This document shows positions 1 to 64,000 of a stretch of 64,000 nucleotides of DNA, in pieces (position 1 is the stretch's first letter; every line of letters begins with the position of its first letter). The notes under the pieces are model-generated. The model saw nothing but the letters and a program-made list of their open reading frames with translations. It ran no database searches and was not told the DNA's origin. The position numbers and the translations under genes are program-made. Source of the DNA: Halorientalis marina. Its GTDB lineage: Archaea; Halobacteriota; Halobacteria; Halobacteriales; Haloarculaceae. The stretch lies in NCBI RefSeq assembly GCF_023028345.1, contig NZ_CP095487.1, forward strand, positions 2,480,001 through 2,544,000. Direction: 5' to 3'.

Positions 1-804
1 CTGCTCGGCGGCGCCGCAGCGGGTGGCGTCGGCGTCACGGCGCTCAGTCTCAACGCTGGCGGGAGCGACGGTCGCGTGTCGACCCTCGTCGCGGGGAGCC
101 TCCTGGGGGTCGCCGAAGCGGTCGGCGACGCGGCGGTGGAGGCACACGGGAGCGCGGCCGTCCGGCAGTTGGTCCGTGACGGCGCCCGGGAGCCGGACGC
201 CGTCGCGGTCGCCGACCCGCGCCTGCTGGCGGGGATCGCCGATTCAGCGCGGCTGTTCGCGACGAACGCGCTCGCGCTCACGTACGACCGCGACTCGGCG
301 TACGCGGATCGACTGCAGTCGGACTGGGCGAGCGCGCTCGGCGCCGAGGACATCCGGGTCGGCCGGACCGACCCCGCAGTCGACCCGCTCGGCTACCGCA
401 CCGTCATGGCGCTCCGTCTCGCCGAGGCGTCCGACGTCGACGGGCAGGCGGTCCTGCGTCGGAGTTCGATCCACCCGGAGACGGAGATCACGAACCTCGT
501 CGACGGCGGGAGCCTCGACTGTGCGTTCGTCTACGAGAGCATGGCCGTCGAGCGGGGCCTGCCGACCGTCGATCTGCCGCCCCGCATCGATTTCTCGGAC
601 CCTGATATGGCCGACCACTACGGCTCGGTCGCCGTCGAGGTCGACGGCGAGCGACTCCCGGGGACCCCGATCAGGTACGCGGCCACGGCGCTGACCGAGC
701 GCGGGCGGCAGTGGGTCGATCGGCTCGTCATCGGGCACTCACGCCTGCGGGAACGTGGATTCACCGTCCCGGCGGGGTATCCGGAGCGGCGACCGATCGA
801 GTGA
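1..804 (+). CDS. wtpA: Tungstate/molybdate ABC transporter substrate-binding protein, 5' end outside window
   Basis: The reading frame is open from base 1. It begins with a Gly/Ala-rich hydrophobic stretch that looks like the end of a Tat or lipoprotein signal, so the true start lies upstream and the GTG at 76 is probably internal. The mature part has the order expected of WtpA/ModA-type oxyanion binding proteins: a segment around TNLVDGGSLDCAFVYESMA, then LPPRIDF and a C-terminal PIRYAATALTERG. The protein would bind tungstate or molybdate outside the membrane and hand it to a permease that is not in this window. The family assignment is by recognition; the choice of oxyanion is inference. 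Confidence 0.8.
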   Translation: MLGGAAAGGVGVTALSLNAGGSDGRVSTLVAGSLLGVAEAVGDAAVEAHGSAAVRQLVRDGAREPDAVAVADPRLLAGIADSARLFATNALALTYDRDSAYADRLQSDWASALGAEDIRVGRTDPAVDPLGYRTVMALRLAEASDVDGQAVLRRSSIHPETEITNLVDGGSLDCAFVYESMAVERGLPTVDLPPRIDFSDPDMADHYGSVAVEVDGERLPGTPIRYAATALTERGRQWVDRLVIGHSRLRERGFTVPAGYPERRPIE

Positions 805-810
805 CCGCCC

Positions 811-1011
811 TCAGTCCTCGAGGTCGGGGTCGAAGAGCTCCTCGATGCTGGCCTCGAAAAAGCGCGCGAGGCGGAAGGCGAGTTCGAGGGACGGGTCGTA
901 GCGGCCGCGCTCGATACTGTTTATCGTCTGTCGCGTGACGCCGACGGCCTCCGCGAGGTCCGCCTGGCTCATGTCGGCGGCCTCGCGCCGTTCGCGTAGG
1001 TCGTTGTCCAT
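811..1011 (-). CDS. XRE-family helix-turn-helix regulator
   Basis: A 66-residue protein that is almost entirely one HTH domain. Residues 15-50 hold the canonical MSQADLAEAVGVTRQTINS helix-turn-helix followed by ERGRYDPSLELAFRLA. Small stand-alone XRE proteins of this length normally repress their own operon. The start lies 2 bases beyond the stop of the DUF2178-type membrane protein upstream, so the two are cotranscribed. The paired palindromes at 1431-1464 in front of the operon are the natural candidate operator. Such XRE/DUF2178 pairs are common in archaea, but their signal is not known. Confidence 0.9.
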   Translation of the reverse strand: MDNDLRERREAADMSQADLAEAVGVTRQTINSIERGRYDPSLELAFRLARFFEASIEELFDPDLED

Positions 1012-1013
1012 CG

Positions 1014-1409
1014 TCAGCGGTTCGCTCGGGCGACGAGGAGGGTGCCCAGCCAGAGGAGGTAGATGGCGGCGATCGTCACCCCGACGCCCGCCATGAACGG
1101 CGTCCACTCGTAGTAGCCGAGCGCGTTCGCGACGACGAGCGACGGGAACACGACCGCCGACGCGATACCGACCGTGCCGATCGTGTTGGCACCAGCCGTG
1201 CGCAGCACTTCGTCGTCGCGTTCGTCGAATCGGACGTCGCCGACCCGCTGGTACGCGACCGCAGCGAGAGCGGCGAGGGCGAACACCCCGACCGCGGCGA
1301 GCTGTCGACCAAGCAGGAGCAGTCCCGTGAATCCGAGCGCCGCGACGATCCATAGCGACACGTATGTCGTCCGCGGCGATCCGATCCGGATGCGTTCAGT
1401 GGTTGTCAT
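1014..1409 (-). CDS. DUF2178-type four-helix membrane protein
   Basis: A 131-residue protein with about four predicted membrane segments, near residues 18-35, 38-55, 78-96 and 104-125, and a charged loop RVGDVRFDERDDEV in the middle. The loop and topology fit the DUF2178 family of small membrane proteins that often accompany an XRE regulator. It is the first gene of a two-gene operon with the regulator at 811-1011. It may be a membrane partner of the regulator, but the function is unknown. Confidence 0.8.
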   Translation of the reverse strand: MTTTERIRIGSPRTTYVSLWIVAALGFTGLLLLGRQLAAVGVFALAALAAVAYQRVGDVRFDERDDEVLRTAGANTIGTVGIASAVVFPSLVVANALGYYEWTPFMAGVGVTIAAIYLLWLGTLLVARANR

Positions 1410-1430
1410 GGGTGTGGGAACGCGAGCTAT

Positions 1431-1478
1431 TGTAAAGCTCGCTTTACAGTAAAGTGTACTTTACACCTACTAATAAAG
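1431..1478 (-). promoter_or_regulatory. Promoter with two tandem perfect palindromes (candidate XRE operator)
   Basis: Two inverted repeats lie back to back: 1431-1448 (TGTAAAGC, 2-base centre, GCTTTACA) and 1449-1464 (GTAAAGT, 2-base centre, ACTTTAC). Both are built from the same TGTAAAG half site. Read on the minus strand, an AT-rich TATA-like stretch at about 1469-1478 precedes them, so the palindromes cover the expected transcription start of the operon at 811-1409. This arrangement fits autorepression by the XRE protein. The palindromes are seen directly; the binding protein is inferred. Confidence 0.7.
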
Positions 1479-1549
1479 CTGGCGGTCGTGTGAACGCCCC
1501 GCCACAGTGGCGGCCTCGAAGCTAAGGCGCTGGCGGCCGAAGTGCGGAT

Positions 1550-1714
1550 ATGGCCGACGAGACGTTGTGCTGTCGACTCTGTGGGGCGGAGTTGCGCCAG
1601 GACCTCGTGGCGACCGGGCGCCGGGCCTGCTGTCTGAACGCGACGAAAATCGTCGGCGCGTGCCCGGAGCACGGGCCGGTCGGTCCACATCACGCCGTCG
1701 AGGACGGGGAGTGA
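1550..1714 (+). CDS. Small cysteine-rich protein, likely zinc-binding
   Basis: A 54-residue open frame beginning MADETLCCRLCGAEL. It has a CC-x2-C cluster near the start, a second CC at residues 27-28 and a CPEH near residue 38. Seven positions able to bind metal in so short a protein suggest one or two zinc knuckles of the kind found in haloarchaeal micro-proteins. It stands alone between the divergent DUF2178/XRE operon and the convergent nikR gene. Function unknown. Confidence 0.6.
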   Translation: MADETLCCRLCGAELRQDLVATGRRACCLNATKIVGACPEHGPVGPHHAVEDGE

Positions 1715-1736
1715 ACGGTGTCGGCGGAGACCGGAG

Positions 1737-2156
1737 TCAGGACAGCGGACTGATGTCGTCGACCGGGTGGACCGAGTAGTCCACGGAGACGGTGTCTTTC
1801 GTGGCCCGTATCTTGCCAACGAACGTCGAGATGTCCTCGAGTTGCCCCTCGAGGACGAACAGCTCCATGCAGTAGTGGTTCCCGACGTGGCTGTGGAAGT
1901 TCGAGACGACGAGGTCCTCGTAATCGTGCCGGAGATGCATCATCTTCTCCTCGACGCTCGTCGTCTCGAAGTCGAAGAGGACGGTGACGATAGCCATCAG
2001 CTCCCGGTCCTCCAGGCGCTTGTCCTCGAACTCCCCGAGAAGGTTCCGGACGGCCTCCCGGACAACCTCGCTCCGGCCGGTGTAGCCGTGTTCCTCGCCA
2101 AATTCGTCGACCCGTTCCTCCAGTTCGTCCGGCATCGAGATACTGACGACTCCCAT
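1737..2156 (-). CDS. nikR: Nickel-responsive regulator NikR
   Basis: A 139-residue protein with an N-terminal ribbon-helix-helix domain (residues 1-45, [20 protein letters not shown]) and a C-terminal ACT-like metal domain. The nickel ligands expected from E. coli NikR appear at His77, His88, His90 and Cys96 (motif HSHVGNHYC). NikR represses nickel uptake genes when nickel is plentiful, but no nickel transporter lies nearby. A TCATAC hexamer at 2190-2195, just upstream of the gene, equals one half of the classical E. coli NikR box; the matching half is not seen at the expected spacing. Confidence 0.92.
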
Positions 2157-2185
2157 GTATTAACTCGGTGCCGGACGAGTAATAA

Positions 2186-2650
2186 CTATTCATACTCGCG
2201 GGCGTGTCCCGCCCGTTTCCTGCGGGACGCGAGCGACGGTCCTGCCAGCCCGTGACCCGGACAGTGGTCAGTTCGAGACCGGTGCCGGCCCGCGGTCGTC
2301 GAACCGCCACCGCCCTGTCCGTCGAGGACGGGCAACTGCTCGACCGCACCGACGTTGGCGACCAGGAAGAGGGCGAACGCGACCCGGATCAGAATGCTCA
2401 GATAGGCGTTGAGGACGGCGAGGACGGAAATGTCGTAGATCCCGACCAGCGAGAGGAGGGCGAAGACGATGAGCATCGCGATCAGGAACCACAGGAGTTT
2501 CCAGGCCTTCCAGTGGAGGAGACGCTGTTCGTCCGGCATCGCCGCTGCCCGGTCGGCGATACGCCCCCGGAGGAGTTTGAAGAGGAGGACGAGTCCGATC
2601 GCAAGCAGCAGTTCGTCCCCGCGTTCGTACCCTGTCTCACGTGCTGTCAT
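2186..2650 (-). CDS. Uncharacterised membrane protein
   Basis: A 154-residue protein from the ATG at 2650. It starts MTARETGYERGDELLLAIG and has a first hydrophobic segment near residues 12-22, followed by two strong membrane segments at about residues 50-70 and 75-100. A basic, Ser/Gly-rich tail follows. The stop lies 29 bases before nikR and the start is 10 bases after the stop of another small membrane protein, so the two membrane proteins form an operon read toward nikR. No family recognised. Confidence 0.6.
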   Translation of the reverse strand: MTARETGYERGDELLLAIGLVLLFKLLRGRIADRAAAMPDEQRLLHWKAWKLLWFLIAMLIVFALLSLVGIYDISVLAVLNAYLSILIRVAFALFLVANVGAVEQLPVLDGQGGGGSTTAGRHRSRTDHCPGHGLAGPSLASRRKRAGHAREYE

Positions 2651-2660
2651 CGGTCGTCTC

Positions 2661-2864
2661 CTATCCGAGCAGGTACCGCAGCCACGGGTTCGATTCGACG
2701 AGCGTGGTTCGTTCGAGGTACTGATCGAGACCCCACACGCGGCCGGCACCGACCACGATTGCGGTGATGAACAACACGAGGCCGAGCAGTTCACCGTTGA
2801 CGAAGCCTCGTCGCCACGCCTCGTTCCCGAAATCGGCGACGGCACCATCGACGTCAGCCTGCAC
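2661..2864 (-). CDS. Small single-pass membrane protein
   Basis: A 67-residue protein with GTG start at 2864; no ATG is available before the in-frame stop upstream. Residues 27-45 (LGLVLFITAIVVGAGRVWG) form one membrane segment, and the C-terminus is ERTTLVESNPWLRYLLG. It sits 10 bases upstream of the membrane protein at 2186-2650 and diverges from the pair at 2927-3498. Function unknown; it may be a partner of its operon neighbour. Confidence 0.55.
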   Translation of the reverse strand: MQADVDGAVADFGNEAWRRGFVNGELLGLVLFITAIVVGAGRVWGLDQYLERTTLVESNPWLRYLLG

Positions 2865-2926
2865 GTTCGCGAAGACGCCGCCCAGCGGTTCTCGCGCATC
2901 TGGAACGACATCCGGGAGAGATAATC

Positions 2927-3226
2927 ATGCACATCGGACTCGTCATCGGGAAACTCGTCACGGTCGGACTGGGACTGTTGATAGCGTACCAGGCCTACAG
3001 AGGGTACAGGGCGTACGGCAGTGAGCCGATGCTGTACGTCGCCATCGGCTTCCTGTTCATCAGCATCGGTGCCGTCATCGAGGGCATCCTGTTCGATGTC
3101 GTGGGACTTTCGAAATTCCTGTCGGGTACCATCCAGAAAGCCATCGTCGCAGCCGCCATGATCGTGATCCTGTACTCGCTCTGCGGCAGACTGGGACAGT
3201 CCGTCAACAGGGAGGGCGAGTCGTGA
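2927..3226 (+). CDS. Small membrane protein, DUF7521-like
   Basis: A 99-residue protein with about three membrane segments (residues 5-20, 36-58 and 70-88). The pattern MHIGLVIGKLVTVGLGLLIAY, then an AYRGYRAYG turn and a GAVIEG centre, resembles the haloarchaeal DUF7521 family of small membrane proteins. Its stop overlaps the GTG start of the next gene by four bases (GTGA), so translation is probably coupled. Such proteins are often found beside HTH regulators, but no function is established. Confidence 0.7.
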   Translation: MHIGLVIGKLVTVGLGLLIAYQAYRGYRAYGSEPMLYVAIGFLFISIGAVIEGILFDVVGLSKFLSGTIQKAIVAAAMIVILYSLCGRLGQSVNREGES

Positions 3227-3498
3227 CCGACCACTGGGCGACGGTGTTGGTCGCCGTCCGGGTCGTTCTGCTCCTGCTCGGCGTTGCTACGACGGCGATT
3301 AGTTTTCGCGCCTACCGCCGCGAGAAAGCCCAATACCTCCGCAACGCCACAGTCGGATTCGCGCTCATCACGCTGGGCATCCTCGTGGAAGGATTCCTGT
3401 ATCAGCACACGGACCTGGCGCTGACGCAGGTCCACATCGTCGAGTCCGTCGCGCTGGCCTGTGGACTCGGCGTGCTCCTCTATTCGTTTCTCCGGTAA
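3223..3498 (+). CDS. Small membrane protein, DUF7521-like (second copy)
   Basis: A 91-residue protein, GTG start, with the same layout as the gene before it: helix, SFRAYRREK turn, a LITLGILVEGFLYQH core and a final helix LACGLGVLLYSF. The two are paralogues translated with a four-base overlap and probably pair in the membrane as a heterodimer. Function unknown. Confidence 0.7.
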   Translation: MTDHWATVLVAVRVVLLLLGVATTAISFRAYRREKAQYLRNATVGFALITLGILVEGFLYQHTDLALTQVHIVESVALACGLGVLLYSFLR

Positions 3499-3553
3499 TC
3501 GGTCGGAGCCCGCCCCACCAGTGACACAGTCCGACCACACGGCGACTGAAACC

Positions 3554-3581
3554 CTTATAAATCCGACTCCCCAAGTGGGGA
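3554..3581 (+). promoter_or_regulatory. TATA box and palindrome ahead of the HAD gene
   Basis: CTTATAAAT at 3554-3562 ends about 20 bases before the ATG at 3583 and is centred about 25-28 bases upstream, so the mRNA is probably leaderless. Between box and start codon lies a short palindrome TCCCC-AAGT-GGGGA (3568-3581), exactly where transcription should begin. It could be an operator or shape the 5' end of the message. Confidence 0.6.
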
Positions 3582-3582
3582 C

Positions 3583-4242
3583 ATGACTTACGATACCGTC
3601 GTTTTCGACAACGACGGTGTCCTCGTCGGTCGAACGCGTTTCGAGGTTCTTCAGGACGCTACTGAGGAGACGTTCGAGCAGTTTGGTGTGACCGACCCGG
3701 ACCCCGATCACGTCGAAGACATGACTATTGGAGCAACCCCAGAGCAGGTCGCCGCTGTCTGTGACAGATACGGCCTCGAACCGGAGTCGTTCTGGCGCAC
3801 TCGCGACCGGACGCTGTCGGGGGCCCAGCAGGAAGAAGCCCGCGCAGGACGAAAGACCCCCTACGGAGACGTCGAGACGCTCACCGAACTCGACATCTCG
3901 ATGGGGGTCGTCAGTTCGAACCAGCAGGAGACGGTCGACTTTCTTCTCGATCACTTCGATATCTCGGAGTTGTTCGACACCGCGTACGGCCGTGAGGCGA
4001 CCATCGAGAGCCTCGATCTCAGAAAACCGAACTCCCACTACCTCGAACGTGCCCTCGCCGACCTCGAAGCCGAATCCGCGTTGTTCGTCGGCGACAACGA
4101 GTCAGACATCAAGGCCGCCGAGAACGCTGGCATCGACTCGGCGTTCATCCGCCGGCCCCACCGCCGCGACTGGTATCTCAACGTGTGGCCGACCTGGGAT
4201 ATCGACTCGCTCGACGACCTCCACGGAATCTGTAACGCCTGA
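3583..4242 (+). CDS. HAD-superfamily hydrolase, phosphoglycolate phosphatase-like
   Basis: A 219-residue HAD protein. Motif I is VVFDNDGVLV (nucleophile Asp9, acid Asp11), motif II the Ser in GVVSSNQQ, motif III the Lys in LRKPNSHY and motif IV LFVGDNESDIKAA. A helical cap (about residues 18-85) places it among the Gph/beta-phosphoglucomutase-like C1-cap phosphatases. The substrate is not predictable; phosphoglycolate or another small sugar phosphate is usual. Convergent with the MFS gene, with 79 bases between. Confidence 0.85.
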   Translation: MTYDTVVFDNDGVLVGRTRFEVLQDATEETFEQFGVTDPDPDHVEDMTIGATPEQVAAVCDRYGLEPESFWRTRDRTLSGAQQEEARAGRKTPYGDVETLTELDISMGVVSSNQQETVDFLLDHFDISELFDTAYGREATIESLDLRKPNSHYLERALADLEAESALFVGDNESDIKAAENAGIDSAFIRRPHRRDWYLNVWPTWDIDSLDDLHGICNA

Positions 4243-4321
4243 GGACGGCCCCAGGTACTCCGCAGGTGGCGGTGGGACTGGGACAAGGTACGAAGCCGAA
4301 CCGTATGAAAAACCGCCCCGT

Positions 4322-5611
4322 TCAGTCCTGCGGAACTGTCTGGGTCGACTGCGCCGTGGCAGGTGCGGGGGGCTCGTGTGTCCCGAAGTCCGGGTGAGTC
4401 TCTTCCATCCAGACATACACGACTGCGCCGGAGACGAACATCAGGAGTCCAGTCATGTAGAATGCAGCTTCGGCGTTCACGAACTCCATCGAGAGTCCGA
4501 TCAGGATCGCGCCGACGGCGTAGCCGGAATCGCGCCACATCCGGTAGACGCCCATTCCCGACGACCGCCACGTCGGGTGAGCGGCGTCGCTCGGCACAGT
4601 CATCAGGTTCGGATACAGCAACGCCATCCCGAGACCGGAGATAGCGGCCAGGACGGCCCACGCCAGGTATCCCCCGACGAGCACCATTCCGAGGACGCCA
4701 GCTCCTGCGAGAAACATCCCCCAGATAACGGGCGGACGGCGACCGATGCGGTCGGCGAGTCCACCAGTCGCAATCTGGAGGAAGTACATCGCGCTGTGGA
4801 CGCCGACGACGACACCGACGGCCGCGATACCAAGACCCTGGCTCACTAGATACAGCGGGACGGCGATCCAGAACAGCGTGTCCACGAAGTTCTCGATGTG
4901 ACCGGCCTGCGCCGCGGCGAACAGCGTCCTGTCACCGTAGGTCGCCCGCTTCAGCACTTCGTTGAACGGCAGGTGGGCGTCGTGGTGGTCGTCGTCACCT
5001 TCGGCCTGGGCGTACTGGACGGTCTCTTTGATCAGGAAAATCGAGACGAGAAACGCCAGCACGACGACCGCTGCGAGGAAGTAGAACGGCTCGGGACGGA
5101 GACTCCACTGCCCAGCGATGACGCCGGTGAGCCAGGCACCGACAGCGACGCCAGTGTATCCGAACGACTCGTCGATGCCGACCGCGAGGCCACGCTGATC
5201 GGGCCCCGCGAGGTCTATCTTCGCGTTGATCGCCATGCTCCAGGTCAGCGCCTGATTGATACCCAGCAGGACGTTCCCGACGGTGATCCAGCCCCAGCTG
5301 GGAGCGAAGATGAGAATGAGCGGCAGGGGGAGTGCCGTCGCCCACCCGGCGACGAGAACTGGCTTGCGGCCGTACTCCTCCCCCCATTTACCAGCGTAGA
5401 GGTTGAGGATCGACTTCACGATTCCGAACGAGACGACGAACGAACCGATAACGAGGAACGACGTGACGCCGAGTACCTCTTCCCCCAGAACGGGGACGAC
5501 GGTCCGTTCGGACCCGATGGTTAGACCGGTGGCGAACACCAGCAGGACGTGCAGTGAGAACTGTCCGAGGTGCTCGCGGATTCCCTGTTTGAGTTTAGTT
5601 CCCGTACTCAT
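4322..5611 (-). CDS. MFS transporter linked to a sulfur-type hydrolase
   Basis: A 429-residue major facilitator with about 12 membrane segments. The loop motif A between helices 2 and 3 is GKWGEEYGRKPVLVAG, and its second-half copy is GGLADRIGRRPPVIWG. A His/Asp-rich loop (EGDDDHHDAHLPF) precedes the second bundle. It starts 4 bases after the stop of the rhodanese/metallo-beta-lactamase gene and must be cotranscribed with it. That partner suggests a substrate or product of sulfur metabolism, such as export of sulfite or thiosulfate. This is inference from context only. Confidence 0.82.
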   Translation of the reverse strand: MSTGTKLKQGIREHLGQFSLHVLLVFATGLTIGSERTVVPVLGEEVLGVTSFLVIGSFVVSFGIVKSILNLYAGKWGEEYGRKPVLVAGWATALPLPLILIFAPSWGWITVGNVLLGINQALTWSMAINAKIDLAGPDQRGLAVGIDESFGYTGVAVGAWLTGVIAGQWSLRPEPFYFLAAVVVLAFLVSIFLIKETVQYAQAEGDDDHHDAHLPFNEVLKRATYGDRTLFAAAQAGHIENFVDTLFWIAVPLYLVSQGLGIAAVGVVVGVHSAMYFLQIATGGLADRIGRRPPVIWGMFLAGAGVLGMVLVGGYLAWAVLAAISGLGMALLYPNLMTVPSDAAHPTWRSSGMGVYRMWRDSGYAVGAILIGLSMEFVNAEAAFYMTGLLMFVSGAVVYVWMEETHPDFGTHEPPAPATAQSTQTVPQD

Positions 5612-5615
5612 GGAT

Positions 5616-6728
5616 TCATTCAGCGGCGCAGTTGTTGGGGCCCAGTTCCAGTTCGGCCAGCTCGTCGGCAGGAACCGACTCCTGACCGACGTTCGTTCGC
5701 TTGACGCGCTCGAAGTTCGGGGGATGATCCGGGATATCCGACGCGAGCTCCGCGACGAACTCCTCGCGGCCGCGGCCGAGATCCTCGTTCCCCTCTCTGA
5801 CTTCCGCGAGGGTCGCGGTCACAGGCGGTTCCGGCGAGCCAGGATCGTGTGCTGGTAGGACAACTGCATCGTCCGGTCTGTCCAGCAGCCGCTGGAGGCT
5901 CTCGTACAGCGTCGCGGCGTTCTGTTCGACGTCGGAGTCTTCGATTCCCGCTTCGACGCCGAGTTCGACGCGCCCCACGCTCTCGTGGAAGAGCGTATCG
6001 CCCGTGATCAGCGCAGCACCGTCGATATCGAACGAGACGCTCCCTTCGCTGTGGCCCGGTGTGTGGATGACCTCGATATCGAGGCTGCCGACCGTCACGG
6101 TCTGTCCGTCCTCGACCGGCGTCGCGTCGATTGCGAGCGCGTCGTTCGGGTGGAGGAAGTAGGGGACGCCGTGTCGGTCGGCGAGTTCCGCAGCGCCGGA
6201 GACGTGGTCGGCGTGGGCATGGGTGTCGGAGACCCCGACGAGTTCGGCGTCGTATTCGTCGAGAATCGCCTCGTACTCGTCGAGATACTGTGACGGGTCG
6301 AAAACTGCGGCTTCACCGTCGGAAATGAGGACGTGTGAGAGGCAGCCCTTCCCCGGCCGCGCGACCTGAACGAGCGTGCCATCGAGGTCGGTTGGCACTG
6401 CTGCGTGTCGGTGGACACGGCTCCAACCGTTCATCCCGTCGATGAGCGTCGCCGCGTCGTAGTCCAACTCTTGGAGAACTTCCGTCGCGGTCTCCGAGAC
6501 GACACCGGCAGCACAGACAGTGACGATCCGTTCGGTACGGGGGAGATCCGAGAGGGCTTCCTTGGCCTGTTCGGACCCTGCAGTTAGTTCGTCGTAGACA
6601 TCGACGTTGATACTACCCGGAATGTGCCACTCCTCGAAATCCTCTTCGTGGCGAATATCGAGGACGAGCGGGTCCTCGTCACCGTTTTGTAACTGTTCGC
6701 TGAGTTCCTCCGGCGGTATCTCCTGCAT
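5616..6728 (-). CDS. Rhodanese / metallo-beta-lactamase fusion, persulfide dioxygenase-like
   Basis: A 370-residue two-domain protein. Residues 1-108 are a rhodanese domain with catalytic Cys72 in VTVCAAGV. Residues 115-330 are a metallo-beta-lactamase fold with DTHAHADH (168-175), TPGHSEGS and ITGDTLFH metal motifs. The hydrolase part resembles the ETHE1/glyoxalase II branch that oxidises glutathione or other low-molecular-weight persulfides to sulfite. The fusion order here, rhodanese first, is the reverse of many bacterial fusions. First gene of an operon with the MFS gene, and divergent from an HTH-10 regulator. Confidence 0.85.
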   Translation of the reverse strand: MQEIPPEELSEQLQNGDEDPLVLDIRHEEDFEEWHIPGSINVDVYDELTAGSEQAKEALSDLPRTERIVTVCAAGVVSETATEVLQELDYDAATLIDGMNGWSRVHRHAAVPTDLDGTLVQVARPGKGCLSHVLISDGEAAVFDPSQYLDEYEAILDEYDAELVGVSDTHAHADHVSGAAELADRHGVPYFLHPNDALAIDATPVEDGQTVTVGSLDIEVIHTPGHSEGSVSFDIDGAALITGDTLFHESVGRVELGVEAGIEDSDVEQNAATLYESLQRLLDRPDDAVVLPAHDPGSPEPPVTATLAEVREGNEDLGRGREEFVAELASDIPDHPPNFERVKRTNVGQESVPADELAELELGPNNCAAE

Positions 6729-6748
6729 CGGTATTCCTGAATAGCAGG

Positions 6749-6796
6749 TATATTTGAATATAGGCGCTGCCGGACATGACCGGCACTGTTAATTTT
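6749..6796. promoter_or_regulatory. Divergent promoter region with AT palindrome
   Basis: The space between the divergent genes holds TATATT-TG-AATATA (6749-6762), a perfect inverted repeat that can serve as TATA element for the leftward hydrolase operon. A GCCGG-6-CCGGC inverted repeat follows at 6769-6784. A TTAATTTT stretch at about 6790-6797 lies some 25 bases before the ATG at 6818 and fits as the TATA element of the rightward regulator gene. The overlap suggests joint control. Confidence 0.5.
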
Positions 6797-6817
6797 GGCC
6801 AGTTCGAAGTCGTCCGT

Positions 6818-7552
6818 ATGAGTCTGTACGAGGCCTCGATCCGCGTCAAACACGAGTGTCCATACCGGGAGATTTCGGAACGGCACCCGGACTTGACAAT
6901 ACGTGAGTGGCCGCTAAGCGACTGCCAGGTGCTGGAAATCACATCGGAGGCGACACCGACTGACGAGTTGCTTGACGACATCGATCAACTCGGAACCGTT
7001 CTACACGAGTCGGAGGATGAAGACGGGTATCACGTTGTCACGCAGTCCTGCCTGTGTTCACTTGAACAGTCGATCATCGACCGCTTCGAGGAACACGACT
7101 GTCTGTATCAGCCGCCGACGATCTACCGCCAGGGCTGGGAGCACTACACGGTGGTCGCGTTCGACGGTGAAGACATTCGAGAGTTGCTCGACGATCTGCG
7201 AGCTGACAGAGAGATCGAACTGCTCTCGAAAACCTCGATTTCGGAGAAACAGATTCCCCACAGCATGCTGGCTCCGGCGAATCAACTGTTCGAGGACATC
7301 ACTGACCGGCAGTTAGCGGCGCTCCAATTGGCACTGGAAAGTGGGTACTACGAGCAACCGCGGAAAACCTCACTCCGGGACCTGGCCGACCAGACGGCCG
7401 TCGCTCGCTCGACGTACGAAGAACACCTCCGGAAAGCGGAGAACAAACTCCTCACGAACGCGGGACAGTTCTTGCGCCTGGTCACCGCGACATCGACGGC
7501 CGACCCGCTGCAGGTCGAGGAGACGCGACAGGGGGAACAGGCTGCCGATTAG
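6818..7552 (+). CDS. Bacterio-opsin-activator-type HTH regulator (HTH-10)
   Basis: A 244-residue protein from the ATG at 6818. This start was chosen because MSLYEASIRVKHECPYREIS is the usual beginning of the family and a TATA-like stretch lies about 25 bases upstream. The N-terminal sensory domain contains a CPY motif near the start, then a Cys-rich strand TQSCLCSLEQ. The C-terminal HTH-10 domain begins LTDRQLAALQLALESGYY and ends near LRKAENKLL. It is divergent from the persulfide-hydrolase/MFS operon, so it probably controls it, perhaps sensing a sulfur species through its cysteines. The sensing role is inference. Confidence 0.85.
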   Translation: MSLYEASIRVKHECPYREISERHPDLTIREWPLSDCQVLEITSEATPTDELLDDIDQLGTVLHESEDEDGYHVVTQSCLCSLEQSIIDRFEEHDCLYQPPTIYRQGWEHYTVVAFDGEDIRELLDDLRADREIELLSKTSISEKQIPHSMLAPANQLFEDITDRQLAALQLALESGYYEQPRKTSLRDLADQTAVARSTYEEHLRKAENKLLTNAGQFLRLVTATSTADPLQVEETRQGEQAAD

Positions 7553-7572
7553 GTGCCAGCATTCGTAACGAT

Positions 7573-8177
7573 ATGAGCGACGTCGAGAGTTTCATTCGGT
7601 TCTGTGAGAGCGAGTTCGGGACGGCGGTCATGAACCGTGAGGCCGCGTACGTGAAACAGCACGTCAGCGCGGACGACCGAATTTTGGACGTTGGATGCGG
7701 CATCGGCTCGCTCGAAGAACGTTTTCCCGATCACGAAATGATCGGGGTGGATCGCTCGGAGGCGATGATCCAGGCAGCACAGGATCGAGTTTCTGCACCG
7801 TTCGTTCTCGGTGATGCGACCGCGCTCCCTATCGCAACTGCGTCCGTTGATGCTGTCGTCTCCGTCTCGACACTCGAATTCATTCCCGATATCGATGCAG
7901 TCCTCGCGGAAGCGACTCGCGTACTCGCTCCTGGAGGGACTCCCGTTGCACTTATGTTGAACACACGTTCCGAGTACGTTCAATCGAATCTCCGGCGAGA
8001 AGGTTCCTACTTCCAGCGGATGGATCACGGGACTCTGAGGCGTTGGCGGACACGATACTCGAATACATTGTGGGCGACCAGGAGTTCTTCTTGGGTATCT
8101 CCGACGAGCAAGTCTTCGAGAGCGCAGATTCATCGAAAGCCGCTATCTCAGCGGTAGTCGGGACGCTGCCCAAGTGA
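7573..8177 (+). pseudogene. Class I SAM-dependent methyltransferase, frameshifted near 8030
   Basis: The first 152 codons encode a class I methyltransferase with motif I ILDVGCGIGSLEERFP, motif II MIGVDRSE and motif III VSTLEFIPDI. After RMDH, at about 8029, the original frame turns into Ser/Arg-rich nonsense ending at 8157. The frame one base over instead continues with a sensible acidic end, DSEALADTILEYIVGDQE and on to VVGTLPK with stop at 8175-8177. One missing base explains this. It is either a real inactivating mutation or a sequencing error; the catalytic core precedes the shift. It lies 20 bases after the HTH-10 gene. Confidence 0.75.
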
Positions 8178-8216
8178 CCACAATATCCTTGTCCGGGTTC
8201 CGTGAACACGAACTAC

Positions 8217-9026
8217 ATGACTGACTCGGCTGATCCGGACTCGTCTCCGCTTTTCGAGGCGAAAGAATTCGACGAATCATCTGTATTCTCGCCAGAAGCA
8301 CTGCTGGAGAACGCCCGACGCCAGAAGGATCTCCCAGAACGCTCAGTCCCGGAAATCTGTATCCTCGATCCAGATGGAGATATCGTCCGCCAGTTGTCGG
8401 CCACCGGCGAAGCACACAAAGATGAAGCGTGGCCCGGTTATCACACTGACCTCTATCGGTTCGAACGAAACGGCGAGGAGTTCGGAATTGTCGGGTGTGC
8501 TGTCGGGGCACCGTTCGCCGTGCTGCTTGCAGAGCAATTGTTCGCCGCAGGCTGCCAGTTTCTCATAAGCGTCACTTCCTCAGGACAGATCGTACCCAAG
8601 GACGATCCGCCCTACTTCGTTCTCATCGAGCGTGCGCTCCGCGACGAAGGAACGAGTCACCATTACGATTCGACGAGTCGCTATGCAACTCTCGATGACG
8701 AGCTTCGTGCTTCGGTGGTGGAGGAGTGCGAAACCGTGTCTCGACCTGTATACACGGGAGCAACGTGGACAACGGACGCACCGTTTCGGGAAACGGAGAC
8801 TGCAATCGACCGTGCCCGATCAGACGAGATTCTTGCTGTCGAAATGGAGGCAGCAGCACTCTACACGTTCGCCAACGTTCGAGAGCAGCCAGTCGTTTGC
8901 TTCGCCCACGTGACCAACCAAATGGGGCAGACAGAGGAGGATTTCGAGAAAGGGGAAGCAGATGGTAGTCAGGATGCACTAGAGGTAATCGACGCGTCTG
9001 CTACGGCTTGGAGATCTTTAAATTGA
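8217..9026 (+). CDS. Nucleoside phosphorylase family protein
   Basis: A 269-residue protein of the PNP/UDP phosphorylase fold (ATG at 8217; a GTG at 8202 is an alternative). Recognisable elements are VGCAVGAPFAVLLAEQLFAAG, the Ser/Thr-rich SVTSSGQI turn and the hallmark EILAVEMEAAALYTFA that positions the ribose. It would split nucleosides with phosphate to give base and ribose-1-phosphate. The usual N-terminal GxGxG phosphate loop is weak, so the substrate is uncertain. It follows the frameshifted methyltransferase by 39 bases. Confidence 0.75.
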   Translation: MTDSADPDSSPLFEAKEFDESSVFSPEALLENARRQKDLPERSVPEICILDPDGDIVRQLSATGEAHKDEAWPGYHTDLYRFERNGEEFGIVGCAVGAPFAVLLAEQLFAAGCQFLISVTSSGQIVPKDDPPYFVLIERALRDEGTSHHYDSTSRYATLDDELRASVVEECETVSRPVYTGATWTTDAPFRETETAIDRARSDEILAVEMEAAALYTFANVREQPVVCFAHVTNQMGQTEEDFEKGEADGSQDALEVIDASATAWRSLN

Positions 9027-9087
9027 CGTATCCAGCGATAAGTTCAGGAACGATGTAATGGTGGGCACAGCATCATTCGGTGATTGA

Positions 9088-9290
9088 TTTTCTGATTTCC
9101 GACGAGTTTGGCTGTACGCGAATCCCGGTGACATCCACTTGCCCAATCGCCCATCGAACGAAAGCAAAATCAGACCCGTTCGACTGATAATCGCACCTCA
9201 GTCTGGCGATTACTCCGTTCCAAATGTATGGGCGCTGCAGGCGTGCGTTCGATGAACGGACGAATCCACCTTTAGGCCCTGATACAGGCG
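9088..9290 (+). repeat. Copy A of tRNA-Arg 3'-end/flank repeat (att-like)
   Basis: Bases 9088-9187 align with 11307-11406 beside the tRNA-Arg gene, sharing among others TTGATTTTCTG and CGCCCATCGAACGAAAGCA. The copy then repeats the tRNA 3' end itself: ATGTATGGGCGCTGCAGG at about 9224-9241, which includes the 13 bases from T-stem to discriminator of tRNA-Arg(UCG). The following 45 bases (to CACCTTTAGGCCCTG) resemble the stretch after copy B. This fills the otherwise gene-free 9027-9445. Confidence 0.75.
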
Positions 9291-9445
9291 AATCCGGGCA
9301 TCTCACACAAGGAGGTTTAACAGAATTCAGACTATTCTGAATGCGGGTGCGAGATACAGGGCGCATATCTTACAGAGCGATTCTGTGTCCAGGTTCGTTG
9401 GACTCCAGCGTAACATCTACTTGTGGTGAATACGTTGTATTCGTC

Positions 9446-9688
9446 ATGAGCAGTTCGATACGTATTTCCGAAGAGACAAAACGGAAACTGGAGGCAAGGA
9501 AGCGGGAGGGAGAGTCGTTTGACGACCTGCTGGACCGCCTCGCTCGAACAGAGAAAGATGTCGAGGAGATGGGCGGGTGGCTCGACGAGGACGAGGCCGA
9601 GAAACTGGAAGAGCACGTCCAGGAGAAGCGCGAAGAGTTGAACGAGTCGCTCAAACAGAGGAAGGGCCGGACCGATGATCGTTCTTGA
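9446..9688 (+). CDS. VapB-type antitoxin (DUF7557-like)
   Basis: An 80-residue, highly charged protein from the ATG at 9446. It opens MSSSIRISEETKRKLEARKR, the ribbon-helix-helix start typical of haloarchaeal VapB-like antitoxins, then FDDLLDRLARTEKD and a Glu/Lys-rich helical tail that should wrap the toxin. It overlaps the PIN-domain toxin gene by 14 bases. The N-terminal part would bind the operon promoter, giving autoregulation with the toxin. Confidence 0.85.
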   Translation: MSSSIRISEETKRKLEARKREGESFDDLLDRLARTEKDVEEMGGWLDEDEAEKLEEHVQEKREELNESLKQRKGRTDDRS

Positions 9689-10076
9689 CACGGATGTGCT
9701 GGTAGAATTCGCCCGTTCGAACACGGCTTCCACGGTGAAATCGTACCTCTCACAACGGGCGGACGAGCAGTGGATCGTGCCATCGATTGGGCTGTACGAG
9801 TACCTCACGTACTACGGCTCACAGTCACGACGTCGGAAGGAACGCCGGCAGGTGGAGAAGCGGGTTGACGCAGTCCAACCGCTGGATGCCGACGCCGCGC
9901 TGGAGGCCAGTGACATCGAGAACCTCTTGCGTTCGTCTGGGACGTCACTCGGAGCCGGTGACCTCCTGATCGCCGCAATCGCTCGCGACTTGGGCGCAAC
10001 GCTCGCGACCAGAAACAAGAACGACTTCGATAAACAGCCAATCCACCAACTGATGGATATCGATATTGTTCGGTAG
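9675..10076 (+). CDS. vapC: VapC-type PIN-domain ribonuclease toxin
   Basis: A 133-residue PIN domain with the four expected acidic residues: Asp5 (MIVLDTDVLVEF), Glu42 (GLYEYL), Asp96 (GAGDLLIAA) and Asp117 (RNKNDFDK). VapC proteins are Mg-dependent endoribonucleases that cut tRNA or rRNA when not held by VapB. It starts inside the antitoxin gene, so the two are translationally coupled. The pair lies between copies A and B of the tRNA 3'-end repeat, which marks it as islet cargo. Confidence 0.92.
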   Translation: MIVLDTDVLVEFARSNTASTVKSYLSQRADEQWIVPSIGLYEYLTYYGSQSRRRKERRQVEKRVDAVQPLDADAALEASDIENLLRSSGTSLGAGDLLIAAIARDLGATLATRNKNDFDKQPIHQLMDIDIVR

Positions 10077-10124
10077 TTACCCACAATCTGGTTGATGACG
10101 ATTTCGATGGGACGGCGGCCGGGT

Positions 10125-10238
10125 ATGAGTCAACAGTCCGTTGCCCCTCATTTTGCACACCTACCCAATGAAGTAAGTGATTGGTTAACCATGCAGAGAT
10201 GGGTTCAGGAAGAGAGTGAGGAAGAAGTTGAGGAATGA
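10125..10238 (+). CDS. Possible small acidic protein
   Basis: A 37-codon frame beginning MSQQSVAPHFAHLPNEVSDW and ending in a Glu-rich run (about 9 Glu in the last 13 residues). The composition is haloarchaeal and the ATG is well placed, but there is no recognisable family and no clear promoter. It lies in the toxin islet after vapC, and could be a remnant of a longer gene. Confidence 0.3.
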   Translation: MSQQSVAPHFAHLPNEVSDWLTMQRWVQEESEEEVEE

Positions 10239-10384
10239 TCTCCGTAAGCTCCCAGATACCGGCTGATTGCTGACTACATCTTCTATATTCAGCACGCCAA
10301 ATAGGTCAGGTGCGGGTGACTCTGAGGAGACTACCCTGGTTAGAAGAATATAGGATCTGAGTCTCCACACACCCAGTTCGACAG

Positions 10385-10530
10385 ACGAACGAAATGACCA
10401 CGCGTTCGTTCGATCTTTATCCCGTCGCTGTCGGGCGGTTAGACCTCTCGAAGACATGGGCGCTGCAGGCTCCGCTTCGACTATCGAACGACTCGACCTT
10501 TCAGGCGTGAGGCGGCTGTATTCGGCAGTC
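10385..10530 (+). repeat. Copy B of tRNA-Arg 3'-end repeat (att-like)
   Basis: ATGGGCGCTGCAGG at 10457-10470 repeats the tRNA-Arg 3' end exactly. Before it, GTCGGGCGGTTA at about 10431-10442 matches the flank of the intact tRNA gene (TTCGGGCGGTTA). After it, the 45 bases ending ACCTTTCAGGCGTG resemble those after copy A. An inverted pair (CGAACGA at about 10387, TCGTTCG at about 10407) lies at the left edge. Together with the rest of 10239-10634 no gene is seen. Confidence 0.7.
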
Positions 10531-10634
10531 TGAGAACGGTGGTTTGCGACCTCGTTCGAATCTTCGACCCCGTTACAATCCCGGCAACGGTGCATGGGCG
10601 AACGCTTTTGCGACACCGGGCGGTAATGAGGGGT

Positions 10635-10928
10635 ATGGCCGAACGGGACACTCGCCGTGTCGCTCACGATCTTATGAGCGAGCCACACATCGCTGGACAT
10701 CGCGTCAGTGTCCGTCAGGTGTACGCACTCGTCGAAGAACGCGGTATCGATGCCGAAACTGTCGCGGATCGATACGACGTGGACGTAGCCGACGTCTACC
10801 ACGCGCTCGCGTACTATCACGATCACCCGCGAGAGATGAGCGACGTCGAAGCTGAACGCGAGGACGTGATTGATACGGTTCGGGAGTCGATCGAGCGTCC
10901 TGACGGCGTCGAACCGGACAGCGCCTGA
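10635..10928 (+). CDS. DUF433-type antitoxin
   Basis: A 97-residue protein from the ATG at 10635. The core HDLMSEPHIAGHRVSVRQVY, followed by VEERGIDAETVADRYDVDVADVYHALAYYHDHP, is the DUF433 winged-helix pattern, in which a small HTH binds DNA and partners a PIN-like toxin. Its stop is one base before the start of the DUF5615 gene. The pair forms the second toxin-antitoxin module of the islet, between copy B and the tRNA-Arg gene. Confidence 0.85.
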   Translation: MAERDTRRVAHDLMSEPHIAGHRVSVRQVYALVEERGIDAETVADRYDVDVADVYHALAYYHDHPREMSDVEAEREDVIDTVRESIERPDGVEPDSA

Positions 10929-10929
10929 C

Positions 10930-11274
10930 ATGGCGGCGTGGCAGTTCCTGCTCGACGAAAATATCGACCCGAAAGTAGCCACGTATCTCGAAAAAGAAGA
11001 ACTGGACGCCGAGCACGTTCGAGACACGCTCGGACAGGGAGCGGACGACGAAGATGATGTCCTCCCCTACGCTCGTGAGCACGACCGCGTGATAGTCACG
11101 AGTGATGTGAAAGATTTCGGAGCGCTCCCGAGTGATGCCCACGCTGGCGTCGTCCTCCTCTACGACGACACGATGCCCGCCTACCGCGTCGCCTCCGCGT
11201 TGATACGGATGGTCGACACCTATCCGAGCCGTGACGAATTTGCGGGCCGTGAAGAACTCGATGCGTGGGATTGA
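10930..11274 (+). CDS. DUF5615 PIN-like toxin
   Basis: A 114-residue protein starting MAAWQFLLDENIDPKVATYL. The LLDEN motif and the later IVTSDVKDFG supply acidic residues of the Mut7-C/PIN-like fold (DUF5615), the usual partner of DUF433 antitoxins. It is expected to act as an RNase restrained by the gene just upstream. Its end lies about 180 bases from the tRNA-Arg 3' end, within the third copy of the flank repeat. Confidence 0.85.
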   Translation: MAAWQFLLDENIDPKVATYLEKEELDAEHVRDTLGQGADDEDDVLPYAREHDRVIVTSDVKDFGALPSDAHAGVVLLYDDTMPAYRVASALIRMVDTYPSRDEFAGREELDAWD

Positions 11275-11299
11275 CGCAGATTGCGTGGCAGACTAGTCG

Positions 11300-11451
11300 A
11301 GGGGTGGTTGATTTTCTGGAAAGCGACGGGTTTCGTTGTACGTGAATTCCAGTCGGAACATTCCCTCGGTCGCCCATCGAACGAAAGCATAAGCAGGCCC
11401 GTTCGACCGGTGGTTTCTACGCTTTCGGGCGGTTATCGCATAGCAGATGTA
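11300..11451 (+). repeat. Copy C: flank repeat joined to the intact tRNA-Arg
   Basis: This 150-base stretch on the 3' side of tRNA-Arg is the homologue of 9088-9229 (for example GGTTGATTTTCTGG, GTCGCCCATCGAACGAAAGCA and CCCGTTCGAC). It runs directly into the complete tRNA gene. Copies A and B show the same junction with only the last 13 tRNA bases. No protein gene is seen between 11275 and the tRNA. Confidence 0.7.
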
Positions 11452-11526
11452 TGGGCGCTGCAGGATTTGAACCCGCGACAGCTTGGTCCGAAGCCAAGTA
11501 CTCTGTCCAGACTGAGCTAAGCGCCC
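11452..11526 (-). tRNA. tRNA-Arg (anticodon UCG)
   Basis: On the minus strand GGGCGCT/AGCGCCC form a perfect 7-base acceptor stem with discriminator A. The D arm is GCTC...GAGT, the anticodon arm CTTGG-CTTCGGA-CCAAG gives anticodon UCG, and the T arm is GCGGG-TTCAAAT-CCTGC. There is no intron and no encoded CCA. The 3' end is the core repeated at 9229-9241 and 10458-10470. Confidence 0.95.
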
Positions 11527-11622
11527 GGCACGCCGCGGTACACGACGTTCGGTGTTAAACGACTCGGTTCCGGGCGGTCGGTTCCGGGGTCTTTATGCAC
11601 GCCACCGCGGGAGAATTCACCG

Positions 11623-12483
11623 ATGGGGCTCGCCGAGCGCGGACGCGGACTCGCAGAGTTGACCCGGCCGGTGAACAGCATCGCGGCCGGCGTCCTCACG
11701 TTCATCGGGTCGTTCGTCGCCGTCAAACTCACTGCGGGCACAGCAGTTGGCGTCTGGTTGAACGTCACCGCAGCCTTCGTCGCCACCGTGTTGGCGACGA
11801 GTGCCGGCAACGCGATCAACGACTACTTCGACCGGGAGATCGACCGCATCAACGATCCGGATCGGCCGATTCCGCGCGGTGCGGTCACACCGCGTGCGGC
11901 GCTGTGGTTCAGCGTCGGCCTCTTTCTGTTGGCGGTCGCGCTCGTCCTCGCCGTCCTCCCGGTGCTGGCTATCGCCATCGCGGTGGTGAACCTGCTCGCA
12001 CTCGTGACCTACACGGAGCTGTTCAAGGGCCTGCCTGGCGTGGGGAACGCACTCGTTGCCTACCTCGGCGGGAGTACGTTCCTGTTCGGCGGGGCGGCGG
12101 TCGGCGAGGTCGGCCCGACGGTCGTACTCTTCCTTCTCGCGGCGCTGTCGACGCTGTCCCGTGAGATAATCAAGGACGTGGAGGACGTGGCCGGCGACCG
12201 CGAGGAGGGGCTGAACACGCTCCCGATAGCCATCGGGGAACAGCGGTCGCTCGCGGTGGCGGTCGGACTGCTCGTCGTGGCGGCGGTCGCGAGTCCGCTC
12301 CCCTATTTCACTGACGTGTTCGGGGTCGCTTACCTGGCAGTCGTCGTCCCCGCGGACCTCGTGATGCTGTATGCGGGCTACGAGAGCCTGTCGGACCCGG
12401 CCGCTGGACAGGCGCGGTTGAAGTACGGGATGTTCCTCGCGGCGGCGGCGTTCGTGGTGGGTCGGGCGACGACGCTCGTCTGA
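11623..12483 (+). CDS. Digeranylgeranylglyceryl phosphate synthase (UbiA family)
   Basis: A 286-residue UbiA-type prenyltransferase with about eight or nine membrane helices. The first Asp motif is NAINDYFDREID (Asp67, 70, 74) and the second DVEDVAGDREEG near residue 190. Both bind the Mg-pyrophosphate of geranylgeranyl-PP. This closely matches archaeal DGGGP synthase, which adds the second geranylgeranyl chain to glycerol-1-phosphate ether in membrane lipid synthesis. A prenyl synthase that could supply isoprenyl donors is at 52.8 kb. Confidence 0.85.
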   Translation: MGLAERGRGLAELTRPVNSIAAGVLTFIGSFVAVKLTAGTAVGVWLNVTAAFVATVLATSAGNAINDYFDREIDRINDPDRPIPRGAVTPRAALWFSVGLFLLAVALVLAVLPVLAIAIAVVNLLALVTYTELFKGLPGVGNALVAYLGGSTFLFGGAAVGEVGPTVVLFLLAALSTLSREIIKDVEDVAGDREEGLNTLPIAIGEQRSLAVAVGLLVVAAVASPLPYFTDVFGVAYLAVVVPADLVMLYAGYESLSDPAAGQARLKYGMFLAAAAFVVGRATTLV

Positions 12484-12621
12484 CGAACCGCCGCGAATCG
12501 TCGGTGAACGGGCGTCCACCGGACGAACGACACGAAAGAATATATGTACCGTGGGACAAAATTCGGAAGCAACGACGACGGTGCGTCCCACCCGTCGTGG
12601 AGACACCAGTAAACTCCTCCC

Positions 12622-13257
12622 ATGTATGATTTGGGTCCCGATTTCGGTGACGCGACGGTCGCTCCCGGTTCGAACATCCTCATCGCCGGGCCGCCGCTGA
12701 GCGGGAAGCGACGGCTGGCGGTCGACGCCCTGGAACGCGGCTCGAATGCCGGCGAGGGCGTGATCGTCGTGACGACCCGTGACAACTCCCAGCGGATCAT
12801 CGACGACTTCAGGACCATCCTCGACGACCCGGAGTCGACGGACCTCGGGATCGTCGACTGCGTGACCAAACACCAGGGCCGGAACGTCCGGGACTCGGAG
12901 ATGATCAAGTACGCCTCCTCGCCCGTGGACATGACCGGCATCGGGATCAAGTTCTCCGAGTTCGTCGAGGAGTTCTACCGCAACCGTGGGATCGAGAAGA
13001 ACCGTGTCATGTTCGACTCGCTGTCGACGCTGCTGATGTACTCGAACCTCCAGACGGTCTTCCGGTTCATGCACGTGTTCACGAGCCGCATCGAGAACGC
13101 CGACGCCGTCGGCATCCACACTATCGAGTCGACGGCCCACGACGAGGAGACGATGAACACGCTCAAACAGCTGTTCGACGGCATCGTCAGAACCGACGAG
13201 GACCGTAACGTCACCCTCCAGCTCCCCGGCGTCGACACCAGCGCCGCAGAACCGTAG
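12622..13257 (+). CDS. KaiC-like RecA-fold ATPase domain protein (DUF7504-like)
   Basis: A 211-residue single-domain protein. The Walker A motif is GPPLSGKR (residues 23-30) and the Walker B-like strand is RVMFDSLSTLLMYS near residue 130. It belongs to the haloarchaeal set of small RecA/KaiC-like proteins often linked to signalling. It lacks a second ATPase domain and any output domain. A TATA-like AGAATATATG at about 12536-12545 lies well upstream, giving a 5' leader of some 50 bases. Confidence 0.75.
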   Translation: MYDLGPDFGDATVAPGSNILIAGPPLSGKRRLAVDALERGSNAGEGVIVVTTRDNSQRIIDDFRTILDDPESTDLGIVDCVTKHQGRNVRDSEMIKYASSPVDMTGIGIKFSEFVEEFYRNRGIEKNRVMFDSLSTLLMYSNLQTVFRFMHVFTSRIENADAVGIHTIESTAHDEETMNTLKQLFDGIVRTDEDRNVTLQLPGVDTSAAEP

Positions 13258-13345
13258 GACAGCGACGCCGTTCCTCCCGAGGGCGTCACGCTCGGACGCT
13301 GGCACCGACGCTACGCTTTTCCGCTCGGCCGACCACAGTGTCCGT

Positions 13346-13756
13346 ATGCCAATCGAGAGCGACGACGGACTGCGCGACGTGCTGGGCCTGAACACCATCG
13401 CGGTCGTCGGTGCGTCGACGACGCCGGGGAAGGCCGCCCACGACATTCCCCGGTACATGGAGCGCCAGGGCTACGAGATCGTCCCGGTCAACCCGTACGC
13501 CGACGAGGTGCTGGGGACGGAGGCCTACGACTCGCTCGACGAGGTCGAGACGGAGATCGACATCGTCGACGTGTTCCGGCCGAGCGAGGAGGTCGCCGGG
13601 ATCGTCGACGCCGCACTCGACCGCGACGACGTGCAGGTGATCTGGATGCAACTCGACATCCGTGACGACGAGGCGGCGGCCCGCGCCGAGGAAGACGGCC
13701 GTCGGGTCGTCCAGGACAGGTGTCTCAAGGTCGAACACCAGCGATTGCTGGCCTAA
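13346..13756 (+). CDS. CoA-binding (succinyl-CoA ligase-like) domain protein
   Basis: A 136-residue Rossmann protein. TIAVVGASTTPGKAAHDIPR and the later GYEIVPVNPYADEVLG, then VDVFRPSEEVAGIV and DRCLKVEHQRL, are the signature of the YccU/CoA-binding family, a stand-alone version of the succinyl-CoA synthetase alpha nucleotide domain. The exact role is unknown. It converges with the coiled-coil gene at 13753, and the two stops overlap. Confidence 0.85.
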   Translation: MPIESDDGLRDVLGLNTIAVVGASTTPGKAAHDIPRYMERQGYEIVPVNPYADEVLGTEAYDSLDEVETEIDIVDVFRPSEEVAGIVDAALDRDDVQVIWMQLDIRDDEAAARAEEDGRRVVQDRCLKVEHQRLLA

Positions 13757-14085
13757 TCGTTCGAGGTGGCTGTCTCGTCAGTGGCGGCGTCGGCGGACCC
13801 CTCGGCACCCGACTGGCCCCCTTCGCCACTGCTCTCGGCGTCGTCGATGACGGCGTCGGCGATGGCCTGATCGACGTCGATGCCTTCCTTCTCGGCCAGG
13901 GCTTCGATGACGGCGCGCTGTTCGGCGAGTTCGTGAGAGACGGCGTCGACCTGGTCGCTCGTGTGTTCGACGCGGTTGCGGAGTTCGTCCACGTCGTCGC
14001 GGACCTCGTTCATCTTCGTGTAGGCCTTCTCGGCCTGGTCGATCATCGTCTGAATCTTCTGTTTGGTGTTCCCGAGTCCGACCAT
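13753..14085 (-). CDS. Coiled-coil protein, DUF5798-like
   Basis: A 110-residue protein opening MVGLGNTKQKIQTMIDQAEK. It has a long heptad-type helix (residues 15-65) and a disordered acidic Gly/Ser/Ala tail. The composition and opening fit a haloarchaeal family known only as DUF5798. There is no enzymatic motif. Confidence 0.7.
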   Translation of the reverse strand: MVGLGNTKQKIQTMIDQAEKAYTKMNEVRDDVDELRNRVEHTSDQVDAVSHELAEQRAVIEALAEKEGIDVDQAIADAVIDDAESSGEGGQSGAEGSADAATDETATSND

Positions 14086-14217
14086 ACGCACCCGTTGCTC
14101 CCGGACCCACGTGGCCGTTTCGGCTCCGGCACGACCAAGGCGGCACCGATGGACTGCCGTGAGCGCCGTGAACGCGGGAACGCCGCGGTTAAGTCGCGGG
14201 CACTCCGACGGCCGAGC

Positions 14218-14613
14218 ATGAACGACCTGCGGCTCGCCCCGACGGTCGGTATCGTGGCAAGTCTGGCGGTTCTCGCCGCCCTCGCCGCGCCGTACGTTCT
14301 CGCCGAGTCGGCGGGCGACGTGGGGCTGTACTACAGTTCCGGCGCCCTCAATCCACTGCTCGCAGGGCTGTTCGCACTCGTCGTCCTGATCGTGTTCGCC
14401 GCGGGTCGCGAGGGACGCACCGACCCCGGACTCGCTGCCGGCGCCGCCCTCGCGCTCGGCCTGTTCACGCTGTTGATCGTCGTCGCGTGGGCACTGACCG
14501 TGCGCGTGGACGTACTCGTCATCGCCACCGCCCACCGCTGGGCCGTCGTCGCGGCCGCCGCCCTCCTTCCAGTGAGTGCGCTCTGGTTCGCCCGCGCACT
14601 GAACGTGCTCTGA
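14218..14613 (+). CDS. Small membrane protein, DUF7548-like
   Basis: A 131-residue protein with four predicted membrane helices (residues 8-30, 44-62, 72-94 and 106-128) and a short loop with two tyrosines (DVGLYYSSGALNP). Haloarchaea-specific by appearance; function unknown. The ATG at 14218 fits the start of the first helix. It diverges from the coiled-coil gene at 13753-14085. Confidence 0.65.
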   Translation: MNDLRLAPTVGIVASLAVLAALAAPYVLAESAGDVGLYYSSGALNPLLAGLFALVVLIVFAAGREGRTDPGLAAGAALALGLFTLLIVVAWALTVRVDVLVIATAHRWAVVAAAALLPVSALWFARALNVL

Positions 14614-14699
14614 GACGGACGCGGAACGGGGCGCGCGCGGTCGAACCGGGAGACGGGGCACGGTTCCGAAAGGCCCTTATGGGGGAGCGAGGTAGATGG

Positions 14700-15023
14700 A
14701 GGTGGACTAGGTTGGGCAGTTAGGCCCTGCTCCTCGCCCGCACTACGGTCTTGAGCGGGAACCGAACCCGGGGGCGTCCGGTCAGACGGCCACGGGCCCC
14801 GCAAGCCAACGTCGAAGCCTCGTCCTGCGGGGGCGGCGGTCCACGACGCGACGTCTGCAGGGACGCTCGGTCGTGGTTAGCCAGGGACACCCCGTCAGGC
14901 GCGGAAGCGAGCAGCGGATCCCTGGACACCCGTCGCTCGTAGGGTCGCGGGGTGGAGGAGGTGCGCGGGCCTACCCGTGTCCGAACGCCGGGCAATCTCG
15001 CTGTCCGTCCATTCATCCCACCT
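14700..15023 (+). ncRNA. Signal recognition particle 7S RNA
   Basis: The 5' part GGTTGGGCAGTTAGGCCCTG and the later GTCAGGCGCGGAAGCGAGCAGC (about 14894-14915) are conserved SRP RNA elements; the second is the helix-8 site bound by SRP54. The sequence is strongly self-complementary and about 320 bases long, right for archaeal 7S RNA. AGGTGG at 14700 can pair with CCACCT at 15018 to close the terminal helix. A TATA-like CTTATGG at 14676 sits 25 bases ahead, and a T5 run follows at 15023. Ends are approximate. Confidence 0.88.
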
Positions 15024-15120
15024 TTTTCCAGCTCGGGGAGCCGCAGGCTCCCACTCGCGGCAAAAACGTGGGCGAAAAAGGCCGGACGCTCGTTGCACTC
15101 GCGTCCGGTGAACCGGGCCG
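15021..15120 (-). repeat. Dispersed repeat, copy 1 (inverted relative to copy at 20.1 kb)
   Basis: Read on the minus strand this segment has the order CGGTTCACCG, a hairpin ending CGG, CCTTTTTCGCCCACGTTTTT, then CGCGAGTGG and another hairpin (GGGAGCC-GCA-GGCTCCC at 15037-15053). The same order, about 80% alike by eye over 75 bases, is at 20053-20120 on the plus strand. It sits just after the SRP RNA, so it may also end transcription. No gene is visible from here to 15299. Confidence 0.65.
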
Positions 15121-15299
15121 CTTCGCGGCGCGGATGCTTGTCGGACCGGTGTTCGTCCAGCAGGTGGACCGAGCGGTTCGGGCGTTCGATCTACGAGCAC
15201 ATCGGCACTCAGTACAGAGTATGAATCTCCCACGGAGCGACTCATACAGAGCACCCGGCTCACGTGAGCGGACGGCGGGATGAGCAGGTCGCTATCGAG

Positions 15300-15695
15300 T
15301 TACCCTATCTGAACGGCAAATACGATCTGGTCGGTCAGGAGAATCTGAAGCGGTTGGCCGGCGTCGTTCCATTCCTGTGTTTCTGAGTACGGTGATTCTC
15401 TGGTCTCGTCGGTATACGTGACTTCTACGTCGTAGTCACTGTCCATTATCACCTCGTTGTTGATCTTCTGTCTCGAATGCGGATTCATGTCGAAACTGGT
15501 CTCTATATTCGGTGACGTCTCACCGCGCTGCGTTACCGTCACCTCGACTGTCCGCGATACTTCTGCAACGTTGTGAATGATGACATCAGTTGCACCCCGG
15601 CTACTCCGGCCCCCATCGACACAACCAGCGATCCCGACAAGGCCGGCTAACCCAATTCCAGCGAGGAAGCGTCGCCGTGATCGAGTCGATCTCAT
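15300..15695 (-). CDS. Tat lipoprotein of unknown function
   Basis: A 131-residue protein beginning MRSTRSRRRFLAGIGLAGL with lipobox GIAGC, a haloarchaeal twin-arginine lipoprotein signal. The mature part (about 105 residues) is a beta-rich domain with repeated polar strands such as VIIHNVAEVSRTVEVTV. The start at 15695 is preferred over 15704 because a TTTATTT box lies about 25 bases upstream. Surface-bound; no family recognised. Confidence 0.7.
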   Translation of the reverse strand: MRSTRSRRRFLAGIGLAGLVGIAGCVDGGRSSRGATDVIIHNVAEVSRTVEVTVTQRGETSPNIETSFDMNPHSRQKINNEVIMDSDYDVEVTYTDETRESPYSETQEWNDAGQPLQILLTDQIVFAVQIG

Positions 15696-15963
15696 ACGCC
15701 TCATTCAACTCACTGAAATAAAAGGGCACTCTTGGCTTCAGTCCCTCTTTGTCTCTCTGCGGTCAGCGGAGTCAATCCGAGACTGTCAACTCAACACTCA
15801 AGCGGAAGTACGGTGCGTTCGTTCGCTCACGACGATGGTGGAAGCAATCCCGTGAACTCACTATTCCTGTCTCAGTCACAACATCGAGCGATCACTCTGA
15901 GTGGCCAAGACAGGTGAAGCACAGATCGCTCAATACAGGGAACTCTCAAATTTCGTAGCACAG

Positions 15964-16200
15964 TCAGTTCCCTGAATGTATCTCTCCATCTGTTTGAAAT
16001 ACCGTGATTAAAACCAGCACGAGTGTTCCAAACACAATTGCACTTCCGATCATGCGAGCGGTGGTTGATATTGCCGTTTCATACCCTCGAATCGCAATAG
16101 CAATATCACCAAGCGTTGCGACCCCGAGTCCGAGTAAAAAGACGCAAGCGATGAGGAGATGTCGGATTGATCCGAGTAGTTCGTTCGTTTTGGAGGGCAT
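15964..16200 (-). CDS. Small membrane protein
   Basis: A 78-residue protein from the ATG at 16200 (MPSKTNELLGSIRHLLIAC), with membrane segments near residues 12-32 and 45-68. A GATTATG box about 28 bases before this ATG supports it over the ATG at 16227. Codon use is less GC-rich than in the flanking core genes. Function unknown. The 268 bases between it and the lipoprotein gene hold no visible gene. Confidence 0.5.
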   Translation of the reverse strand: MPSKTNELLGSIRHLLIACVFLLGLGVATLGDIAIAIRGYETAISTTARMIGSAIVFGTLVLVLITVFQTDGEIHSGN

Positions 16201-16335
16201 CAATAGGAATTCTAATAGTATCTTCATAATCCTACCGAAACAGACAGCAGCAGGCCAACACGGAGTCTTCAGCGAACAGCCGTTACAGGAGAAAATATGT
16301 CTGAAGAAGAGGATTTCAACAGAGCCCCTACAGTC

Positions 16336-17994
16336 TCATTCGACGATGGTTACACCCGTAATCTCGAATCGTGCCCCACCATCCTCACTCTCGGTGACGT
16401 GAATATCCCATCTGTGTGCAGCGACGATCTCGGCGACGATGGCCAGCCCAAACCCGGTACCAGCCTCGCTAGTCGTGTAGCCCGCTTCGAAGGCATCCGA
16501 CCGCTCTGCTGGTGGGATTCCTGGTCCATCGTCAGCAACGTAAAATCCTGGCTGGTCACTTAGCTTCCCGACGGTGACGGTCACGTCCGGGCTTCCATGG
16601 TCAATCGCGTTCCGAAAGAGGTTCTCGAACAGTCGCTTCACCCGATCGGGGTTCGCCTCGAAGGTGAGGTCATCGTCGAGCGTCAACTCGGCATCGCCAG
16701 TCGCAACCATTGCCCAACAGTCCTGGACAATCGTCGAAAGCCGTACTGCATCCCAGTGTTCGATCTGCTGACCATCTCGTGCGAGCGTGAGGATCTCACC
16801 GATCAGCGTCTCCATTCGTGTGAGTGCCCGGTCGATTGCCGCGACGTTGTCGTCGTCTACCTCCAGGTCTTCGCGGAGGAGTTCGAACCGGCCCTGAGCC
16901 ACGTTGAGCGGATTCCGCATATCGTGGCTCACGAGACTGGCAAACCGATCGAGACGTTCGTTTTGGCGTTCTAGTTCTTGCCGATACTGCTCGCGCTCGG
17001 TCACATCCGTGAACGTTAGGGTGCTACCAAGTCCCCGTTTCGCCGTTCCGTAGGGTGTGTCCGTCAGTCGGAAATAACCCGTTCCCCCATCGTGCAGTCT
17101 CTCCAGGATTGGGGTTTCACTATCGAGGCGCTCTGCCACTGACGGGAGTATCGAATCGAGTGGTGCACCGCGTGCAGTGGCGAGATTCGTGAAGAGCTGA
17201 CGGGCAGCCCGATTCGTGTCCCGAATATGGCCGTCCGCATCAAGTGCAATCACAGGAGTGTCCCGTTCTGCAGCGAGTTGAATAGCTTCAAACCGGTCGA
17301 GATAGACGAACATGACGCCGACGGCGAAGATGGCCACTCCGAGGGGTTCATACGTGATGTCGATGAGGGCGGGCGTTGTATAGCCGATTAGGTCCGCTGC
17401 GACCGGGAGGCCAGTAATCCCGACCAGCACCACGAGTGGGCGCGTATCGAGGTCGATCGCGGTGAACAATTCCAGGAGCATGAAGTAGCCGATGAAGGCG
17501 AGCGCGTAGGACAGCCCCATTGCGGCCCAATGCAGCGGGCCTGTGGCAACGGCTAGATGGGAGAATGGCGTAGTGAGGGGAGTCGCTGTGAAATACCCGT
17601 GATGGAGGGGGTTCGTGACTTTCACAGCGACGAGGGCGACGAAGACACCGACGGCGAGCTTGCGGTAGGTCGGGTTGCGATGATATGTGCGGTTCGTATA
17701 CGCCGAGCAGAAGTATAGCCACGCGCCCACAGCTGCAAGGCCTAAAATCAGGCCGAGGACATACCAGCCGAGTTTGAGTTGCCGCGTCGGCGATATGAGT
17801 AGCCCGACATGTGCGGTTGCCCATCCACCACTCGTGAGGAGAAGCGCCAACAGGCCCCGGCGCGTGTCTGCATCGCTAATGCGCTGGAGACGAGTGAGAC
17901 TACCGAAACAGGCGAGCGCCGCGAGGGCAAACAGCGTAACGTACAGAGAAAAGATCAGGGATGACGAGAGAAGTGCCACTACGAGATCAGACAA
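16336..17994 (-). CDS. Sensor histidine kinase with 7TM N-terminal domain
   Basis: A 552-residue protein. Seven membrane helices (residues 1-230) form a 7TM sensor like the histidine-kinase N-terminal 7TM domain. A PAS domain follows (about 240-335, DTPVIALDADGHIRDTNRAA). Next is a HisKA dimerisation helix with phospho-acceptor His in ASLVSHDMRNPLNVAQG, then HATPase with N box NLFRNAIDHG, G1 DDGPGIP and G2 GTGFGLAI. The start codon is TTG at 17994; a GTG at 17979 is an alternative. No receiver domain and no partner regulator are adjacent except the DUF7344 gene upstream. Confidence 0.88.
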   Translation of the reverse strand: MSDLVVALLSSSLIFSLYVTLFALAALACFGSLTRLQRISDADTRRGLLALLLTSGGWATAHVGLLISPTRQLKLGWYVLGLILGLAAVGAWLYFCSAYTNRTYHRNPTYRKLAVGVFVALVAVKVTNPLHHGYFTATPLTTPFSHLAVATGPLHWAAMGLSYALAFIGYFMLLELFTAIDLDTRPLVVLVGITGLPVAADLIGYTTPALIDITYEPLGVAIFAVGVMFVYLDRFEAIQLAAERDTPVIALDADGHIRDTNRAARQLFTNLATARGAPLDSILPSVAERLDSETPILERLHDGGTGYFRLTDTPYGTAKRGLGSTLTFTDVTEREQYRQELERQNERLDRFASLVSHDMRNPLNVAQGRFELLREDLEVDDDNVAAIDRALTRMETLIGEILTLARDGQQIEHWDAVRLSTIVQDCWAMVATGDAELTLDDDLTFEANPDRVKRLFENLFRNAIDHGSPDVTVTVGKLSDQPGFYVADDGPGIPPAERSDAFEAGYTTSEAGTGFGLAIVAEIVAAHRWDIHVTESEDGGARFEITGVTIVE

Positions 17995-18161
17995 CCGTTG
18001 CTGCCAAGACTCTATTGATAGTTTTCAGTGTCTGAAACGGTGTCATACAACGGTTCACACACACCAGTTTTCGGCACTTCTGAATCGCTCGATACAGGGC
18101 GCGTATCGGTCGGAGAACGTCTTTGCTCTCGGTATTCATTGAGTGGTGTGTCGATTGCACG

Positions 18162-18485
18162 TCACAGCCAATCGTCTGGGAGTTCATCTTCGTGGTCATC
18201 CAGTAGTTCGAGCAGTGGCCTGATTTCATCGAAGTTCGGCCCCTTCATCACTTCGTGTGTGTCCTCGTCCCACTCGATAAACCCGTAATCGGTCAGCTTC
18301 GGCAGGTGAACGTGTTGCATCGACACGAGACGCTCGACCGCGTCAGATTCGCTTTCGGAGTCAGCAATGACGACTGCTGAATCGTCTTGAGGATTGTGCT
18401 CTAACAACGCAACCAATAGCTTCCGTCGCTGAACGTCGGCCAATGCGTCCACCATATCGTCAAATGAGATTGTCTGCCCCCACAT
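18162..18485 (-). CDS. DUF7344-type winged-helix regulator
   Basis: A 107-residue protein. The segment FDDMVDALADVQRRKLLVALL, then a basic/acidic linker, and SMQHVHLPKLTDYGFIEWDEDT is the haloarchaeal ArsR-like DUF7344 pattern, in which a short winged helix senses through its partner. It lies about 170 bases upstream of the histidine kinase in the same direction and may act with it. Target genes unknown. Confidence 0.75.
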   Translation of the reverse strand: MWGQTISFDDMVDALADVQRRKLLVALLEHNPQDDSAVVIADSESESDAVERLVSMQHVHLPKLTDYGFIEWDEDTHEVMKGPNFDEIRPLLELLDDHEDELPDDWL

Positions 18486-18580
18486 TCTTCATATTCGTTC
18501 ATCGGCCAGGACACAGATAACATGCCCACAATTTCACAGTGATCTAACGTTTGATTATCCGAGTGAACAGACGTAGATTT

Positions 18581-18640
18581 GCTCAGTGCGCACGCACACT
18601 GAGCAGAGCGAGTGTCCGGTTCTCGGCGCAGAGAGCCGGT
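18581..18640. repeat. Two adjacent stem-loops
   Basis: GCTCAGTG at 18581-18588 pairs with CACTGAGC at 18597-18604 (8-base stem). CCGGTTCTC at 18616-18624 pairs with GAGAGCCGG at 18631-18639 with one G-T pair. They lie in a gene-free gap, 18486-18721, between two leftward genes and could end the upstream transcript or be remains of a palindromic repeat. Confidence 0.55.
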
Positions 18641-18721
18641 CAGTACAGAAGACGCACCTTTCACCAACTACCGTGGTCCGTTGCTCATCCTAACTGCACC
18701 AGAGATTGGCAGGCAAACGTC

Positions 18722-18892
18722 TCACTCCTTCTCAGCGGTCGAGACGTCCTGCCAAGACGACTCACCGAAGAACGACTGAAGCGCCATGAGGACTCCCACG
18801 TACGTCCCGAAAACAACGACTAAGAGCGGGATCACAAGTGCCAGCACTAAACTCCCTAGTGGGTTGGCTCCGAACATCTGGAGGGGCGTCAT
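18722..18892 (-). CDS. Small single-pass membrane protein
   Basis: A 56-residue protein from the ATG at 18892 (MTPLQMFGANPLGSLVLALV) with one long hydrophobic segment and a charged tail QDVSTAEKE. The ATATTATATGGG box at about 18915-18926 is spaced correctly for a leaderless mRNA from this ATG, so the longer GTG start at 18940 is less likely. Function unknown. Confidence 0.5.
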   Translation of the reverse strand: MTPLQMFGANPLGSLVLALVIPLLVVVFGTYVGVLMALQSFFGESSWQDVSTAEKE

Positions 18893-19005
18893 GTCATACA
18901 GTAGATTCCATCCCCATATAATATTGTCGAAATCGTGCACAACCGCTTACATCTGTGACTTCTGGATGAGACAAATATTTTGCCTTTGCATGTCGTTTTT
19001 TGCTT

Positions 19006-19269
19006 GTGTCCCCTATAGAGTCCCTCAAGGAAACGTGGAGTACCGTAACTAGTTTCAACTCAGTATGGGTGTGGTTTCTCCTCGTCGGAGTTGCTGGTGG
19101 AGTTGGACTGTTCATTTCTTGGGAACTGAGCGAACTCTGGGAACACCTGTTCGGGTACTCCTCGGTAATGACCGTACTGACGACGATTATCGTCCTCTTG
19201 CTGTCCTATTTCTGCCTGAGCTACCTTGCCTCATCTGTTCTCGACAATCAGGAAGTGAGTGCGAAATAG
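19006..19269 (+). CDS. Two-helix membrane protein
   Basis: An 87-residue protein with membrane segments at about residues 18-38 (VWFLLVGVAGGVGLFIS) and 52-74 (MTVLTTIIVLLLSYFCLSYL). The start is probably a GTG at 19006, because AAATATTTT lies about 28 bases upstream; a TTG two codons earlier is possible. It is divergent from the small membrane gene at 18722-18892. Function unknown. Confidence 0.45.
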   Translation: MSPIESLKETWSTVTSFNSVWVWFLLVGVAGGVGLFISWELSELWEHLFGYSSVMTVLTTIIVLLLSYFCLSYLASSVLDNQEVSAK

Positions 19270-19466
19270 GCAGTTCTACTGACCGGCTGATTCATCCGGA
19301 ACGGTGTGAAACCAACGATGGCCAACTGCTGACTGCAAGTTCTGAGTCTTGCGGTCGCTCACATCCCATGTCTGAAATCCGTCAGAGTGGCGAGTGTTGA
19401 ATGCAACGCGCGTATCGGTCATCGAATCTGCGAAGGCCGGCGAGCGAGTGATTGGTTTGACGCAGG

Positions 19467-19883
19467 TCACCCAGTAGCCCGATGGATCCGCCGATACTCC
19501 ACGCCACCTGCCAACCCCGCGAGAACGACGACGCCGACCCAGAAGAGAATATACAACGCGAATGGTGTCGGAACAGCAGCAGGTGCACGAACTGGGGTCG
19601 TCAGCCACGAGCCGACGACTGAAACCAGCAGGCAGACAGCGACGACGATACCAGGTGCAATGACCCCCTCACCGACGTAGAACAGGACTGGGACGAATCC
19701 GAGAAGAAACATTCCAAGAATGATATACGATCCATTGAGTGGTTTGACCGTGAGCATCTCCCCCAGATTGTCAAACCAATAATTCCAGAGCAGAGTCGCC
19801 ACACCTGCGTGGACGATCCCCCCGACCACCCCCCAGATAACCGAAGCCCGTGAGACCAGCGTTCGCGGTGAGTCACCGCTCAT
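19467..19883 (-). CDS. Four-helix membrane protein
   Basis: A 138-residue protein with hydrophobic segments near residues 12-34, 50-70, 74-96 and 108-128 and few charged residues apart from the ends. No motif or family recognised. It ends the AT-richer accessory stretch. The upstream gap 19884-20044 shows no gene. The gap downstream (19270-19466) shows none either. Confidence 0.55.
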   Translation of the reverse strand: MSGDSPRTLVSRASVIWGVVGGIVHAGVATLLWNYWFDNLGEMLTVKPLNGSYIILGMFLLGFVPVLFYVGEGVIAPGIVVAVCLLVSVVGSWLTTPVRAPAAVPTPFALYILFWVGVVVLAGLAGGVEYRRIHRATG

Positions 19884-20044
19884 ATGATATGGCAGTCGGT
19901 CGCCTCCCTAAGCAATTGTGCCGTGCCGAATCCATCCTCTGTATGCAGCAGCGCTCTGATAGCATCAACGCGAACTGGTAGAAGCTACAGCGGTAGGTTG
20001 GCAGACACATCGAGCAACTGATGACCAGCATCCGCGCGAACGCA

Positions 20045-20150
20045 GTGAGGGCGGTTCACCGACTGCGAGGCGAAGCCGAGCAGTCGGCCTTTTTCCCCAC
20101 GTTTTTATCGCGAGTGGTTCCCGCAGGCGCTCGAAGAGCGCCGAGGAAAC
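20045..20150 (+). repeat. Dispersed repeat, copy 2
   Basis: Plus-strand order: CGGTTCACCG, then a hairpin (CCGACTGCGAGG to AGCAGTCGG), CCTTTTTCCCCACGTTTTT, TCGCGAGTGG and a second hairpin (GGCGCTC-GAA-GAGCGCC at about 20127-20141). It matches 15021-15120 in inverted orientation. It lies just past the stop codon of the leftward mscS-like gene. Confidence 0.65.
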
Positions 20151-20172
20151 CCGAGCGATAAAAAGTGGTTGT

Positions 20173-21066
20173 CTAGTCGTCCGCGGGTTCGATGACGCCC
20201 TCGATGTTGGCGATTTCGAGGTCGCCGCCGATGGTACGGTTCGGGTAGGGAATGTTGATTCCCTCCTCGTCGAACCGCTGTTTGACGGCCTGGACGTACT
20301 CGCCGCGGGTTTTCACGAAGTCCGCCCGCGAGGGGTTCGAAATCCAGATGCGCGACTTGAGGCCGACGGAGGAGTCTCCCAGTTCGGTCAGGCGGACGGA
20401 CGGCGCCGGGTCGTCGAGGATGTCCTCGTTGTTTTCGGCTTCCTCGATGATAATTTCGGTCGCCTTGTCGATGTCGTCGTCGTAGCCGATGCCGAAGAGG
20501 AACTGCAGGCGGAGCTGGTCCTTCGCGACCGGGTTCTTGATGACCCCGTCCGTGAGCTGTGAGTTCGGGACCGTCAGGAGTTCGTTGTCGAAGGTCCGGA
20601 CGCGGGTGACTCGCAGGGAGATGTCCTCGACGACGCCGGAGTTGCCGTCCCACTCGATCCAGTCGCCGATACGGAACGGCCGGTCGGTGAAGATGAAGAT
20701 GCCGGCGACGAAGTTCGAGATGACGTCCTGCATGGCGAAGCCGATAGCCAGCGTCGCGGCGGCGGCGATGGTCGCCAGCGACTGGAGGAAGTTCCCGTAG
20801 CCGGCGAACCCGAACGCGAAGGAGATGGCGAAGAAGACGATCAGGACGCTCACGAGCTTCTGAAGTGGCTTCTTCGCGTGTGCGTCGAGGCCACGGCGGT
20901 CGAGAGTGCGCCCGATCAGCGGGAGGATGACGATACGCCCGGCCAGGTAGATGGTCGTAAACGCGACGAGAAAGCGCAGGGCCGAACTGATTGCGTTGGC
21001 GTAGGGGACGCCGTTCTCCGCGAGCGTCCGCGCGAGACCACCTGACAACTGGAGAACGACGCTCAC
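20173..21066 (-). CDS. MscS-family mechanosensitive channel
   Basis: A 297-residue protein with GTG start at 21066 overlapping the yhbY stop (GTGA). Three or four membrane helices are followed by the pore-lining and beta-domain signature GFAMQDVISNFVAGIFIFTDRPFRIGDWIE, then VVEDISLRVTRVRTFDNELLTVPNSQL, both diagnostic of small-conductance mechanosensitive channels. It would release osmolytes on hypo-osmotic shock. Confidence 0.93.
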   Translation of the reverse strand: MSVVLQLSGGLARTLAENGVPYANAISSALRFLVAFTTIYLAGRIVILPLIGRTLDRRGLDAHAKKPLQKLVSVLIVFFAISFAFGFAGYGNFLQSLATIAAAATLAIGFAMQDVISNFVAGIFIFTDRPFRIGDWIEWDGNSGVVEDISLRVTRVRTFDNELLTVPNSQLTDGVIKNPVAKDQLRLQFLFGIGYDDDIDKATEIIIEEAENNEDILDDPAPSVRLTELGDSSVGLKSRIWISNPSRADFVKTRGEYVQAVKQRFDEEGINIPYPNRTIGGDLEIANIEGVIEPADD

Positions 21067-21311
21067 CGTGCGATCACCGCCGTGTGCCCCCGCGTCTCGA
21101 CGAGGTCGGAGTCGACGCGGTCGGCCAGTTCCGCGGCCAGTTCGTCGGTCGTGGTCCCACCGCGGGCCGCTCGGAGGAACTTCACCTTCACGAGGTCCTC
21201 GTTCGACAGCTGCTCGGCGAGTTCGTCGACGGCCGGGTCGAGACCGTGTTTCCCGACCCAAAGTGTCACGTCCAGGTCGTGAATCCGGCCTGTCCTGTCC
21301 TCTGTAGTCAT
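21063..21311 (-). CDS. YhbY-family RNA-binding protein
   Basis: An 82-residue CRS1/YhbY domain. The DVTLWVGKHGLDPAVDELAEQL segment carries the conserved loop, equivalent to the IGKxGL of the family, followed by EDLVKVKFLRAA. In bacteria YhbY binds the ribosomal large subunit; archaeal members are thought to have similar roles. It is cotranscribed with the MscS gene and lies in a leftward block that includes rnp4. Confidence 0.85.
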   Translation of the reverse strand: MTTEDRTGRIHDLDVTLWVGKHGLDPAVDELAEQLSNEDLVKVKFLRAARGGTTTDELAAELADRVDSDLVETRGHTAVIAR

Positions 21312-21355
21312 CTCTACCGCTTTCTCGCTGGGAGGTGGTAAAAACTACGGCTCGG

Positions 21356-22570
21356 TCACTCGCACCCGACCCGTTCGGCCATCGTCACCGCTGTCGTCCG
21401 GTTGGCGCTCCCGGTGACACTGTAGGCGTAGCCGTCACACCGCCAGCGAACGGTCCGCAGGTCGTACCGGCCGCCGGCGTCCGGGCTGAACACCGCCCGC
21501 TGACCGGCGACGGTGATGAGGCTATCGTTGAGTCCTTCGCGACCGAGCGTCGTCCCCGGTTCGACGGGCGCTTTGCTCACGATCAGGATCGCGGACTCGT
21601 TCGTGACCGTCTGTGGCCGATACTGCATGGTGAGCACGGGCCGGGTATCGTCGCGGACGAACTGCGCCCGGCCGAATCGGAGGTCGCCGGGCGGGGCCGG
21701 GTCGGGGACGGTAAAGGGCGTGCTCGCGTTCGCGACCGAGATGTCGTCGAAGGTCTCGACGGTAGCCGTCTCCTCCCGGGCCGCCACCGCGGTCCCCGCG
21801 GGCGGTTCGAAGGCGAACCCGTCGTCGTACCGCGGCTCGAACCGCAGGTTCGTGTGGCGGACGGTCGTGATCCGGCGGTCGGCGCCGCTCCCGGTCACCG
21901 AACGGGCTTTCACGGGGACGAAGTGCCGGCGTTCGAGCCAGACGGTCACGGTGTGGTTCCCCTCCCCACGGCGCAGGTCGAGGACGATAGTGTCGTGGCC
22001 GTCGACGGTCTCGTTGCCCCGGTAGGAGACGCTGTGGACCGAATCGAAGGTCAGTCGACCGGCGGCCTCGCCATCGGTGCCGGGCAGGACAGGCACTGGC
22101 GAGACGCCGGTCGGGGCGACCTCGCCGGTCCCGCTCGTGTCGTCGGTGAAGACGCTGTCGAGGAAGTTCGCGTACGCGACGCGAGCGGCGGCGGTCCGCG
22201 TCCGCCCCGTCCGCATGGCGGTCCCGCGGTCCGGGTCGTACGTCAGCGTGCCGCTCCCGTTCCGGGCGACGACAGTGCCGGCCACCTCGGCTGGTACCTC
22301 CCAGCGGACGGATACCGTGTCCCCGGCCGGGCGGAGACGGACCCTGGCGCGTGTCGTCCGCTCGGTCCCGTTCGCGTACTCGACGGTCGTGACCCGTGTC
22401 GCGGCCAGTCCCGACAGCGACCGGTACTCCTCCGTCGCCTCGCTCGCGCTCGGCAGGCCGGGTGGACCCCCCTGTGACGGCGTGAGCAGCGCCAGCGCGA
22501 CGCCGAACACGACCGTCGAGATGATGAGCCCGACGGCGACCATCGCGACGAGATAGACTCGCTTTCCCAT
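21356..22570 (-). CDS. LolA-like exported protein
   Basis: A 404-residue protein with an N-terminal membrane anchor (residues 4-30, VYLVAMVAVGLIISTVVFGV). A large extracellular beta-rich region follows, with repeated strands such as YANGTERTTRARVRLRPAGD and TIVLDLRRGEGNHTVTVWLE, and a C-terminal DUF4367-like end (AGQRAVFSPDAGGRYDLRTVRW). This is the layout of haloarchaeal proteins annotated as outer membrane lipoprotein-sorting (LolA fold). Since there is no outer membrane, the real job is unknown. Confidence 0.65.
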   Translation of the reverse strand: MGKRVYLVAMVAVGLIISTVVFGVALALLTPSQGGPPGLPSASEATEEYRSLSGLAATRVTTVEYANGTERTTRARVRLRPAGDTVSVRWEVPAEVAGTVVARNGSGTLTYDPDRGTAMRTGRTRTAAARVAYANFLDSVFTDDTSGTGEVAPTGVSPVPVLPGTDGEAAGRLTFDSVHSVSYRGNETVDGHDTIVLDLRRGEGNHTVTVWLERRHFVPVKARSVTGSGADRRITTVRHTNLRFEPRYDDGFAFEPPAGTAVAAREETATVETFDDISVANASTPFTVPDPAPPGDLRFGRAQFVRDDTRPVLTMQYRPQTVTNESAILIVSKAPVEPGTTLGREGLNDSLITVAGQRAVFSPDAGGRYDLRTVRWRCDGYAYSVTGSANRTTAVTMAERVGCE

Positions 22571-22635
22571 CCCTTGTCACGCACCAGACCAATGGAGAAG
22601 ATAGGCCTTGCGTTGCGACTGGTCGTGCTGGCCGA

Positions 22636-22923
22636 TCACTCGTAGGGGTACCGCGACTGGGCCCCGCAGTCACAGGTAACGACGACGTGTCCCGACCGCG
22701 TCCGGACGCGGGCGTTCACGCCGGGCCGGAGGTAGGCGTCACAGGCGTCGCAGGTGAACCGCCGGAAGTCTCGCGGGAGCGACAGCCGGTTCCGCTCGGC
22801 CACGCGACGGGCGCGCCTGACGTAGGCGCGGGCGCGGTCGAACTGCCCGTCGGCCGTCGCCGCCCGCGCGAGGTCGTGCAGGCGGGCGATGCGCTCGGCC
22901 GCGAGGCGGTCCTGATCGGCCAT
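22636..22923 (-). CDS. rnp4: Ribonuclease P protein component 4
   Basis: A 95-residue homologue of Rpr2/Rpp21. It has two N-terminal helices (ERIARLHDLARAATADGQFD and ARAYVRRARRVAERNRLSLP), then a zinc ribbon with TCDACDAYLRPG and VVTCDCGAQSRYPYE. It binds RNase P RNA with Rnp1 and helps 5' processing of tRNA precursors. Confidence 0.92.
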   Translation of the reverse strand: MADQDRLAAERIARLHDLARAATADGQFDRARAYVRRARRVAERNRLSLPRDFRRFTCDACDAYLRPGVNARVRTRSGHVVVTCDCGAQSRYPYE

Positions 22924-23018
22924 CGACGTACCGTGGCCGCCGGACCGGCCTATAGGTTGCGCTCCGGGCCCGACCGACTTCCGGCAGGGTTTTGCCGGGC
23001 GCCGCGCTCGCCTCAGGT

Positions 23019-24086
23019 GTGCGCGTCTGCAACTACCTCGAACTCGAGGGCCAACTCGACCGCAGCGGAATCGGGACGGCCGTCGACCAGCAGCGGCGGG
23101 CGCTCGCCGACACCGAGGTCGAGGTCGTCACGTCGCCGTGGGCCGGCGGCTCCCTCCCCGGCGCCGTCGGCGGGACGCTGACCGGCCGCGGCGCCTTCGC
23201 CGACTTCGATCTCGCCCACTGCAACATGATCGGGCCGGGATCGGCCGCCGTCGCTCACTTCGCGAACCACCACGACATCCCGCTGGTCCTCCACTCCCAC
23301 GTCACCGCAGAGGACTTCGCGGGCAGTTTCCGCGGCTCGAACCGGCTGGCGGACCCCCTGCGGCGGTACCTCCGGTGGTTCTACTCCCGGGCCGACCTCG
23401 TTTGCTGTCCGAGCCAGTACACGAAACGCGTCCTCGAATCCTACCCCGTCGACGCGCCCATCGAACCGATCAGCAACGGCGTCGACATCGACGCGCTGGC
23501 CGGCTACGAGGCTCGCCGCGAGGAGTACCGCGACCGCTTCGACCTCGACGGCATGGTCGTGTTCGCCGTCGGCAACGTCTTCGAGCGGAAGGGGCTGACC
23601 ACCTTCTGTCGACTGGCCCAGGAGACCGACTACGAGTTCGCGTGGTTCGGCCCCTACGACTCGGGGCCACAGGCCTCCAGCACGGTCCGGAAGTGGACGA
23701 CCGACCCCCCGGACAACGTCACGTTCACCGGCTGGGTCGACGACATCCGTGGTGCGTTCGGTGCCGGCGACGTCTATCTCTTTCCCACGAAGGCAGAGAA
23801 CCAGGGGATCGCGGTGCTGGAGGCGATGGCCTGCCGGAAGGCGGTCGTCCTCCGTGACATTCCCGTCTTCGAGGAGTTCTACACCCACGGCGAGGACTGC
23901 CTGAAATGCGAGACCCGGGCGGAGTTCCGGGACGCCCTCGACGAACTCGCCGACGACCCCGACCTCCGGGAGCGGTTGGGCGAGAACGCCCGCGAGACGG
24001 CCGAAGAACACGGCCTGGACCGCGTCGGCGAGCGTCTGAGCGAGGTTTACCGGGACCTGCTCTCGGGCGGAACGGCGGGCCGGTGA
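23019..24086 (+). CDS. Family 4 glycosyltransferase
   Basis: A 355-residue GT-B enzyme from the GTG at 23019 (VRVCNYLELEGQLDRSGIGT matches the family opening better than the longer form). The acceptor domain ends near CPSQYTKRVLESY. The donor domain shows NGVDIDAL, FAVGNVFERKGL and the EX7E-type KAENQGIAVLEAMACRKAVV. It would transfer a sugar from a nucleotide donor, probably to a lipid. A second GT4 gene follows 134 bases later, suggesting a two-step glycolipid or polymer pathway. Confidence 0.85.
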   Translation: MRVCNYLELEGQLDRSGIGTAVDQQRRALADTEVEVVTSPWAGGSLPGAVGGTLTGRGAFADFDLAHCNMIGPGSAAVAHFANHHDIPLVLHSHVTAEDFAGSFRGSNRLADPLRRYLRWFYSRADLVCCPSQYTKRVLESYPVDAPIEPISNGVDIDALAGYEARREEYRDRFDLDGMVVFAVGNVFERKGLTTFCRLAQETDYEFAWFGPYDSGPQASSTVRKWTTDPPDNVTFTGWVDDIRGAFGAGDVYLFPTKAENQGIAVLEAMACRKAVVLRDIPVFEEFYTHGEDCLKCETRAEFRDALDELADDPDLRERLGENARETAEEHGLDRVGERLSEVYRDLLSGGTAGR

Positions 24087-24220
24087 CCCCTGGAGCGTGG
24101 GCAGAACGTCGTGGTACTGGTCGCGCGCTCGCGAGTGGAGGACCCCGCCGCTTCCGGCCAGTTTGCGGCCTCCTCACGGACCACAATCCCTAAACGGGTC
24201 GGTGAACCAGGGGGAGGCAG

Positions 24221-25324
24221 ATGCTCCCCAGTGCGGCCGTCTTCACGGACACGTACCTGCCGACGGTCAACGGCGTCACCTACACGATCCAGACGTGGTG
24301 CCAGCACTGGGCCGACCGCGGCGGCTCGATGTCCGTCGTCTACCCGGGCTCCGAGGACTACGAGCCGGGGTCGAACGAACACCCCGTCCCCAGTATCGAC
24401 TTCCCGTGGTACGACGGCTATCACGCCGCACGCCCGTCGATCCCCGACGCCGTTGCCGAGGCTATTCCCGACGTGATTCACGCACACACTCCCTTCCTGA
24501 TGGGGTTGGCCGGCCTCCACTGCGCCCGGAAGTACAACCGACCGCTCGTCGCCTCCTACCACACGCCAACGGCAGAGTACGCCGACTACATCGCCGAGGG
24601 GTGGCTCCGTCCGCCCGTCGAGCGTGCGGCCCGGGCCTACGAGAAGTGGTACATGAACCGCGCCGAGATGGTCGTCGTCCCGAGCGAGCCCGCACGGCAC
24701 CACCTCCGCGAGATTGGCGTCCGCGCTCCCATCGAGGTCGTCCCGAACGGCGTCGACACCGACCGCTTCCGCCCCGTCGACACCGCCGACTTCCGCGAGA
24801 AGTACGACCTCGGCGACGGGCCCCTGGTCGGCTACACCGGTCGCCACGGCTACGAGAAGGACCTCGACCTGCTCGTCGAGGCCGCCGACGGACTCGACGC
24901 GACGGTCGTCTTCGGCGGCGACGGCCCCGCCCGCGAGTCACTGGAGGCCGCCGCCGCCGAAGTCGACGCGGACATCCGTTTTCTGGGCTTTCTGCCTCGC
25001 GAGGAACTGCCGGCCTTCTACGCCGCGCTAAATACCTTCGCGTTCCCCTCCTCCGTCGAGACGCAGGGCCTCGTCGCGCTGGAGGCGAACGCCTGCGGGA
25101 CGCCCGTCGCGGCCGTCGACGCCGGCGCGCTCTCCGACACCGTCGAGAACGGCGTCACCGGCTACCGCGCCCCACCGGGCGACGCCGACGCCTTCCGGGC
25201 GGTCATCGAGCGGACCCTCGACGAGCGCGAGTCCCTCAGTGAGAACTGCCTCGACCGGCGCGAGCGGATCGACGCGAGCCACGCCATCGACAAACTCGCC
25301 GCGGTCTACGAGATGGTGACCTGA
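24221..25324 (+). CDS. Family 4 glycosyltransferase, MgtA/DGD-like
   Basis: A 367-residue GT-B enzyme beginning MLPSAAVFTDTYLPTVNGVT. This opening and HAHTPFLMGLAGL are typical of the branch that includes plant and bacterial lipid glycosyltransferases. The donor-side motifs are VVPNGVDTDRFRP, YTGRHGYEKDLDLL, FGGDGPARESLE and SVETQGLVALEANACGTPV. Probably acts with the preceding glycosyltransferase on membrane lipids; the sugar is unknown. Confidence 0.87.
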   Translation: MLPSAAVFTDTYLPTVNGVTYTIQTWCQHWADRGGSMSVVYPGSEDYEPGSNEHPVPSIDFPWYDGYHAARPSIPDAVAEAIPDVIHAHTPFLMGLAGLHCARKYNRPLVASYHTPTAEYADYIAEGWLRPPVERAARAYEKWYMNRAEMVVVPSEPARHHLREIGVRAPIEVVPNGVDTDRFRPVDTADFREKYDLGDGPLVGYTGRHGYEKDLDLLVEAADGLDATVVFGGDGPARESLEAAAAEVDADIRFLGFLPREELPAFYAALNTFAFPSSVETQGLVALEANACGTPVAAVDAGALSDTVENGVTGYRAPPGDADAFRAVIERTLDERESLSENCLDRRERIDASHAIDKLAAVYEMVT

Positions 25325-25396
25325 GCGGGAGACGCGCCGCTCGGCGTCGTTCGTCGCGGCCCGTGTGGCCGCGTGGCTCGGAAAAGGGATCGAGGA

Positions 25397-25870
25397 CTAG
25401 GAGTTCTCGATAGCTTCGGCGATGCGTTCGAGGGTCCGTCGCACGTCGTGGACCTCGTCGCGCAGTTTCCGCATCTCACGGGTGAGTTCCTCGTTGCCGC
25501 CGGACTCCTCCTCGCCACGACCGCCCGGACCGCCGCCGGGGCCCATACCGCCGGGGCCGCCACCGCCGCCCGGACCCATGCCGCCGGGACCGCCGGGGCC
25601 GCCACCGCCGCCCATCATGCCGCCCATCATCTGGGCGAAGGGATTGCCGCCACCCATGCCGCCGGGGCCGCCACCGCCGCCCATCATCTCTTCGAGTTTC
25701 TCCTCGCGGGACATACCCTCGCCGTCGCCCTCGCCCTCGCCTTCCTCGGCGCGCTGCTGGCGGATCTCCTCGACGCGCTCGCGGAAGGACGTCCCTTCGC
25801 TCTCTCCTTCGTCGGCCTCGCTCTCGGCCTCGTTCGCCTGGTCTTCGGATTCGTCAGGTTCGTCTGCCAT
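25397..25870 (-). CDS. Acidic protein with Gly/Met/Pro low-complexity core
   Basis: A 157-residue protein in three parts. Residues 1-62 are a Glu/Asp-rich arm. Residues 63-118 are low complexity of Gly, Pro and Met in repeats such as MMGGGGGPGGMG and GGPGGMGPGG. The C-terminal part is a coiled coil, EELTREMRKLRDEVHDVRRT and on to the end. No family recognised. The Met/Gly core resembles flexible metal- or protein-binding linkers; the coiled coil suggests an oligomer. Confidence 0.6.
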   Translation of the reverse strand: MADEPDESEDQANEAESEADEGESEGTSFRERVEEIRQQRAEEGEGEGDGEGMSREEKLEEMMGGGGGPGGMGGGNPFAQMMGGMMGGGGGPGGPGGMGPGGGGGPGGMGPGGGPGGRGEEESGGNEELTREMRKLRDEVHDVRRTLERIAEAIENS

Positions 25871-25914
25871 GGGGCGAGGTTCGGAGTCACGATGGAAAAG
25901 GGTTGTCGTGTCCC

Positions 25915-26277
25915 CTAACGCCGACGGCGGACGAGGACCGAGAGACCGGCACCGCAGGCAAAGAGGACCGCGAGGTTGAACGCAGACTGGAAGACCGGCT
26001 CGTAGTCCGGCGCGATCCAGATCGAGATCGCCCGCGACGCCGACATGTAGAACCGGACGACGGCGATCAGTGCGAGCAGGAGCAAGACCGCGAACGCCCC
26101 CCAGTAGAGGTACGTCGCGGGCGACCGCCCGTCGTCGAGGTCCAGGGCGCCGCCGTCGGCGCGGCCGCCGGACTCGGTCCGCTGTTTCCCCGCGCGGGTT
26201 CGTGGTTCGGTGTTCGGTTCGTCCGGTTCGTCGTCCGAGGACTCCGCGTCCGATGTCGTGTCGTTGGCATCAGTCAT
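25915..26277 (-). CDS. Acidic-tailed two-helix membrane protein
   Basis: A 120-residue protein with a disordered acidic N-terminus (residues 1-52) and two membrane helices (about 55-78 and 95-114), ending LSVLVRRRR. Its ATG overlaps the end of the DUF7490-like gene by eight bases, so the two are cotranscribed. It may assist that exported protein; function unknown. Confidence 0.6.
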   Translation of the reverse strand: MTDANDTTSDAESSDDEPDEPNTEPRTRAGKQRTESGGRADGGALDLDDGRSPATYLYWGAFAVLLLLALIAVVRFYMSASRAISIWIAPDYEPVFQSAFNLAVLFACGAGLSVLVRRRR

Positions 26278-27292
26278 GTGACCCACCTCTGCGGGCGAGC
26301 AGAGCGAGCAGGAGCGCGGCGAGCGCGACACCGACGCCGAAGCCGGGGCCGGCCGCGGTCGTTCGCTCGGCCTCGTCCGGCCGCGGCCGGTCGCCCTCGT
26401 CGCCACCGCGGTCACGCTCGAACTCCTCGACCTGGAGGCCGACCTCGCGGCGCGTCTCGTTCACCGAGATAGTCTCCGTCGGGTTCAGGTTGGCCGCGGA
26501 CGTGGCGGTCGCGACGATGGTCCCGTCCTTCCAGAGCACCGCGTCGAGGTAGTAGTTGTACTCGGACGGGACCGTCAGCGTCGTCGACGGCCGCGCAGTC
26601 TGTCCGGAGCCGATTTTGCCGACCCGAACCGTCCGCTCGGCTGCGACGATATTCGAGTCGGCCTGGCGCGCCTGGATTTCGAGGCGCACGTCCTCCGAGG
26701 GCTCGGCCCCGGCATTGGTGAGATACGTCGAGACGTTCATCGTCGCGCGGTCCTCGGTGGCGGACTGGACGGCGTACTGGATCGTCGGTACGCGGTCGAC
26801 GCCAGTCTCGAATCGATGGAAGTCGACGGCCGATTCGGCGTACTCGGGAGTCAACGATTCGACGCCGCTGACGGTCGTTTGGCCTTCCGAGAGGCGCTCA
26901 CCCTCGCGGTAGACGACGGCGACGAGGCGATAGCCACCCGCTCGGGGGACCGAGAGCGACGCCGGCACCGCCACCTCCCGCTCGCCGGTGACCGTGCCCA
27001 CGTCGACGCGTTCGGTCGTCGCGACCAGCCCGGACTCGGTACTCACCGCGCGGAACTCCACGGTGACGTTCTCGGAGGGGCCGCCGCGGTGCTGGACGCG
27101 CGCTTCCACCTGGAGGGCGACGTTCTCGCCGCCGACCTGTCCGGCGGCGACGGACATCTCACGGAGGGACAGGGCGTCGCGGCGTACGTCCTCCGAGGGC
27201 TCGGCCACGGAGCCTGGCGCGAGGACCGCGACGAGTACGGTGACGAGGACCACGGCGACGGCGGCGGCACCGAGCGCCAGTTCGCGCTGCAT
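26270..27292 (-). CDS. PGF-CTERM-anchored surface protein, DUF7490-like
   Basis: A 340-residue exported protein. The N-terminal signal anchor is LALGAAAVAVVLVTVLVAVL. Two homologous beta-sandwich domains follow (about residues 35-145 and 155-270). Both contain the phrase EPSEDVR, in AEPSEDVRRDALSLREM and in GAEPSEDVRLEIQARQ, showing an internal duplication. An acidic linker precedes a C-terminal AAGPGFGVGVALAALLLALLARR, which is a PGF-CTERM signal cut and lipid-anchored by archaeosortase A (gene at 62442-63422). Confidence 0.8.
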   Translation of the reverse strand: MQRELALGAAAVAVVLVTVLVAVLAPGSVAEPSEDVRRDALSLREMSVAAGQVGGENVALQVEARVQHRGGPSENVTVEFRAVSTESGLVATTERVDVGTVTGEREVAVPASLSVPRAGGYRLVAVVYREGERLSEGQTTVSGVESLTPEYAESAVDFHRFETGVDRVPTIQYAVQSATEDRATMNVSTYLTNAGAEPSEDVRLEIQARQADSNIVAAERTVRVGKIGSGQTARPSTTLTVPSEYNYYLDAVLWKDGTIVATATSAANLNPTETISVNETRREVGLQVEEFERDRGGDEGDRPRPDEAERTTAAGPGFGVGVALAALLLALLARRGGSHD

Positions 27293-27358
27293 AGAGACAG
27301 GTCACCAGCCCGAAGTAAATGTCTTGTGTGCAATACGTCGCGGCGTGAACGTTCCCCA

Positions 27359-28123
27359 TCACCCGAAGGCACCGAGGCTGGACTGGAGTTCTCGGTCGGT
27401 CCCGCCCGCCGTGACCTCGTACCCGACCAGGTCGCGCATATCGACCGCGTACGTGCTTCCCCCGTTGTCGAGCACCAGCACCCGACCCTTGGTCCCGCGG
27501 ACGGTCCCCGTCAGCACCGTCTCGGCGACCGGCCGGTCCGTCAGGTCGAGACCGTATTCGAAGTCGTCGGTCGAGAGCGGCTCGTAGTCCGCCAGGAAGT
27601 CGGCCCAGGCGTCGTCGTCGACCGCCCGGTGGAGCCCCGCGATCTTCGTCGGGACGCGCACCCGGTCCGTCACGTCGGTCGCGATCTCCGCCTCGATCTG
27701 CCTGGCGATGCGGCCGTCCGCGACGGTCCGCAGGTGGGCCGCACGGTCGGCGCCCTGCTCGCGCAGGCGCGTCTCCAGCCGCCAGGAACGCGTGACGCCG
27801 ACCTTGAACGTCGCCGGGGCGAACGCCGCGAGATAGACCGCGTGCTCCTCCCGGCAGGAGGGGAGGGGCAGGTCACAGTCCCCGACACAGCGCGCACAGG
27901 CCCACCGGCTCCGGTGGTCGTCACAGTAGGGGGCTGTCGACCGGTCACAGGCGAAGTGACGGCCGTCCTCGACCGTCCCCGCACAGCGGCGCTCGCCGAG
28001 CGTGTACGCGAGGTCCGTGCCCGCCACGAGCGATTGGCTGTCGAGGCCGTCCGCGGTCGCGAGCCGGAGCGCCGACTCGTCGGCGGCGTCGTCCGCGCCG
28101 GTGTCGTAGCCGACGATCTGCAC
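27359..28123 (-). CDS. DUF2797 zinc-containing protein
   Basis: A 254-residue protein from the GTG at 28123 (VQIVGYDTGADD is the usual opening; the TTG at 28150 would add nine odd residues). A Cys-rich zinc region spans GERRCAGTVEDGRHFACDRS, then CDDH and CARCVGDCDLPLPSC. It continues EEHAVYLAAFAPATFKVGVTR and RLREQGADRA, the GIY-YIG-like core of the DUF2797 family. Function unknown, although the fold suggests a nucleic-acid role. Confidence 0.82.
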   Translation of the reverse strand: MQIVGYDTGADDAADESALRLATADGLDSQSLVAGTDLAYTLGERRCAGTVEDGRHFACDRSTAPYCDDHRSRWACARCVGDCDLPLPSCREEHAVYLAAFAPATFKVGVTRSWRLETRLREQGADRAAHLRTVADGRIARQIEAEIATDVTDRVRVPTKIAGLHRAVDDDAWADFLADYEPLSTDDFEYGLDLTDRPVAETVLTGTVRGTKGRVLVLDNGGSTYAVDMRDLVGYEVTAGGTDRELQSSLGAFG

Positions 28124-28217
28124 GCGCGCCGCTAGCGGCGACGGCGTCAAAGGCCTGCCGTTCCAGCGATTCCGGCACGGTCGGGTCGGCCCGCCGTGCG
28201 GACGGCCGGTGTGCCGG

Positions 28218-29144
28218 TCAGTGCTCGTCGAGCAGCACGCGCGTAGCCTTCCGAACCGCGTCGTCGCTGGACTGTTCGGGCTCCCAGCCCAGTGCCGAGA
28301 GTTTCTCGATGGAGAGGCGCATCCGCGGCACGTCGCCGACCCAGCCGCGGTCGCCGCCGGTGTACTCGTACTCCGGATCGAGCCCCATCTCGTCGCTCAC
28401 GATATCGGCGATGGTCGTGACCGACGTGGTCGTGCGCGTCCCGAGGTTGTAGACGTTGAAATCGTCGGGGGCGTGTTCGACGACGTGACACATCGCGTCG
28501 ATACACTCCTCGATGTGCATGTAGGACTTCTCCTGGCGGCCGTCGCCGAGGATTTCGAGCGTGTCGGGGTTCTCGCGAAGCTTGTGGATGAAATCGGGGA
28601 TGACGGCACCCTTCTGGAGCCGTGGGCCGACGATGTTGGCGAAGCGGAACACCCACGCGGTCATGTCGTGGCTCTTCGCGTAAACGGAGATGAGTGACTC
28701 CTCCCCGAGTTTGCTCGCGCCGTAGATGCTGATGGGTTCGAGGGGCGCGAAGTCCTCCGGCGTCGGCCGCGGTGCCTCGCCGTAGACCGTCGAAGAGGAC
28801 GTGAAAGCGATGTTGTCGACGCCGACCTCGTCCATCCGCTCGAGCACGTTCTCCGTCAGGTGGTTGTTGAACCGGTACTGCGCCACGTCGTCGCGAGCGG
28901 CGTTCTTGTCCGCCGCGAAGTGAAAGACCGCGTCGAGGTCAGCAGTGACGGCATCCTCGGCGACCGACGGGTCCGTGAGGTCGCCCTCGATGAGCGTCAC
29001 GTCGTCCGGGAGCCATTCGGGGTCGCCGTTCGAGCAGTCGTCGACGACGCGGACCTCGTTGTCCGCCCGGAGACGCTCACAGAGGTGTGAGCCGACGAAG
29101 CCCGCACCACCCGTTACCAGCAACCGCTTCCCACTGAGTTCCAT
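28218..29144 (-). CDS. NAD-dependent epimerase/dehydratase (GalE-like)
   Basis: A 308-residue extended short-chain dehydrogenase. The NAD-binding motif is LLVTGGAGFVGSHL. The catalytic set is the Ser/Thr of FTSSSTVYGE and YGASK (Tyr and Lys), with RFANIVGPR and KSYMHIEECIDAM as substrate loops. It is close to UDP-glucose 4-epimerases and would make nucleotide sugars, perhaps for the two glycosyltransferases at 23.0-25.3 kb. The ATG at 29144 was chosen over an upstream in-frame start. Confidence 0.87.
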   Translation of the reverse strand: MELSGKRLLVTGGAGFVGSHLCERLRADNEVRVVDDCSNGDPEWLPDDVTLIEGDLTDPSVAEDAVTADLDAVFHFAADKNAARDDVAQYRFNNHLTENVLERMDEVGVDNIAFTSSSTVYGEAPRPTPEDFAPLEPISIYGASKLGEESLISVYAKSHDMTAWVFRFANIVGPRLQKGAVIPDFIHKLRENPDTLEILGDGRQEKSYMHIEECIDAMCHVVEHAPDDFNVYNLGTRTTTSVTTIADIVSDEMGLDPEYEYTGGDRGWVGDVPRMRLSIEKLSALGWEPEQSSDDAVRKATRVLLDEH

Positions 29145-29266
29145 GCCGGTAACTGTCAGTGGTCTGTGCAAATACGTTCCGGTTGGCACATACGGCGGGG
29201 TTGGTCCCCCTCGGAGCGGTCGATGACAGGGATGTGATTAAGTACTCCCCCCAAATAGTCCGTCAT

Positions 29267-29896
29267 ATGAACCGCGGTCATGGCGCGGCCCAGCGCACGA
29301 CGAGCCGGCGCGCGATGCTGGCGGGCGTCGCCGCAACCGCTGCTGCCGGCGTGGCCGGCTGTCTCCAGGACAACGGCCGGCTCCCGGCGCCAGTGCGTGG
29401 CGACCCGGACGCCGACGTGACGGTGATGGCGTTCGAGGACTTCGCGTGTCCCCACTGCCGGGACTACTCGCTGTCGGTCGTCCCGGAGCTTGCAGAGGAG
29501 TACTTCGAGCCCGGGGTCGTCCGCTACGAGTTCCACGACTTCCCGATTCCGGTCGCGGACCCGCTCTCCTGGCAGGCGGCCTGTGCGGCCCGAGAGGCCC
29601 AGAAACGCGGCGGCGACGGCACCTTCTGGGAGTACGAGCGGCTCCTCTTTCGCAATCAGTCCGAACTCGGCCCACCCACCTTCGAGGCGATCGGGAACGA
29701 ACTCGACCTCGACGGCGATGCAGTCCGCGAGGCTGCGGTCGAAGAGGCCCACCGCGACACCGTCGAGGCCGACAGAGTGATGGGGCAAAACGAGGGCGTC
29801 GAGGGGACACCCGCGGTCTTCGTCGACGGCAAGGCCGTCGAGCCGACCGCTGACGCCATCGGGAGTGCCATCGAGGACGCCCGGTCGCAGTCGTAA
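29267..29896 (+). CDS. DsbA-like thioredoxin-fold lipoprotein
   Basis: A 209-residue protein from the ATG at 29267. A Tat signal (TSRRAMLAGVAATAAAG) ends in lipobox VAGC (Cys32). The thioredoxin fold has active site CPHC (Cys61-Cys64) after MAFEDFA, an inserted helical domain, and the cis-Pro loop EGTPAVFVDGKAV. It is expected to form or shuffle disulfides, or relay electrons, on the outer face of the membrane. Confidence 0.9.
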   Translation: MNRGHGAAQRTTSRRAMLAGVAATAAAGVAGCLQDNGRLPAPVRGDPDADVTVMAFEDFACPHCRDYSLSVVPELAEEYFEPGVVRYEFHDFPIPVADPLSWQAACAAREAQKRGGDGTFWEYERLLFRNQSELGPPTFEAIGNELDLDGDAVREAAVEEAHRDTVEADRVMGQNEGVEGTPAVFVDGKAVEPTADAIGSAIEDARSQS

Positions 29897-29959
29897 GGGC
29901 GCACGGGCCACACGTCGCCGACCGTAACGACCTAACCGCGCGGGCGCCGTCTCCCTCGT

Positions 29960-30523
29960 ATGCACTCCACCCCCGAGGTCGCGGTTCTCCGGCTCGGACA
30001 CCGGCCGGGCCGCGACGAGCGGATGACGACTCACGTCGGCCTGACCGCGCGGGCGCTCGGCGCCGACCGGGTCGTCCTCGCCGGCGACGCGGCGGGCCGG
30101 GCCGACACCGTTTGCGACATCACCGACCGCTTCGGCGGCCCCTTCGAGACCGAGACCACCGACGAGTGGCGCCCGCTACTCCGGGACTGGGAGGGAGCCG
30201 TCGTCCACCTCACGATGTACGGCGAGGCGGTCCAGGACGTCGAAGCGGACATCCGCGAGCGCCACCGGGAGCGACGCGATCCCGTTCTGGTCGTCGTCGG
30301 CGCCGAGAAGGTTCCCTTCGAGGTGTACGAGCGCGCGGACTGGAACGTGGCCGTGACCAGCCAGCCACACTCCGAAATCGCGTCGCTCGCAGTCTTTCTC
30401 GACCGCCTGTTCGAGGGCCAGGAACTCGACCGCGAGTGGGAAGACGCCGAGAAGACGGTCGTCCCGCAGGCGACCGGCAAGAAGGTGGTCGATGCCGAGG
30501 GTGACAGCGACGCGGAGCGCTAA
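29960..30523 (+). CDS. trm56: tRNA (cytidine-56-2'-O)-methyltransferase
   Basis: A 187-residue SPOUT enzyme. VAVLRLGHRPGRDERMTTHVG and the knot motifs HLTMYGEAVQDV, LVVVGAEKVPFEVYERADWN and TSQPHSEIASLAVFLDR identify archaeal Trm56, which methylates C56 in the T loop of tRNAs. Its stop overlaps the convergent gene at 30520 by four bases. Confidence 0.92.
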   Translation: MHSTPEVAVLRLGHRPGRDERMTTHVGLTARALGADRVVLAGDAAGRADTVCDITDRFGGPFETETTDEWRPLLRDWEGAVVHLTMYGEAVQDVEADIRERHRERRDPVLVVVGAEKVPFEVYERADWNVAVTSQPHSEIASLAVFLDRLFEGQELDREWEDAEKTVVPQATGKKVVDAEGDSDAER

Positions 30524-31167
30524 GCGGGCAGGAACAACCGGAACGGGCGGACGAACCGGGCGACGACCCGGCGGGTGTTGTCCCGGACGAACGCCCACGG
30601 GCCGACTTTCGACTCGTCGAGGACCCACGCGTCGCCCTCGCGGTGAACGGTTCCGCTCTGAGCCAGCAGGTCGAGCGTGTCGCGGACCCGCGATTCGGTC
30701 ATATCACAGGCCTCGGCGAGTTCCGGGACGGTCTTCGGCTCCTCGGACAGTTCGTCGGCGAGCAGTGAGGACAGTTGCACGGAGAGCATCACGTCCCGGC
30801 CGTCGAGGTCATCGTCCGTCCCGGTCGGTCGGATACCGGATCGAAGGCTGTGAACGGCGTCGAGAACGATCCAGCCGCCGACAGCGCCACCGACGGCCGC
30901 GAGTACTTGATTGTCGCGAGCCACCGCCAGCGCACCGATAGCGAGGAGGACACCCCCGAGAGCGGCCCTAGCGTGCCGAGGGTCGATATCCCCGAACGCG
31001 CGCGAGAGGTCGGTGACCTCCGCGAGCAGGACGACCGTGGTGACGAACAGTGCCTGTAGCCAGGTCTGGTCGAAGCCGAACCGGAAGAGGGCGATCATAC
31101 CGACGGCGAGCAGGAGGTACCGCGGGATGGACCCCTTCCGGAGGGAGGTGGGCAGGGCGGACCCCAT
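30520..31167 (-). CDS. Membrane protein with C-terminal winged helix
   Basis: A 215-residue protein. Three or four membrane helices occupy residues 15-105. A cytoplasmic part then contains a winged-helix domain (about 130-185) with PKTVPELAEACDMTESRVRD and TVHREGDAWVLD as recognition helix and wing. This is a membrane-tethered transcription factor layout. Target and signal unknown. Confidence 0.7.
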   Translation of the reverse strand: MGSALPTSLRKGSIPRYLLLAVGMIALFRFGFDQTWLQALFVTTVVLLAEVTDLSRAFGDIDPRHARAALGGVLLAIGALAVARDNQVLAAVGGAVGGWIVLDAVHSLRSGIRPTGTDDDLDGRDVMLSVQLSSLLADELSEEPKTVPELAEACDMTESRVRDTLDLLAQSGTVHREGDAWVLDESKVGPWAFVRDNTRRVVARFVRPFRLFLPA

Positions 31168-31212
31168 ACGGGGTGATGTCGGTCGTGGCCCCCCTAAGCT
31201 TTCGGTCGCCGA

Positions 31213-32565
31213 TCAGGCACCGAAGGTCTGGACGCCGGTCTCGGCGACCGCGACGACCCGGCCGTCCGCGACGACGAGTTCGGGACCACCCCGGATCCGG
31301 ACGGGTGCCGCGTTCCGGCGGTCACCGGTCGCGAGGTCGAGTTCGAGGAGGCGGTACGCGTCCCGTTCGTAGTCGAACTCGACGGTAAACACGGTGTCGC
31401 CGGCGACGACGGGGTTGGCGTAGGATGACCCCGTTTCGGCCGGCGGTGCGCGGTCCCACAGCAGGTCCCCGCTGGCGACATCGAAGGCCTTGACATGGTC
31501 GGAGTAGTCGCTGTAGACCTCCTCGCGGACGACCACTGTGTCGGCGGTGACGGCGCCGAACTCCGGGGTCGGCCGGGCGTACTCCTCGCCGTCGGCGCGG
31601 CCTCCCGGGACGTAGTGGTCGAACTCGACGGTCCACTGCACGGTGCCGGAGTCGGCGTCTAACGCGTGGAGGAAGCCGGCGAACCCAGAGACGTAGACCC
31701 GACCGTCGCGGTATCTGGGAGCCGTGTACGGCGTCCGGGGGAGCGACTGTCGCCAGTCGACCGACCAGTCGTCGCGGGCGAGCGCAATCAGGCCCTTGTC
31801 CGTGCCGTGGAACCGGTGGGTGTTCGACAGCGCCGGTCGGTGACGCGGGTCGACCTCGACCGTCGTCTCCCCGCAGGGGTCGCCGGACCGCGCGTCCATC
31901 GCGTAGACGGTGAACGAGTCCTCGCCGCGCCGGCGCAGGAAGACCTGCCCGTCGGCGACGAGCGGGACCGACCCGAAGGCGCCGGACTCGACCGTCTCCC
32001 GCCAGACCGTGCTCCCGTCGGCGAGCGCGACCGCCGCGACGCCGGCCTCGCTCCGGACGAACGCCAGGTCACCGGCGACGACGACGCCGTGCGGACTCGA
32101 CCCACAGCAGAGTTCGGCCGTCCGCCAGCGCTCCTCGCCCGTCGCCAGCGAGAACGCACGGATGCGGCTGCGCGAGTTTACCTGCTCGTCGACCTCGGGG
32201 AGCAGGATGGTCCCGTTGGCGACCAGCGGGTGCCCGAAACGGGTTCGGTCGCGGTCGACGGTCCACGACGGGTCGAGACTCGCGGGTGCTACGTCCGCCG
32301 GCGCGTGGCCGGTGTTGGCGAGGTCGTAGCCCGGCATCGGCCAGCCGTCGTCGGGGACGGAGAGCGGAGGCGAGTCACAGTCCTCCCGGGCCGCGGCGAA
32401 CGAGACATCGAACCCGGCGCCGGCGAACGCGCCGAGGCCCGTGCCCGCGACACCGCTAGCGCCGGCGGCCGCGAGCACCTGCCGGCGTGAGAACTCCTGG
32501 TCGGCGTTCCCGGTCCGTCCGTCGGCAGACGGCCGGCTCTCGGTGGCGGGGGGAGGGTCGTTCAT
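31213..32565 (-). CDS. Exported PQQ-type beta-propeller protein
   Basis: A 450-residue protein from the ATG at 32565, with Tat signal FSRRQVLAAAGASGVAGTG. The mature part is a seven- or eight-bladed propeller with repeating strands such as PSWTVDRDRTRF, ALADGSTVWRETVE, ALDADSGTVQWTVEF and DVASGDLLWDR. The repeated DxxxGxxxW pattern is that of BamB/PQQ-like propellers. No catalytic Asp or disulfide typical of PQQ dehydrogenases stands out, so it is probably a scaffold or binding protein. Confidence 0.82.
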   Translation of the reverse strand: MNDPPPATESRPSADGRTGNADQEFSRRQVLAAAGASGVAGTGLGAFAGAGFDVSFAAAREDCDSPPLSVPDDGWPMPGYDLANTGHAPADVAPASLDPSWTVDRDRTRFGHPLVANGTILLPEVDEQVNSRSRIRAFSLATGEERWRTAELCCGSSPHGVVVAGDLAFVRSEAGVAAVALADGSTVWRETVESGAFGSVPLVADGQVFLRRRGEDSFTVYAMDARSGDPCGETTVEVDPRHRPALSNTHRFHGTDKGLIALARDDWSVDWRQSLPRTPYTAPRYRDGRVYVSGFAGFLHALDADSGTVQWTVEFDHYVPGGRADGEEYARPTPEFGAVTADTVVVREEVYSDYSDHVKAFDVASGDLLWDRAPPAETGSSYANPVVAGDTVFTVEFDYERDAYRLLELDLATGDRRNAAPVRIRGGPELVVADGRVVAVAETGVQTFGA

Positions 32566-32637
32566 GGGCGGCGTTTCGCCGACAGTCCGGCCGGGTGAAA
32601 CTAATCCCTTGTGGCGTGTGCGGGGTCGCATCCGGTG

Positions 32638-32646
32638 GGTTTAAAC
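32638..32646 (+). promoter_or_regulatory. TATA box of tfe
   Basis: GGTTTAAAC lies about 30 bases before the ATG at 32671. This spacing supports a leaderless or very short-leadered mRNA and the choice of that ATG over the upstream in-frame start at 32611. Confidence 0.55.
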
Positions 32647-32670
32647 GACTCACGCCCGGACCAACAGGCA

Positions 32671-33201
32671 ATGGCTTTTGAGGAACTCCTGGAGGACCCG
32701 GTGATACAGAAGTACCTCCACGAGCTGGTCGGTCCGAAGGGGATGCCGGTCGCCGCCGCGCCGCCGGACGGCGAGGTGACCGACGAGGAGCTCGCCGAGG
32801 AGCTCGGGCTCGAACTCAACGACGTGCGACGGGCCCTGTTCATCCTCTACGAGAACGATCTGGCGAAATACCGACGGCTCCGCGACGAGGACTCCGGGTG
32901 GCTCACGTACCTGTGGACCTTCGAGTACGACAAGATCCCGGAGAAACTGGAAGAGGAGATGTATCGCCTGCTGGACGCCCTGGAGGAACGCGAGGAGTAC
33001 GAGACGAACAACGAGTTCTACCTCTGTGAGGTGTGTGGCATCCGCTTCGAGTTCGACGAGGCGATGGACTTCGGGTTCGAGTGTCCGGAGTGTGGCTCGC
33101 CGGTCGACGCCATGGAGAACACGGGACTCGTCGACGCCATGGACGACCGCATCGCGGACCTCCGCGACGAACTGAACGTGGACCGAGAGACCGAAGCCTG
33201 A
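32671..33201 (+). CDS. tfe: Transcription initiation factor TFE, alpha subunit
   Basis: A 176-residue protein. The N-terminal extended winged helix (residues 1-105) includes VTDEELAEELGLELNDVRRA and GWLTYLWTFEYDKIPEKLEE. A zinc ribbon follows with CEVCGIRFEFDEAMDFGFECPECG. TFE helps RNA polymerase open promoter DNA. It overlaps the next gene by one base (TGATG). Confidence 0.96.
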   Translation: MAFEELLEDPVIQKYLHELVGPKGMPVAAAPPDGEVTDEELAEELGLELNDVRRALFILYENDLAKYRRLRDEDSGWLTYLWTFEYDKIPEKLEEEMYRLLDALEEREEYETNNEFYLCEVCGIRFEFDEAMDFGFECPECGSPVDAMENTGLVDAMDDRIADLRDELNVDRETEA

Positions 33202-33866
33202 TGGTCATCCTCGCTTCGAAAGTGTACGTCGAGGGCGACGCCCGCGACCGTACACTCGACGGCCTCCGGTCGATGGTCGCCGACGACGTGGGCGATCTGG
33301 ACGTTGACTTCCAGATCGGATTGCGCGACGACGGGTTCCCCACCGTCACCGTCGACGGCCCTGACGCGACGGCGGCCCGGAACCTCCTCGAAGAGCGCTG
33401 GGGCGCGATCACGCCGACGTTCGAGGCCGGCGAAACCTACGTCGGGACGCTCGAATCCTGGGACGACGAGGGGTTCGTGCTGGACGCCGGCCAGCGCGTC
33501 CGGATTCCGGCCGCCGAAATCGGGCTGGGACAGGGGACGCCCACGCAGATTCGCCAGCGGTTCGGCCTGGTCCAGCACGTCCCGCTTCGGTTCGTGTGGG
33601 GCGATACGCCGCGGCTTGCCGACGACGAGCGCGACCGCCTCTACGACTGGCGGCGTGGCGAGGGTCGCGTGAACGTCAACAGCGCGACCCGGTCGGAGAT
33701 ACGGGCGACGGTCAACCGCGCCGGCCACGCCGACGACATCGTGACCGTCGAACGGCTCGGTCTGCTGGAGGGGAGCATCGTCTGCAAGGAGGGTACCGAC
33801 CCGCCGGGACTGCTCGCCAGCATCGGCGAGTACCTCCCATCGGAACTGCTCGCAGTCGTTCCCTGA
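33201..33866 (+). CDS. DUF2110 protein coupled to tfe
   Basis: A 221-residue protein whose ATG shares one base with the tfe stop. It opens MVILASKVYVEGDARDRTLD, then has an S1-like barrel (TFEAGETYVGTLESWDDEGF, then VLDAGQRVRIPAAEIGLGQG) and a C-terminal helical part. The family occurs widely next to tfe in haloarchaea, hinting at a link with transcription or RNA, but no function is established. Confidence 0.82.
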   Translation: MVILASKVYVEGDARDRTLDGLRSMVADDVGDLDVDFQIGLRDDGFPTVTVDGPDATAARNLLEERWGAITPTFEAGETYVGTLESWDDEGFVLDAGQRVRIPAAEIGLGQGTPTQIRQRFGLVQHVPLRFVWGDTPRLADDERDRLYDWRRGEGRVNVNSATRSEIRATVNRAGHADDIVTVERLGLLEGSIVCKEGTDPPGLLASIGEYLPSELLAVVP

Positions 33867-33867
33867 G

Positions 33868-34629
33868 ATGAAACGAAGGCACCTCGCCGCCGGCGCGCTG
33901 CTCCTGGTCGTCGCCCTCGCCGGGTGTGGGTCCGTCCTCGGCCCGGGCGACCCCGATCCCGAGAAGATCAACCGTAACGTCACGTACGACTGGGAGACCG
34001 ACCGGAACGTCAGTATCGTGCTGAACGGATCCGAGTACCGGTCGGTCTGGCGCGTCCACAACCAGTCCGAGATCGAGTTCTACGGCCGCGACGCGCTCGG
34101 CACCGAGAGCAACCTCGAACTCGAGGGCGTGAAGTTCCGGTTCCGCAACGGGACGGTGACGAACGTCTCCGCGGACAACATCACCTACCAGCGGAAGCGA
34201 ACGACCGTCGAACTGCCGGCACGCTACGGGCAGATCGCGTTCGCCGAGCCCCGGCAGGGCAAACAGTTCGCGACGCCGACGTTCGTCGACGGCACCTACG
34301 AGGTGACGCTCCCGGAGGGTGCCCGCGTCGGACTGCCGATCCTCTCGCAGGTGCGCCCGCGGGGCTACGAGGCGGCCCGCGAGGACGGCCAGGTCACGCT
34401 CACCTGGGACGACGTCACCTCGCAGTCGCTCTCGATCAGATACTACCTGGCGCGTGACCTGCTGATATTCGGTGGCCTGTTCGCCCTCCTGGTCGTCGCG
34501 GGCGGGGGCGGAGCGCTCTACTACCTCCGGCAGATTCGTGCCCTCGAATCTCGGCGCGAGGAGGTGGGGCTCGACGTCGACACCGACGACGACGAGTTCG
34601 ACGACGGCCCGCCGCCGGGGATGGGCTGA
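33868..34629 (+). CDS. DUF5803-like lipoprotein with C-terminal membrane helix
   Basis: A 253-residue protein with lipoprotein signal MKRRHLAAGALLLVVALAGC. A beta-rich extracellular domain (residues 35-185) follows, then one membrane helix (YYLARDLLIFGGLFALLVV to about 215) and an acidic cytoplasmic tail ending PPPGMG. It follows the DUF2110 gene by one base and completes a three-gene operon with tfe. Function unknown. Confidence 0.78.
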   Translation: MKRRHLAAGALLLVVALAGCGSVLGPGDPDPEKINRNVTYDWETDRNVSIVLNGSEYRSVWRVHNQSEIEFYGRDALGTESNLELEGVKFRFRNGTVTNVSADNITYQRKRTTVELPARYGQIAFAEPRQGKQFATPTFVDGTYEVTLPEGARVGLPILSQVRPRGYEAAREDGQVTLTWDDVTSQSLSIRYYLARDLLIFGGLFALLVVAGGGGALYYLRQIRALESRREEVGLDVDTDDDEFDDGPPPGMG

Positions 34630-34720
34630 GGGGCGACGCAGGACCCCGCAGCGGCTCGTGCGGCTTCGGCGCTCGTAGCGCCCGCAATCACTAACAGCCC
34701 GCGTCCCCTCGAACGGGTCG

Positions 34721-35356
34721 ATGCCCCTGCTGATCGACATCCGGAAACTGCGCGTCATCAACGTCCTGATGGAGAACGGCGCGGGGAACGTCGCGGAGTC
34801 GCTCGAATCGCTCGCCGGCGTCTCCGCGGACGTGGCCGTCAAGAGCCTCTCGATGGTCGATCCGGGGGACATTCCCGACGACATCGGGGACGAGTACCTC
34901 TACTCCGCGAGCGTCCAGCTCACCGAGCCACCCTACGGCTCCTTCATCATGACCTTCGGCCGGGAGACGGCGCGCAACATCGCCGCCCACATGACCGGCA
35001 ACGAGGTCGAGGGCGAGCTCACGCAGTTTCACGAGAGCGCACTCCAGGAGATGTGTAACATCTTCACCTCGGGATTCATCGACGGGATCGCCAACACGCT
35101 CCGTCGGTCCATCGACATGGGAACGCCGGAACTGCAGTCGGGGCGCGGTCGCGACCTGATGACCGAGCACCTCTCGCACATCAGCCACGAGTCGCTGGCA
35201 GTCGTGCTTGACTCCCAGGTGGACGTGTCCGACCCGGATCGCGCCTTCCAGGTCCGCATCTTCCTGATTCCCGACCCCGGTGCCTTCGTCCACCTGCTCG
35301 ACCACCTCGACATGGACGAGGTCCGGACGGCGGAGCCGGAACTGGACGCGTTCTGA
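34721..35356 (+). CDS. CheC-family phosphatase, one active site degenerate
   Basis: A 211-residue CheC homologue. The second active-site motif is intact: Ser106-x3-Glu110-x2-Asn113 (ESALQEMCN) followed 23 residues on by Pro. The first copy, in VLMENGAGNVAESL, has lost the Glu and Asn positions. CheC dephosphorylates CheY-P and binds CheD in chemotaxis to the archaellum. No other che gene is in the window, so it stands alone. Confidence 0.85.
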   Translation: MPLLIDIRKLRVINVLMENGAGNVAESLESLAGVSADVAVKSLSMVDPGDIPDDIGDEYLYSASVQLTEPPYGSFIMTFGRETARNIAAHMTGNEVEGELTQFHESALQEMCNIFTSGFIDGIANTLRRSIDMGTPELQSGRGRDLMTEHLSHISHESLAVVLDSQVDVSDPDRAFQVRIFLIPDPGAFVHLLDHLDMDEVRTAEPELDAF

Positions 35357-35434
35357 CCGGGCGGTCGGCGTGTGGCGACGACCGTCCCGGTCGACAGTTG
35401 TGGGACTTTTAGGCACCGAACGCGTACGGGGGGT

Positions 35435-36127
35435 ATGCGCGTCGCGCTGGTCACGGTCGGGGACGAGTTGCTCTCGGGGGACACGGTCAACACGAACGCC
35501 GCGTGGCTCGGCGAACGCCTGGCCGACCGGGGCGTGACCATCGAGCGGACGACGGTCGTCCCCGACAGGGTCGGGGACATCGCCCGCGTCGTCAACGAGT
35601 ACCGGGCGGACTACGACGCGGTGATCGTCACCGGCGGCCTCGGCCCGACCCACGACGACGTGACGATGGCCGGCGTCGCAGCCGCGTTCGGCCGCGAGCT
35701 TGTCCGGAGCGAAGCCGTCCTCGAGTGGCTCGAATCCGAAGGGGGATACGCCCGCGAGGACCTCACCGAGGGGACCGCACACATCCCGGAGGGCGCGGAC
35801 CCGCTACACAACGAGGCGGGCGTCGCTCCCGGCTGTGTGCTGGACTCGGTGTACGTCCTCCCCGGCGTTCCCGACGAGATGAAGGCGATGTTCGAGGGAA
35901 TCGCGGACCGGTTCGAGGGGACCAGACGGTACACGGAGACGGTCGCGGTCGACGAACCGGAGAGCGCGATGCTCGACCGACTGCGGGACCTGCGCGAGGA
36001 GTTCGGCGTCAAGGTGGGGAGCTATCCCGGCGAGACCGTCCGAATCAAGGTAGAGGGGACCGACGAGTCGGTCGTCGCGGACGCGGCGGCGTGGCTCCGG
36101 GAACGAGTCGAAGCGCCCGAAGAGTGA
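35435..36127 (+). CDS. CinA/MoaB-like molybdopterin-binding domain protein
   Basis: A 230-residue protein: MRVALVTVGDELLSGDTVNT, then IVTGGLGPTHDDVTMAGVAA and VYVLPGVPDEMKAMF. These are the motifs of the MoCF-binding domain of CinA. The C-terminal nicotinamide deamidase domain of full CinA is absent. In CinA this domain is linked to ADP-ribose hydrolysis; archaeal stand-alone forms are uncharacterised. Confidence 0.87.
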   Translation: MRVALVTVGDELLSGDTVNTNAAWLGERLADRGVTIERTTVVPDRVGDIARVVNEYRADYDAVIVTGGLGPTHDDVTMAGVAAAFGRELVRSEAVLEWLESEGGYAREDLTEGTAHIPEGADPLHNEAGVAPGCVLDSVYVLPGVPDEMKAMFEGIADRFEGTRRYTETVAVDEPESAMLDRLRDLREEFGVKVGSYPGETVRIKVEGTDESVVADAAAWLRERVEAPEE

Positions 36128-36131
36128 CGCT

Positions 36132-36272
36132 TCAGCGGTAGAAGTAGGCGATCCAGGCGGCGACGAGGATCAGGCTGACCAGCCCGATCAGCGCGCCGGC
36201 GTTGTTGATGACGCCCGTCTGCACACCTGCACCGGTCGCGTTGCCCGCTGCCTCGGCGAGTACGACGCTCAT
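36132..36272 (-). CDS. 46-residue membrane protein
   Basis: A short protein MSVVLAEAAGNATGAGVQTG, then one membrane helix ALIGLVSLILVAAWIAYF and a terminal YR. It lies between convergent and divergent neighbours, 4 bases from the stop of the CinA-like gene. Helix and length are like small subunits of respiratory complexes, but there is no supporting neighbour. Confidence 0.6.
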   Translation of the reverse strand: MSVVLAEAAGNATGAGVQTGVINNAGALIGLVSLILVAAWIAYFYR

Positions 36273-36392
36273 ACACCGGCGTTCCCCCCGCTGTGGCATA
36301 AGCGTCCCGGACTGCGCTCGCGAGCGCTCCGCCGGTCCCGCCACACGGCGGTCCCGGACGGCTTTTGAGTGTGCCGCGAGTACCACCGACCA

Positions 36393-37460
36393 ATGCGAAC
36401 GGTCGGGGTCGTCGTCAATCCAATCGCCGGGATGGGCGGTCGCGTCGGACTCAAAGGTACCGACGGGAAAGTCGAGGAGGCCCGCGCCCGCGGTGCGGAA
36501 CCGCGAGCGCCCGAGCGGGCAGTGACAGCGCTTCGGCGCGTCCACGAACTCGCGCCCGAAACCGGAGTTCTCGCGTACGGCGGCCGGATGGGTGCCGAGG
36601 AGGCACGCGAGGCGGGGTTCGAGCCGACGGTCGTCGGCGGCCCCGACAGCGGCGAGACGACGGCTGCGGACACGCGCGCGGCGGTTCGTGCGTTCGTCGA
36701 CCGCGGCGTGGACGTGATCCTCTTCGTCGGCGGGGACGGAACGGCCGTTGACGTGACCGAGACGCTCGACGAACTCGACGACGAAACGCCCGTCATCGGC
36801 GTCCCCGCGGGCGTGAAGGTCTACTCGGAAGTGTTCGGCGTCACGCCGCGGGCCGCGGGCGGCATCGCAGTGCGGTTCGAGGAGACCGAACGCGCCGAGG
36901 TCAACGACATCGACGAGGACCAGTACCGCGAGGGGGAGGTCCACACCGAACTCCGGGGGGTCGTGAACGTCCCCGTGGCCGACGAACGCCAGTCGAGCAA
37001 GCAGTTGGGCGGGGGCACCGTCGAGAGCCTCGCGGAGGGCGTCGCCCGCGAGGCCCGTGACGGTGTGACGTACGTCCTCGGGCCGGGGAGCACCGTCGGG
37101 GCGGTCAAGGAGGCGCTGGGCTTTTCGGGGACCGCGCTGGGCGTCGACGTGTGGCGCGACGGCGAGGTCCTGGTCGCGGACGCAGCGGAATCGGACATCC
37201 TGGCGGCGCTCGGCGACGAGAACGTCATCGTCGTCTCGCCCATCGGCGGCCAGGGGTTCGTCTTCGGCCGCGGGAACCAGCAGCTCTCCCCGGCGGTCGT
37301 TCGCCAGTGCGAGGTCGAGGTCGTGGCCTCGAAGCGGAAGCTCGACGACCTGGGGACGCTCCGGGTCGATACAGGCGACCCCGACCTGGACGAGGAACTG
37401 CGTGGCTGGCTCCAGGTACGGGTCGGCCGCTACGAGCGCCGACTGATGAAAGTGGTCTGA
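36393..37460 (+). CDS. ATP-NAD kinase family protein
   Basis: A 355-residue protein. VGVVVNPIAGMGGRVGLKGT at the start and VDVILFVGGDGTAVDVTET carry the GGDGT motif of NAD and diacylglycerol kinase folds. The C-terminal part includes VTYVLGPGSTVGAVKEAL and ENVIVVSPIGGQGFVFGRGN. It belongs to the long COG3199-like branch. It is expected to phosphorylate NAD or a related small molecule; a more degenerate paralogue is at 50589. Confidence 0.85.
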   Translation: MRTVGVVVNPIAGMGGRVGLKGTDGKVEEARARGAEPRAPERAVTALRRVHELAPETGVLAYGGRMGAEEAREAGFEPTVVGGPDSGETTAADTRAAVRAFVDRGVDVILFVGGDGTAVDVTETLDELDDETPVIGVPAGVKVYSEVFGVTPRAAGGIAVRFEETERAEVNDIDEDQYREGEVHTELRGVVNVPVADERQSSKQLGGGTVESLAEGVAREARDGVTYVLGPGSTVGAVKEALGFSGTALGVDVWRDGEVLVADAAESDILAALGDENVIVVSPIGGQGFVFGRGNQQLSPAVVRQCEVEVVASKRKLDDLGTLRVDTGDPDLDEELRGWLQVRVGRYERRLMKVV

Positions 37461-37504
37461 GGGGCTGGGACGTGACCGGGGGACCGGCCGCGTGGGGCGG
37501 TTAT

Positions 37505-37587
37505 CTGACGAACGTGGTATAATATTCTCACGCAAGTTATATGGTGTATAGACAGGATTAAGGGAGCGCGAGTCTGAAAAAGGGCAT
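37505..37587 (+). promoter_or_regulatory. AT-rich promoter region of the AbrB-PhoU gene
   Basis: In a GC-rich background, 37515-37560 holds GTATAATATTCTC, GTTATATGGTG and AGGATTAAGGG in close series, giving several possible TATA elements before the ATG at 37588. Multiple boxes would fit a regulated promoter, as expected for a phosphate-responsive gene. Confidence 0.4.
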
Positions 37588-38622
37588 ATGGAAACCCGGA
37601 AGGTGCAACGACTCGGTCCGTCGACGCTCGCGATGACCCTTCCCGCGGAGTGGGCCTCCGAGCACAACGTCGAGAAAGGAGACGAAGTGTCGCTACGGAT
37701 CGGCGGCAAAGGGACGCTGACGGTGATGCCCGAATCGGTACAGACCGAAGAGTCCGAAGCGATCATCTACGCGGAGGACCTCGATGCGGCTTCGGTCGAG
37801 CGCGCCATCGTCGCACAGTACGTCCTCGGCCGGCGCATTATCCACGTCGAGGCCGGCGAGGACGGGACGCTCAAGAGCGAACACATCAACGCCGTCTACA
37901 ACGCGGAGACGCAGTTGATGGGTCTGGGGGTCATCGAGGAGACGCCCGAGCGCATCGCCATCCGCTGTTCGGTCGACCCCGAGGACTTCACGCTCGACAA
38001 CCTGCTCGAACGCCTCGAATCGACCGGGTCGACGATGCGCAACGAGGCCGTGAAGGCGCTGGCCCACGGCAATCCCGACCTCGCACAGCGCGCACTCAAC
38101 CGGGAGCGACAGGCCAACAAGATATTCGTTCTCCTCCTGCGACTGATCTTCACCGCCTACCAGAACCCGAACCTCGCGCGGGCCGTCGGACTGGACAACG
38201 GCTTCCCGCTCATCGGCTACCGCTCCATCGCGAAGAACCTCGAACTGACCGCCGACAACGCCGAGGACATCGCCGAGATCGTCCTCGAAACCGAGGGCCA
38301 CACCCTGAACGTGGAGTCCTCGACGATGCGGCGCATCCGCGAGTTCACGGACCAGGTCAACGAGATCACCGAGATGGCGGTCGAAGCGGCGGTCGAGCGG
38401 GACTACGACACCGCCATCGCCGTCCGCGAGAAGTTCGCGGAGATCGGCGACACCGAACAGGAGATCCTCAGCGACCTCCCCGAGATGGAAAACGAGGAAC
38501 TGCTCCGTGTCCGCGAGGTACTGGTCAGCCTCCAGCAGACCGCACAGTACGCGGTCCGCAACGCCGAGATCGCGACGAACCTCGCGCTCAACGAGGAGTC
38601 CGTCCACACGGAGATCCAGTAG
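37588..38622 (+). CDS. AbrB-PhoU fusion, phosphate-signalling regulator
   Basis: A 344-residue protein. Residues 1-48 are a SpoVT-AbrB DNA-binding domain (METRKVQRLGPSTLAMTLPA, then WASEHNVEKGDEVSLRI). Residues about 120-335 form a PhoU helical bundle with metal-type acidic runs such as NLELTADNAEDIAEIVLETE. In haloarchaea such fusions are thought to link phosphate transporter state to transcription. No pst genes are within the window. Confidence 0.85.
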   Translation: METRKVQRLGPSTLAMTLPAEWASEHNVEKGDEVSLRIGGKGTLTVMPESVQTEESEAIIYAEDLDAASVERAIVAQYVLGRRIIHVEAGEDGTLKSEHINAVYNAETQLMGLGVIEETPERIAIRCSVDPEDFTLDNLLERLESTGSTMRNEAVKALAHGNPDLAQRALNRERQANKIFVLLLRLIFTAYQNPNLARAVGLDNGFPLIGYRSIAKNLELTADNAEDIAEIVLETEGHTLNVESSTMRRIREFTDQVNEITEMAVEAAVERDYDTAIAVREKFAEIGDTEQEILSDLPEMENEELLRVREVLVSLQQTAQYAVRNAEIATNLALNEESVHTEIQ

Positions 38623-38700
38623 CTCACGGAGACAGCGGCACTGCGCCGGGCGAGCGGCCATCGCCGCGGCGCGAGAACTGCGGTACCGGTCGGACCCGGG

Positions 38701-39138
38701 TCAGTCGGCAGCGGCCGGGTCCACGTCCCCCTCGGCGCCCGCGCCGCCGTCGGTCTTTTCGACCGTGAGCGGGTTGCGGCGCGCGATGGTACAGTCGAAG
38801 GCCGGATGTTCCGCGAAGTGCCGGACGAGCATGTGCCGGCGCGAACCGGTGATCCCCGTCCGACTGACCTCGTCCGCGGTGAACTCATCCGGGAGGCGCT
38901 CGAACAGGCGTTGCACCTGCTCGAAGTCGTCGAACACCTTGGTGTTTCCCGCCGAGTCGGCACTGCGGCGTGAGACGACGTACTTGCCGTCTTCACGGTG
39001 CTCCCCGGCCGTGTGCAGGAACTCGCGCTTGTGGGTCATCGCGTCGCCCAGCGCGTCCTGCAGGTCACGTGCCTGCTCGCGGGACAGCGATACCGTCCGT
39101 CCGTCGATTGTTACTTCGATCGATTCTCCGTTCGTCAT
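38701..39138 (-). CDS. Haloarchaeal hypothetical, DUF7528-like
   Basis: A 145-residue acidic/basic protein from the ATG at 39138 (MTNGESIEVTIDGRTVSLSR). It contains helices (REQARDLQDALGDAMTHKRE), a strand GKYVVSRRSAD, and a helical pair FERLPDEFTADEVSRTGITG followed by RRHMLVRHFAEHPAF, similar to a small winged helix. The tail is disordered. Function unknown. Confidence 0.65.
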   Translation of the reverse strand: MTNGESIEVTIDGRTVSLSREQARDLQDALGDAMTHKREFLHTAGEHREDGKYVVSRRSADSAGNTKVFDDFEQVQRLFERLPDEFTADEVSRTGITGSRRHMLVRHFAEHPAFDCTIARRNPLTVEKTDGGAGAEGDVDPAAAD

Positions 39139-39343
39139 TACCCTCACCCCAGATGCGTTGTTGTTGTTCCCCTCAGAGGGGAAGAACGCGATCAGGAGCG
39201 CGACCACTCCGTGTCATGCAACCCCACGTTCCGGACCCCGCACTTTAACCCTACTTCCGGACTGAGAGGGTGCTTTAAGTCAGGGCAGAAATTGCCGGTG
39301 TTCGATCCACCCTGCCGGTCGACGAAACGAAGTCGTCCGGCAA

Positions 39344-39657
39344 TCATCCGATGAGGCCGGCGTCGTCGGTCCGGGTCGGTCGGTCCGGGCCGAGCGGCCC
39401 GTCGGTTGGGGTGTCGGTGGGCGTCGGGGTGGGCACCGGGATGGGCGTCGGCGTCCCGGTCGTCGAATCGCGCTCGTCGGTCGTGGTCCCGTCCGGGGTT
39501 TCCGCATCACCGGTTCCGTGTCCCCATCGCCGGAACCGTCAACGGAGGCGTTCGCCTCGTTTTCTGTACCGAAGACATCCGTCTCGACGCGCTCCTCGTA
39601 ATCGAGGGATTCGACGGGGAGTTCGATCTCGCCGACGGTCCGGTCGGTTCGAATGAA
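39344..39657 (-). pseudogene. C-terminal remnant of an exported Thr/Pro-rich protein, frameshifted
   Basis: On the minus strand one frame (from about 39654) reads RTDRTVGEIELPVESLDYEE, then RVETDVFGTENEANASVDGS and GDGDTEPV, without any start codon and with a TAG at 39658-39660. A neighbouring frame then carries DAETPDGTTTDERDSTTGTP, TPIPVPTPTPTDTPTDG and an end GLIG with TGA at 39344. The two pieces join into one natural protein end (beta domain plus Pro/Thr linker) if one indel near 39505 is corrected. The N-terminus is gone. The rest of the gap (39139-39343) holds no gene. Confidence 0.65.
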
Positions 39658-39687
39658 CTAAGTAGGCAGTGTGGATAGCGTGGGCCA

Positions 39688-39873
39688 ATGGCAGACACCG
39701 CTTCGTGGACGGACAAGTCGCTCGGTCTCGGGTTGCTGTTCGGGCTCCTCGGCGTCGCGGGCGCGGTCGTCATGTACGTCGCCGCGGCCGACCAGTTGAC
39801 CGCGGGCTGGGGTTTCGCCCTCGCCATGCTGTTCGGCGGGCTCTCGGTCGCGGCCATCCACGCCTTTTCGTGA
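39688..39873 (+). CDS. Small two-helix membrane protein, DUF7525-like
   Basis: A 61-residue protein with helices LGLGLLFGLLGVAGAVVMYV and WGFALAMLFGGLSVAAIHAF joined by a short AADQLTAG turn. The pattern fits a conserved haloarchaeal micro-family (DUF7525 from memory). Function unknown. Confidence 0.7.
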   Translation: MADTASWTDKSLGLGLLFGLLGVAGAVVMYVAAADQLTAGWGFALAMLFGGLSVAAIHAFS

Positions 39874-39967
39874 TCGGCCACCGACCGCCGCGGGGGACCG
39901 ACGGACAGTCGAGTCGTTAGATTTGCCATAAACGAACCGTTTTAACTTCGGACCACCTATGACAACT

Positions 39968-40192
39968 ATGGCCGATTTCAGTGAAGAGGAGGAGCGGATT
40001 CTCGACCACCTCCGGGACCAGGTCGCCGGGGACGAGGCGTACGTCCGCGCGCGAAATATCGCCGAACAGATCGGGCTCTCGGCAAAACAGGTCGGCGCCC
40101 GCCTGCCCCGACTGGCCGAGAAATCCGACGACGTCGAGATCGAGAAGTGGGGCCGCGCCCGGTCGACGACCTGGCGCGTGACGCGCAGTTGA
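39968..40192 (+). CDS. Small winged-helix protein, DUF7123-like
   Basis: A 74-residue protein from the ATG at 39968, preferred over 39959 because TTTTAAC at about 39938 lies about 27 bases upstream. FSEEEERILDHLRDQVAGDE, then NIAEQIGLSAKQVGARLPRL, is a winged helix, ending GRARSTTWRVTRS. It is a likely DNA-binding regulator found across haloarchaea; targets unknown. Confidence 0.75.
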   Translation: MADFSEEEERILDHLRDQVAGDEAYVRARNIAEQIGLSAKQVGARLPRLAEKSDDVEIEKWGRARSTTWRVTRS

Positions 40193-40255
40193 CGCGCGCT
40201 GCGCGCGTCGAACCGAGCCGGACGCTTTTTTGATGCGGGTCACGAAGGGGTAGAT

Positions 40256-40687
40256 ATGACAGTCCGGGTCGAGCGGACGTTCGAGTTGCCGGCCGAGCCC
40301 GACCGCGTGTGGGCGTTCATCGCGGACCCGGAGAAACGAGCCCGCCCCATCAGCGTCGTGGACGACTTCGAACAACACGACGAGCACTCTGCCACCTGGT
40401 TCGTCAAGCTCCCCATCCCCGTCATCAACCGCCACGTCAAGGTCGAGACCGAGGACATCGAGTTCGAGCCGCCGACCCACGTGAAGTTCGTCGGGAAGTC
40501 CAAGGTGATGCGCGTCGTCGGCGAGCACACCCTCGAAGCCGTCGACGGCGGGACGCGCGTGACCAACAGTTTCGTCGTCGACGGCAAGCTCCCGGGCGTC
40601 GAGCGGTTCTTCAAGCGCAACATGGACGCCGAACTCAAGAACGTCGAGAACGCGATGCTCGAAGACCTCGGCCTCGAAGCCCGATGA
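40256..40687 (+). CDS. SRPBCC-family lipid-binding-fold protein
   Basis: A 143-residue START-like protein. It opens TVRVERTFELPAEPDRVWAF, with IADPEKRARP, a central beta sheet and a final helix KRNMDAELKNVENAMLEDLG. The fold binds hydrophobic ligands. Its stop overlaps the start of the nitrilase-family gene by four bases (ATGA), so the two may act together on one metabolite. Confidence 0.85.
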   Translation: MTVRVERTFELPAEPDRVWAFIADPEKRARPISVVDDFEQHDEHSATWFVKLPIPVINRHVKVETEDIEFEPPTHVKFVGKSKVMRVVGEHTLEAVDGGTRVTNSFVVDGKLPGVERFFKRNMDAELKNVENAMLEDLGLEAR

Positions 40688-41496
40688 AGCTCGCGCTCGC
40701 ACAGCTCTCGATTGCGCCCGCCGACGTGGAGGCGAACGTCGACCGGGCAGTCGACGCCATCACCCGAGCCGCCGCGGATGGCGCCGACCTCGTTGCCCTC
40801 CCCGAGTTGTTCACGGTCGGCTACTTCGCGTTCGACGCCTACGCCCGGACCGCAGAGCCGCTCGGCGGGCCGACGCTCCGCCGGATCGCGGATGCGGCCG
40901 CCGAGCACGGCGTCGCCGTCGTCGCCGGGAGCATCGTCGAGGACCTCGACGCCACGGCCACGGAGACGGACACGGACGTGCCGGCAGAGGGGGGACTCGC
41001 CAACACGAGCGTCGTCTTCGGCCCGAGCGGCGACCGGTTGGCGGTGTACCGGAAGCGACACCTGTTCGGCTACGACTCCGCCGAAGCGGAGCTACTGACG
41101 CCCGGGGACTCACCCGGCCTTTTCGAGTTCGGGGGGTTCACCGTGGGGGTGACGACCTGTTACGACCTGCGGTTCCCCGAGCAGTACCGGCGGCTGGTCG
41201 ATGCGGGCGCGACCCTCGTGGTCGTGCCGAGCGCCTGGCCGTACCCGCGAGTCGAACACTGGACCCTGCTCCCGCGTGCGCGGGCCGTGGAGAACCAGTG
41301 TTACGTCGCGACGGTCAACGGGAGCGGGGCGTTCGACGAAGCGACGTTGCTCGGGCGGTCGACGGCCTACGACCCGTGGGGGACGGTCCTGGCGAGTTCC
41401 GGCGACGATCCGGCGCTGGTCACCGCGACGGCCGACCCCGAGCGCGTGACCGAAGTGCGGGAGACGTTCCCCGCGCTGGCGGACAGACGCTCGTAG
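40684..41496 (+). CDS. Carbon-nitrogen hydrolase (nitrilase superfamily)
   Basis: A 270-residue amidase with the catalytic triad Glu41 (ALPELF), Lys124 (YRKRHLF) and Cys159 (TTCYDLRFPE), the order expected of the superfamily. C-terminal residues (ARAVENQCYVATVNGSG and RSTAYDPWGTVLA) resemble the omega-amidase/Nit2 branch. It hydrolyses a small amide, probably an omega-keto amide; the exact substrate is not fixed. Cotranscribed with the SRPBCC gene. Confidence 0.9.
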   Translation: MKLALAQLSIAPADVEANVDRAVDAITRAAADGADLVALPELFTVGYFAFDAYARTAEPLGGPTLRRIADAAAEHGVAVVAGSIVEDLDATATETDTDVPAEGGLANTSVVFGPSGDRLAVYRKRHLFGYDSAEAELLTPGDSPGLFEFGGFTVGVTTCYDLRFPEQYRRLVDAGATLVVVPSAWPYPRVEHWTLLPRARAVENQCYVATVNGSGAFDEATLLGRSTAYDPWGTVLASSGDDPALVTATADPERVTEVRETFPALADRRS

Positions 41497-41637
41497 AACC
41501 CGAATGTTCCGACCGAACCTTTCTTGAGTCGGCGTCCGCAATAGGGTGATGCCGGCACAGGCGCTTTTCACGTCGCAGCCGGCACATCAGGACGCACCCG
41601 CCTCGCTGCTCGGCCACCGCCGTCGCTCGCCCGAGGA

Positions 41638-41699
41638 GGCTGTCCGGACAGCCACCTCCGGCCCGTCGGTGCCGTGAGGAACGTCGGCTCACGGCACCG
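41638..41699. repeat. Two strong inverted repeats in gene-free gap
   Basis: A perfect 16-base palindrome GGCTGTCCGGACAGCC lies at 41638-41653. Next, CGGTGCCGTGAG (41667-41678) pairs with CTCACGGCACCG (41688-41699), a perfect 12-base stem with a 9-base loop. The gap 41497-41795 has no convincing gene. They may end the nitrilase transcript or bind a protein. Confidence 0.65.
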
Positions 41700-41795
41700 C
41701 ATACTCCCACTCGCTACTGCTTCCAGTCCCGACCGCCGTCTCCATCACACGGTGAACGGTCGATTTCGTACCGCAGTGGCACGAACCAACATCGT

Positions 41796-42014
41796 ATGCA
41801 ACAGGACAGGCGGCAGGTCATCCGGCTCGGCGGGGCAGCACTCCTGGGTGCCATCGCAGGGTGTAGCGGTGGAACCGGCGGCGAGACGACGAGCTACACC
41901 TTCGAGTCGGCCGGGGCCTACGAGTACTACTGTTCGATCCACGGTCAGGGGCGTATGTTTGGGGTCGTACTGGTCGGGGGCGCGACGAAACCGGGGCCCT
42001 TGCCCTGCGAGTGA
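41796..42014 (+). pseudogene. Halocyanin with internal deletion
   Basis: A 72-codon open frame. It keeps the Tat lipoprotein signal (MQQDRRQVIRLGGAALLGAI with lipobox AGC) and the copper-site end of a halocyanin (TFESAGAYEYYCSIHGQGRM, then FGVVLVGG). It lacks the 60-70 residues between, including the strand that carries the first His ligand. With only Cys, His and Met ligands left and no barrel, it should not bind type-1 copper normally. The frame is intact, so the deletion was in phase; the last ten residues look unrelated. A full-length halocyanin is at 45344. Confidence 0.65.
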
Positions 42015-42812
42015 TCAGGCTGCATCGGTGTCGATTTCGCCCTTGACCGCGGCCGCGTCGAAGCGGTGGTCGGGCCTGACACGGACGAAATCGAGGAACT
42101 CGCGGGCGGCGAGCAGGTCGGCGGGCGGGTACGCGGTACGGGCGGCGGTCACGGCGGTCCGTGCGCCGACGAGCGGCGCGAGCGCGGCCAGCCCGCAGGC
42201 GAGGTCGTAGGCGCGGGCGTCGGCCAGTCGCGCCTCCCGGAGGGTCGTCGCGTCGATGAAATAGAGGGTGGCGTCGGCGACGAGGACGTTCTCCTCGCGG
42301 AGGTCGCCATGCGCGATGCCGGCGTCGTGCATCGTCGCGAGAGCGGCGAACAGCTCCGGTGCGAGCATCCGCACGCAGTCCGGGTCGAGTTCCCCGAGCG
42401 TGTCGAACGCTGGAAGGTACTCGAAGACCGCGACGCCGAGGCCGTCCACGGAGAACGCCTCGACGGGTTCGGGCGCGTTGAGGCCCAGGTCGCGAATCCG
42501 TTCGGTCGCGGCGAGTTCGCGGTCGGCCATCGCCGCCGGCGTCCGCACGTGCTCGAAAAACCCCTGCGTACCGCTGGCGAGGGCACCGAGGTTCCGGCTG
42601 GCCGTCAGCAACCCGTGGACGAGCGCGTTTTGCTCCGAGACGACCTTGACGAACAGCTCGTCGTCGACGACCAGCGGGGTCGACAGCCAGTTGTCGGCCT
42701 CCAGCGGCTCGACGCGGGCCGGGTCGCAGTCGTGGCGGGCGGCTACCGTCTCGACGACCCGCTCCAGGCGCTCCGGGGGCAGGCGACCACGGAGGTAGGT
42801 TCGGAGGGGCAC
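42015..42812 (-). CDS. RIO-like atypical protein kinase
   Basis: A 265-residue kinase-fold protein from the GTG at 42812 (VPLRTYLRGRLPPERLERVV); a TTG at 42833 is an alternative. A nucleotide loop and Lys (DDELFVKVVSEQ) precede the catalytic HGDLREENVLV and the metal-binding FIDATTLREA (Asp in place of DFG). These match RIO1/Bud32-type kinases. The N-terminal RIO winged helix is not evident. An AT-rich stretch at about 42830-42842 acts as promoter. Confidence 0.75.
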   Translation of the reverse strand: MPLRTYLRGRLPPERLERVVETVAARHDCDPARVEPLEADNWLSTPLVVDDELFVKVVSEQNALVHGLLTASRNLGALASGTQGFFEHVRTPAAMADRELAATERIRDLGLNAPEPVEAFSVDGLGVAVFEYLPAFDTLGELDPDCVRMLAPELFAALATMHDAGIAHGDLREENVLVADATLYFIDATTLREARLADARAYDLACGLAALAPLVGARTAVTAARTAYPPADLLAAREFLDFVRVRPDHRFDAAAVKGEIDTDAA

Positions 42813-42892
42813 TTCCTGTAATACTATTAGCAAGTATCAAAGCTTTTCGGACGAGTCGACACGTCCAAGGCGTCGCCGGCCGGGGTACGGGT

Positions 42893-43576
42893 ATGGGCAC
42901 GCCACGCGACTCGCGTGAGGACCAGGTCGCCGACGTCGTCGACCGGCTGCACGAGGAGTACCCGGACACGACCATCTCGCTGGAGTTCTCGAACCGGTTG
43001 GAGCTTCTGATCGCGGTGATCCTCTCGGCGCAGTGTACCGACGAACGGGTCAACACGGTCACTGCGGACCTCTTCGAGAAGTACGACGGCCCAGAGGACT
43101 ACGCGGCCGTCGACCAGGACGAACTCGCCGAGGACCTGAACTCGGTGACCTACTACAACAACAAGGCCGGCTACATCAGGGAGGCCTGTACGAAGATGAT
43201 CGAGGACCACGACGGGGAGGTCCCGGACACGATGAGCGAACTCACTGACCTCCCCGGCGTCGGCCGAAAGACCGCGAACGTGGTCCTCCAGCACGGCCAC
43301 GACGTGGTCGAGGGGATCGTCGTCGACACGCACGTCCAGCGGCTGACCCGGCGGCTCGGCATCACCGAGGAAAAGCGGCCCGAGGCCATCGAAGAGGACC
43401 TGATGCCGGTCGTCCCCGAGTCGGAGTGGCAGGACTTCACCCACCTCATGATCAGTCACGGCCGCGCGGTCTGTTCGGCGCGCAACCCCGACTGCGGGGA
43501 GTGCGTGGTCGAGGACCTGTGTCCCTCCTCGAAACTGGACCACGGCACCGACCTGGCGAGCGGCGAGGCCTGGTGA
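42893..43576 (+). CDS. nth: Endonuclease III (DNA glycosylase/AP lyase)
   Basis: A 227-residue HhH-GPD enzyme. The hairpin with catalytic Lys is LPGVGRKTANVVLQ and the catalytic Asp is in VVDTHVQRLTRRLG. The iron-sulfur cluster ligands follow the exact C-x6-C-x2-C-x5-C spacing (CSARNPDCGECVVEDLC). It removes oxidised pyrimidines and cuts the abasic site in base excision repair. Confidence 0.96.
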   Translation: MGTPRDSREDQVADVVDRLHEEYPDTTISLEFSNRLELLIAVILSAQCTDERVNTVTADLFEKYDGPEDYAAVDQDELAEDLNSVTYYNNKAGYIREACTKMIEDHDGEVPDTMSELTDLPGVGRKTANVVLQHGHDVVEGIVVDTHVQRLTRRLGITEEKRPEAIEEDLMPVVPESEWQDFTHLMISHGRAVCSARNPDCGECVVEDLCPSSKLDHGTDLASGEAW

Positions 43577-43618
43577 GGGTGTAAGGGGTGTGGCGAGCGC
43601 CGTGAGTACTCGCCGCCC

Positions 43619-44110
43619 TCAGATCGGCCGGTATTTCAGGAAGTAGCGGACGACCCCGACGAGGTAGGCGAGAATCCAGAAGAAGGTGTAACCGAAGACG
43701 CCGATGCGGAGGCGACGGCGCCAGAACTGCATCCGCTCGGACCCGATCTCGTCGAGCAACACGTCCTCGTCGTAGTCGTAGTAGAGGTCGTGTTCCCACT
43801 TGGCGCGGAAGATGCGGACGATACCGGTGCCGCCGAAGGCGAGCATCGCGTACGCCTGGAGGCCGAGGAAGGCGTGAAGCGCGGCGGCGCCGGAGAGTTG
43901 CTGGGTCAGTCGCGGGATCATCCACGTCACCATGGGAACGGTCGTCAGGGTCAGCCCGGTGAGGATGAACTTCAGGTGGTGTGTGAGCACGCCCCAGGTG
44001 ACCTTCTCGGCGTCGATCATGATCCACGCGCCGTACAGGAAACAGGGGAAACTCAGGGTGACAGCCAGGACGACGACGGTCGCGGTCGCGCCCTCCGAGA
44101 GGCCGAGCAT
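43619..44110 (-). CDS. Four-helix membrane protein near bc complex, DUF7321-like
   Basis: A 163-residue protein from the ATG at 44110, with about four membrane helices and the loops IMIDAEKVTWGVLTHHLKFI and FRAKWEHDLYYDYDEDVL. His-rich and aromatic positions in the first loop resemble heme- or quinone-facing segments. It is divergent from the gene block at 44225-49741, and such proteins recur beside haloarchaeal bc clusters. Function unknown. Confidence 0.65.
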   Translation of the reverse strand: MLGLSEGATATVVVLAVTLSFPCFLYGAWIMIDAEKVTWGVLTHHLKFILTGLTLTTVPMVTWMIPRLTQQLSGAAALHAFLGLQAYAMLAFGGTGIVRIFRAKWEHDLYYDYDEDVLLDEIGSERMQFWRRRLRIGVFGYTFFWILAYLVGVVRYFLKYRPI

Positions 44111-44224
44111 GATCGCGCTAGGGACAGGGCAGGCTTGAGGGTGCCGGAAGGCGGTGACGGACCCATCCCTCAGCGGCGACCGCAACCGTCACCCTAACGG
44201 GACCTGCGACCCTATAGGGGCACA

Positions 44225-45214
44225 ATGGTTGACGCCTCCGACGAGGACGCGGCCGCGGATCGACGCGAGGGCGCGGCGACCGAGTCCACGGAGCGCGAGG
44301 ACGCGAGCCCCGACGGGACCGAGGCGGGCGCGACCGCCGAGACAGCGGAAACGCCGGCCCCCGGCGAGGCCGAGGAAGTCACCACTGAAGAACTGCGTGC
44401 GGAGGTCGAGGCGAAGTACGACTTCGAGAACTTCGGCCCCGACCAGATGGAGGAGATGAGCGCCGACGAGTGGGAGGCCGCGTTCGACCCCGACACCTGG
44501 ATCACGGGCGACGAACTCCTCGGGCGGGTGGAGGCGGACCTCAAACGGCGCGTGCTCGACCGGGACGTGTTCGCGCGGATCGAGCGCGTCGACGGCCGGA
44601 TCGTCGCCTACTCCGACGAGGGATACGCGGTCGTCTACCCTGACGGCAGTATCGAGGGGCGCGGGACCGTCCTCAGGGACGTGAAACCGAGCGTCGCGCT
44701 GTGTTCGATGGAGTCCTACGACGCCCCCGAGATGCCCGACGGCGATCTCCTTCCCGAACCGCAGGAGGTGCCCGAGGGGAGCGGCGAACTCGGGAACCTC
44801 ATGTTACAGGTGATCGGCGGCATCCAGTTGCTCGCCGGGATCGGGCTGATCGGCGCGTTCGTCGTGACGGACCTGAACATCGTGGGCCTGATCGGCGGGC
44901 TCGGCTTCCTGACCATCGGACTGATCCTCTTTACCGTCGTCGCGAACGCCAGGCTCTCGGACCGCTTTCGCGCGGAGGAGTACCGCAATCGCCTGCGTGC
45001 GATCGGGCTGGAATCGGGCGAACGCCCGGACTTCGTCCCCATCGAGGACGGCCGCTTCGTCGGGGACGCGGCCGCGGATGCGGACGGCGGCGACTCCGGC
45101 CAGCCGGTGACCTCGGGAGAGTCGGCGGTGGACGAAAACGAAGACGATGCGGCCGCCGAGACGGACGATGCAGCAGGCGGCGACGAGGGGGATATCGCGG
45201 ACCGCGAGGGCTGA
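44225..45214 (+). CDS. Acidic membrane protein of the bc cluster, DUF7319-like
   Basis: A 329-residue protein. It has a disordered acidic N-terminus (1-50), a folded part with repeats of charged helices (EVEAKYDFENFGPDQMEEMS), a beta segment (GYAVVYPDGSIEGRGTVLRD), two membrane helices (about 190-240) and an acidic tail. No heme-binding CxxCH motif is present. It is the first of seven same-direction genes up to 49741. A role as a subunit or assembly factor of the complex is inferred from position. Confidence 0.65.
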   Translation: MVDASDEDAAADRREGAATESTEREDASPDGTEAGATAETAETPAPGEAEEVTTEELRAEVEAKYDFENFGPDQMEEMSADEWEAAFDPDTWITGDELLGRVEADLKRRVLDRDVFARIERVDGRIVAYSDEGYAVVYPDGSIEGRGTVLRDVKPSVALCSMESYDAPEMPDGDLLPEPQEVPEGSGELGNLMLQVIGGIQLLAGIGLIGAFVVTDLNIVGLIGGLGFLTIGLILFTVVANARLSDRFRAEEYRNRLRAIGLESGERPDFVPIEDGRFVGDAAADADGGDSGQPVTSGESAVDENEDDAAAETDDAAGGDEGDIADREG

Positions 45215-45343
45215 GTTCGAGGGTGCGTCCGGGCCCCGGACGAGCGGCCGAGCGGCCGGAGCCGCAAACGGCGGTTCGGGAGTACAGTGCCGTTCCTGCC
45301 GGCGTATTCGGTGGGTTTATCAAAAGGCAGTCCTGAGTTTCGG

Positions 45344-46027
45344 ATGTATATGAACAGGCGGGACTTTCTCCGGACAGCCGGCGGGGCTGCCGGCGGGACC
45401 GCCGCCGTGTCAGCCAGCACAGGCACCGCCGCAGCCGCCGAGAGCGGCGGCGGTGGTGGTGGTGGCGGCGGCGGTGGAAAGCCGGACCTCGGCGGCTACC
45501 TCGACGGTGTCGGGAACTACAACGGCAACGTCCAGGATATGACCGGCCAGGACGAGGTGACGGTCGAGGTCGGCGTCGACAACGGCGGCCAGCCCTACGG
45601 GTTCGGTCCGCCGGCTGTCCACGTCTCGAAGGGAACGACGGTCAAGTTCGAGTGGACCGGCGAAGGTGGCGGCCACAACGTTATCGCCGAGAACGGTGCG
45701 TTCGACTCAGGGTCGGCGGTCGCGTCGGCCGGCGTCAACTTCGAGCACACCTTCGAGGAGGGCGGCGTCTTCAACTACTACTGTGCGCCGCACAAGAGCC
45801 TCGGGATGAAAGGCTCGATCGTCGTCGGCCAGCCCGGCGCGGACTTCGAGACGGTCGCGGCCGGCGGTAACCAGAACACGCCGCTGAACCCCGAACACAT
45901 GGGCGTGCCCTTCCAGGCCCACTACGTCGGGATCGCGACGGTCCTGATGATGGTCGTCTCCCTGATCTTCACGTTCTTCCTGCTGAAGTACGGCGAGTCG
46001 GCCCACAGCAAAGGAGGGAACGACTGA
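45344..46027 (+). CDS. Membrane-anchored halocyanin
   Basis: A 227-residue blue copper protein. The Tat signal is MNRRDFLRTAGGAAGG. A Gly-rich spacer (11 Gly) follows, then the cupredoxin barrel with copper ligands His in GGGHNVIAENGAF, Cys and His in FNYYCAPHKSLGMKG and the Met there. A C-terminal helix (VGIATVLMMVVSLIFTFFLL) anchors it. A TTTAT box at about 45316 fits a start at 45344 (or the ATG at 45350). As part of the bc operon it probably takes electrons from the Rieske/cytochrome b complex. Confidence 0.9.
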   Translation: MYMNRRDFLRTAGGAAGGTAAVSASTGTAAAAESGGGGGGGGGGGKPDLGGYLDGVGNYNGNVQDMTGQDEVTVEVGVDNGGQPYGFGPPAVHVSKGTTVKFEWTGEGGGHNVIAENGAFDSGSAVASAGVNFEHTFEEGGVFNYYCAPHKSLGMKGSIVVGQPGADFETVAAGGNQNTPLNPEHMGVPFQAHYVGIATVLMMVVSLIFTFFLLKYGESAHSKGGND

Positions 46028-46413
46028 TGTCCTCGGAAGGCAGCAGTTACGGGGACATCCACCGCTACGAGCCGCCGCGTGAGAGCACGGCGGCGGCACT
46101 GGCGATCGTCCTCCTGACGGTCATCGAGGTCGTGTTCGTCGGGCTGTTCACGTACGGACTGATCTCCGGCTGGGGCCTGACGGAACTGGGTAACATGTTC
46201 CTGGGCGGCCTGCTGGCCGCGATCTTCATCGACCTGGCGTTCATCATGCTCCTGTACCGCAAGGAGTTCCTCCCTGACGTGATGATCGTCAAGAAACGCC
46301 GCCGGAAGTGGGAGGACCTCTACATCCGCGAGGACGACGTGGAAGGACAGAAGTTCGTCGAAGACCCCTGGGACGGCGTCAAGCGGGCGCTGTACCCCTA
46401 CTACAAGAAATAA
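46027..46413 (+). CDS. Two-helix membrane protein of the bc operon, DUF7318-like
   Basis: A 128-residue protein overlapping the halocyanin stop by one base (TGATG). It has a soluble N-terminus, membrane helices AALAIVLLTVIEVVFVGLFT and MFLGGLLAAIFIDLAFIMLL, and a basic cytoplasmic segment VKKRRRKWEDLYIREDDVEG. The tight coupling suggests a structural subunit of the complex; no known homologue of defined function. Confidence 0.75.
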   Translation: MSSEGSSYGDIHRYEPPRESTAAALAIVLLTVIEVVFVGLFTYGLISGWGLTELGNMFLGGLLAAIFIDLAFIMLLYRKEFLPDVMIVKKRRRKWEDLYIREDDVEGQKFVEDPWDGVKRALYPYYKK

Positions 46414-46414
46414 T

Positions 46415-47305
46415 ATGCCACTTGATGAAGACAAATACCCGAGCGAAACCGGCCGGCGACGCTTCGTGAAAGGCGTCGTCGGCAGTGCAGCGTTGGCGGG
46501 CGTCGGCACCGGTGGTGCCGCGGCGCTCGACACAGTGACCAGACCCTCCGGTGTCGGTGGCGGGATCACGCAGTTCATGGGCGTCGAAAACACCGCCGGG
46601 CCCGCACCGCGCGGGATGCCGATCGTCCCGATCACCATCGACTCCGAGGGCGCACTCAAGGGCGTCTGGCCCGAGGTGAAAGAGGTGGAACAGCAGGGTC
46701 GGACCGTCAAGCTCGCGGAGAGCGATATCGGCGGGACGACCTACTCCTCGACGTGGTTCCAGTACTGCGGGATTCAGAACTACACGGGCATCCAGCCCGA
46801 ACCCGAGGCCGACGTGACGAACTTCTTCCGTGCCGCGTCCGGCCCGCCGGCTGGTCTCAGCTGGCAGTCCGAGGCCAAAGAGCCCGGAGACAAGATGTTC
46901 GTCGAGGACTTCGACGACTACCAGGACTGGGGTAACGGCATCGGTCAGTCCGGGCTGGGCAAGCCGGCAATCACGAACTGGCGGTCCGACGCCGAGGACG
47001 CCTCGAACATCCCCGTCCAGGTCGTCCGGAGTCCGGAGGTCTCGAAGGTTATCAACGGCGAAGGCAGATACAGCGACGTCCCTGACAGCGTGCGGAACTT
47101 CTACGAGGCGGCGACCGAACAGGACTTCATCGCCTGGATGAACAAGTGTACGCACTTCTGCTGTGTGCCCCAGTTCAAGGCGTACGAGGGAAGTGCTAAG
47201 TTCGACGCGGAGAATGAAGTGTACTGTCAGTGCCACCAGTCGGTGTACGACCCGTTCAGTCCGGTGAGCAAGTCCTTCGTCGCACTACCGCGGCCGGAGG
47301 AGTGA
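46415..47305 (+). CDS. Rieske iron-sulfur protein of bc-type complex
   Basis: A 296-residue protein with Tat-like start GRRRFVKGVVGSAALAG and cluster ligands in CTHFCCVP (Cys245, His247) and CQCH (Cys271, His274), followed by the SVYDPF end of the fold. It is longer than bacterial Rieske proteins (about 180), with an insert before the cluster domain. It receives electrons from quinol at cytochrome b and passes them on, here probably to halocyanin. Confidence 0.92.
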   Translation: MPLDEDKYPSETGRRRFVKGVVGSAALAGVGTGGAAALDTVTRPSGVGGGITQFMGVENTAGPAPRGMPIVPITIDSEGALKGVWPEVKEVEQQGRTVKLAESDIGGTTYSSTWFQYCGIQNYTGIQPEPEADVTNFFRAASGPPAGLSWQSEAKEPGDKMFVEDFDDYQDWGNGIGQSGLGKPAITNWRSDAEDASNIPVQVVRSPEVSKVINGEGRYSDVPDSVRNFYEAATEQDFIAWMNKCTHFCCVPQFKAYEGSAKFDAENEVYCQCHQSVYDPFSPVSKSFVALPRPEE

Positions 47306-47309
47306 TACA

Positions 47310-48113
47310 ATGAGTCTCGAAAAGAAAGACGAACACGATCACGAAGGGTGGATGGAGACCCGCGACCTGACGGTCGTCGAGGAGCGGTACCTCGGCATCC
47401 TGATGTGGCTCGACAAGCGGTTTCGGTTGGTCGACTACCTGGAGCTGCTGGAGGACCTGTACTACAAGGTCAACATGCAGATGCCGAAGAGCCACACTGA
47501 GCAGTACGGGCTCGACAACAAGTTCTGGTACTGGTACCCGCTGTACGCGCTGGGGTCGTTCTCGACATTAGCGTACATCGTCGCGGCAATATCCGGCGCT
47601 TTGCTCGGGTTCTACTACGCTCCGGCGGCAGCCGGGGCGTCGGGGAACCCGACGGTCGCCTACGAACAGCTGGAGCTGATCATGACCCAGCTCAACTTCG
47701 GGTTCATGCTCCGGTCGATCCACCGGTGGTCGGCACAGGTGATGACGGCGGCCGTGTTCCTGCACATGCTGCGGGTCTACTTCACGGGCGCGTACAAGGA
47801 ACCCCGTGAGCTGAACTGGATCATCGGCATCGTGCTGATCAGCCTGACGATGGTCTTCGGATACACGGGGTACCTGCTCCCGTGGGACCAGCTGGCCTAC
47901 TGGGCCGGCACCATCGGCGTCAACATGGCCCTCTCCATCCCGCTGGCCGGCGAGTGGGTCGCCCAGCTGATGTTCGGCGGGTTCACGCTGACGCAGGCCA
48001 CGCTGCAGCGGATGTACATCCTGCACGTGTTCTTCCTGCCCTTTATCGTGACTCTGCTGATCGCGGTCCACATCGGCATCGTCTGGATGCAGGGCATCGC
48101 GGAACCACACTAA
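47310..48113 (+). CDS. Cytochrome b (N-terminal, heme-carrying part)
   Basis: A 267-residue protein with four membrane helices. The two heme-ligand pairs are His138 with His239 and His152 with His254 (in SIHRWSAQV, FLHMLRVYF, YILHVFFLP and IAVHIGIVW). The quinol-site loop follows MVFGYTGYLLPWDQLAYWAG. The spacings (13 residues between the first two, 14 between the last two) are of the b6 type. The second half of cytochrome b is a separate gene just downstream. Confidence 0.95.
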   Translation: MSLEKKDEHDHEGWMETRDLTVVEERYLGILMWLDKRFRLVDYLELLEDLYYKVNMQMPKSHTEQYGLDNKFWYWYPLYALGSFSTLAYIVAAISGALLGFYYAPAAAGASGNPTVAYEQLELIMTQLNFGFMLRSIHRWSAQVMTAAVFLHMLRVYFTGAYKEPRELNWIIGIVLISLTMVFGYTGYLLPWDQLAYWAGTIGVNMALSIPLAGEWVAQLMFGGFTLTQATLQRMYILHVFFLPFIVTLLIAVHIGIVWMQGIAEPH

Positions 48114-48117
48114 CACA

Positions 48118-48954
48118 ATGACCGAGGACAACACCAACTCCGAGACGGCGACCGACGGTGGTCCCGCGAGCGAAGCGAGCGGGGCCTCGTCAGAGCTACG
48201 CTCTGACGGTGGCGAGGAAGTCACCGACGGCGGGACGGGCATCGTCCCGCCGGACGACGAGACCCCGACCTGGAGCGAGCGCAAGGAGCGCACCCAGGGG
48301 CTCTCCCGGCTGACCTACGAGTACTTCGAGCGCGCACGCCGCGAGGACCAGGACCTGCGCCAGGAGTCCAGCTACGTCGAGCGCGACGTGCTTGGCTTCC
48401 CGGCCTGGCCCCACGAGATGATCCGCAACCTCGCGCTGTCGAGTTTCTTCGTCGGGATGATCATCTTCCTGTCGGCGACGCTGCCGCCCCACCTGGGCGC
48501 GCCGGCGAACGCCTCGAAGACCCCGGCGGTCATCCTGCCGGACTGGTACCTCTACTGGTCCTTTGGCCTGCTCAAGCTCGGTCCGCTGAACCCCGAGCTG
48601 AGCCTGCTGGGCGGCGCGAAGCTCATGGCCGACCAGACCTACGGTGTCCTGGCGAACCTGGTGATCGTCGGCATCATCGCCATCGTGCCCTTCCTGAACA
48701 AGGGTGCGGCCCGGCGGCCGGTCGAACAGCCCTTCTGGGCGTCGGTCGGCGTCTTCGGCGTCGTGTTCGCGTTCACCATCGCAGTGCTGTCGGTGAAGAA
48801 CCTGATGCCGATGGGGTCGGCGCTGCTGCTCGACCTGACCTTCCTGTTGCCATTCGTGGCAGGGTTCATCAGCTACGCCATCCTCAAGTCGATGCGCGAG
48901 GGATACATGTTCACCCTCAACCGCCGGTACTACCGGCTCCGGCCGCCGAAGTAA
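48118..48954 (+). CDS. Cytochrome b C-terminal subunit (subunit IV-like)
   Basis: A 278-residue protein. After a disordered N-terminus it has the quinol-site PDWYLYWSFGLLKL (equivalent of PEWY) and three membrane helices, ending YMFTLNRRYYRLRPPK. The first 40 residues are encoded by palindromic DNA (see 48163-48207) and are not conserved in type. Together with the previous gene it makes a full cytochrome b, split as in b6f complexes. Confidence 0.93.
   Translation: MTEDNTNSETATDGGPASEASGASSELRSDGGEEVTDGGTGIVPPDDETPTWSERKERTQGLSRLTYEYFERARREDQDLRQESSYVERDVLGFPAWPHEMIRNLALSSFFVGMIIFLSATLPPHLGAPANASKTPAVILPDWYLYWSFGLLKLGPLNPELSLLGGAKLMADQTYGVLANLVIVGIIAIVPFLNKGAARRPVEQPFWASVGVFGVVFAFTIAVLSVKNLMPMGSALLLDLTFLLPFVAGFISYAILKSMREGYMFTLNRRYYRLRPPK
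48163..48207. repeat. Palindromic element inside a coding region
   Basis: CCCGC at 48163-48167 pairs with GCGGG at 48179-48183, and GTCAGAGC (48189-48196) pairs with GCTCTGAC (48200-48207) around TAC. They lie within the disordered N-terminal stretch of the cytochrome b C-terminal gene, encoding ASEASGASSELRSDGG. They resemble in style the palindromes of intergenic repeats elsewhere in the window. Confidence 0.55.
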
Positions 48955-48990
48955 CGCGCGCCCACCGTTTCGTCGCAGTGCTACTTCTCA

Positions 48991-49482
48991 ATGACCGACG
49001 ACCACACAACGAAAGAGCCGTCCGACTCGGACGGGGCCGAAGACCGGTCAGCCGCCGACGAGGGCACGACCGCGACCGGTGACTCGATAGCAGCACCGGC
49101 ACCGGACGCCGGCGGGGCGGCCGGTGACGCACGGACTGCCGCCGCCGAGCCGGTAGGAACGAGCGGCGAGAACGAGGCCGAGGGCAACGGAGACGACGAC
49201 GGGAAGACGCGTGACGTGGTCGTCCCGATGCGAGTCTACAAAGCGGTGACGGTGTTCACGACGCTGTTCGCGGTGGTGACGGTCGTCGGCGGGTTCGTCG
49301 TGCTGGACACGGCGACGAACCGGGCACGGGCGAGTTTCTCGGAGATCGACCCGCTGCTCGCGCTGGTCGGGATCGCTCTGATCGTCGCGGGCGCGGCGGC
49401 GTACGCGTTCTCGACGCGCTTCCGTGCGGACGGAATGGGAAAGTCTAAAGACGACACCGACGAAGATTCCGATAATGGCTGA
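48991..49482 (+). CDS. Acidic two-helix membrane protein, DUF7315-like
   Basis: A 163-residue protein. The first 75 residues are a disordered Asp/Glu/Ala arm. Then RDVVVPMRVYKAVTVFTTLF leads into two membrane helices and an acidic tail. It lies downstream of the cytochrome b genes and overlaps the next gene by eight bases. It is a haloarchaea-specific bc-cluster member of unknown role. Confidence 0.7.
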   Translation: MTDDHTTKEPSDSDGAEDRSAADEGTTATGDSIAAPAPDAGGAAGDARTAAAEPVGTSGENEAEGNGDDDGKTRDVVVPMRVYKAVTVFTTLFAVVTVVGGFVVLDTATNRARASFSEIDPLLALVGIALIVAGAAAYAFSTRFRADGMGKSKDDTDEDSDNG

Positions 49483-49741
49483 CGAATTCGCCAAGGGCCT
49501 CGGCATCCTGATGACGGCCGGGCTGGGCTGGATGGTCCTGGCGGGCTGGTACAACACGGCAGGCTTCGAGGATACCCAGTTGATCGCACCGGACCCCGAG
49601 AACGTCGAGGTGTACGGACAGCTCGGTCTGCTGCTGAAGGACGCGCTGTTCTGGTTCGCGCTCATCGGCGCGCTCACCTTCTGGGTCATCATCCCTGCCG
49701 TCGACGAAGCCCGCGACGCCTGGTCCGATCGGAACAGCTAA
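49475..49741 (+). CDS. Small two-helix membrane protein, DUF7314-like
   Basis: An 88-residue protein (ATG at 49475): MADEFAKGLGILMTAGLGWM, then a loop AGFEDTQLIAPDPENVEVYG and a second helix LLLKDALFWFALIGALTFWV. Start and stop overlap with the preceding gene indicate coupling. Last gene of the bc operon; function unknown. Confidence 0.7.
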   Translation: MADEFAKGLGILMTAGLGWMVLAGWYNTAGFEDTQLIAPDPENVEVYGQLGLLLKDALFWFALIGALTFWVIIPAVDEARDAWSDRNS

Positions 49742-50096
49742 TCAACCACACTCGCTTTTCGCGCTTTCACTGCCGGTGAGCCGACGGTACGCTCGCCGGC
49801 GACAGTATGGCGGTGCTCCCGGCCGGTCCACGGGGTTGGCGCCTGCCGTCGAGTTCGCGGCTCGTTGGCGCCCCGCCTCGGGGGGGTGTCCGTCGTGAGA
49901 GCGAGGCAGCAGTCGTCGACCGTCTTCTCTCCACCGCCGACGAGCGCTCAGTCGCGGTTCGAGGGCGGAAGAAACGGGCGACGAGTCGGGACCGAGCTGG
50001 CAGCCCCAGTGTCGGTACCGCGGCATCGTGGTTCCGGAGGCGGGACACAGGGACGGCTGCTCGTTGGGGAAGGAAGCCGAGAACGGAGTGCGGTCG
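49742..50096. other. 355-base gap without a recognised feature
   Basis: Between the end of the bc operon and a convergent membrane gene. Open frames here are short, rich in Arg/Ser/Gly and look like shadows of GC-rich DNA. No convincing gene, tRNA or strong palindrome was found. Confidence 0.4.
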
Positions 50097-50537
50097 TCAG
50101 ACGATGGACGACCAGATGGGCTTGACGATGAAAAACAGGGTGATGTACGCGACGTACATCAGGACGAACGCCGAGGCGGCGATGGCGCCTTTCGGTCGTT
50201 CGAGGTCGATCCCGCGGCGGGCTTCCACCTTGCGTGCCTCGAACTCGAAGAAGTCGGTGATGAACAGGCCGACGATGAGCGACGAGGCGACGATGCCGGA
50301 GTGCTGGTGGAGGCTCACGTAGTAGAACGACGCGAGCACGAGCAGGACGTTGGAGGCGACGTGGATGGGGTGCCGGCTCAGCGCCTCCGCACCCTCCTCG
50401 GCCTGCTTGACGTGCTGGCGGTGCTGGAACGCCCGCGTTGCGATGTTGACCACGGCGAGGGCCAGCAAGACGTACCCCATGTACGGCCCCAGGACCGTGT
50501 CGAGTGGTCCGAAGAACGTGACCGATGGTGCTGCCAT
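50097..50537 (-). CDS. Four-helix membrane protein, DUF7313-like
   Basis: A 146-residue protein with four hydrophobic helices and the segments AFQHRQHVKQAEEGAEALSR, HPIHVASNVLLVLASFYYVS and LHQHSGIVASSL, giving several membrane-adjacent His residues. It converges on the bc operon and, with the gene at 43619, brackets it. The His pattern could bind heme or copper, but this is speculation; no family function is known. Confidence 0.68.
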   Translation of the reverse strand: MAAPSVTFFGPLDTVLGPYMGYVLLALAVVNIATRAFQHRQHVKQAEEGAEALSRHPIHVASNVLLVLASFYYVSLHQHSGIVASSLIVGLFITDFFEFEARKVEARRGIDLERPKGAIAASAFVLMYVAYITLFFIVKPIWSSIV

Positions 50538-50588
50538 ACACGAACGTCCGTACCTGCACCATTAGAGTTTTTCCAATCGCCGCCGCGA

Positions 50589-51356
50589 TCAGGTGTCGCC
50601 GTCGGCGTCGAACACCGACTGGCTCCCCGGCACCGTCGCGAGCGTGAGGTGATCGGCGACGGAGAGCGAGACGGGGGCTCCCGGCGGGATGGTGCCGACG
50701 GTCCGGTGGTCGGCGTGGAGTTCGACCGCGTGTTCGTCGCGGACGACGCGGAGTTCCACATCGGAGAGGGGTAGTACCCAGTGGTCGGGATCGGTCGCGA
50801 ACGGCGCGACGGGAACGACGGCGGCGACGCCCGTTCCGGGCGCGACAGTCGGCCCATCGACGCGGCTCGTGTACCCGTGACTGCCAAGCGGGGTGGCGAC
50901 CACGACCCCGTCGGCACGGAAGTCGGCGACTGCTCGCTCGCCGGTCGCGACGGCGTACCCGGAGATGCGGGCCGGTTCGGCCGTCACGAGCATCACGTCC
51001 GCCAGCGCGCGCGTGCGATGCTGCCCGTCGACCGCCACGTCGAGGACCGGCTCCGTGACCGTCCCGTTCGCGCCGGCGAGGAAGGCCTCGACACCGGCCT
51101 CGCCGTCGGCGAGCGGGACCGACGGAACTCCCGGCCCGGCGTCCACGGGGAGGACCGGCGCGGTCGGAACGTCTGCGGCGACGAGCACCGAGAGCGACCG
51201 GGGGCCGACGGCGACGAGGCGCTCCGGATCGGCTTCGCGAACGGTCTCGGGTGGCCCGGTCACGACCTCGGCCCCGGCGGCCTCGACGGCGGCACGGACG
51301 GTGTCGCTGTCCTCGCCGACGACACCGACGACCGTGCCCGCGGCAGACTCACTCAT
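50589..51356 (-). CDS. Degenerate NAD kinase-fold protein
   Basis: A 255-residue protein from the ATG at 51356. TVVGVVGEDSDTVRAAVEAA at the start, the second-domain phrase ADGVVVATPLGSHGYTSRVD and VVPVAPFATDPDHWVLPLSD match the NAD kinase fold. The nucleotide-binding GGDGT of active enzymes is replaced by AVGPRS, and the catalytic Asp is missing. It may have lost kinase activity and kept a binding role. A GTG one codon upstream is possible. Confidence 0.8.
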   Translation of the reverse strand: MSESAAGTVVGVVGEDSDTVRAAVEAAGAEVVTGPPETVREADPERLVAVGPRSLSVLVAADVPTAPVLPVDAGPGVPSVPLADGEAGVEAFLAGANGTVTEPVLDVAVDGQHRTRALADVMLVTAEPARISGYAVATGERAVADFRADGVVVATPLGSHGYTSRVDGPTVAPGTGVAAVVPVAPFATDPDHWVLPLSDVELRVVRDEHAVELHADHRTVGTIPPGAPVSLSVADHLTLATVPGSQSVFDADGDT

Positions 51357-51396
51357 CACACGGGTCCTGGCACCGGGTCGGCAAAAGCGTGGGGAC

Positions 51397-52701
51397 TCAC
51401 GACCGGAACGGCCAGTCGCCGGTCAGTTTCATCGCGGCTGCCTCCCCTTGCCGTTCGAGCGCGGCCGCGATAGCGTCGGTGTCGGCGTGGGGGATCGAGC
51501 GGTCGGTGCGGGCGAGTTCGACGACGAGGTCGGTCACGAGGATGGCCTGTTCGCGGAGGTCTCGGACGTCGAGTTTGTCGAGTGTGTCCGCGCGCGTGTG
51601 CCCCCAGCCGCGGCCCGGCCCGCTGTCGCTGTGGACGTACGCGCCCGGAACGCCGCGTTTCGTGTACGACCAGTGGTCGCTGTGGGGTCCCATCCGCGGG
51701 TCGACGGTGACCGGGTGGTCGAAGCGGTCGGCAACCGTCCGCACGGCGTCGCCGAGGGCGTCGAACCCGTGGGTCGTCACGCCGAGGGTCCGCCCCCGAA
51801 CGACGCCGTCGTTGTTGACGACGGCCCGGATCGCGTCGCGGTCCGTCCGGGCGGCGTGGTGATTCGAGCCGACGAGACCGACCTCCTCGGCGCCGAAGCA
51901 GACGACGTGGACGCGCGTGTCGAGGTCGCGGCGGGCGAGCGCGGTCGCGACCTCGACGACCATCGCCGTCCCCGCGCCGTTGTCCATCGCGCCCTCCGCG
52001 ATGTCGTGGGCGTCGACGTGGCTCGTGAGCAGGAGGGCCTCCTCGGTGTCCGGGCCGAGGTCCGCGTGGACGTTCTGAGAGGTCGCCGGCCCGATCTCGG
52101 CCTCGACCGTCACGGTCACGTCGTCGCCCTCGAAACGGCGGCCGAGCCGGTGGCCGACCTCCTTCGAGACGCCGACGGAGGGAATCGCGCCGATGGGGGC
52201 GTCGTCGGTGCCGACGCTGCCGGTCGGCGCGAGACAGCCGTCGGTGTCGCTCCGGAAGACGAAGGCATCGGCCCCGCCCTCGACCGCGCGGTAGTACTTC
52301 TCGCGGCGGTGGATGCTCCGGTCGAACCAGTCGGGGACGCCGTCGCTGACCATGGCGACTGCCCCCTCGATGTCCGCCGCCTCGAAGTCGTCCGGGAGTC
52401 CGTCGCCGAGATCGACCAGCGGGCCGGTGGCGGTCTCGGCGGGGCTTCGGGGGAGCGCGATGCAGTCGCCCGTGGTCCCGGCGGCGTCGATGCGGCTGGT
52501 CCCACGCGTCCAGCCCTGGATGTCGAACTCCGTCAGGTGCGCGTCCCGGGCGCCGGCGTCGGCAAGCGCGTCGCGGGTCAGTTCGGCCGCGCGGCGTTCG
52601 CCGTCGCTGCCGGCCATTCGGTCCCCGAGGTCGACGAGGCGTTCGAGGTGGTCCCACCCGGCGTCGCTGGTGAACGTGTGCCCGATCCAGGCCGTGTCCA
52701 T
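51397..52701 (-). CDS. M28-family zinc aminopeptidase
   Basis: A 434-residue peptidase with an inserted protease-associated domain (about residues 95-210). The zinc and catalytic residues are in LLLTSHVDAHDIAEGAMDNGAG (His and Asp), FGAEEVGLVGS (Glu pair), AVVNNDG and GWGHTRADTLDKLD (His). No signal peptide is visible, so it is probably cytoplasmic, trimming peptides. Confidence 0.9.
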   Translation of the reverse strand: MDTAWIGHTFTSDAGWDHLERLVDLGDRMAGSDGERRAAELTRDALADAGARDAHLTEFDIQGWTRGTSRIDAAGTTGDCIALPRSPAETATGPLVDLGDGLPDDFEAADIEGAVAMVSDGVPDWFDRSIHRREKYYRAVEGGADAFVFRSDTDGCLAPTGSVGTDDAPIGAIPSVGVSKEVGHRLGRRFEGDDVTVTVEAEIGPATSQNVHADLGPDTEEALLLTSHVDAHDIAEGAMDNGAGTAMVVEVATALARRDLDTRVHVVCFGAEEVGLVGSNHHAARTDRDAIRAVVNNDGVVRGRTLGVTTHGFDALGDAVRTVADRFDHPVTVDPRMGPHSDHWSYTKRGVPGAYVHSDSGPGRGWGHTRADTLDKLDVRDLREQAILVTDLVVELARTDRSIPHADTDAIAAALERQGEAAAMKLTGDWPFRS

Positions 52702-52800
52702 GCCCGTGGGGCGGGCGGCGCGTGCAAAGGGGTTTCGTCCACGGCCGCTGGCGGCCCCGCATGAGCAAATTTTTGGTGCCCGGTAGTGAGGGGTTCAGGT

Positions 52801-53907
52801 ATGCGGGACGTACTGGCCGAGTGGCGGCCTGTCGTTGACGAGGCCATCGCAGAGCTGTTGCCCCGGGAGATCGACGACCAGTACCTGACGGACTACTTCG
52901 GCGAGGCGACCTACGAGTACGACCCGACCGCGGTCCAGGAGGCACTGGCGGACCCCATCTGGGAACTGCTGGACCGCGGCGGCAAACGCTGGCGGGCCGT
53001 CGTCTTCCTCCTCCTCGTCGAGGCCTTCGGCGAGGACCCCGAGGAGTACCTCCCTTACGCCTGTATCCCGGAGGTGCTCCACAACGGAACCATCATCGTC
53101 GACGACGTGGAGGACGGTGCCGCGATGCGCCGTGGCGAACCGGCCCTGCACCTCCAGCACGGCACCGACATCGCGCTGAACGCCGGCAACGCAATGTACT
53201 TCCTGCCGCTGAAGGTCATCACGCGCAACCCCGCCGACCTGAACGCGGAGACCCGACTCGCCGCCTACGAGATGCTGATGCACGAACTGAACCGGACGCA
53301 CCTCGGCCAGGGGATGGACATCCACTGGCACAACGAGCAGGCGATCCGCGTCGGCGAGTCCGAGTACCTGGAGATGTGCGCCTGCAAGACCGGCTGTCTG
53401 GGCCGGATCGTCGCACGGCTCGCCGCCATCGTCACCGGCCAGTCGGCAGCCGTCGAGGAGGAAGTCGCCCAGTACGCCCAGTTCATGAGCGTCGCCTTCC
53501 AGATCGGCGACGACATCCTCGACATCGAACACACGCTCGATCTGGCCGCCGAAATCGAGGGCAGCGACGACCCCGAGGAGTCACGCACGGGCGAGTTCGG
53601 CAAGGAGTTCGGCAACGACATCCGCGAGGGCAAGAAGACGCTGATGATCATCCACGCCGCCGAGAACGCGCCGGCGGCGGACGTGGCACGGCTCGAAGAG
53701 ATTCTCTGGACCGAGGAGAACACGACCGAGGAAATCCTGGAAGTCGTCGACATCCTCCAGGAGACGGGGAGCATCGAGTACGCCCGTGAGCGCGCGCTCG
53801 AACTGTCCGCTCGCGCTCGCGGCCACATCGATTCGCTCGACCTCGAACCGTCGACCGCGGAGAACCTCCGGGAGTTCACACGCTTCGTCGTCGAACGCGA
53901 GGCCTAG
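52801..53907 (+). CDS. Polyprenyl (geranylgeranyl-type) diphosphate synthase
   Basis: A 368-residue isoprenyl diphosphate synthase. The first Asp-rich motif is IIVDDVEDGAAMRRG and the second FQIGDDILDIEHT. RGGKRWRAVVFLLLVEAFG supplies basic pyrophosphate contacts. It elongates with isopentenyl-PP; residues before the first motif (EVLHNGTII) suggest a medium-chain product. The start lies about 30 bases after a TTTTT-containing promoter element. Confidence 0.88.
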   Translation: MRDVLAEWRPVVDEAIAELLPREIDDQYLTDYFGEATYEYDPTAVQEALADPIWELLDRGGKRWRAVVFLLLVEAFGEDPEEYLPYACIPEVLHNGTIIVDDVEDGAAMRRGEPALHLQHGTDIALNAGNAMYFLPLKVITRNPADLNAETRLAAYEMLMHELNRTHLGQGMDIHWHNEQAIRVGESEYLEMCACKTGCLGRIVARLAAIVTGQSAAVEEEVAQYAQFMSVAFQIGDDILDIEHTLDLAAEIEGSDDPEESRTGEFGKEFGNDIREGKKTLMIIHAAENAPAADVARLEEILWTEENTTEEILEVVDILQETGSIEYARERALELSARARGHIDSLDLEPSTAENLREFTRFVVEREA

Positions 53908-54092
53908 AACGGCGACTCACCCATGAGGTAGTGGAGGCCGACGCCGACGAACGGGAGGCTCACGAACCCGGTGAACACGAGCCCGAAGTCGTCGTGCATC
54001 TCCCAGAGCAACCAGCAGCCGACGAGGGTCAGGACCGTCCCGACGACGAGCGTGTAGGCCCGCTCCCGCGAGACGGTCACCCGGGAACGCAT
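53904..54092 (-). CDS. Small two-helix membrane protein
   Basis: A 62-residue protein MRSRVTVSRERAYTLVVGTV with helices at about 12-32 and 37-56, ending LHYLMGESPF. The stop overlaps the prenyl synthase stop by four bases (convergent). It precedes two membrane genes in the same direction with a 43-base gap. Function unknown. Confidence 0.6.
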   Translation of the reverse strand: MRSRVTVSRERAYTLVVGTVLTLVGCWLLWEMHDDFGLVFTGFVSLPFVGVGLHYLMGESPF

Positions 54093-54135
54093 GGACAGGG
54101 TGGTTCGCCCCCGGCCTACTTGAAACGTGCTCCGG

Positions 54136-54435
54136 TCAGGCGAACACCGAGTAGGTCATGAGCAGGAAAAAGTACAGCGCGACGAGGACGGCGAGCGCCT
54201 TCAGCCGGAAGAGCCTGATGTCCTCGGCCTCGTCCCCGTATGCCGACTCGAAGGCCTCGCGCTCGGTCTCCGTGAGTCGGCCCTCGTGGTCGAGACCGCG
54301 GTGGAGTGCGAGCAGTTCCTCGTCGGCGAACGGCGCGCCGCAGTACTCGCAGGCGACGTGGTCGTCGCCGTCGGGGTCGACGTAGCCGTCGGGCACTGCG
54401 GGCCGCTGTTCCGGGGGTCGTTCTGACGTGGTCAT
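54136..54435 (-). CDS. C2H2-type zinc finger on a membrane anchor
   Basis: A 99-residue protein from the ATG at 54435. A C2H2 finger (CEYCGAPFADEELLALHRGLDH) with conserved Cys and His spacing is followed by an acidic helix TETEREAFESAYGDEAEDIR and one membrane helix ALAVLVALYFFLLMTYSVFA. The finger is on the cytoplasmic side. It overlaps the next gene by four bases. Finger plus membrane helix near oxidase subunit III suggests assembly or regulation of the oxidase; unproven. Confidence 0.7.
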   Translation of the reverse strand: MTTSERPPEQRPAVPDGYVDPDGDDHVACEYCGAPFADEELLALHRGLDHEGRLTETEREAFESAYGDEAEDIRLFRLKALAVLVALYFFLLMTYSVFA

Positions 54436-55871
54436 ATGTACGGTGGTTGGATGGACGGTTGCGAGACGATCCACAGCGAGACCATCGTGTAGGCGACCAT
54501 GACGAGCACGAAGGGGTACTGGCTCCGGATCGCCTGGAGCCGGCCGGGAAAGAGGTCGAACGCGGTCGCGTGGGCGACCCAGACGGCGAGCAGGTGCCCG
54601 AGCAGGACGAAGGCCATGTTCAGGCCGCCGAACCAGCCGGGGAGCTGTGCGACGGGGACCGTCGCCGGCGGCGAGAAGGGGGTCGGCAGGACCACCAACG
54701 CGGCCGGCAGGAGCGTCAGGAAGTAGCCCAGGTAGTGTGCGAGGTGGTAGCCGGCCGCGATGGCGAGCAGGGACGGGGCGAACCGTTCGGCCAGGAGGGC
54801 GGGCGCGCGAAACGAGTCGGCGGTCCGGCGGCTGTACCGGGCCGCGAGCCGGTAGGCCCCGAGAAAGGCGAGGTAGCCGGCGACGAGCGCGAGGGGGTAG
54901 AGGACGGCGGGTGGGAGCCCGGCGTCGACGAGGGGGCGAGCGATGCCGGCCCACAGCGGCGTCGCGACGAGGCCGTCGTAGGTCGTCACCCACACGATGG
55001 CGACGACGAAGGCCACCTCGTCGGGGCCGTCGACGAGGCGCGCCTCGGTGAGGTCGCTCCCCGGCAGTCGCCATTCGAGCCGGCGCTCGGACGCGTCGTA
55101 CCTGACGGGCGCGAGGCGGCCGTAGTACCGAAACACGCGGGCGACGGGGTCGACGGTGCGGAACCAGGTGTCGGGGCCGACGACGACGGCCCCGGCGAGT
55201 GTCAGGACGGTGTACCCGACGATGACGCCGGCGAGCAGTCGCGGCTCGTCCGCGAGCGGGCTGACGACTTCGAGCCAGATGAGCGCGAGGAGGCCGACGA
55301 CGGCGGGCCACGCCCCGAGCCGGTCGGGGTAGGCGCGGTCGATGGAGGGCAGGCGGTCTGCGAGCGTCCGCCAGGGATTGAGGACCGGCCACCAGTTCCC
55401 GACGAGGTAGGTCGTCATCGTGAACCCGGCCCACCAGCCGACCCAGACGACGAGGATGGCGGCGTTGCCCAGCGCCGCGCTCGGGCCGGTGAAGCCGACG
55501 ACGAGGACTGCGACGAGGCCGACGACGCCGACGGCACGGACGAGACCGGCCACGACACGACGGGCCGGGACGGTCCCCTGTCGGCGCCAGGCGTGGATCG
55601 ACCGGACGAACGACCGGTCGGTGACGAAACTCGCGAGGAGGAAGGAGGCGCCGACCGCACCGCCGCCGGTAGCGAGAAAGAGCCAGGTCGGGACGGCCAG
55701 TGACTCTCGGGACTCGGCGCCGAGGCTCCCGCCGTGGGCGCTCGCGACCCCGACCATCCAGACGGCCGCGAGTACGGCGGAGACCAGCCACGGGAGGAGC
55801 CGCCGACCGACGAGTCCCGCGGCGTCGCCCGTGCCTCGGTCCTCGTGAGCGTGGGCGCCGGAGTCTGCCAT
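54432..55871 (-). CDS. Large multi-pass membrane protein
   Basis: A 479-residue protein with about 11-12 membrane segments and an Arg/Ala-rich cytoplasmic loop (RLEWRLPGSDLTEARLVDGP). The last helices include AIAAGYHLAHYLGYFLTLLP, a His-rich stretch that could bind heme or metal. No transporter or oxidase motif is obvious. It is upstream of the zinc-finger protein in one operon, and its neighbour on the other side is oxidase subunit III. Haloarchaea-specific. Confidence 0.65.
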   Translation of the reverse strand: MADSGAHAHEDRGTGDAAGLVGRRLLPWLVSAVLAAVWMVGVASAHGGSLGAESRESLAVPTWLFLATGGGAVGASFLLASFVTDRSFVRSIHAWRRQGTVPARRVVAGLVRAVGVVGLVAVLVVGFTGPSAALGNAAILVVWVGWWAGFTMTTYLVGNWWPVLNPWRTLADRLPSIDRAYPDRLGAWPAVVGLLALIWLEVVSPLADEPRLLAGVIVGYTVLTLAGAVVVGPDTWFRTVDPVARVFRYYGRLAPVRYDASERRLEWRLPGSDLTEARLVDGPDEVAFVVAIVWVTTYDGLVATPLWAGIARPLVDAGLPPAVLYPLALVAGYLAFLGAYRLAARYSRRTADSFRAPALLAERFAPSLLAIAAGYHLAHYLGYFLTLLPAALVVLPTPFSPPATVPVAQLPGWFGGLNMAFVLLGHLLAVWVAHATAFDLFPGRLQAIRSQYPFVLVMVAYTMVSLWIVSQPSIQPPYI

Positions 55872-56014
55872 CGTCGCCGGTTGGGGGTTCGGCCCCGTGT
55901 AGTTTCCGAAAGCGACGCGCTGCGAGGCGAACGTGTTCTCGAAACCGACGGCCGTGGGAGCGTCGCCGACCGCAGTTGGGCAGACTTTTAGTAATCGAAC
56001 GGTAACGGCGGGAT

Positions 56015-56881
56015 ATGGGTACTGTAGACGAGAGTTCGGACGATCACGGCGGGCACGACGATCACCACCTGCCCGCGGTCGAGGACTGGCCCCGTGGCTT
56101 CGGCGAAGCGAGCTGGTGGCCGTTCCTGACCGCGCTCGGTGCTAGCGGACTGTACGTCGCGGCGGCACTGTACGTCCTCGGACGCGGCGAGGGCGCGATC
56201 ATCGGGCCGATGATCGGCCCGTACGCGTTCATCGCCAGCGCAGTGCTGTTCCTTGCCGGGCTGTACGGCTGGCTCTACCACGCGTTCGTGGTCAACTTCT
56301 GGGAGCACGGGACCGAAGCACACGGCGGCAGCACGCTCAAGCTCGGCATGATCGCGTTTCTCGGCTCCGAGATCGCGACGTTCGGTGCCGGGTTCGTGTA
56401 TTACTTTTTCATCCGGGCCGGCACCTGGCCGCCGACGGGGGCGGAACTCCCGCCGCTCGTCAGTTCGCTCGTTATCGTCAACACCGCCATCCTGATCGTC
56501 AGTAGCTTCACGCTCCACTTCGCACACGTCGCGCTCATGAAGGACAACCGCAAGCGCTTCCTGCGTCTGCTCGGCGTGACGCTACTGCTCGGCGTGGTGT
56601 TCATCGGCGGGCAGGCCCTGGAGTACTACGAGTTCCTCGTCCACGAGGGCTTCTCCCTCACCGGCGGTATCTACAACAGCGCCTTCTACGGGCTGACCGG
56701 TCTCCACGGCCTCCACGTCACGATGGGTGCGGTCATGCTCGGCATCGTCTTCGTGCGCGGCCTGCTCGGGCAGTTCTCCGCGGAACGGCACACCGCCGTC
56801 AGCACCGCCTCGATGTACTGGCACTTCGTCGACGTGGTCTGGGTCTTCCTCGTCGTCGTTCTCTACGTCGGCGCGGCCTGA
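56015..56881 (+). CDS. Heme-copper oxidase subunit III
   Basis: A 288-residue protein with seven membrane helices. WWPFLTALGASGLYVAAALY, KLGMIAFLGSEIATFGAGFV and YGLTGLHGLHVTMGAVMLG, with final YWHFVDVVWVFLVVVLYVG, are the cytochrome c oxidase subunit III signature (including the conserved Glu in SEIATF). Subunits I and II are outside the window or elsewhere. Confidence 0.92.
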   Translation: MGTVDESSDDHGGHDDHHLPAVEDWPRGFGEASWWPFLTALGASGLYVAAALYVLGRGEGAIIGPMIGPYAFIASAVLFLAGLYGWLYHAFVVNFWEHGTEAHGGSTLKLGMIAFLGSEIATFGAGFVYYFFIRAGTWPPTGAELPPLVSSLVIVNTAILIVSSFTLHFAHVALMKDNRKRFLRLLGVTLLLGVVFIGGQALEYYEFLVHEGFSLTGGIYNSAFYGLTGLHGLHVTMGAVMLGIVFVRGLLGQFSAERHTAVSTASMYWHFVDVVWVFLVVVLYVGAA

Positions 56882-56992
56882 CAGTCGACGCGTTCGGCCT
56901 TCTCCCCGTGCCACCCCGTCCGAAATCACCGATAGAGCGACTTCGGTAGCACTGCCGATGGCCTGAAAAAAACGGGCAAGCACGGAAGGAGG

Positions 56993-57018
56993 ATTTAAAC
57001 TGTTCGCCTGGCGAACAG
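56993..57018 (+). promoter_or_regulatory. TATA box with adjacent palindrome
   Basis: GATTTAAAC at about 56992-57000 is followed by CTGTTCGC-CTG-GCGAACAG (57000-57018), an inverted repeat with 8-base arms. It overlaps the expected transcription start upstream of the PAS-domain gene at 57062. It could be an operator or a 5' hairpin of the mRNA. Confidence 0.55.
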
Positions 57019-57061
57019 ACGTTGCCAACACTTATCATGGAACGACTTTAGAAATGGACCA

Positions 57062-58255
57062 ATGGAACTGGTCGGCCGTGGCGACCCGCGAGTGTGCCAC
57101 GTCGGGGGCGACGAAGACGCCGCCGAGTTGGTGCGGAAGGGGTTCGAGCGAGCCGACAGACCGGTCGAGTTCGTGACGCTCCCGGACTTGGAGACGGCGC
57201 TCGACCGACTCGCCGAAACCCAAAAGCGAGTCGATCCACGGTTGCGGTCGCCGCTCGTCGACTCAGAGGACCCCTTCGACTGTGTCGTGTGTACGCACGG
57301 GAACAGCGACCCGCCGGCGGTCGACGCAATCGCGGCGATCCGAGCGGCACACGACCACCTCCCCGTCGTGCTCTTCGCGGAGGACGGTGACGAGAGCCTG
57401 GCGAGCGAGGCGATCACCGCCGGCGTCACCGAGTACGTGCCAGCGACCGACGTCGGGGCGGTCGACACCCTCACGGCACGGGCGCTCGAACTGGTCGACG
57501 AACACCGGGCCGAGCGGATGCAGGCGCTCCACCGCGAGCGCACGCGCCGGATCGCCGCCGACAGCCCCGAGATCACCACCGTCTTCAGCCCGGGCGGGAC
57601 CGTCACCTACCAGAACCCGACGGTCACGGAGGTCCTGGGGTACGAACCCGGCGAAATCGACGACGTCGTCCCCTTCTCGAAGGTCCACCCGGACGACTGG
57701 CAGGCCATCCGCGAGGAGTTCTACGACGCCGTCATCGACTCCGACTACATCCCCCAGGTCGAGTTCCGCATCGAGGACGCCGACGGGAGCTGGCGGACCG
57801 TCGAGGTCCGCGGCCGGAACCTCCTCGACGACCCCATCGTCCGCGGGTTCGTCGTCACCACCCGCGACATCACCGAGCGCAAGGAGCGCGAGCGGGACCT
57901 CGAAGGCTACCGAACCCTCGTCAACAACGTCGGCGAGGCGATGTACGCCCTCGACACGGGGGGGTACTTCACGATGGTCAACGACGCGTTCCTCGAACGG
58001 ACCGGCCTCGACCGCGAGTTCGTCGAGGGCGCCCACGTCTCGACGTTCATGAGCGAGGCGGACATCCGCGAAGGGACGGAACTCATCCTCGAACTCCTCG
58101 ACGGCGAGGACAACTGGGGACGCTTCGAGTTCACCGTCCAGAACGTCGAAGGGAACTTCAACCGCCTCGAAGACACCGTCGCCGTCCTCGTCGACGACGA
58201 CGGTAACTTCCGTGGTTCGGTCGGGGTTATCCGGGAAGTCGACGATGGGGAGTGA
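57062..58255 (+). CDS. Receiver-like plus double PAS signalling protein without kinase domain
   Basis: A 397-residue protein. The N-terminal part (1-145) resembles a receiver fold, with degenerate phospho-site CVVCTHGNSDPPAVDAIAAI, and the EYVPATD end. Two PAS domains follow (about 165-280, ending TTRDITERKERERDLEG, and 285-397, NNVGEAMYALDTGGYFTMVN). It ends after the second PAS with no HisKA, HATPase or GGDEF domain. It is tail to tail with the histidine kinase at 58256, stops adjoining. Confidence 0.8.
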   Translation: MELVGRGDPRVCHVGGDEDAAELVRKGFERADRPVEFVTLPDLETALDRLAETQKRVDPRLRSPLVDSEDPFDCVVCTHGNSDPPAVDAIAAIRAAHDHLPVVLFAEDGDESLASEAITAGVTEYVPATDVGAVDTLTARALELVDEHRAERMQALHRERTRRIAADSPEITTVFSPGGTVTYQNPTVTEVLGYEPGEIDDVVPFSKVHPDDWQAIREEFYDAVIDSDYIPQVEFRIEDADGSWRTVEVRGRNLLDDPIVRGFVVTTRDITERKERERDLEGYRTLVNNVGEAMYALDTGGYFTMVNDAFLERTGLDREFVEGAHVSTFMSEADIREGTELILELLDGEDNWGRFEFTVQNVEGNFNRLEDTVAVLVDDDGNFRGSVGVIREVDDGE

Positions 58256-59761
58256 CTAACTCCCAGGCGGGCCCGAACCGTCGACACCGCGGAAGTCGAT
58301 TCGAAGCCCGCCGGCCTCGCTCTCGGCCATCTCCGTCCGCCAGCCGTGTGCTTCCGCGATCCGCCGGACGATCGCCAGCCCCAGTCCGGTCCCCTCCTCG
58401 GTCGTCGATTCGCCGTACTCCCACAGTTGTTCGCGGTCCTCGGGCGGGACGCCCGGACCGTCGTCGGCAACGTAAAAGCCGTCGTCGTGGTCACCGACGG
58501 TCACCGTCACGTCTGGGCCGGCGTGTTCGATCGAGTTGCGAAAGAGGTTCTCGAACACCCGACGGAGGCGGGCCTTGTCGGCCGCGAGTTCACGGTTGGT
58601 CGCCACCGAGAGCGTCGCCTCACCGGTCTCCATCCGGTCCCAGGTCCCGGACGCGAACGCGGACAGGTCGATGGCCGTTCGCTCGCCGACGGTGTTTCCC
58701 TGGCGGGCGAGGTCGACCAGGTCGTCGATGAGGGTCGCGACCCGGTCGGTCGCGCGCCGGAGCGCGTCGAAGTGTGTCTCGTCACCGGTCTCGCGAGCGA
58801 GCTGGAGCCGGCCGGTGATGACGTTCAGCGGGTTCCGAAGGTCGTGTGACACCGCACCGATCAGCTCCTCGAGCCGTTCGTTCTGCCGTGCCAGTTCACG
58901 CTCGTAGGCGACCCGTTCGGACACGTCACGAGCGACGCCGGCGATCCCGACCGTGTCCCCGTCGGCGTCGGTAAGTTGCGAACCGCGGAACTCGACCGGA
59001 ATCTCCTCGCCATCGGCCGCCTCCACGGTCGCTTCCGCCACCGTATCTCCCTCCCGTCTGGTCCGCTCGATGGCGTCGACGACGCGGCTGCGGTCCCGCT
59101 CGACGAACAGGTCGGCCGGCGACATCGCCGCCATTTCGGCGTCGTCGTAGCCCGTCCGGTCGAGGATAAACTGGTTCCAGTAGACCAGGTCGCCGTCCGC
59201 GTCGAGCAGGAAGAACCCGTCCTGGAGGGAATCGAGCGCGCCCGAGAGCACCGCTTCTGGGTCGTCCTCGATCAGCCCCGCCAGGCCCGCCCCGGCGTCG
59301 GGCCGGTCGATGTCGCCGCCGAGACCGTCGTCCGCCGGGACGCGGCCGCCGTCGGTCCGGACGCTGTCGTCCCCGACGGCGGTGAGGATCGCCTCGGCCA
59401 GGTCCCCGTACTGGTCGACGCCCGACCCTTTCTGGAGATAGGCGGTGACCCCGTTCTCGAAGAGGTCGTCGTCGAGTTGCGTCCGGTCGCGGCCGGTGAA
59501 GAGAACGAACGGAATGTCGGGATTTTCCTCGTGGACGGCCTCCACGAACGACCGACAGTCCATGTCCGGGAGCTGATAGTCGCTGATGAGACAGTGGATC
59601 GACCCCGCTCGGAGACGGTCGAGGGCTTCGCCCGCGCTCCCGGCCGGCTCGATGGACAGCCGGTCGTCCTCCCGCTCAAGAAAGGTCGTCGCCAGGTCGA
59701 CGATTTCCGGGTCGTCGTCGACGTGTAACACCCGAATCGGGTCGACATCGACATCGCTCAT
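58256..59761 (-). CDS. Hybrid receiver-PAS-histidine kinase
   Basis: A 501-residue protein from the ATG at 59761. A receiver domain with VLHVDDDPE and phospho-site Asp in LISDYQLPD is at the N-terminus. A PAS domain follows (about 190-310, GALDSLQDGFFLLDADGDLV), then HisKA (IGAVSHDLRNPLNVITGRLQ) and HATPase (NLFRNSIEHAGPDVTV, ADDGPGVPPEDRE, GTGLGLAIVRRI). Soluble; no membrane segment. It converges with the PAS protein at 57062. Confidence 0.9.
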   Translation of the reverse strand: MSDVDVDPIRVLHVDDDPEIVDLATTFLEREDDRLSIEPAGSAGEALDRLRAGSIHCLISDYQLPDMDCRSFVEAVHEENPDIPFVLFTGRDRTQLDDDLFENGVTAYLQKGSGVDQYGDLAEAILTAVGDDSVRTDGGRVPADDGLGGDIDRPDAGAGLAGLIEDDPEAVLSGALDSLQDGFFLLDADGDLVYWNQFILDRTGYDDAEMAAMSPADLFVERDRSRVVDAIERTRREGDTVAEATVEAADGEEIPVEFRGSQLTDADGDTVGIAGVARDVSERVAYERELARQNERLEELIGAVSHDLRNPLNVITGRLQLARETGDETHFDALRRATDRVATLIDDLVDLARQGNTVGERTAIDLSAFASGTWDRMETGEATLSVATNRELAADKARLRRVFENLFRNSIEHAGPDVTVTVGDHDDGFYVADDGPGVPPEDREQLWEYGESTTEEGTGLGLAIVRRIAEAHGWRTEMAESEAGGLRIDFRGVDGSGPPGS

Positions 59762-59910
59762 ACGTTCGCCTTGCAGGAGTGAACTGTTAAGCATTGATGC
59801 TAGAACGGCCCCAAGCCGCACGCAGCGCAGGCCTGCCCCGCCTCGTGAGCAGGGTCACCATATCAGCCCGAGCCGGTGTCGTTTTCCCCCCGCAGGACCC
59901 GTCAGTGACC

Positions 59911-60330
59911 ATGCAATCGCTCGCCGCCCACCACGTCGGTATCACCGTCAGCGACCTCGACCGCGCCGTTGCGTTCTATCGGGACACGCTCGACCTCGCC
60001 GTCCTCGACCGCTTCTCCGTCGGCGGGGAGGCGTTCGCCACCGGCGTCGCCGTCCCCGGTGCCACCGGCCGCTTCGCCCACCTCGACGCCGACGACGTCC
60101 GCGTCGAACTCGTCGAGTACGACCCCGAAGCACCGGCCCGGGCCGACGCCAGCCTCAACGAACCCGGCGCCGTCCACCTCGGCCTCGCCGTCGACGACCT
60201 CGATACGTTCTACGAGGGCCTGCCCGACGACGTCGAGACGCTGAGCGAGCCACAGACCACCGAGAGCGGGACCCGAATCCTGTTCGTCCGCGACCCGGAA
60301 GGGAACCTCGTCGAAGTCCTGGAGACGTGA
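59911..60330 (+). CDS. VOC-family (glyoxalase/dioxygenase-fold) protein
   Basis: A 139-residue vicinal oxygen chelate domain from the ATG at 59911. The HVGITVSDLDRAVAFYRDTL and VHLGLAVDDLDTFYEGLPDD repeats supply metal-ligand His residues, and LFVRDPEGNLVEVLET supplies the final Glu. A lactoylglutathione-lyase-like or resistance-protein-like role is possible; no substrate is evident. Confidence 0.87.
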   Translation: MQSLAAHHVGITVSDLDRAVAFYRDTLDLAVLDRFSVGGEAFATGVAVPGATGRFAHLDADDVRVELVEYDPEAPARADASLNEPGAVHLGLAVDDLDTFYEGLPDDVETLSEPQTTESGTRILFVRDPEGNLVEVLET

Positions 60331-60370
60331 AAACGGAGTGAGAGCCGGTGGAGTGGATTGTGAACCACGC

Positions 60371-60440
60371 CCGGACTCGCTGTGCTCGTCCGGTCTATTT
60401 CAAATCCCTTTGGCGTTCGCTGCTCACGTCCGTTCGCAGC
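60371..60440. repeat. Hairpins and a short inverted tRNA match beside tRNA-Thr
   Basis: CCGGAC (60371-60376) pairs with GTCCGG (60388-60393), and GCTGC at 60419 with GCAGC at 60436. Between them TTCAAATCCCT (60399-60409) equals the T-loop/T-stem sequence of the adjacent tRNA-Thr but on the opposite strand. No gene is seen here. Confidence 0.45.
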
Positions 60441-60444
60441 AGAA

Positions 60445-60518
60445 AGCCGGTGGAGGGATTTGAACCCTCGGCCTAATCCTTACGAAGGATTCGCTCTGCC
60501 AGTCTGAGCTACACCGGC
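60445..60518 (-). tRNA. tRNA-Thr (anticodon CGU)
   Basis: On the minus strand GCCGGTG/CACCGGC form the acceptor stem, followed by a D arm GCTC...GAGC, anticodon arm AATCC-TTCGTAA-GGATT with anticodon CGU, and T arm GAGGG-TTCAAAT-CCCTC. No intron, no CCA encoded, discriminator U. Confidence 0.94.
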
Positions 60519-60584
60519 AACGGCCGTCAGTACGCATCCTCACATCATCACATAACCGCAATAAGGGTTGCGAATCGACACGGC

Positions 60585-61568
60585 TCAGGTCCGGGTCAAT
60601 CGGACATCCAGAACCACGTTCAGTTCGTGTGGGGCGTAGGAGCGCACCGTTCGGCGCGTCTCGACGGCCACCTCGTACTCGGGCTCGGCGGCCGCGCGGA
60701 TCGCCCGCTCGCCCGGGCCGTAGGGGTCGTCCTCGTGCTGGATATCGTAATAGTGGACGACCGTCTCGTCGCCGGCCAGCCGAACCGCGGTGTCGAGGAA
60801 CTCGTCTGCGGTGTGGGGCAGGTTCATCACGATCCGGTCGGCCCAGTCGGTGTAGTCGTCGCTGACCTCGCGCACGTCGCCGTGGATCGCCGTCACGCGG
60901 TCGGCGACGCCGTTCCGGCGGGCGTTCTCGCGGAGATACTCGATGGCCCGTTCGTTCAGGTCGGTGCCGACGACCGCCGCGCCTCGCTTCGCGAACGGGA
61001 CGGCAAAGGGACCCACGCCCGCGAACATATCGAACGCCCGCTCCCCGTCGGCCACCTGCTCGGTCACGCGGTGGCGCTCGGTGGCGAGCCGTGGCGTGAA
61101 GTACACCTCTGCGAGGTCGACCGCGAACTCACACCCGTACTCGCGGTGGACAGTCTCGGTGTCGCCGCCGGCGAGGACGGCCCAGTCGCGGACCCTGCGT
61201 TCGCCCTTGACTTTCGAGGCGCGGTCGAGGACGGTCGTCACCGGCAGGGCCGACGCGACGATGGCGTCCGCGAGGGCCCGTGCACGCTCGTCGTCGTCCT
61301 CGTCGATCACCACGACGTCGCCGACGCGCTCGTAGGAGGGGTCGAAGTCGACCAGGTCGGCAGGCATGTCCTGGGTGTCACGGTCCGGTGCCCCGCGGGA
61401 GACGACCTCGAACTCCTCGGGGACGGCGTCGGGATCGGTCACGGGGATGTACAGCGAGCCCTCCTCGACGACGATCTCGTGGCCGTCGTCGACGAGATCG
61501 CGGTCCGCGAGCCGACGGCGTGTCTCCTCACCGGTCTCGCGGTCGACGCGAACGCAGGGCACCGACAT
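60585..61568 (-). CDS. trm5: tRNA (guanine-37-N1)-methyltransferase Trm5
   Basis: A 327-residue protein. The N-terminal domain has LPVTTVLDRASKVKGERRVR. The class I methyltransferase core follows, with EVYFTPRLATERHRVTEQV, FDMFAGVGPFAVPFAKRGA and RIVMNLPHTADEFLDTAVRL, the catalytic NLPH of the family. Trm5 makes m1G37, needed for reading-frame maintenance. Divergent from dphB, with 84 bases between. Confidence 0.93.
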   Translation of the reverse strand: MSVPCVRVDRETGEETRRRLADRDLVDDGHEIVVEEGSLYIPVTDPDAVPEEFEVVSRGAPDRDTQDMPADLVDFDPSYERVGDVVVIDEDDDERARALADAIVASALPVTTVLDRASKVKGERRVRDWAVLAGGDTETVHREYGCEFAVDLAEVYFTPRLATERHRVTEQVADGERAFDMFAGVGPFAVPFAKRGAAVVGTDLNERAIEYLRENARRNGVADRVTAIHGDVREVSDDYTDWADRIVMNLPHTADEFLDTAVRLAGDETVVHYYDIQHEDDPYGPGERAIRAAAEPEYEVAVETRRTVRSYAPHELNVVLDVRLTRT

Positions 61569-61652
61569 GGTCAGTTCTCGACGACGCCGGGCACTAAGCG
61601 TGACGCTTCGCCGATCCGGACCGTTTAATCCGCCCGGCCCCCGAGCGGTGGT

Positions 61653-62432
61653 ATGCTCACCTTCGTCGGCCTCGGCCTCTACGACGAGCGGTCGGTCACC
61701 GTCGCCGGCCGCGAGGCCATCGAGGCCGCGGACCGGGTCTTCGCGGAGTTCTACACCAGCCACCTCGTCGGCGCGGACGTACCCGATCTGGAACGCTACC
61801 ACGACGCGACCATCGAGGTCAGGGACCGCGCCGGCGTCGAGCAGGACCCGGCGCCGATCCTCGATGCGGCCACGGCGGGCGACGCCGTCTTCTGTACCGC
61901 CGGCGACCCGATGATTTCGACCACCCACGTTGACCTCCGCCTGCGCGCCCACGAGCGCGGCATCGAGACGCGGGTCGTCCACGGGACGACCGCACAGACC
62001 GCCGCGAGTTCGCTCAGCGGCCTCCAGAACTACCGCTTCGGGAAGGCCACGACGCTCCCCTTCGAGCGCGCCCACGGCGGCGACGGCGTCCCCGACAGCG
62101 TCGTCGACACGCTCGACGAAAATCGCGAGCGTGGCCTCCACACCCTCGTCTATCTCGATATCAAGGCCGCCGACGACGACTACATGAGCGCCAGTACCGC
62201 CGCCGCCCTCCTCGCCGACGACTACGAGGACACGCTCGCGGTCGCGGTCTGCCGGGCCGGGAGCCCCGAGTCGACGGTCACCGCCGACCGGCTCTCAGCG
62301 CTCGCGACCCGGGAGTTCGGCCCGCCGCTGCACCTCCTCGTCGTCCCCGGCGACCTCCATCTCCTCGAACGCGACGCGCTCGCCGCGCTCGCGGACGCGC
62401 CTGCCGACCCCCTGGCGGAACTGACGGACTGA
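61653..62432 (+). CDS. dphB: Diphthine synthase
   Basis: A 259-residue tetrapyrrole-methylase-fold enzyme beginning MLTFVGLGLYDERSVTVAGR, with CTAGDPMISTTHVDLRLRA (SAM loop) and TAQTAASSLSGLQNYRFGKA. DphB methylates the modified His of elongation factor 2 in diphthamide synthesis. GTTTAATCC at about 61623 is a TATA box 28 bases before the ATG. Confidence 0.95.
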   Translation: MLTFVGLGLYDERSVTVAGREAIEAADRVFAEFYTSHLVGADVPDLERYHDATIEVRDRAGVEQDPAPILDAATAGDAVFCTAGDPMISTTHVDLRLRAHERGIETRVVHGTTAQTAASSLSGLQNYRFGKATTLPFERAHGGDGVPDSVVDTLDENRERGLHTLVYLDIKAADDDYMSASTAAALLADDYEDTLAVAVCRAGSPESTVTADRLSALATREFGPPLHLLVVPGDLHLLERDALAALADAPADPLAELTD

Positions 62433-62441
62433 GCCGTCGGG

Positions 62442-63422
62442 TCACTGCCCGTCGGTGCGGACCGGTTGGACGCCCAGCGCGCCCTGCAGGTCCCACTCGC
62501 TGCCGGTCGCCATGAACAGCAGGTCTTCGATGACGACCAGTACCTCGGGGAGCTCCCGGACGACGAGCCAGGTGATGGCCACAAGCGCCACGACCGAGAG
62601 GCTCTGTGCCAGCACCCGGTCCGCGAGGAAAAAGGAGACCTTGTACGGGTCGGCACTGCCGAACAGCGTCATGACGGCGTCCGGGAAGACGTGGAGGTAC
62701 TGCCTGCCAAAGGAGAGGCCGATGAAGACGTTCCGAACCAGGTTCAGCGCGTAGATGATCGGGATCGAGAGGCCGAGCGCGGCGGCCTTCCGTCGCCACG
62801 GTGCCCGAACGGCACCGATCAGGCCCGCGAAGATCGCCATGCTTCCGATCCCCGTACAGGCGATTTTGATCGTGTAGGTCACCTGGTGGCCGTCCGGGAG
62901 CACCCACAGGAACGTGTTCCGGTAGGGGTCGACCCGGCCCTGCGGGGAGTCGACGACACCGTTGACGAAGTCGCCGTTGACCACCTGCGGGTCGTAGCCG
63001 ATCAGGTTCATCAGGAACTGCGTCTGACTCGTCACTGCCTCGACCAGCGGGCGCCGGAAGAGTGCGAGCGCCTCGAAGGGGAGGAAGACGATCCCCATGA
63101 TCGCGACGGCGCGGGTCAGGACGTGCAGCGACTGGCGGCCGTTCGCGAGCAGGTACGCGACGTACAGCGCGCCCGGGACCGCCACCAGCGTCCCGATACC
63201 CTCGACGATGCTCTTCTGGACGAACGCGAAGTGATAGATGAGCGTCAGCCAGAAAGCGGCGAAGAGGACCCAGGCCGCGACCGCGACCCACCGGGTCGAA
63301 TCGAGGTCGCGGTCGTACCAGGCCAGGACGGAGGCGAGCGAGAACGCCGCGATCACGAGCCAGGCGAGCGGGTCGGAGAACCCGGTCAGCCACTCCAGCG
63401 TGCCCAACACCTGGTCTAGCAT
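62442..63422 (-). CDS. artA: Archaeosortase A
   Basis: A 326-residue membrane protein with about eight or nine helices. The catalytic Cys189 (KIACTGIGSM), Arg230 (ALNLVRNVFI) and Arg269 (LADRVLAQ) have the same spacing as Cys173, Arg214 and Arg253 of Haloferax ArtA. ArtA cuts PGF-CTERM tails and links the protein to a membrane lipid. A likely substrate lies 146 bases upstream. Confidence 0.95.
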   Translation of the reverse strand: MLDQVLGTLEWLTGFSDPLAWLVIAAFSLASVLAWYDRDLDSTRWVAVAAWVLFAAFWLTLIYHFAFVQKSIVEGIGTLVAVPGALYVAYLLANGRQSLHVLTRAVAIMGIVFLPFEALALFRRPLVEAVTSQTQFLMNLIGYDPQVVNGDFVNGVVDSPQGRVDPYRNTFLWVLPDGHQVTYTIKIACTGIGSMAIFAGLIGAVRAPWRRKAAALGLSIPIIYALNLVRNVFIGLSFGRQYLHVFPDAVMTLFGSADPYKVSFFLADRVLAQSLSVVALVAITWLVVRELPEVLVVIEDLLFMATGSEWDLQGALGVQPVRTDGQ

Positions 63423-63568
63423 CTATCGGGTGTTGGGCGATTTCCGATATATGTCTTGTCGTTAATCGCGCGCGGGATGCACGTCCGGACGCGCATGGCG
63501 CTGTCGCTGTTCGGGTCGTGTGCGAAAGAAATGAGGATTCGTCGAAGGCCGGAGGTTACTCCGGGTGT

Positions 63569-64000
63569 TTAGTCACGACGGCGCAGGGCCAGGAGGGCCG
63601 CTGCGGCGAGTGCGACGAGAGCGATGCCAGCCGTGAAGCCGGGACCGCCGGTCGTCGTCGTCTCGGGCGGAGCCGTGGTGCCGGGCTCGTCGGTCGGCTC
63701 GGCAGTGTCAGGCTCTTCCGTCGTGGTCGGCGGCTCGGTCGTCGTCGTCGGCGGCTCAGTCGTCGTGTCGGTGGTCGGCGTCGGCGTAGCGATCGTGTAC
63801 TGCGCCGAGTCCGTCACCGCGGAGCCGTTCGCCGTGTACGGGCTGTCGGCCTGCGGGAAGTCATACTGCTGGTTCCCGTTGGTGTCCAGGTGCGGCATCG
63901 CGATCACCTGCTGGCCGTCGCTCAGCGGTTCGTCGAGGGTGACCTCGACGCCCGTGGACTGGCCTTCCGACAGGTACTCACTGTTACCGATGACAGGACC
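63569..64000 (-). CDS. PGF-CTERM surface protein (DUF7282-like), N-terminus outside window
   Basis: The minus-strand frame is open from the window edge. Readable parts are VIGNSEYLSEGQSTGVEVTL, DEPLSDGQQVIAMPHLDTNG and NQQYDFPQADSPYTANGSAV, a beta domain like DUF7282. A Thr/Pro/Glu linker (TTTEPPTTTTEPPTTTEEP) follows, then the C-terminal GGPGFTAGIALVALAAAALL with RRRD end, a typical PGF-CTERM anchor. The linker is a likely O-glycosylation stretch. Confidence 0.85.
   Translation of the reverse strand, partial: GPVIGNSEYLSEGQSTGVEVTLDEPLSDGQQVIAMPHLDTNGNQQYDFPQADSPYTANGSAVTDSAQYTIATPTPTTDTTTEPPTTTTEPPTTTEEPDTAEPTDEPGTTAPPETTTTGGPGFTAGIALVALAAAALLALRRRD

Follow-up and report, generated by a model that had tools for sequence, protein, structure and literature searches.

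The petABD genes of haloarchaea, which encode the complex studied here, are an acknowledged open issue and are missing from about one third of haloarchaea, in agreement with our analysis (PMC8305020). The Rieske/cytochrome b complexes of Methanoperedens (PMC4683180), together with loci L244-L248, have the same gene order as the locus described below, namely a small anchored acceptor, a DUF7318-like protein, the Rieske protein, PetB and PetD. Unlike this locus, they have a heme c acceptor and pentaheme cytochromes, keep the covalent-heme cysteine of cytochrome b and have Rieske proteins of ordinary order; the other five DUF families discussed here were looked for in these Methanoperedens-type loci and were not found. 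The actinobacterial bcc complex (QcrABC) has menaquinol as substrate (PMC8795186), as is inferred here, and the N-terminal transmembrane (TM) region of its QcrA subunit matches DUF7318 with moderate scores. It differs in that QcrA is one non-permuted protein, QcrC is a diheme subunit and cytochrome b is unsplit. The cytochrome b6f complex shares the splitting of cytochrome b into a b6-like and a subunit IV-like part, whereas the complex here has no cytochrome f, no covalent-heme cysteine and an apparently permuted Rieske protein. According to textbook descriptions of bc complexes, a hinge between the anchor and the first strand allows the Rieske domain to swing.

The window analysed was a stretch of 64,000 nucleotides from Halorientalis marina. 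An earlier note on this DNA had described a Rieske protein, a split cytochrome b, a halocyanin and six uncharacterised DUF proteins at positions 43619-50537, and a check of the open reading frames verified all ten genes as intact from ATG to stop codon:

43619-44110, minus strand: DUF7321 (PF24007), Pfam 263.5 bits, predicted four-TM protein, divergent from the operon
44225-45214, plus strand: DUF7319 (PF24003), Pfam 322.6 bits, first gene of the plus strand
45350-46027, plus strand: halocyanin, TIGR03102 142.6 bits
46027-46413, plus strand: DUF7318 (PF24002), Pfam 246.4 bits, TM hairpin
46415-47305, plus strand: Rieske protein PetA, read as circularly permuted from hhalign profiles, the outgroup L238 and the cysteine pattern
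47310-48113, plus strand: N-terminal part of cytochrome b, PetB, b6-like, Pfam 154 bits, phmmer match to b6f at 2e-44
48118-48954, plus strand: C-terminal part of cytochrome b, PetD, subunit IV-like, Pfam PF00032 37.5 bits
48991-49482, plus strand: DUF7315 (PF23997), Pfam 108.1 bits
49475-49741, plus strand: DUF7314 (PF23996), Pfam 132.2 bits
50097-50537, minus strand: DUF7313 (PF23995), Pfam 211.2 bits, hydrophobic membrane protein, convergent here

The start of DUF7321 is probably the ATG at 44110, and DUF7314 starts at 49475 within the end of the DUF7315 gene. All six DUF proteins scored well above their Pfam cut-offs (108 to 323 bits vs 27), and strands and families agreed with the description of four same-strand DUF genes (7319, 7318, 7315 and 7314) flanked by DUF7321 and DUF7313. 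The reported lack of c-type heme motifs also held, as the CxxCH motif expected of a c-type cytochrome subunit in bc1 or bcc complexes was carried by none of the ten proteins. Since an equivalent arrangement is repeated in about 120 loci from other genomes, it is not due to chance. The Rieske gene often lies outside the operon, linkage being seen in just 64 of the 121 loci. We consider it likely, in the absence of biochemistry, that the locus encodes a heme-c-free menaquinol:halocyanin oxidoreductase of the Rieske/cytochrome b superfamily, with a permuted PetA, a DUF7318 hairpin and co-inherited DUF proteins; that the quinol is menaquinol is an inference.

The best PDB matches of PetB and PetD, encoded by two adjacent genes, were b6f subunits. 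Conservation reached at least 98% both for the four histidine ligands of heme b in PetB (H138, H152, H239 and H254; 121 loci) and for the Qo-site motif PDWY of PetD, which is of the P(E/D)WY type (120 loci). The b6f criterion of a covalent-heme cysteine before helix A (YCLG) was not met, as all 121 loci read Y[AST]LG at this position; the outgroups keep YCLG. On the evidence of these residues, Halobacteria have lost this cysteine from cytochrome b.

The earlier note regarded the DUF proteins as candidates for new subunits or assembly factors and named their co-occurrence with the complex as a check. This was carried out at Pfam family cut-offs with 121 petB loci and 56 genomes of the class without petB. 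None of the six families reached its cut-off in any petB-lacking genome (0/56 each). Near petB, DUF7321 was found in 116 of 121 loci, DUF7319 in 118, and DUF7315 and DUF7314 in 117 each. For DUF7313 the count was 95 of 121, the gene being unlinked in some genomes; in every genome checked that had petB but no DUF7313 near it, DUF7313 was present elsewhere. One petB-containing genome (G021) had neither DUF7319 nor DUF7321. An obligate tie of the six families to the quinol:halocyanin complex is thus well supported, in line with the earlier proposal, leaving the choice between subunit and assembly factor undecided. DUF7315, DUF7314, DUF7313, DUF7319 and DUF7321 are inferred to be lineage-specific subunits or assembly factors. 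We found no mention of the six families in the literature on haloarchaeal petABD that was accessible to us.

It could be argued that all six are assembly or cofactor-insertion factors and not stable subunits. Such factors would show equally strict co-occurrence, DUF7321 and the sometimes unlinked DUF7313 lie on the opposite strand, and no recognisable cofactor motif was present in any of the six. However, in all relatives the DUF7318 gene has the acceptor gene on one side and the Rieske gene (or petB) on the other, and its product resembles part of a structural subunit, QcrA; DUF7315 and DUF7314 follow directly downstream of petD on the same strand. We regard a purely assembly-related role for all six as rather unlikely.

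DUF7321 has two invariant histidines, His45 and His79, and its AlphaFold model (pLDDT 89.9) consists of long helices. No match was found with its profile among PDB sequences by hmmsearch, Foldseek with its model returned only unrelated helix bundles, and Pfam scans of 46 members gave no consistent relative. A single bis-His heme b held by His45 and His79 was considered and looks unlikely: each residue is close to the start of a long helix, the two helices being consecutive, and the residues are therefore probably near opposite membrane faces. This is an inference made without inspection of the coordinates. DUF7319 has an acidic N-terminus, a conserved domain and a hydrophobic hairpin, DUF7315 has an acidic N-terminus and two hydrophobic segments, and DUF7314 is a small protein with two hydrophobic segments. 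A link between DUF7315 and the small gene that follows petD in L248 was rejected because the scores were too weak (0.08-0.5).

The halocyanin has a Tat-type N-terminus, type I copper ligands (H, C, H, M) and a C-terminal membrane anchor, and it met the TIGR03102 criterion (142.6 bits vs a cut-off of 93.8). It was present in 120 of 121 loci, directly upstream of DUF7318 or the Rieske gene, and the copper-ligand pattern was found in 112 of these 120 copies. In relatives, a cytochrome c whose membrane anchor is similar takes up this gene position. When the halocyanin anchor was used as a model, the anchors of the syntenic cytochromes c ranked first to third among 478 ORFs, and the two groups had in common a motif of the type G(V/F)(P/H)xx(A/T)(H/W/Y)x(V/L)G. 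We infer that the anchor was retained while its heme c domain gave way to halocyanin, which acts as electron acceptor instead of cytochrome c. Alternatively, this halocyanin might be only one carrier among several interchangeable ones, without fixed membership of the complex, and the anchor likeness might have arisen by chance. Haloarchaea have several halocyanins, eight being listed for Haloferax volcanii (PMC6267482), and the anchor matches were weak (E 0.013-0.15), one syntenic cytochrome c being missed by the model altogether. The near-universal presence of halocyanin at one position and the top three ranks of the syntenic anchors with their common motif make such an exchangeable carrier unlikely.

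DUF7318 is related to the small TM protein encoded beside Rieske genes in other archaea, as supported at the sequence level, and probably represents an N-terminal TM region that became detached from a QcrA-like Rieske subunit; the latter is an inference, the link to QcrA being moderate. The scores of DUF7318 with the QcrA N-terminal region (PF19297), a TM hairpin before the Rieske anchor helix, were consistent but moderate. DUF7318 matched the QcrA model at E 3.8e-4, and a QcrA hairpin HMM matched all 120 DUF7318 copies (best 1.2e-6), the other operon proteins reaching only 0.006 or worse. The hhalign score of DUF7318 with QcrA was 29.6 vs a maximum of 24.5 for 100 locally shuffled decoys. A DUF7318-like gene lies directly 5' of the Rieske gene in relatives. 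In L238, where the PetA relative has the ordinary order, the short membrane protein adjoining the Rieske protein was assigned by Pfam to DUF7318, the second match being QcrA_N. L238 is a single contig and possibly misbinned, as this petB was found in 0/57 other genomes of its class. The possibility remains that DUF7318 is an independent small subunit whose likeness to QcrA is that of any two-TM hairpin. The hhalign probability was only 69%, Foldseek ranked QcrA first without significance (E 1.6), a search in the other direction, from the DUF7318 model, reached no better than E 0.017, hmmsearch of its profile against PDB sequences found nothing, and the outgroup copy in L244 was barely detectable. 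Against this, a generic hairpin would have to account for the specificity of the HMM, the decoy comparison, the L238 copy and the gene position, and we find it improbable.

PetA did not meet the canonical Rieske order, in which the cluster boxes are followed by a C-terminal GPxPR strand segment. Its residues from about 62 to 119 (GPAPRGMP... to WFQYCG) precede the boxes CTHFCC (245-250) and CQCHQS (271-276). This segment, with the pattern GPAPR..LPQ.PI...DG.L and ending in YCG, corresponds to the post-cluster segment of ordinary Rieske proteins; relative to CxCH, GPxxR lies about 200 residues upstream in the listed copies of PetA and 18 residues downstream in ordinary Rieske proteins. Because of the permutation, PetA stayed below the Pfam Rieske cut-off (14.4 vs 20.3 bits), the model being matched only to position 70 of 88. 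With hhalign, PetA aligned to ordinary Rieske proteins in two swapped pieces, 217-278 to 104-158 (67.5) and 51-78 to 147-174 (60.5), and to a doubled Rieske profile in one alignment (101.5, E 8.7e-14); a collinear control gained nothing from doubling. The segment alone scored 60.5 (E 1.6e-8). Moving it back to the C-terminus raised the score from 67.5 to 131.4; the controls stayed lower, at no more than 68.5 for other relocations and no more than 79.7 for a shuffled segment.

The boxes CTH(F/Y)CC and CxCH were present in 80/80 PetA copies, as were the CC of box I and the cysteine of the YCG motif (one copy reads FCG), whereas neither CC nor YCG was found in 84 ordinary Rieske proteins. The two extra cysteines are inferred to form an additional disulfide. 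The L238 relative has the same two cysteines (CC and YCG) with its segment C-terminal, and its successive matches to the PetA model are 8-33, 218-272, 48-79, 107-116. A mere truncation after the cluster, with a GPAPR segment resembling the canonical C-terminus by convergence as in a DnaK strand, is rejected as very improbable, since for all the shortness of the motif and the DnaK matches at E 0.1-0.3, the relocation scores and the extra cysteines paired in both topologies contradict it. As far as sequence comparison can establish without a PetA structure, the order of PetA is circularly permuted compared with that of other Rieske proteins. Both this permutation and the probable identity of DUF7318 as a detached part of the Rieske subunit were overlooked by the earlier note. 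In the portion of the haloarchaeal petABD literature accessible to us a permuted Rieske protein was not found, and matches to "circularly permuted" with "Rieske" looked unrelated.

In the proposed mechanism, PetB and PetD would form the cytochrome b core and menaquinol would be oxidised at the PDWY-type Qo site. By an inferred electron bifurcation, one electron would return through the two b hemes, and the other would pass through the PetA Rieske cluster to the membrane-anchored halocyanin, which would stand in place of cytochrome c1/f and feed terminal oxidases. We propose, only tentatively, that a heme c bc complex was converted to copper and is marked by a permuted Rieske head, an extra disulfide by the cluster, a detached DUF7318 hairpin and halocyanin on a former cytochrome c anchor, with hinge-driven Rieske movement rewired or absent.

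A natural permutant that shifts the attachment of the hinge and keeps the cofactor serves as a test of which elements of the swing are required. If a copper acceptor took the place of heme c within the existing complex, this would be a clear possible route for the removal of c-type heme from the haloarchaeal complex. The strict co-occurrence of the six families provides a defined list of candidate subunits or assembly factors in genetically tractable species.

Ten intact genes were found at 43619-50537 of the window, in a genome of 4.75 Mb with haloarchaeal relatives. Six of them encode the uncharacterised proteins DUF7321, DUF7319, DUF7318, DUF7315, DUF7314 and DUF7313, all far above the Pfam cut-off, and the remaining four encode a halocyanin (TIGR03102), a divergent Rieske protein (PetA) and cytochrome b in two halves (PetB and PetD). 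These assignments bear out the gene content described in the earlier note, which was also right that no c-type heme motif is seen, CxxCH being absent from all ten proteins. From the halocyanin gene through DUF7314 the genes overlap or are spaced by 36 bases or less, suggesting a single transcript. Elsewhere in the window, an archaeal SRP RNA gene was identified at 14700-15010 (Rfam, 185.6 bits).

In ordinary Rieske proteins a conserved segment follows the cluster boxes, as in the haloarchaeal paralog L143, where it reads CPCHFAKFDPTKGAEVTGGPAPRALPQLPITLSSDGFL. In PetA the equivalent segment (GPAPRGMPIVPITIDSEGAL) comes first, immediately behind a Tat-like anchor; at the other end, about 22 residues follow CxCH. 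A profile of 80 PetA, set against one of 84 ordinary Rieskes, yielded two alignments in swapped order, each with a probability above 95%; against the doubled ordinary profile, one alignment spanned both pieces (score 101.5, E 8.7e-14). With the N-terminal segment relocated to the end, PetA scored 131.4 instead of 67.5 against the ordinary profile, and the match now reached over the anchor. The score was at most 68.5 when other segments were relocated and at most 79.7 with the column-shuffled segment, and doubling yielded no gain between two ordinary Rieske sets (349.9 vs 349.5). By these sequence comparisons, PetA is circularly permuted relative to ordinary Rieskes. Versions of the overlapping motif at both PetA ends (GPAPRGMP and FVALPRPE) fit tandem duplication followed by trimming, which is an inference. 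No paper combining 'circular permutation' and 'Rieske' was found in the open-access literature searched.

The closest non-haloarchaeal relative, from an uncertain organism, was arranged as follows.

L238:10346-14063: cytochrome c, DUF7318-like protein, ordinary Rieske, PetB, and a PetD extended by a cysteine-rich, ferredoxin-like domain.

L238 may be misbinned, since this petB was not found in any of the 57 other genomes of its class. Its PetB is about 50% identical to haloarchaeal PetB, most of the N-terminal extension included, and its Rieske has the ordinary order with the C-terminal end ...GGPAKRALPQIPIKIVDGRIIGAPEKPDWYVYCGVDVE; the PetA model matched this protein in the order 8-33, 218-272, 48-79, 107-116. 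All 80 PetA carry extra cysteines as CC in box I and in YCG (one as FCG). The L238 Rieske has both, and CC or YCG occurred in 0/84 ordinary Rieskes. We infer a putative extra disulfide linking the YCG loop to box I. The presence of the cysteine pair in both topologies suggests that the moved segment may retain its place in the fold, the structure of PetA not having been modelled.

The Rieske gene was linked to petB in only 64 of 121 loci. In the genomes of family f4 tested, the same Rieske family was encoded elsewhere in the genome, as in Haloferax volcanii, where the Rieske HVO_2620 lies apart from HVO_0842/0841 (PMC8305020). Some genomes had a second PetA-family Rieske gene away from petB (L240, L241, L242 and G109; partial in G003), and genome G159 had a second petB (locus L102).

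The earlier note saw good candidates for subunits or assembly factors in the DUF proteins and proposed strict co-occurrence with the operon as a check. This co-occurrence was supported. petB (E below 1e-100) was present in 138 of 194 class genomes; of the 56 without it, four contain a distant paralog only. As the absences are scattered over families (f1, f2, f3 and f10) that also hold petB+ genera, the petB- genomes are not one clade. The six DUF families gave zero matches over the cut-off in 56/56 petB- genomes. Below it, one weak DUF7319 match was seen (petB- genome G182; E 0.002, internal stop). The weak DUF7319-like frame L239:7757-8614 (minus strand, in a petB- genome; E 2e-5 in another search, below the Pfam cut-off, stop within the match) is possibly a remnant. 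Each DUF was near petB in 116 to 120 of 121 petB+ loci, except DUF7313 (95/121). A genome-wide search of petB+ genomes lacking a nearby DUF7313 found it in every one checked, which argues against mere neighbourhood. DUF7313 is usually accompanied by a neighbouring NAD-kinase-like gene (window 50097-51359 for the pair), even where the two are differently ordered or oriented with respect to the operon. Missing copies of the other five concerned L006 (a short locus), L102, L126 (in a divergent genome, G021), L039, L069, L071 and L106; apart from G021, absence refers to the petB neighbourhood, not the whole genome. About one third of haloarchaea are reported to be without the complex, which is listed as unresolved (PMC8305020), and no paper mentioning these DUFs was found in the open-access literature searched. 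The link to petB is well supported, and the co-occurrence data left the choice between roles undecided. DUF7315, 7314, 7313, 7319 and 7321 were undetected in outgroup loci and are, as far as tested, haloarchaeal additions; either role remains possible for these five.

Profile relatives of DUF7318 were found as short membrane proteins immediately 5' of the Rieske gene in outgroup loci L238 (E 1.4e-11) and L245, L247 and L248 (2.5e-7 to 3e-5); the value for L244 was 0.09, and L246 does not extend to this position. The L238 copy is a Pfam DUF7318 member (41.6 bits, cut-off 27), with QcrA_N as second match (E 0.016). An HMM of the transmembrane hairpin of QcrA, the actinobacterial Rieske subunit, matched 120/120 DUF7318 (best 1.2e-6; other operon proteins 0.006 or worse). 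The DUF7318-QcrA profile-profile score was 29.6; locally shuffled decoys (n = 100) reached at most 24.5, and other operon proteins at most 22.5. Among 350,542 chains, the top match of the AlphaFold DUF7318 hairpin was a QcrA, at a non-significant E of 1.6. On this evidence it is likely, though not proven, that DUF7318 was once the N-terminal region of a Rieske subunit of the QcrA type and has become detached from it.

In the place of halocyanin, L238, L244, L245, L247 and L248 encode a heme c protein anchored to the membrane at its C-terminus; the gene order of the last four is the published Methanoperedens order (PMC4683180). Of 478 outgroup ORFs, the three ranked highest by a halocyanin anchor model were such cytochromes (E 0.013, 0.072 and 0.15), and a motif is common to the anchors of these three and of halocyanin. 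Eight of 120 operon halocyanins deviate from the simple copper-ligand pattern, which may reflect either a too-strict pattern or a lost site. In b6f the YCLG cysteine binds an extra heme covalently. Outgroup cytochrome b keeps this cysteine, whereas A, S or T replaces it in 121/121 haloarchaeal copies. With halocyanin in the place of the heme c protein and the YCLG cysteine gone, it appears, from sequence, that the c-type heme sites were either exchanged or lost in the haloarchaeal complex. Judged from homology and not shown, menaquinol, the haloarchaeal quinone (PMC8305020), would probably be oxidised at the PDWY site, its electrons taking separate paths, to the two b hemes and to the Rieske cluster, from which halocyanin would accept an electron for delivery to the oxidases.
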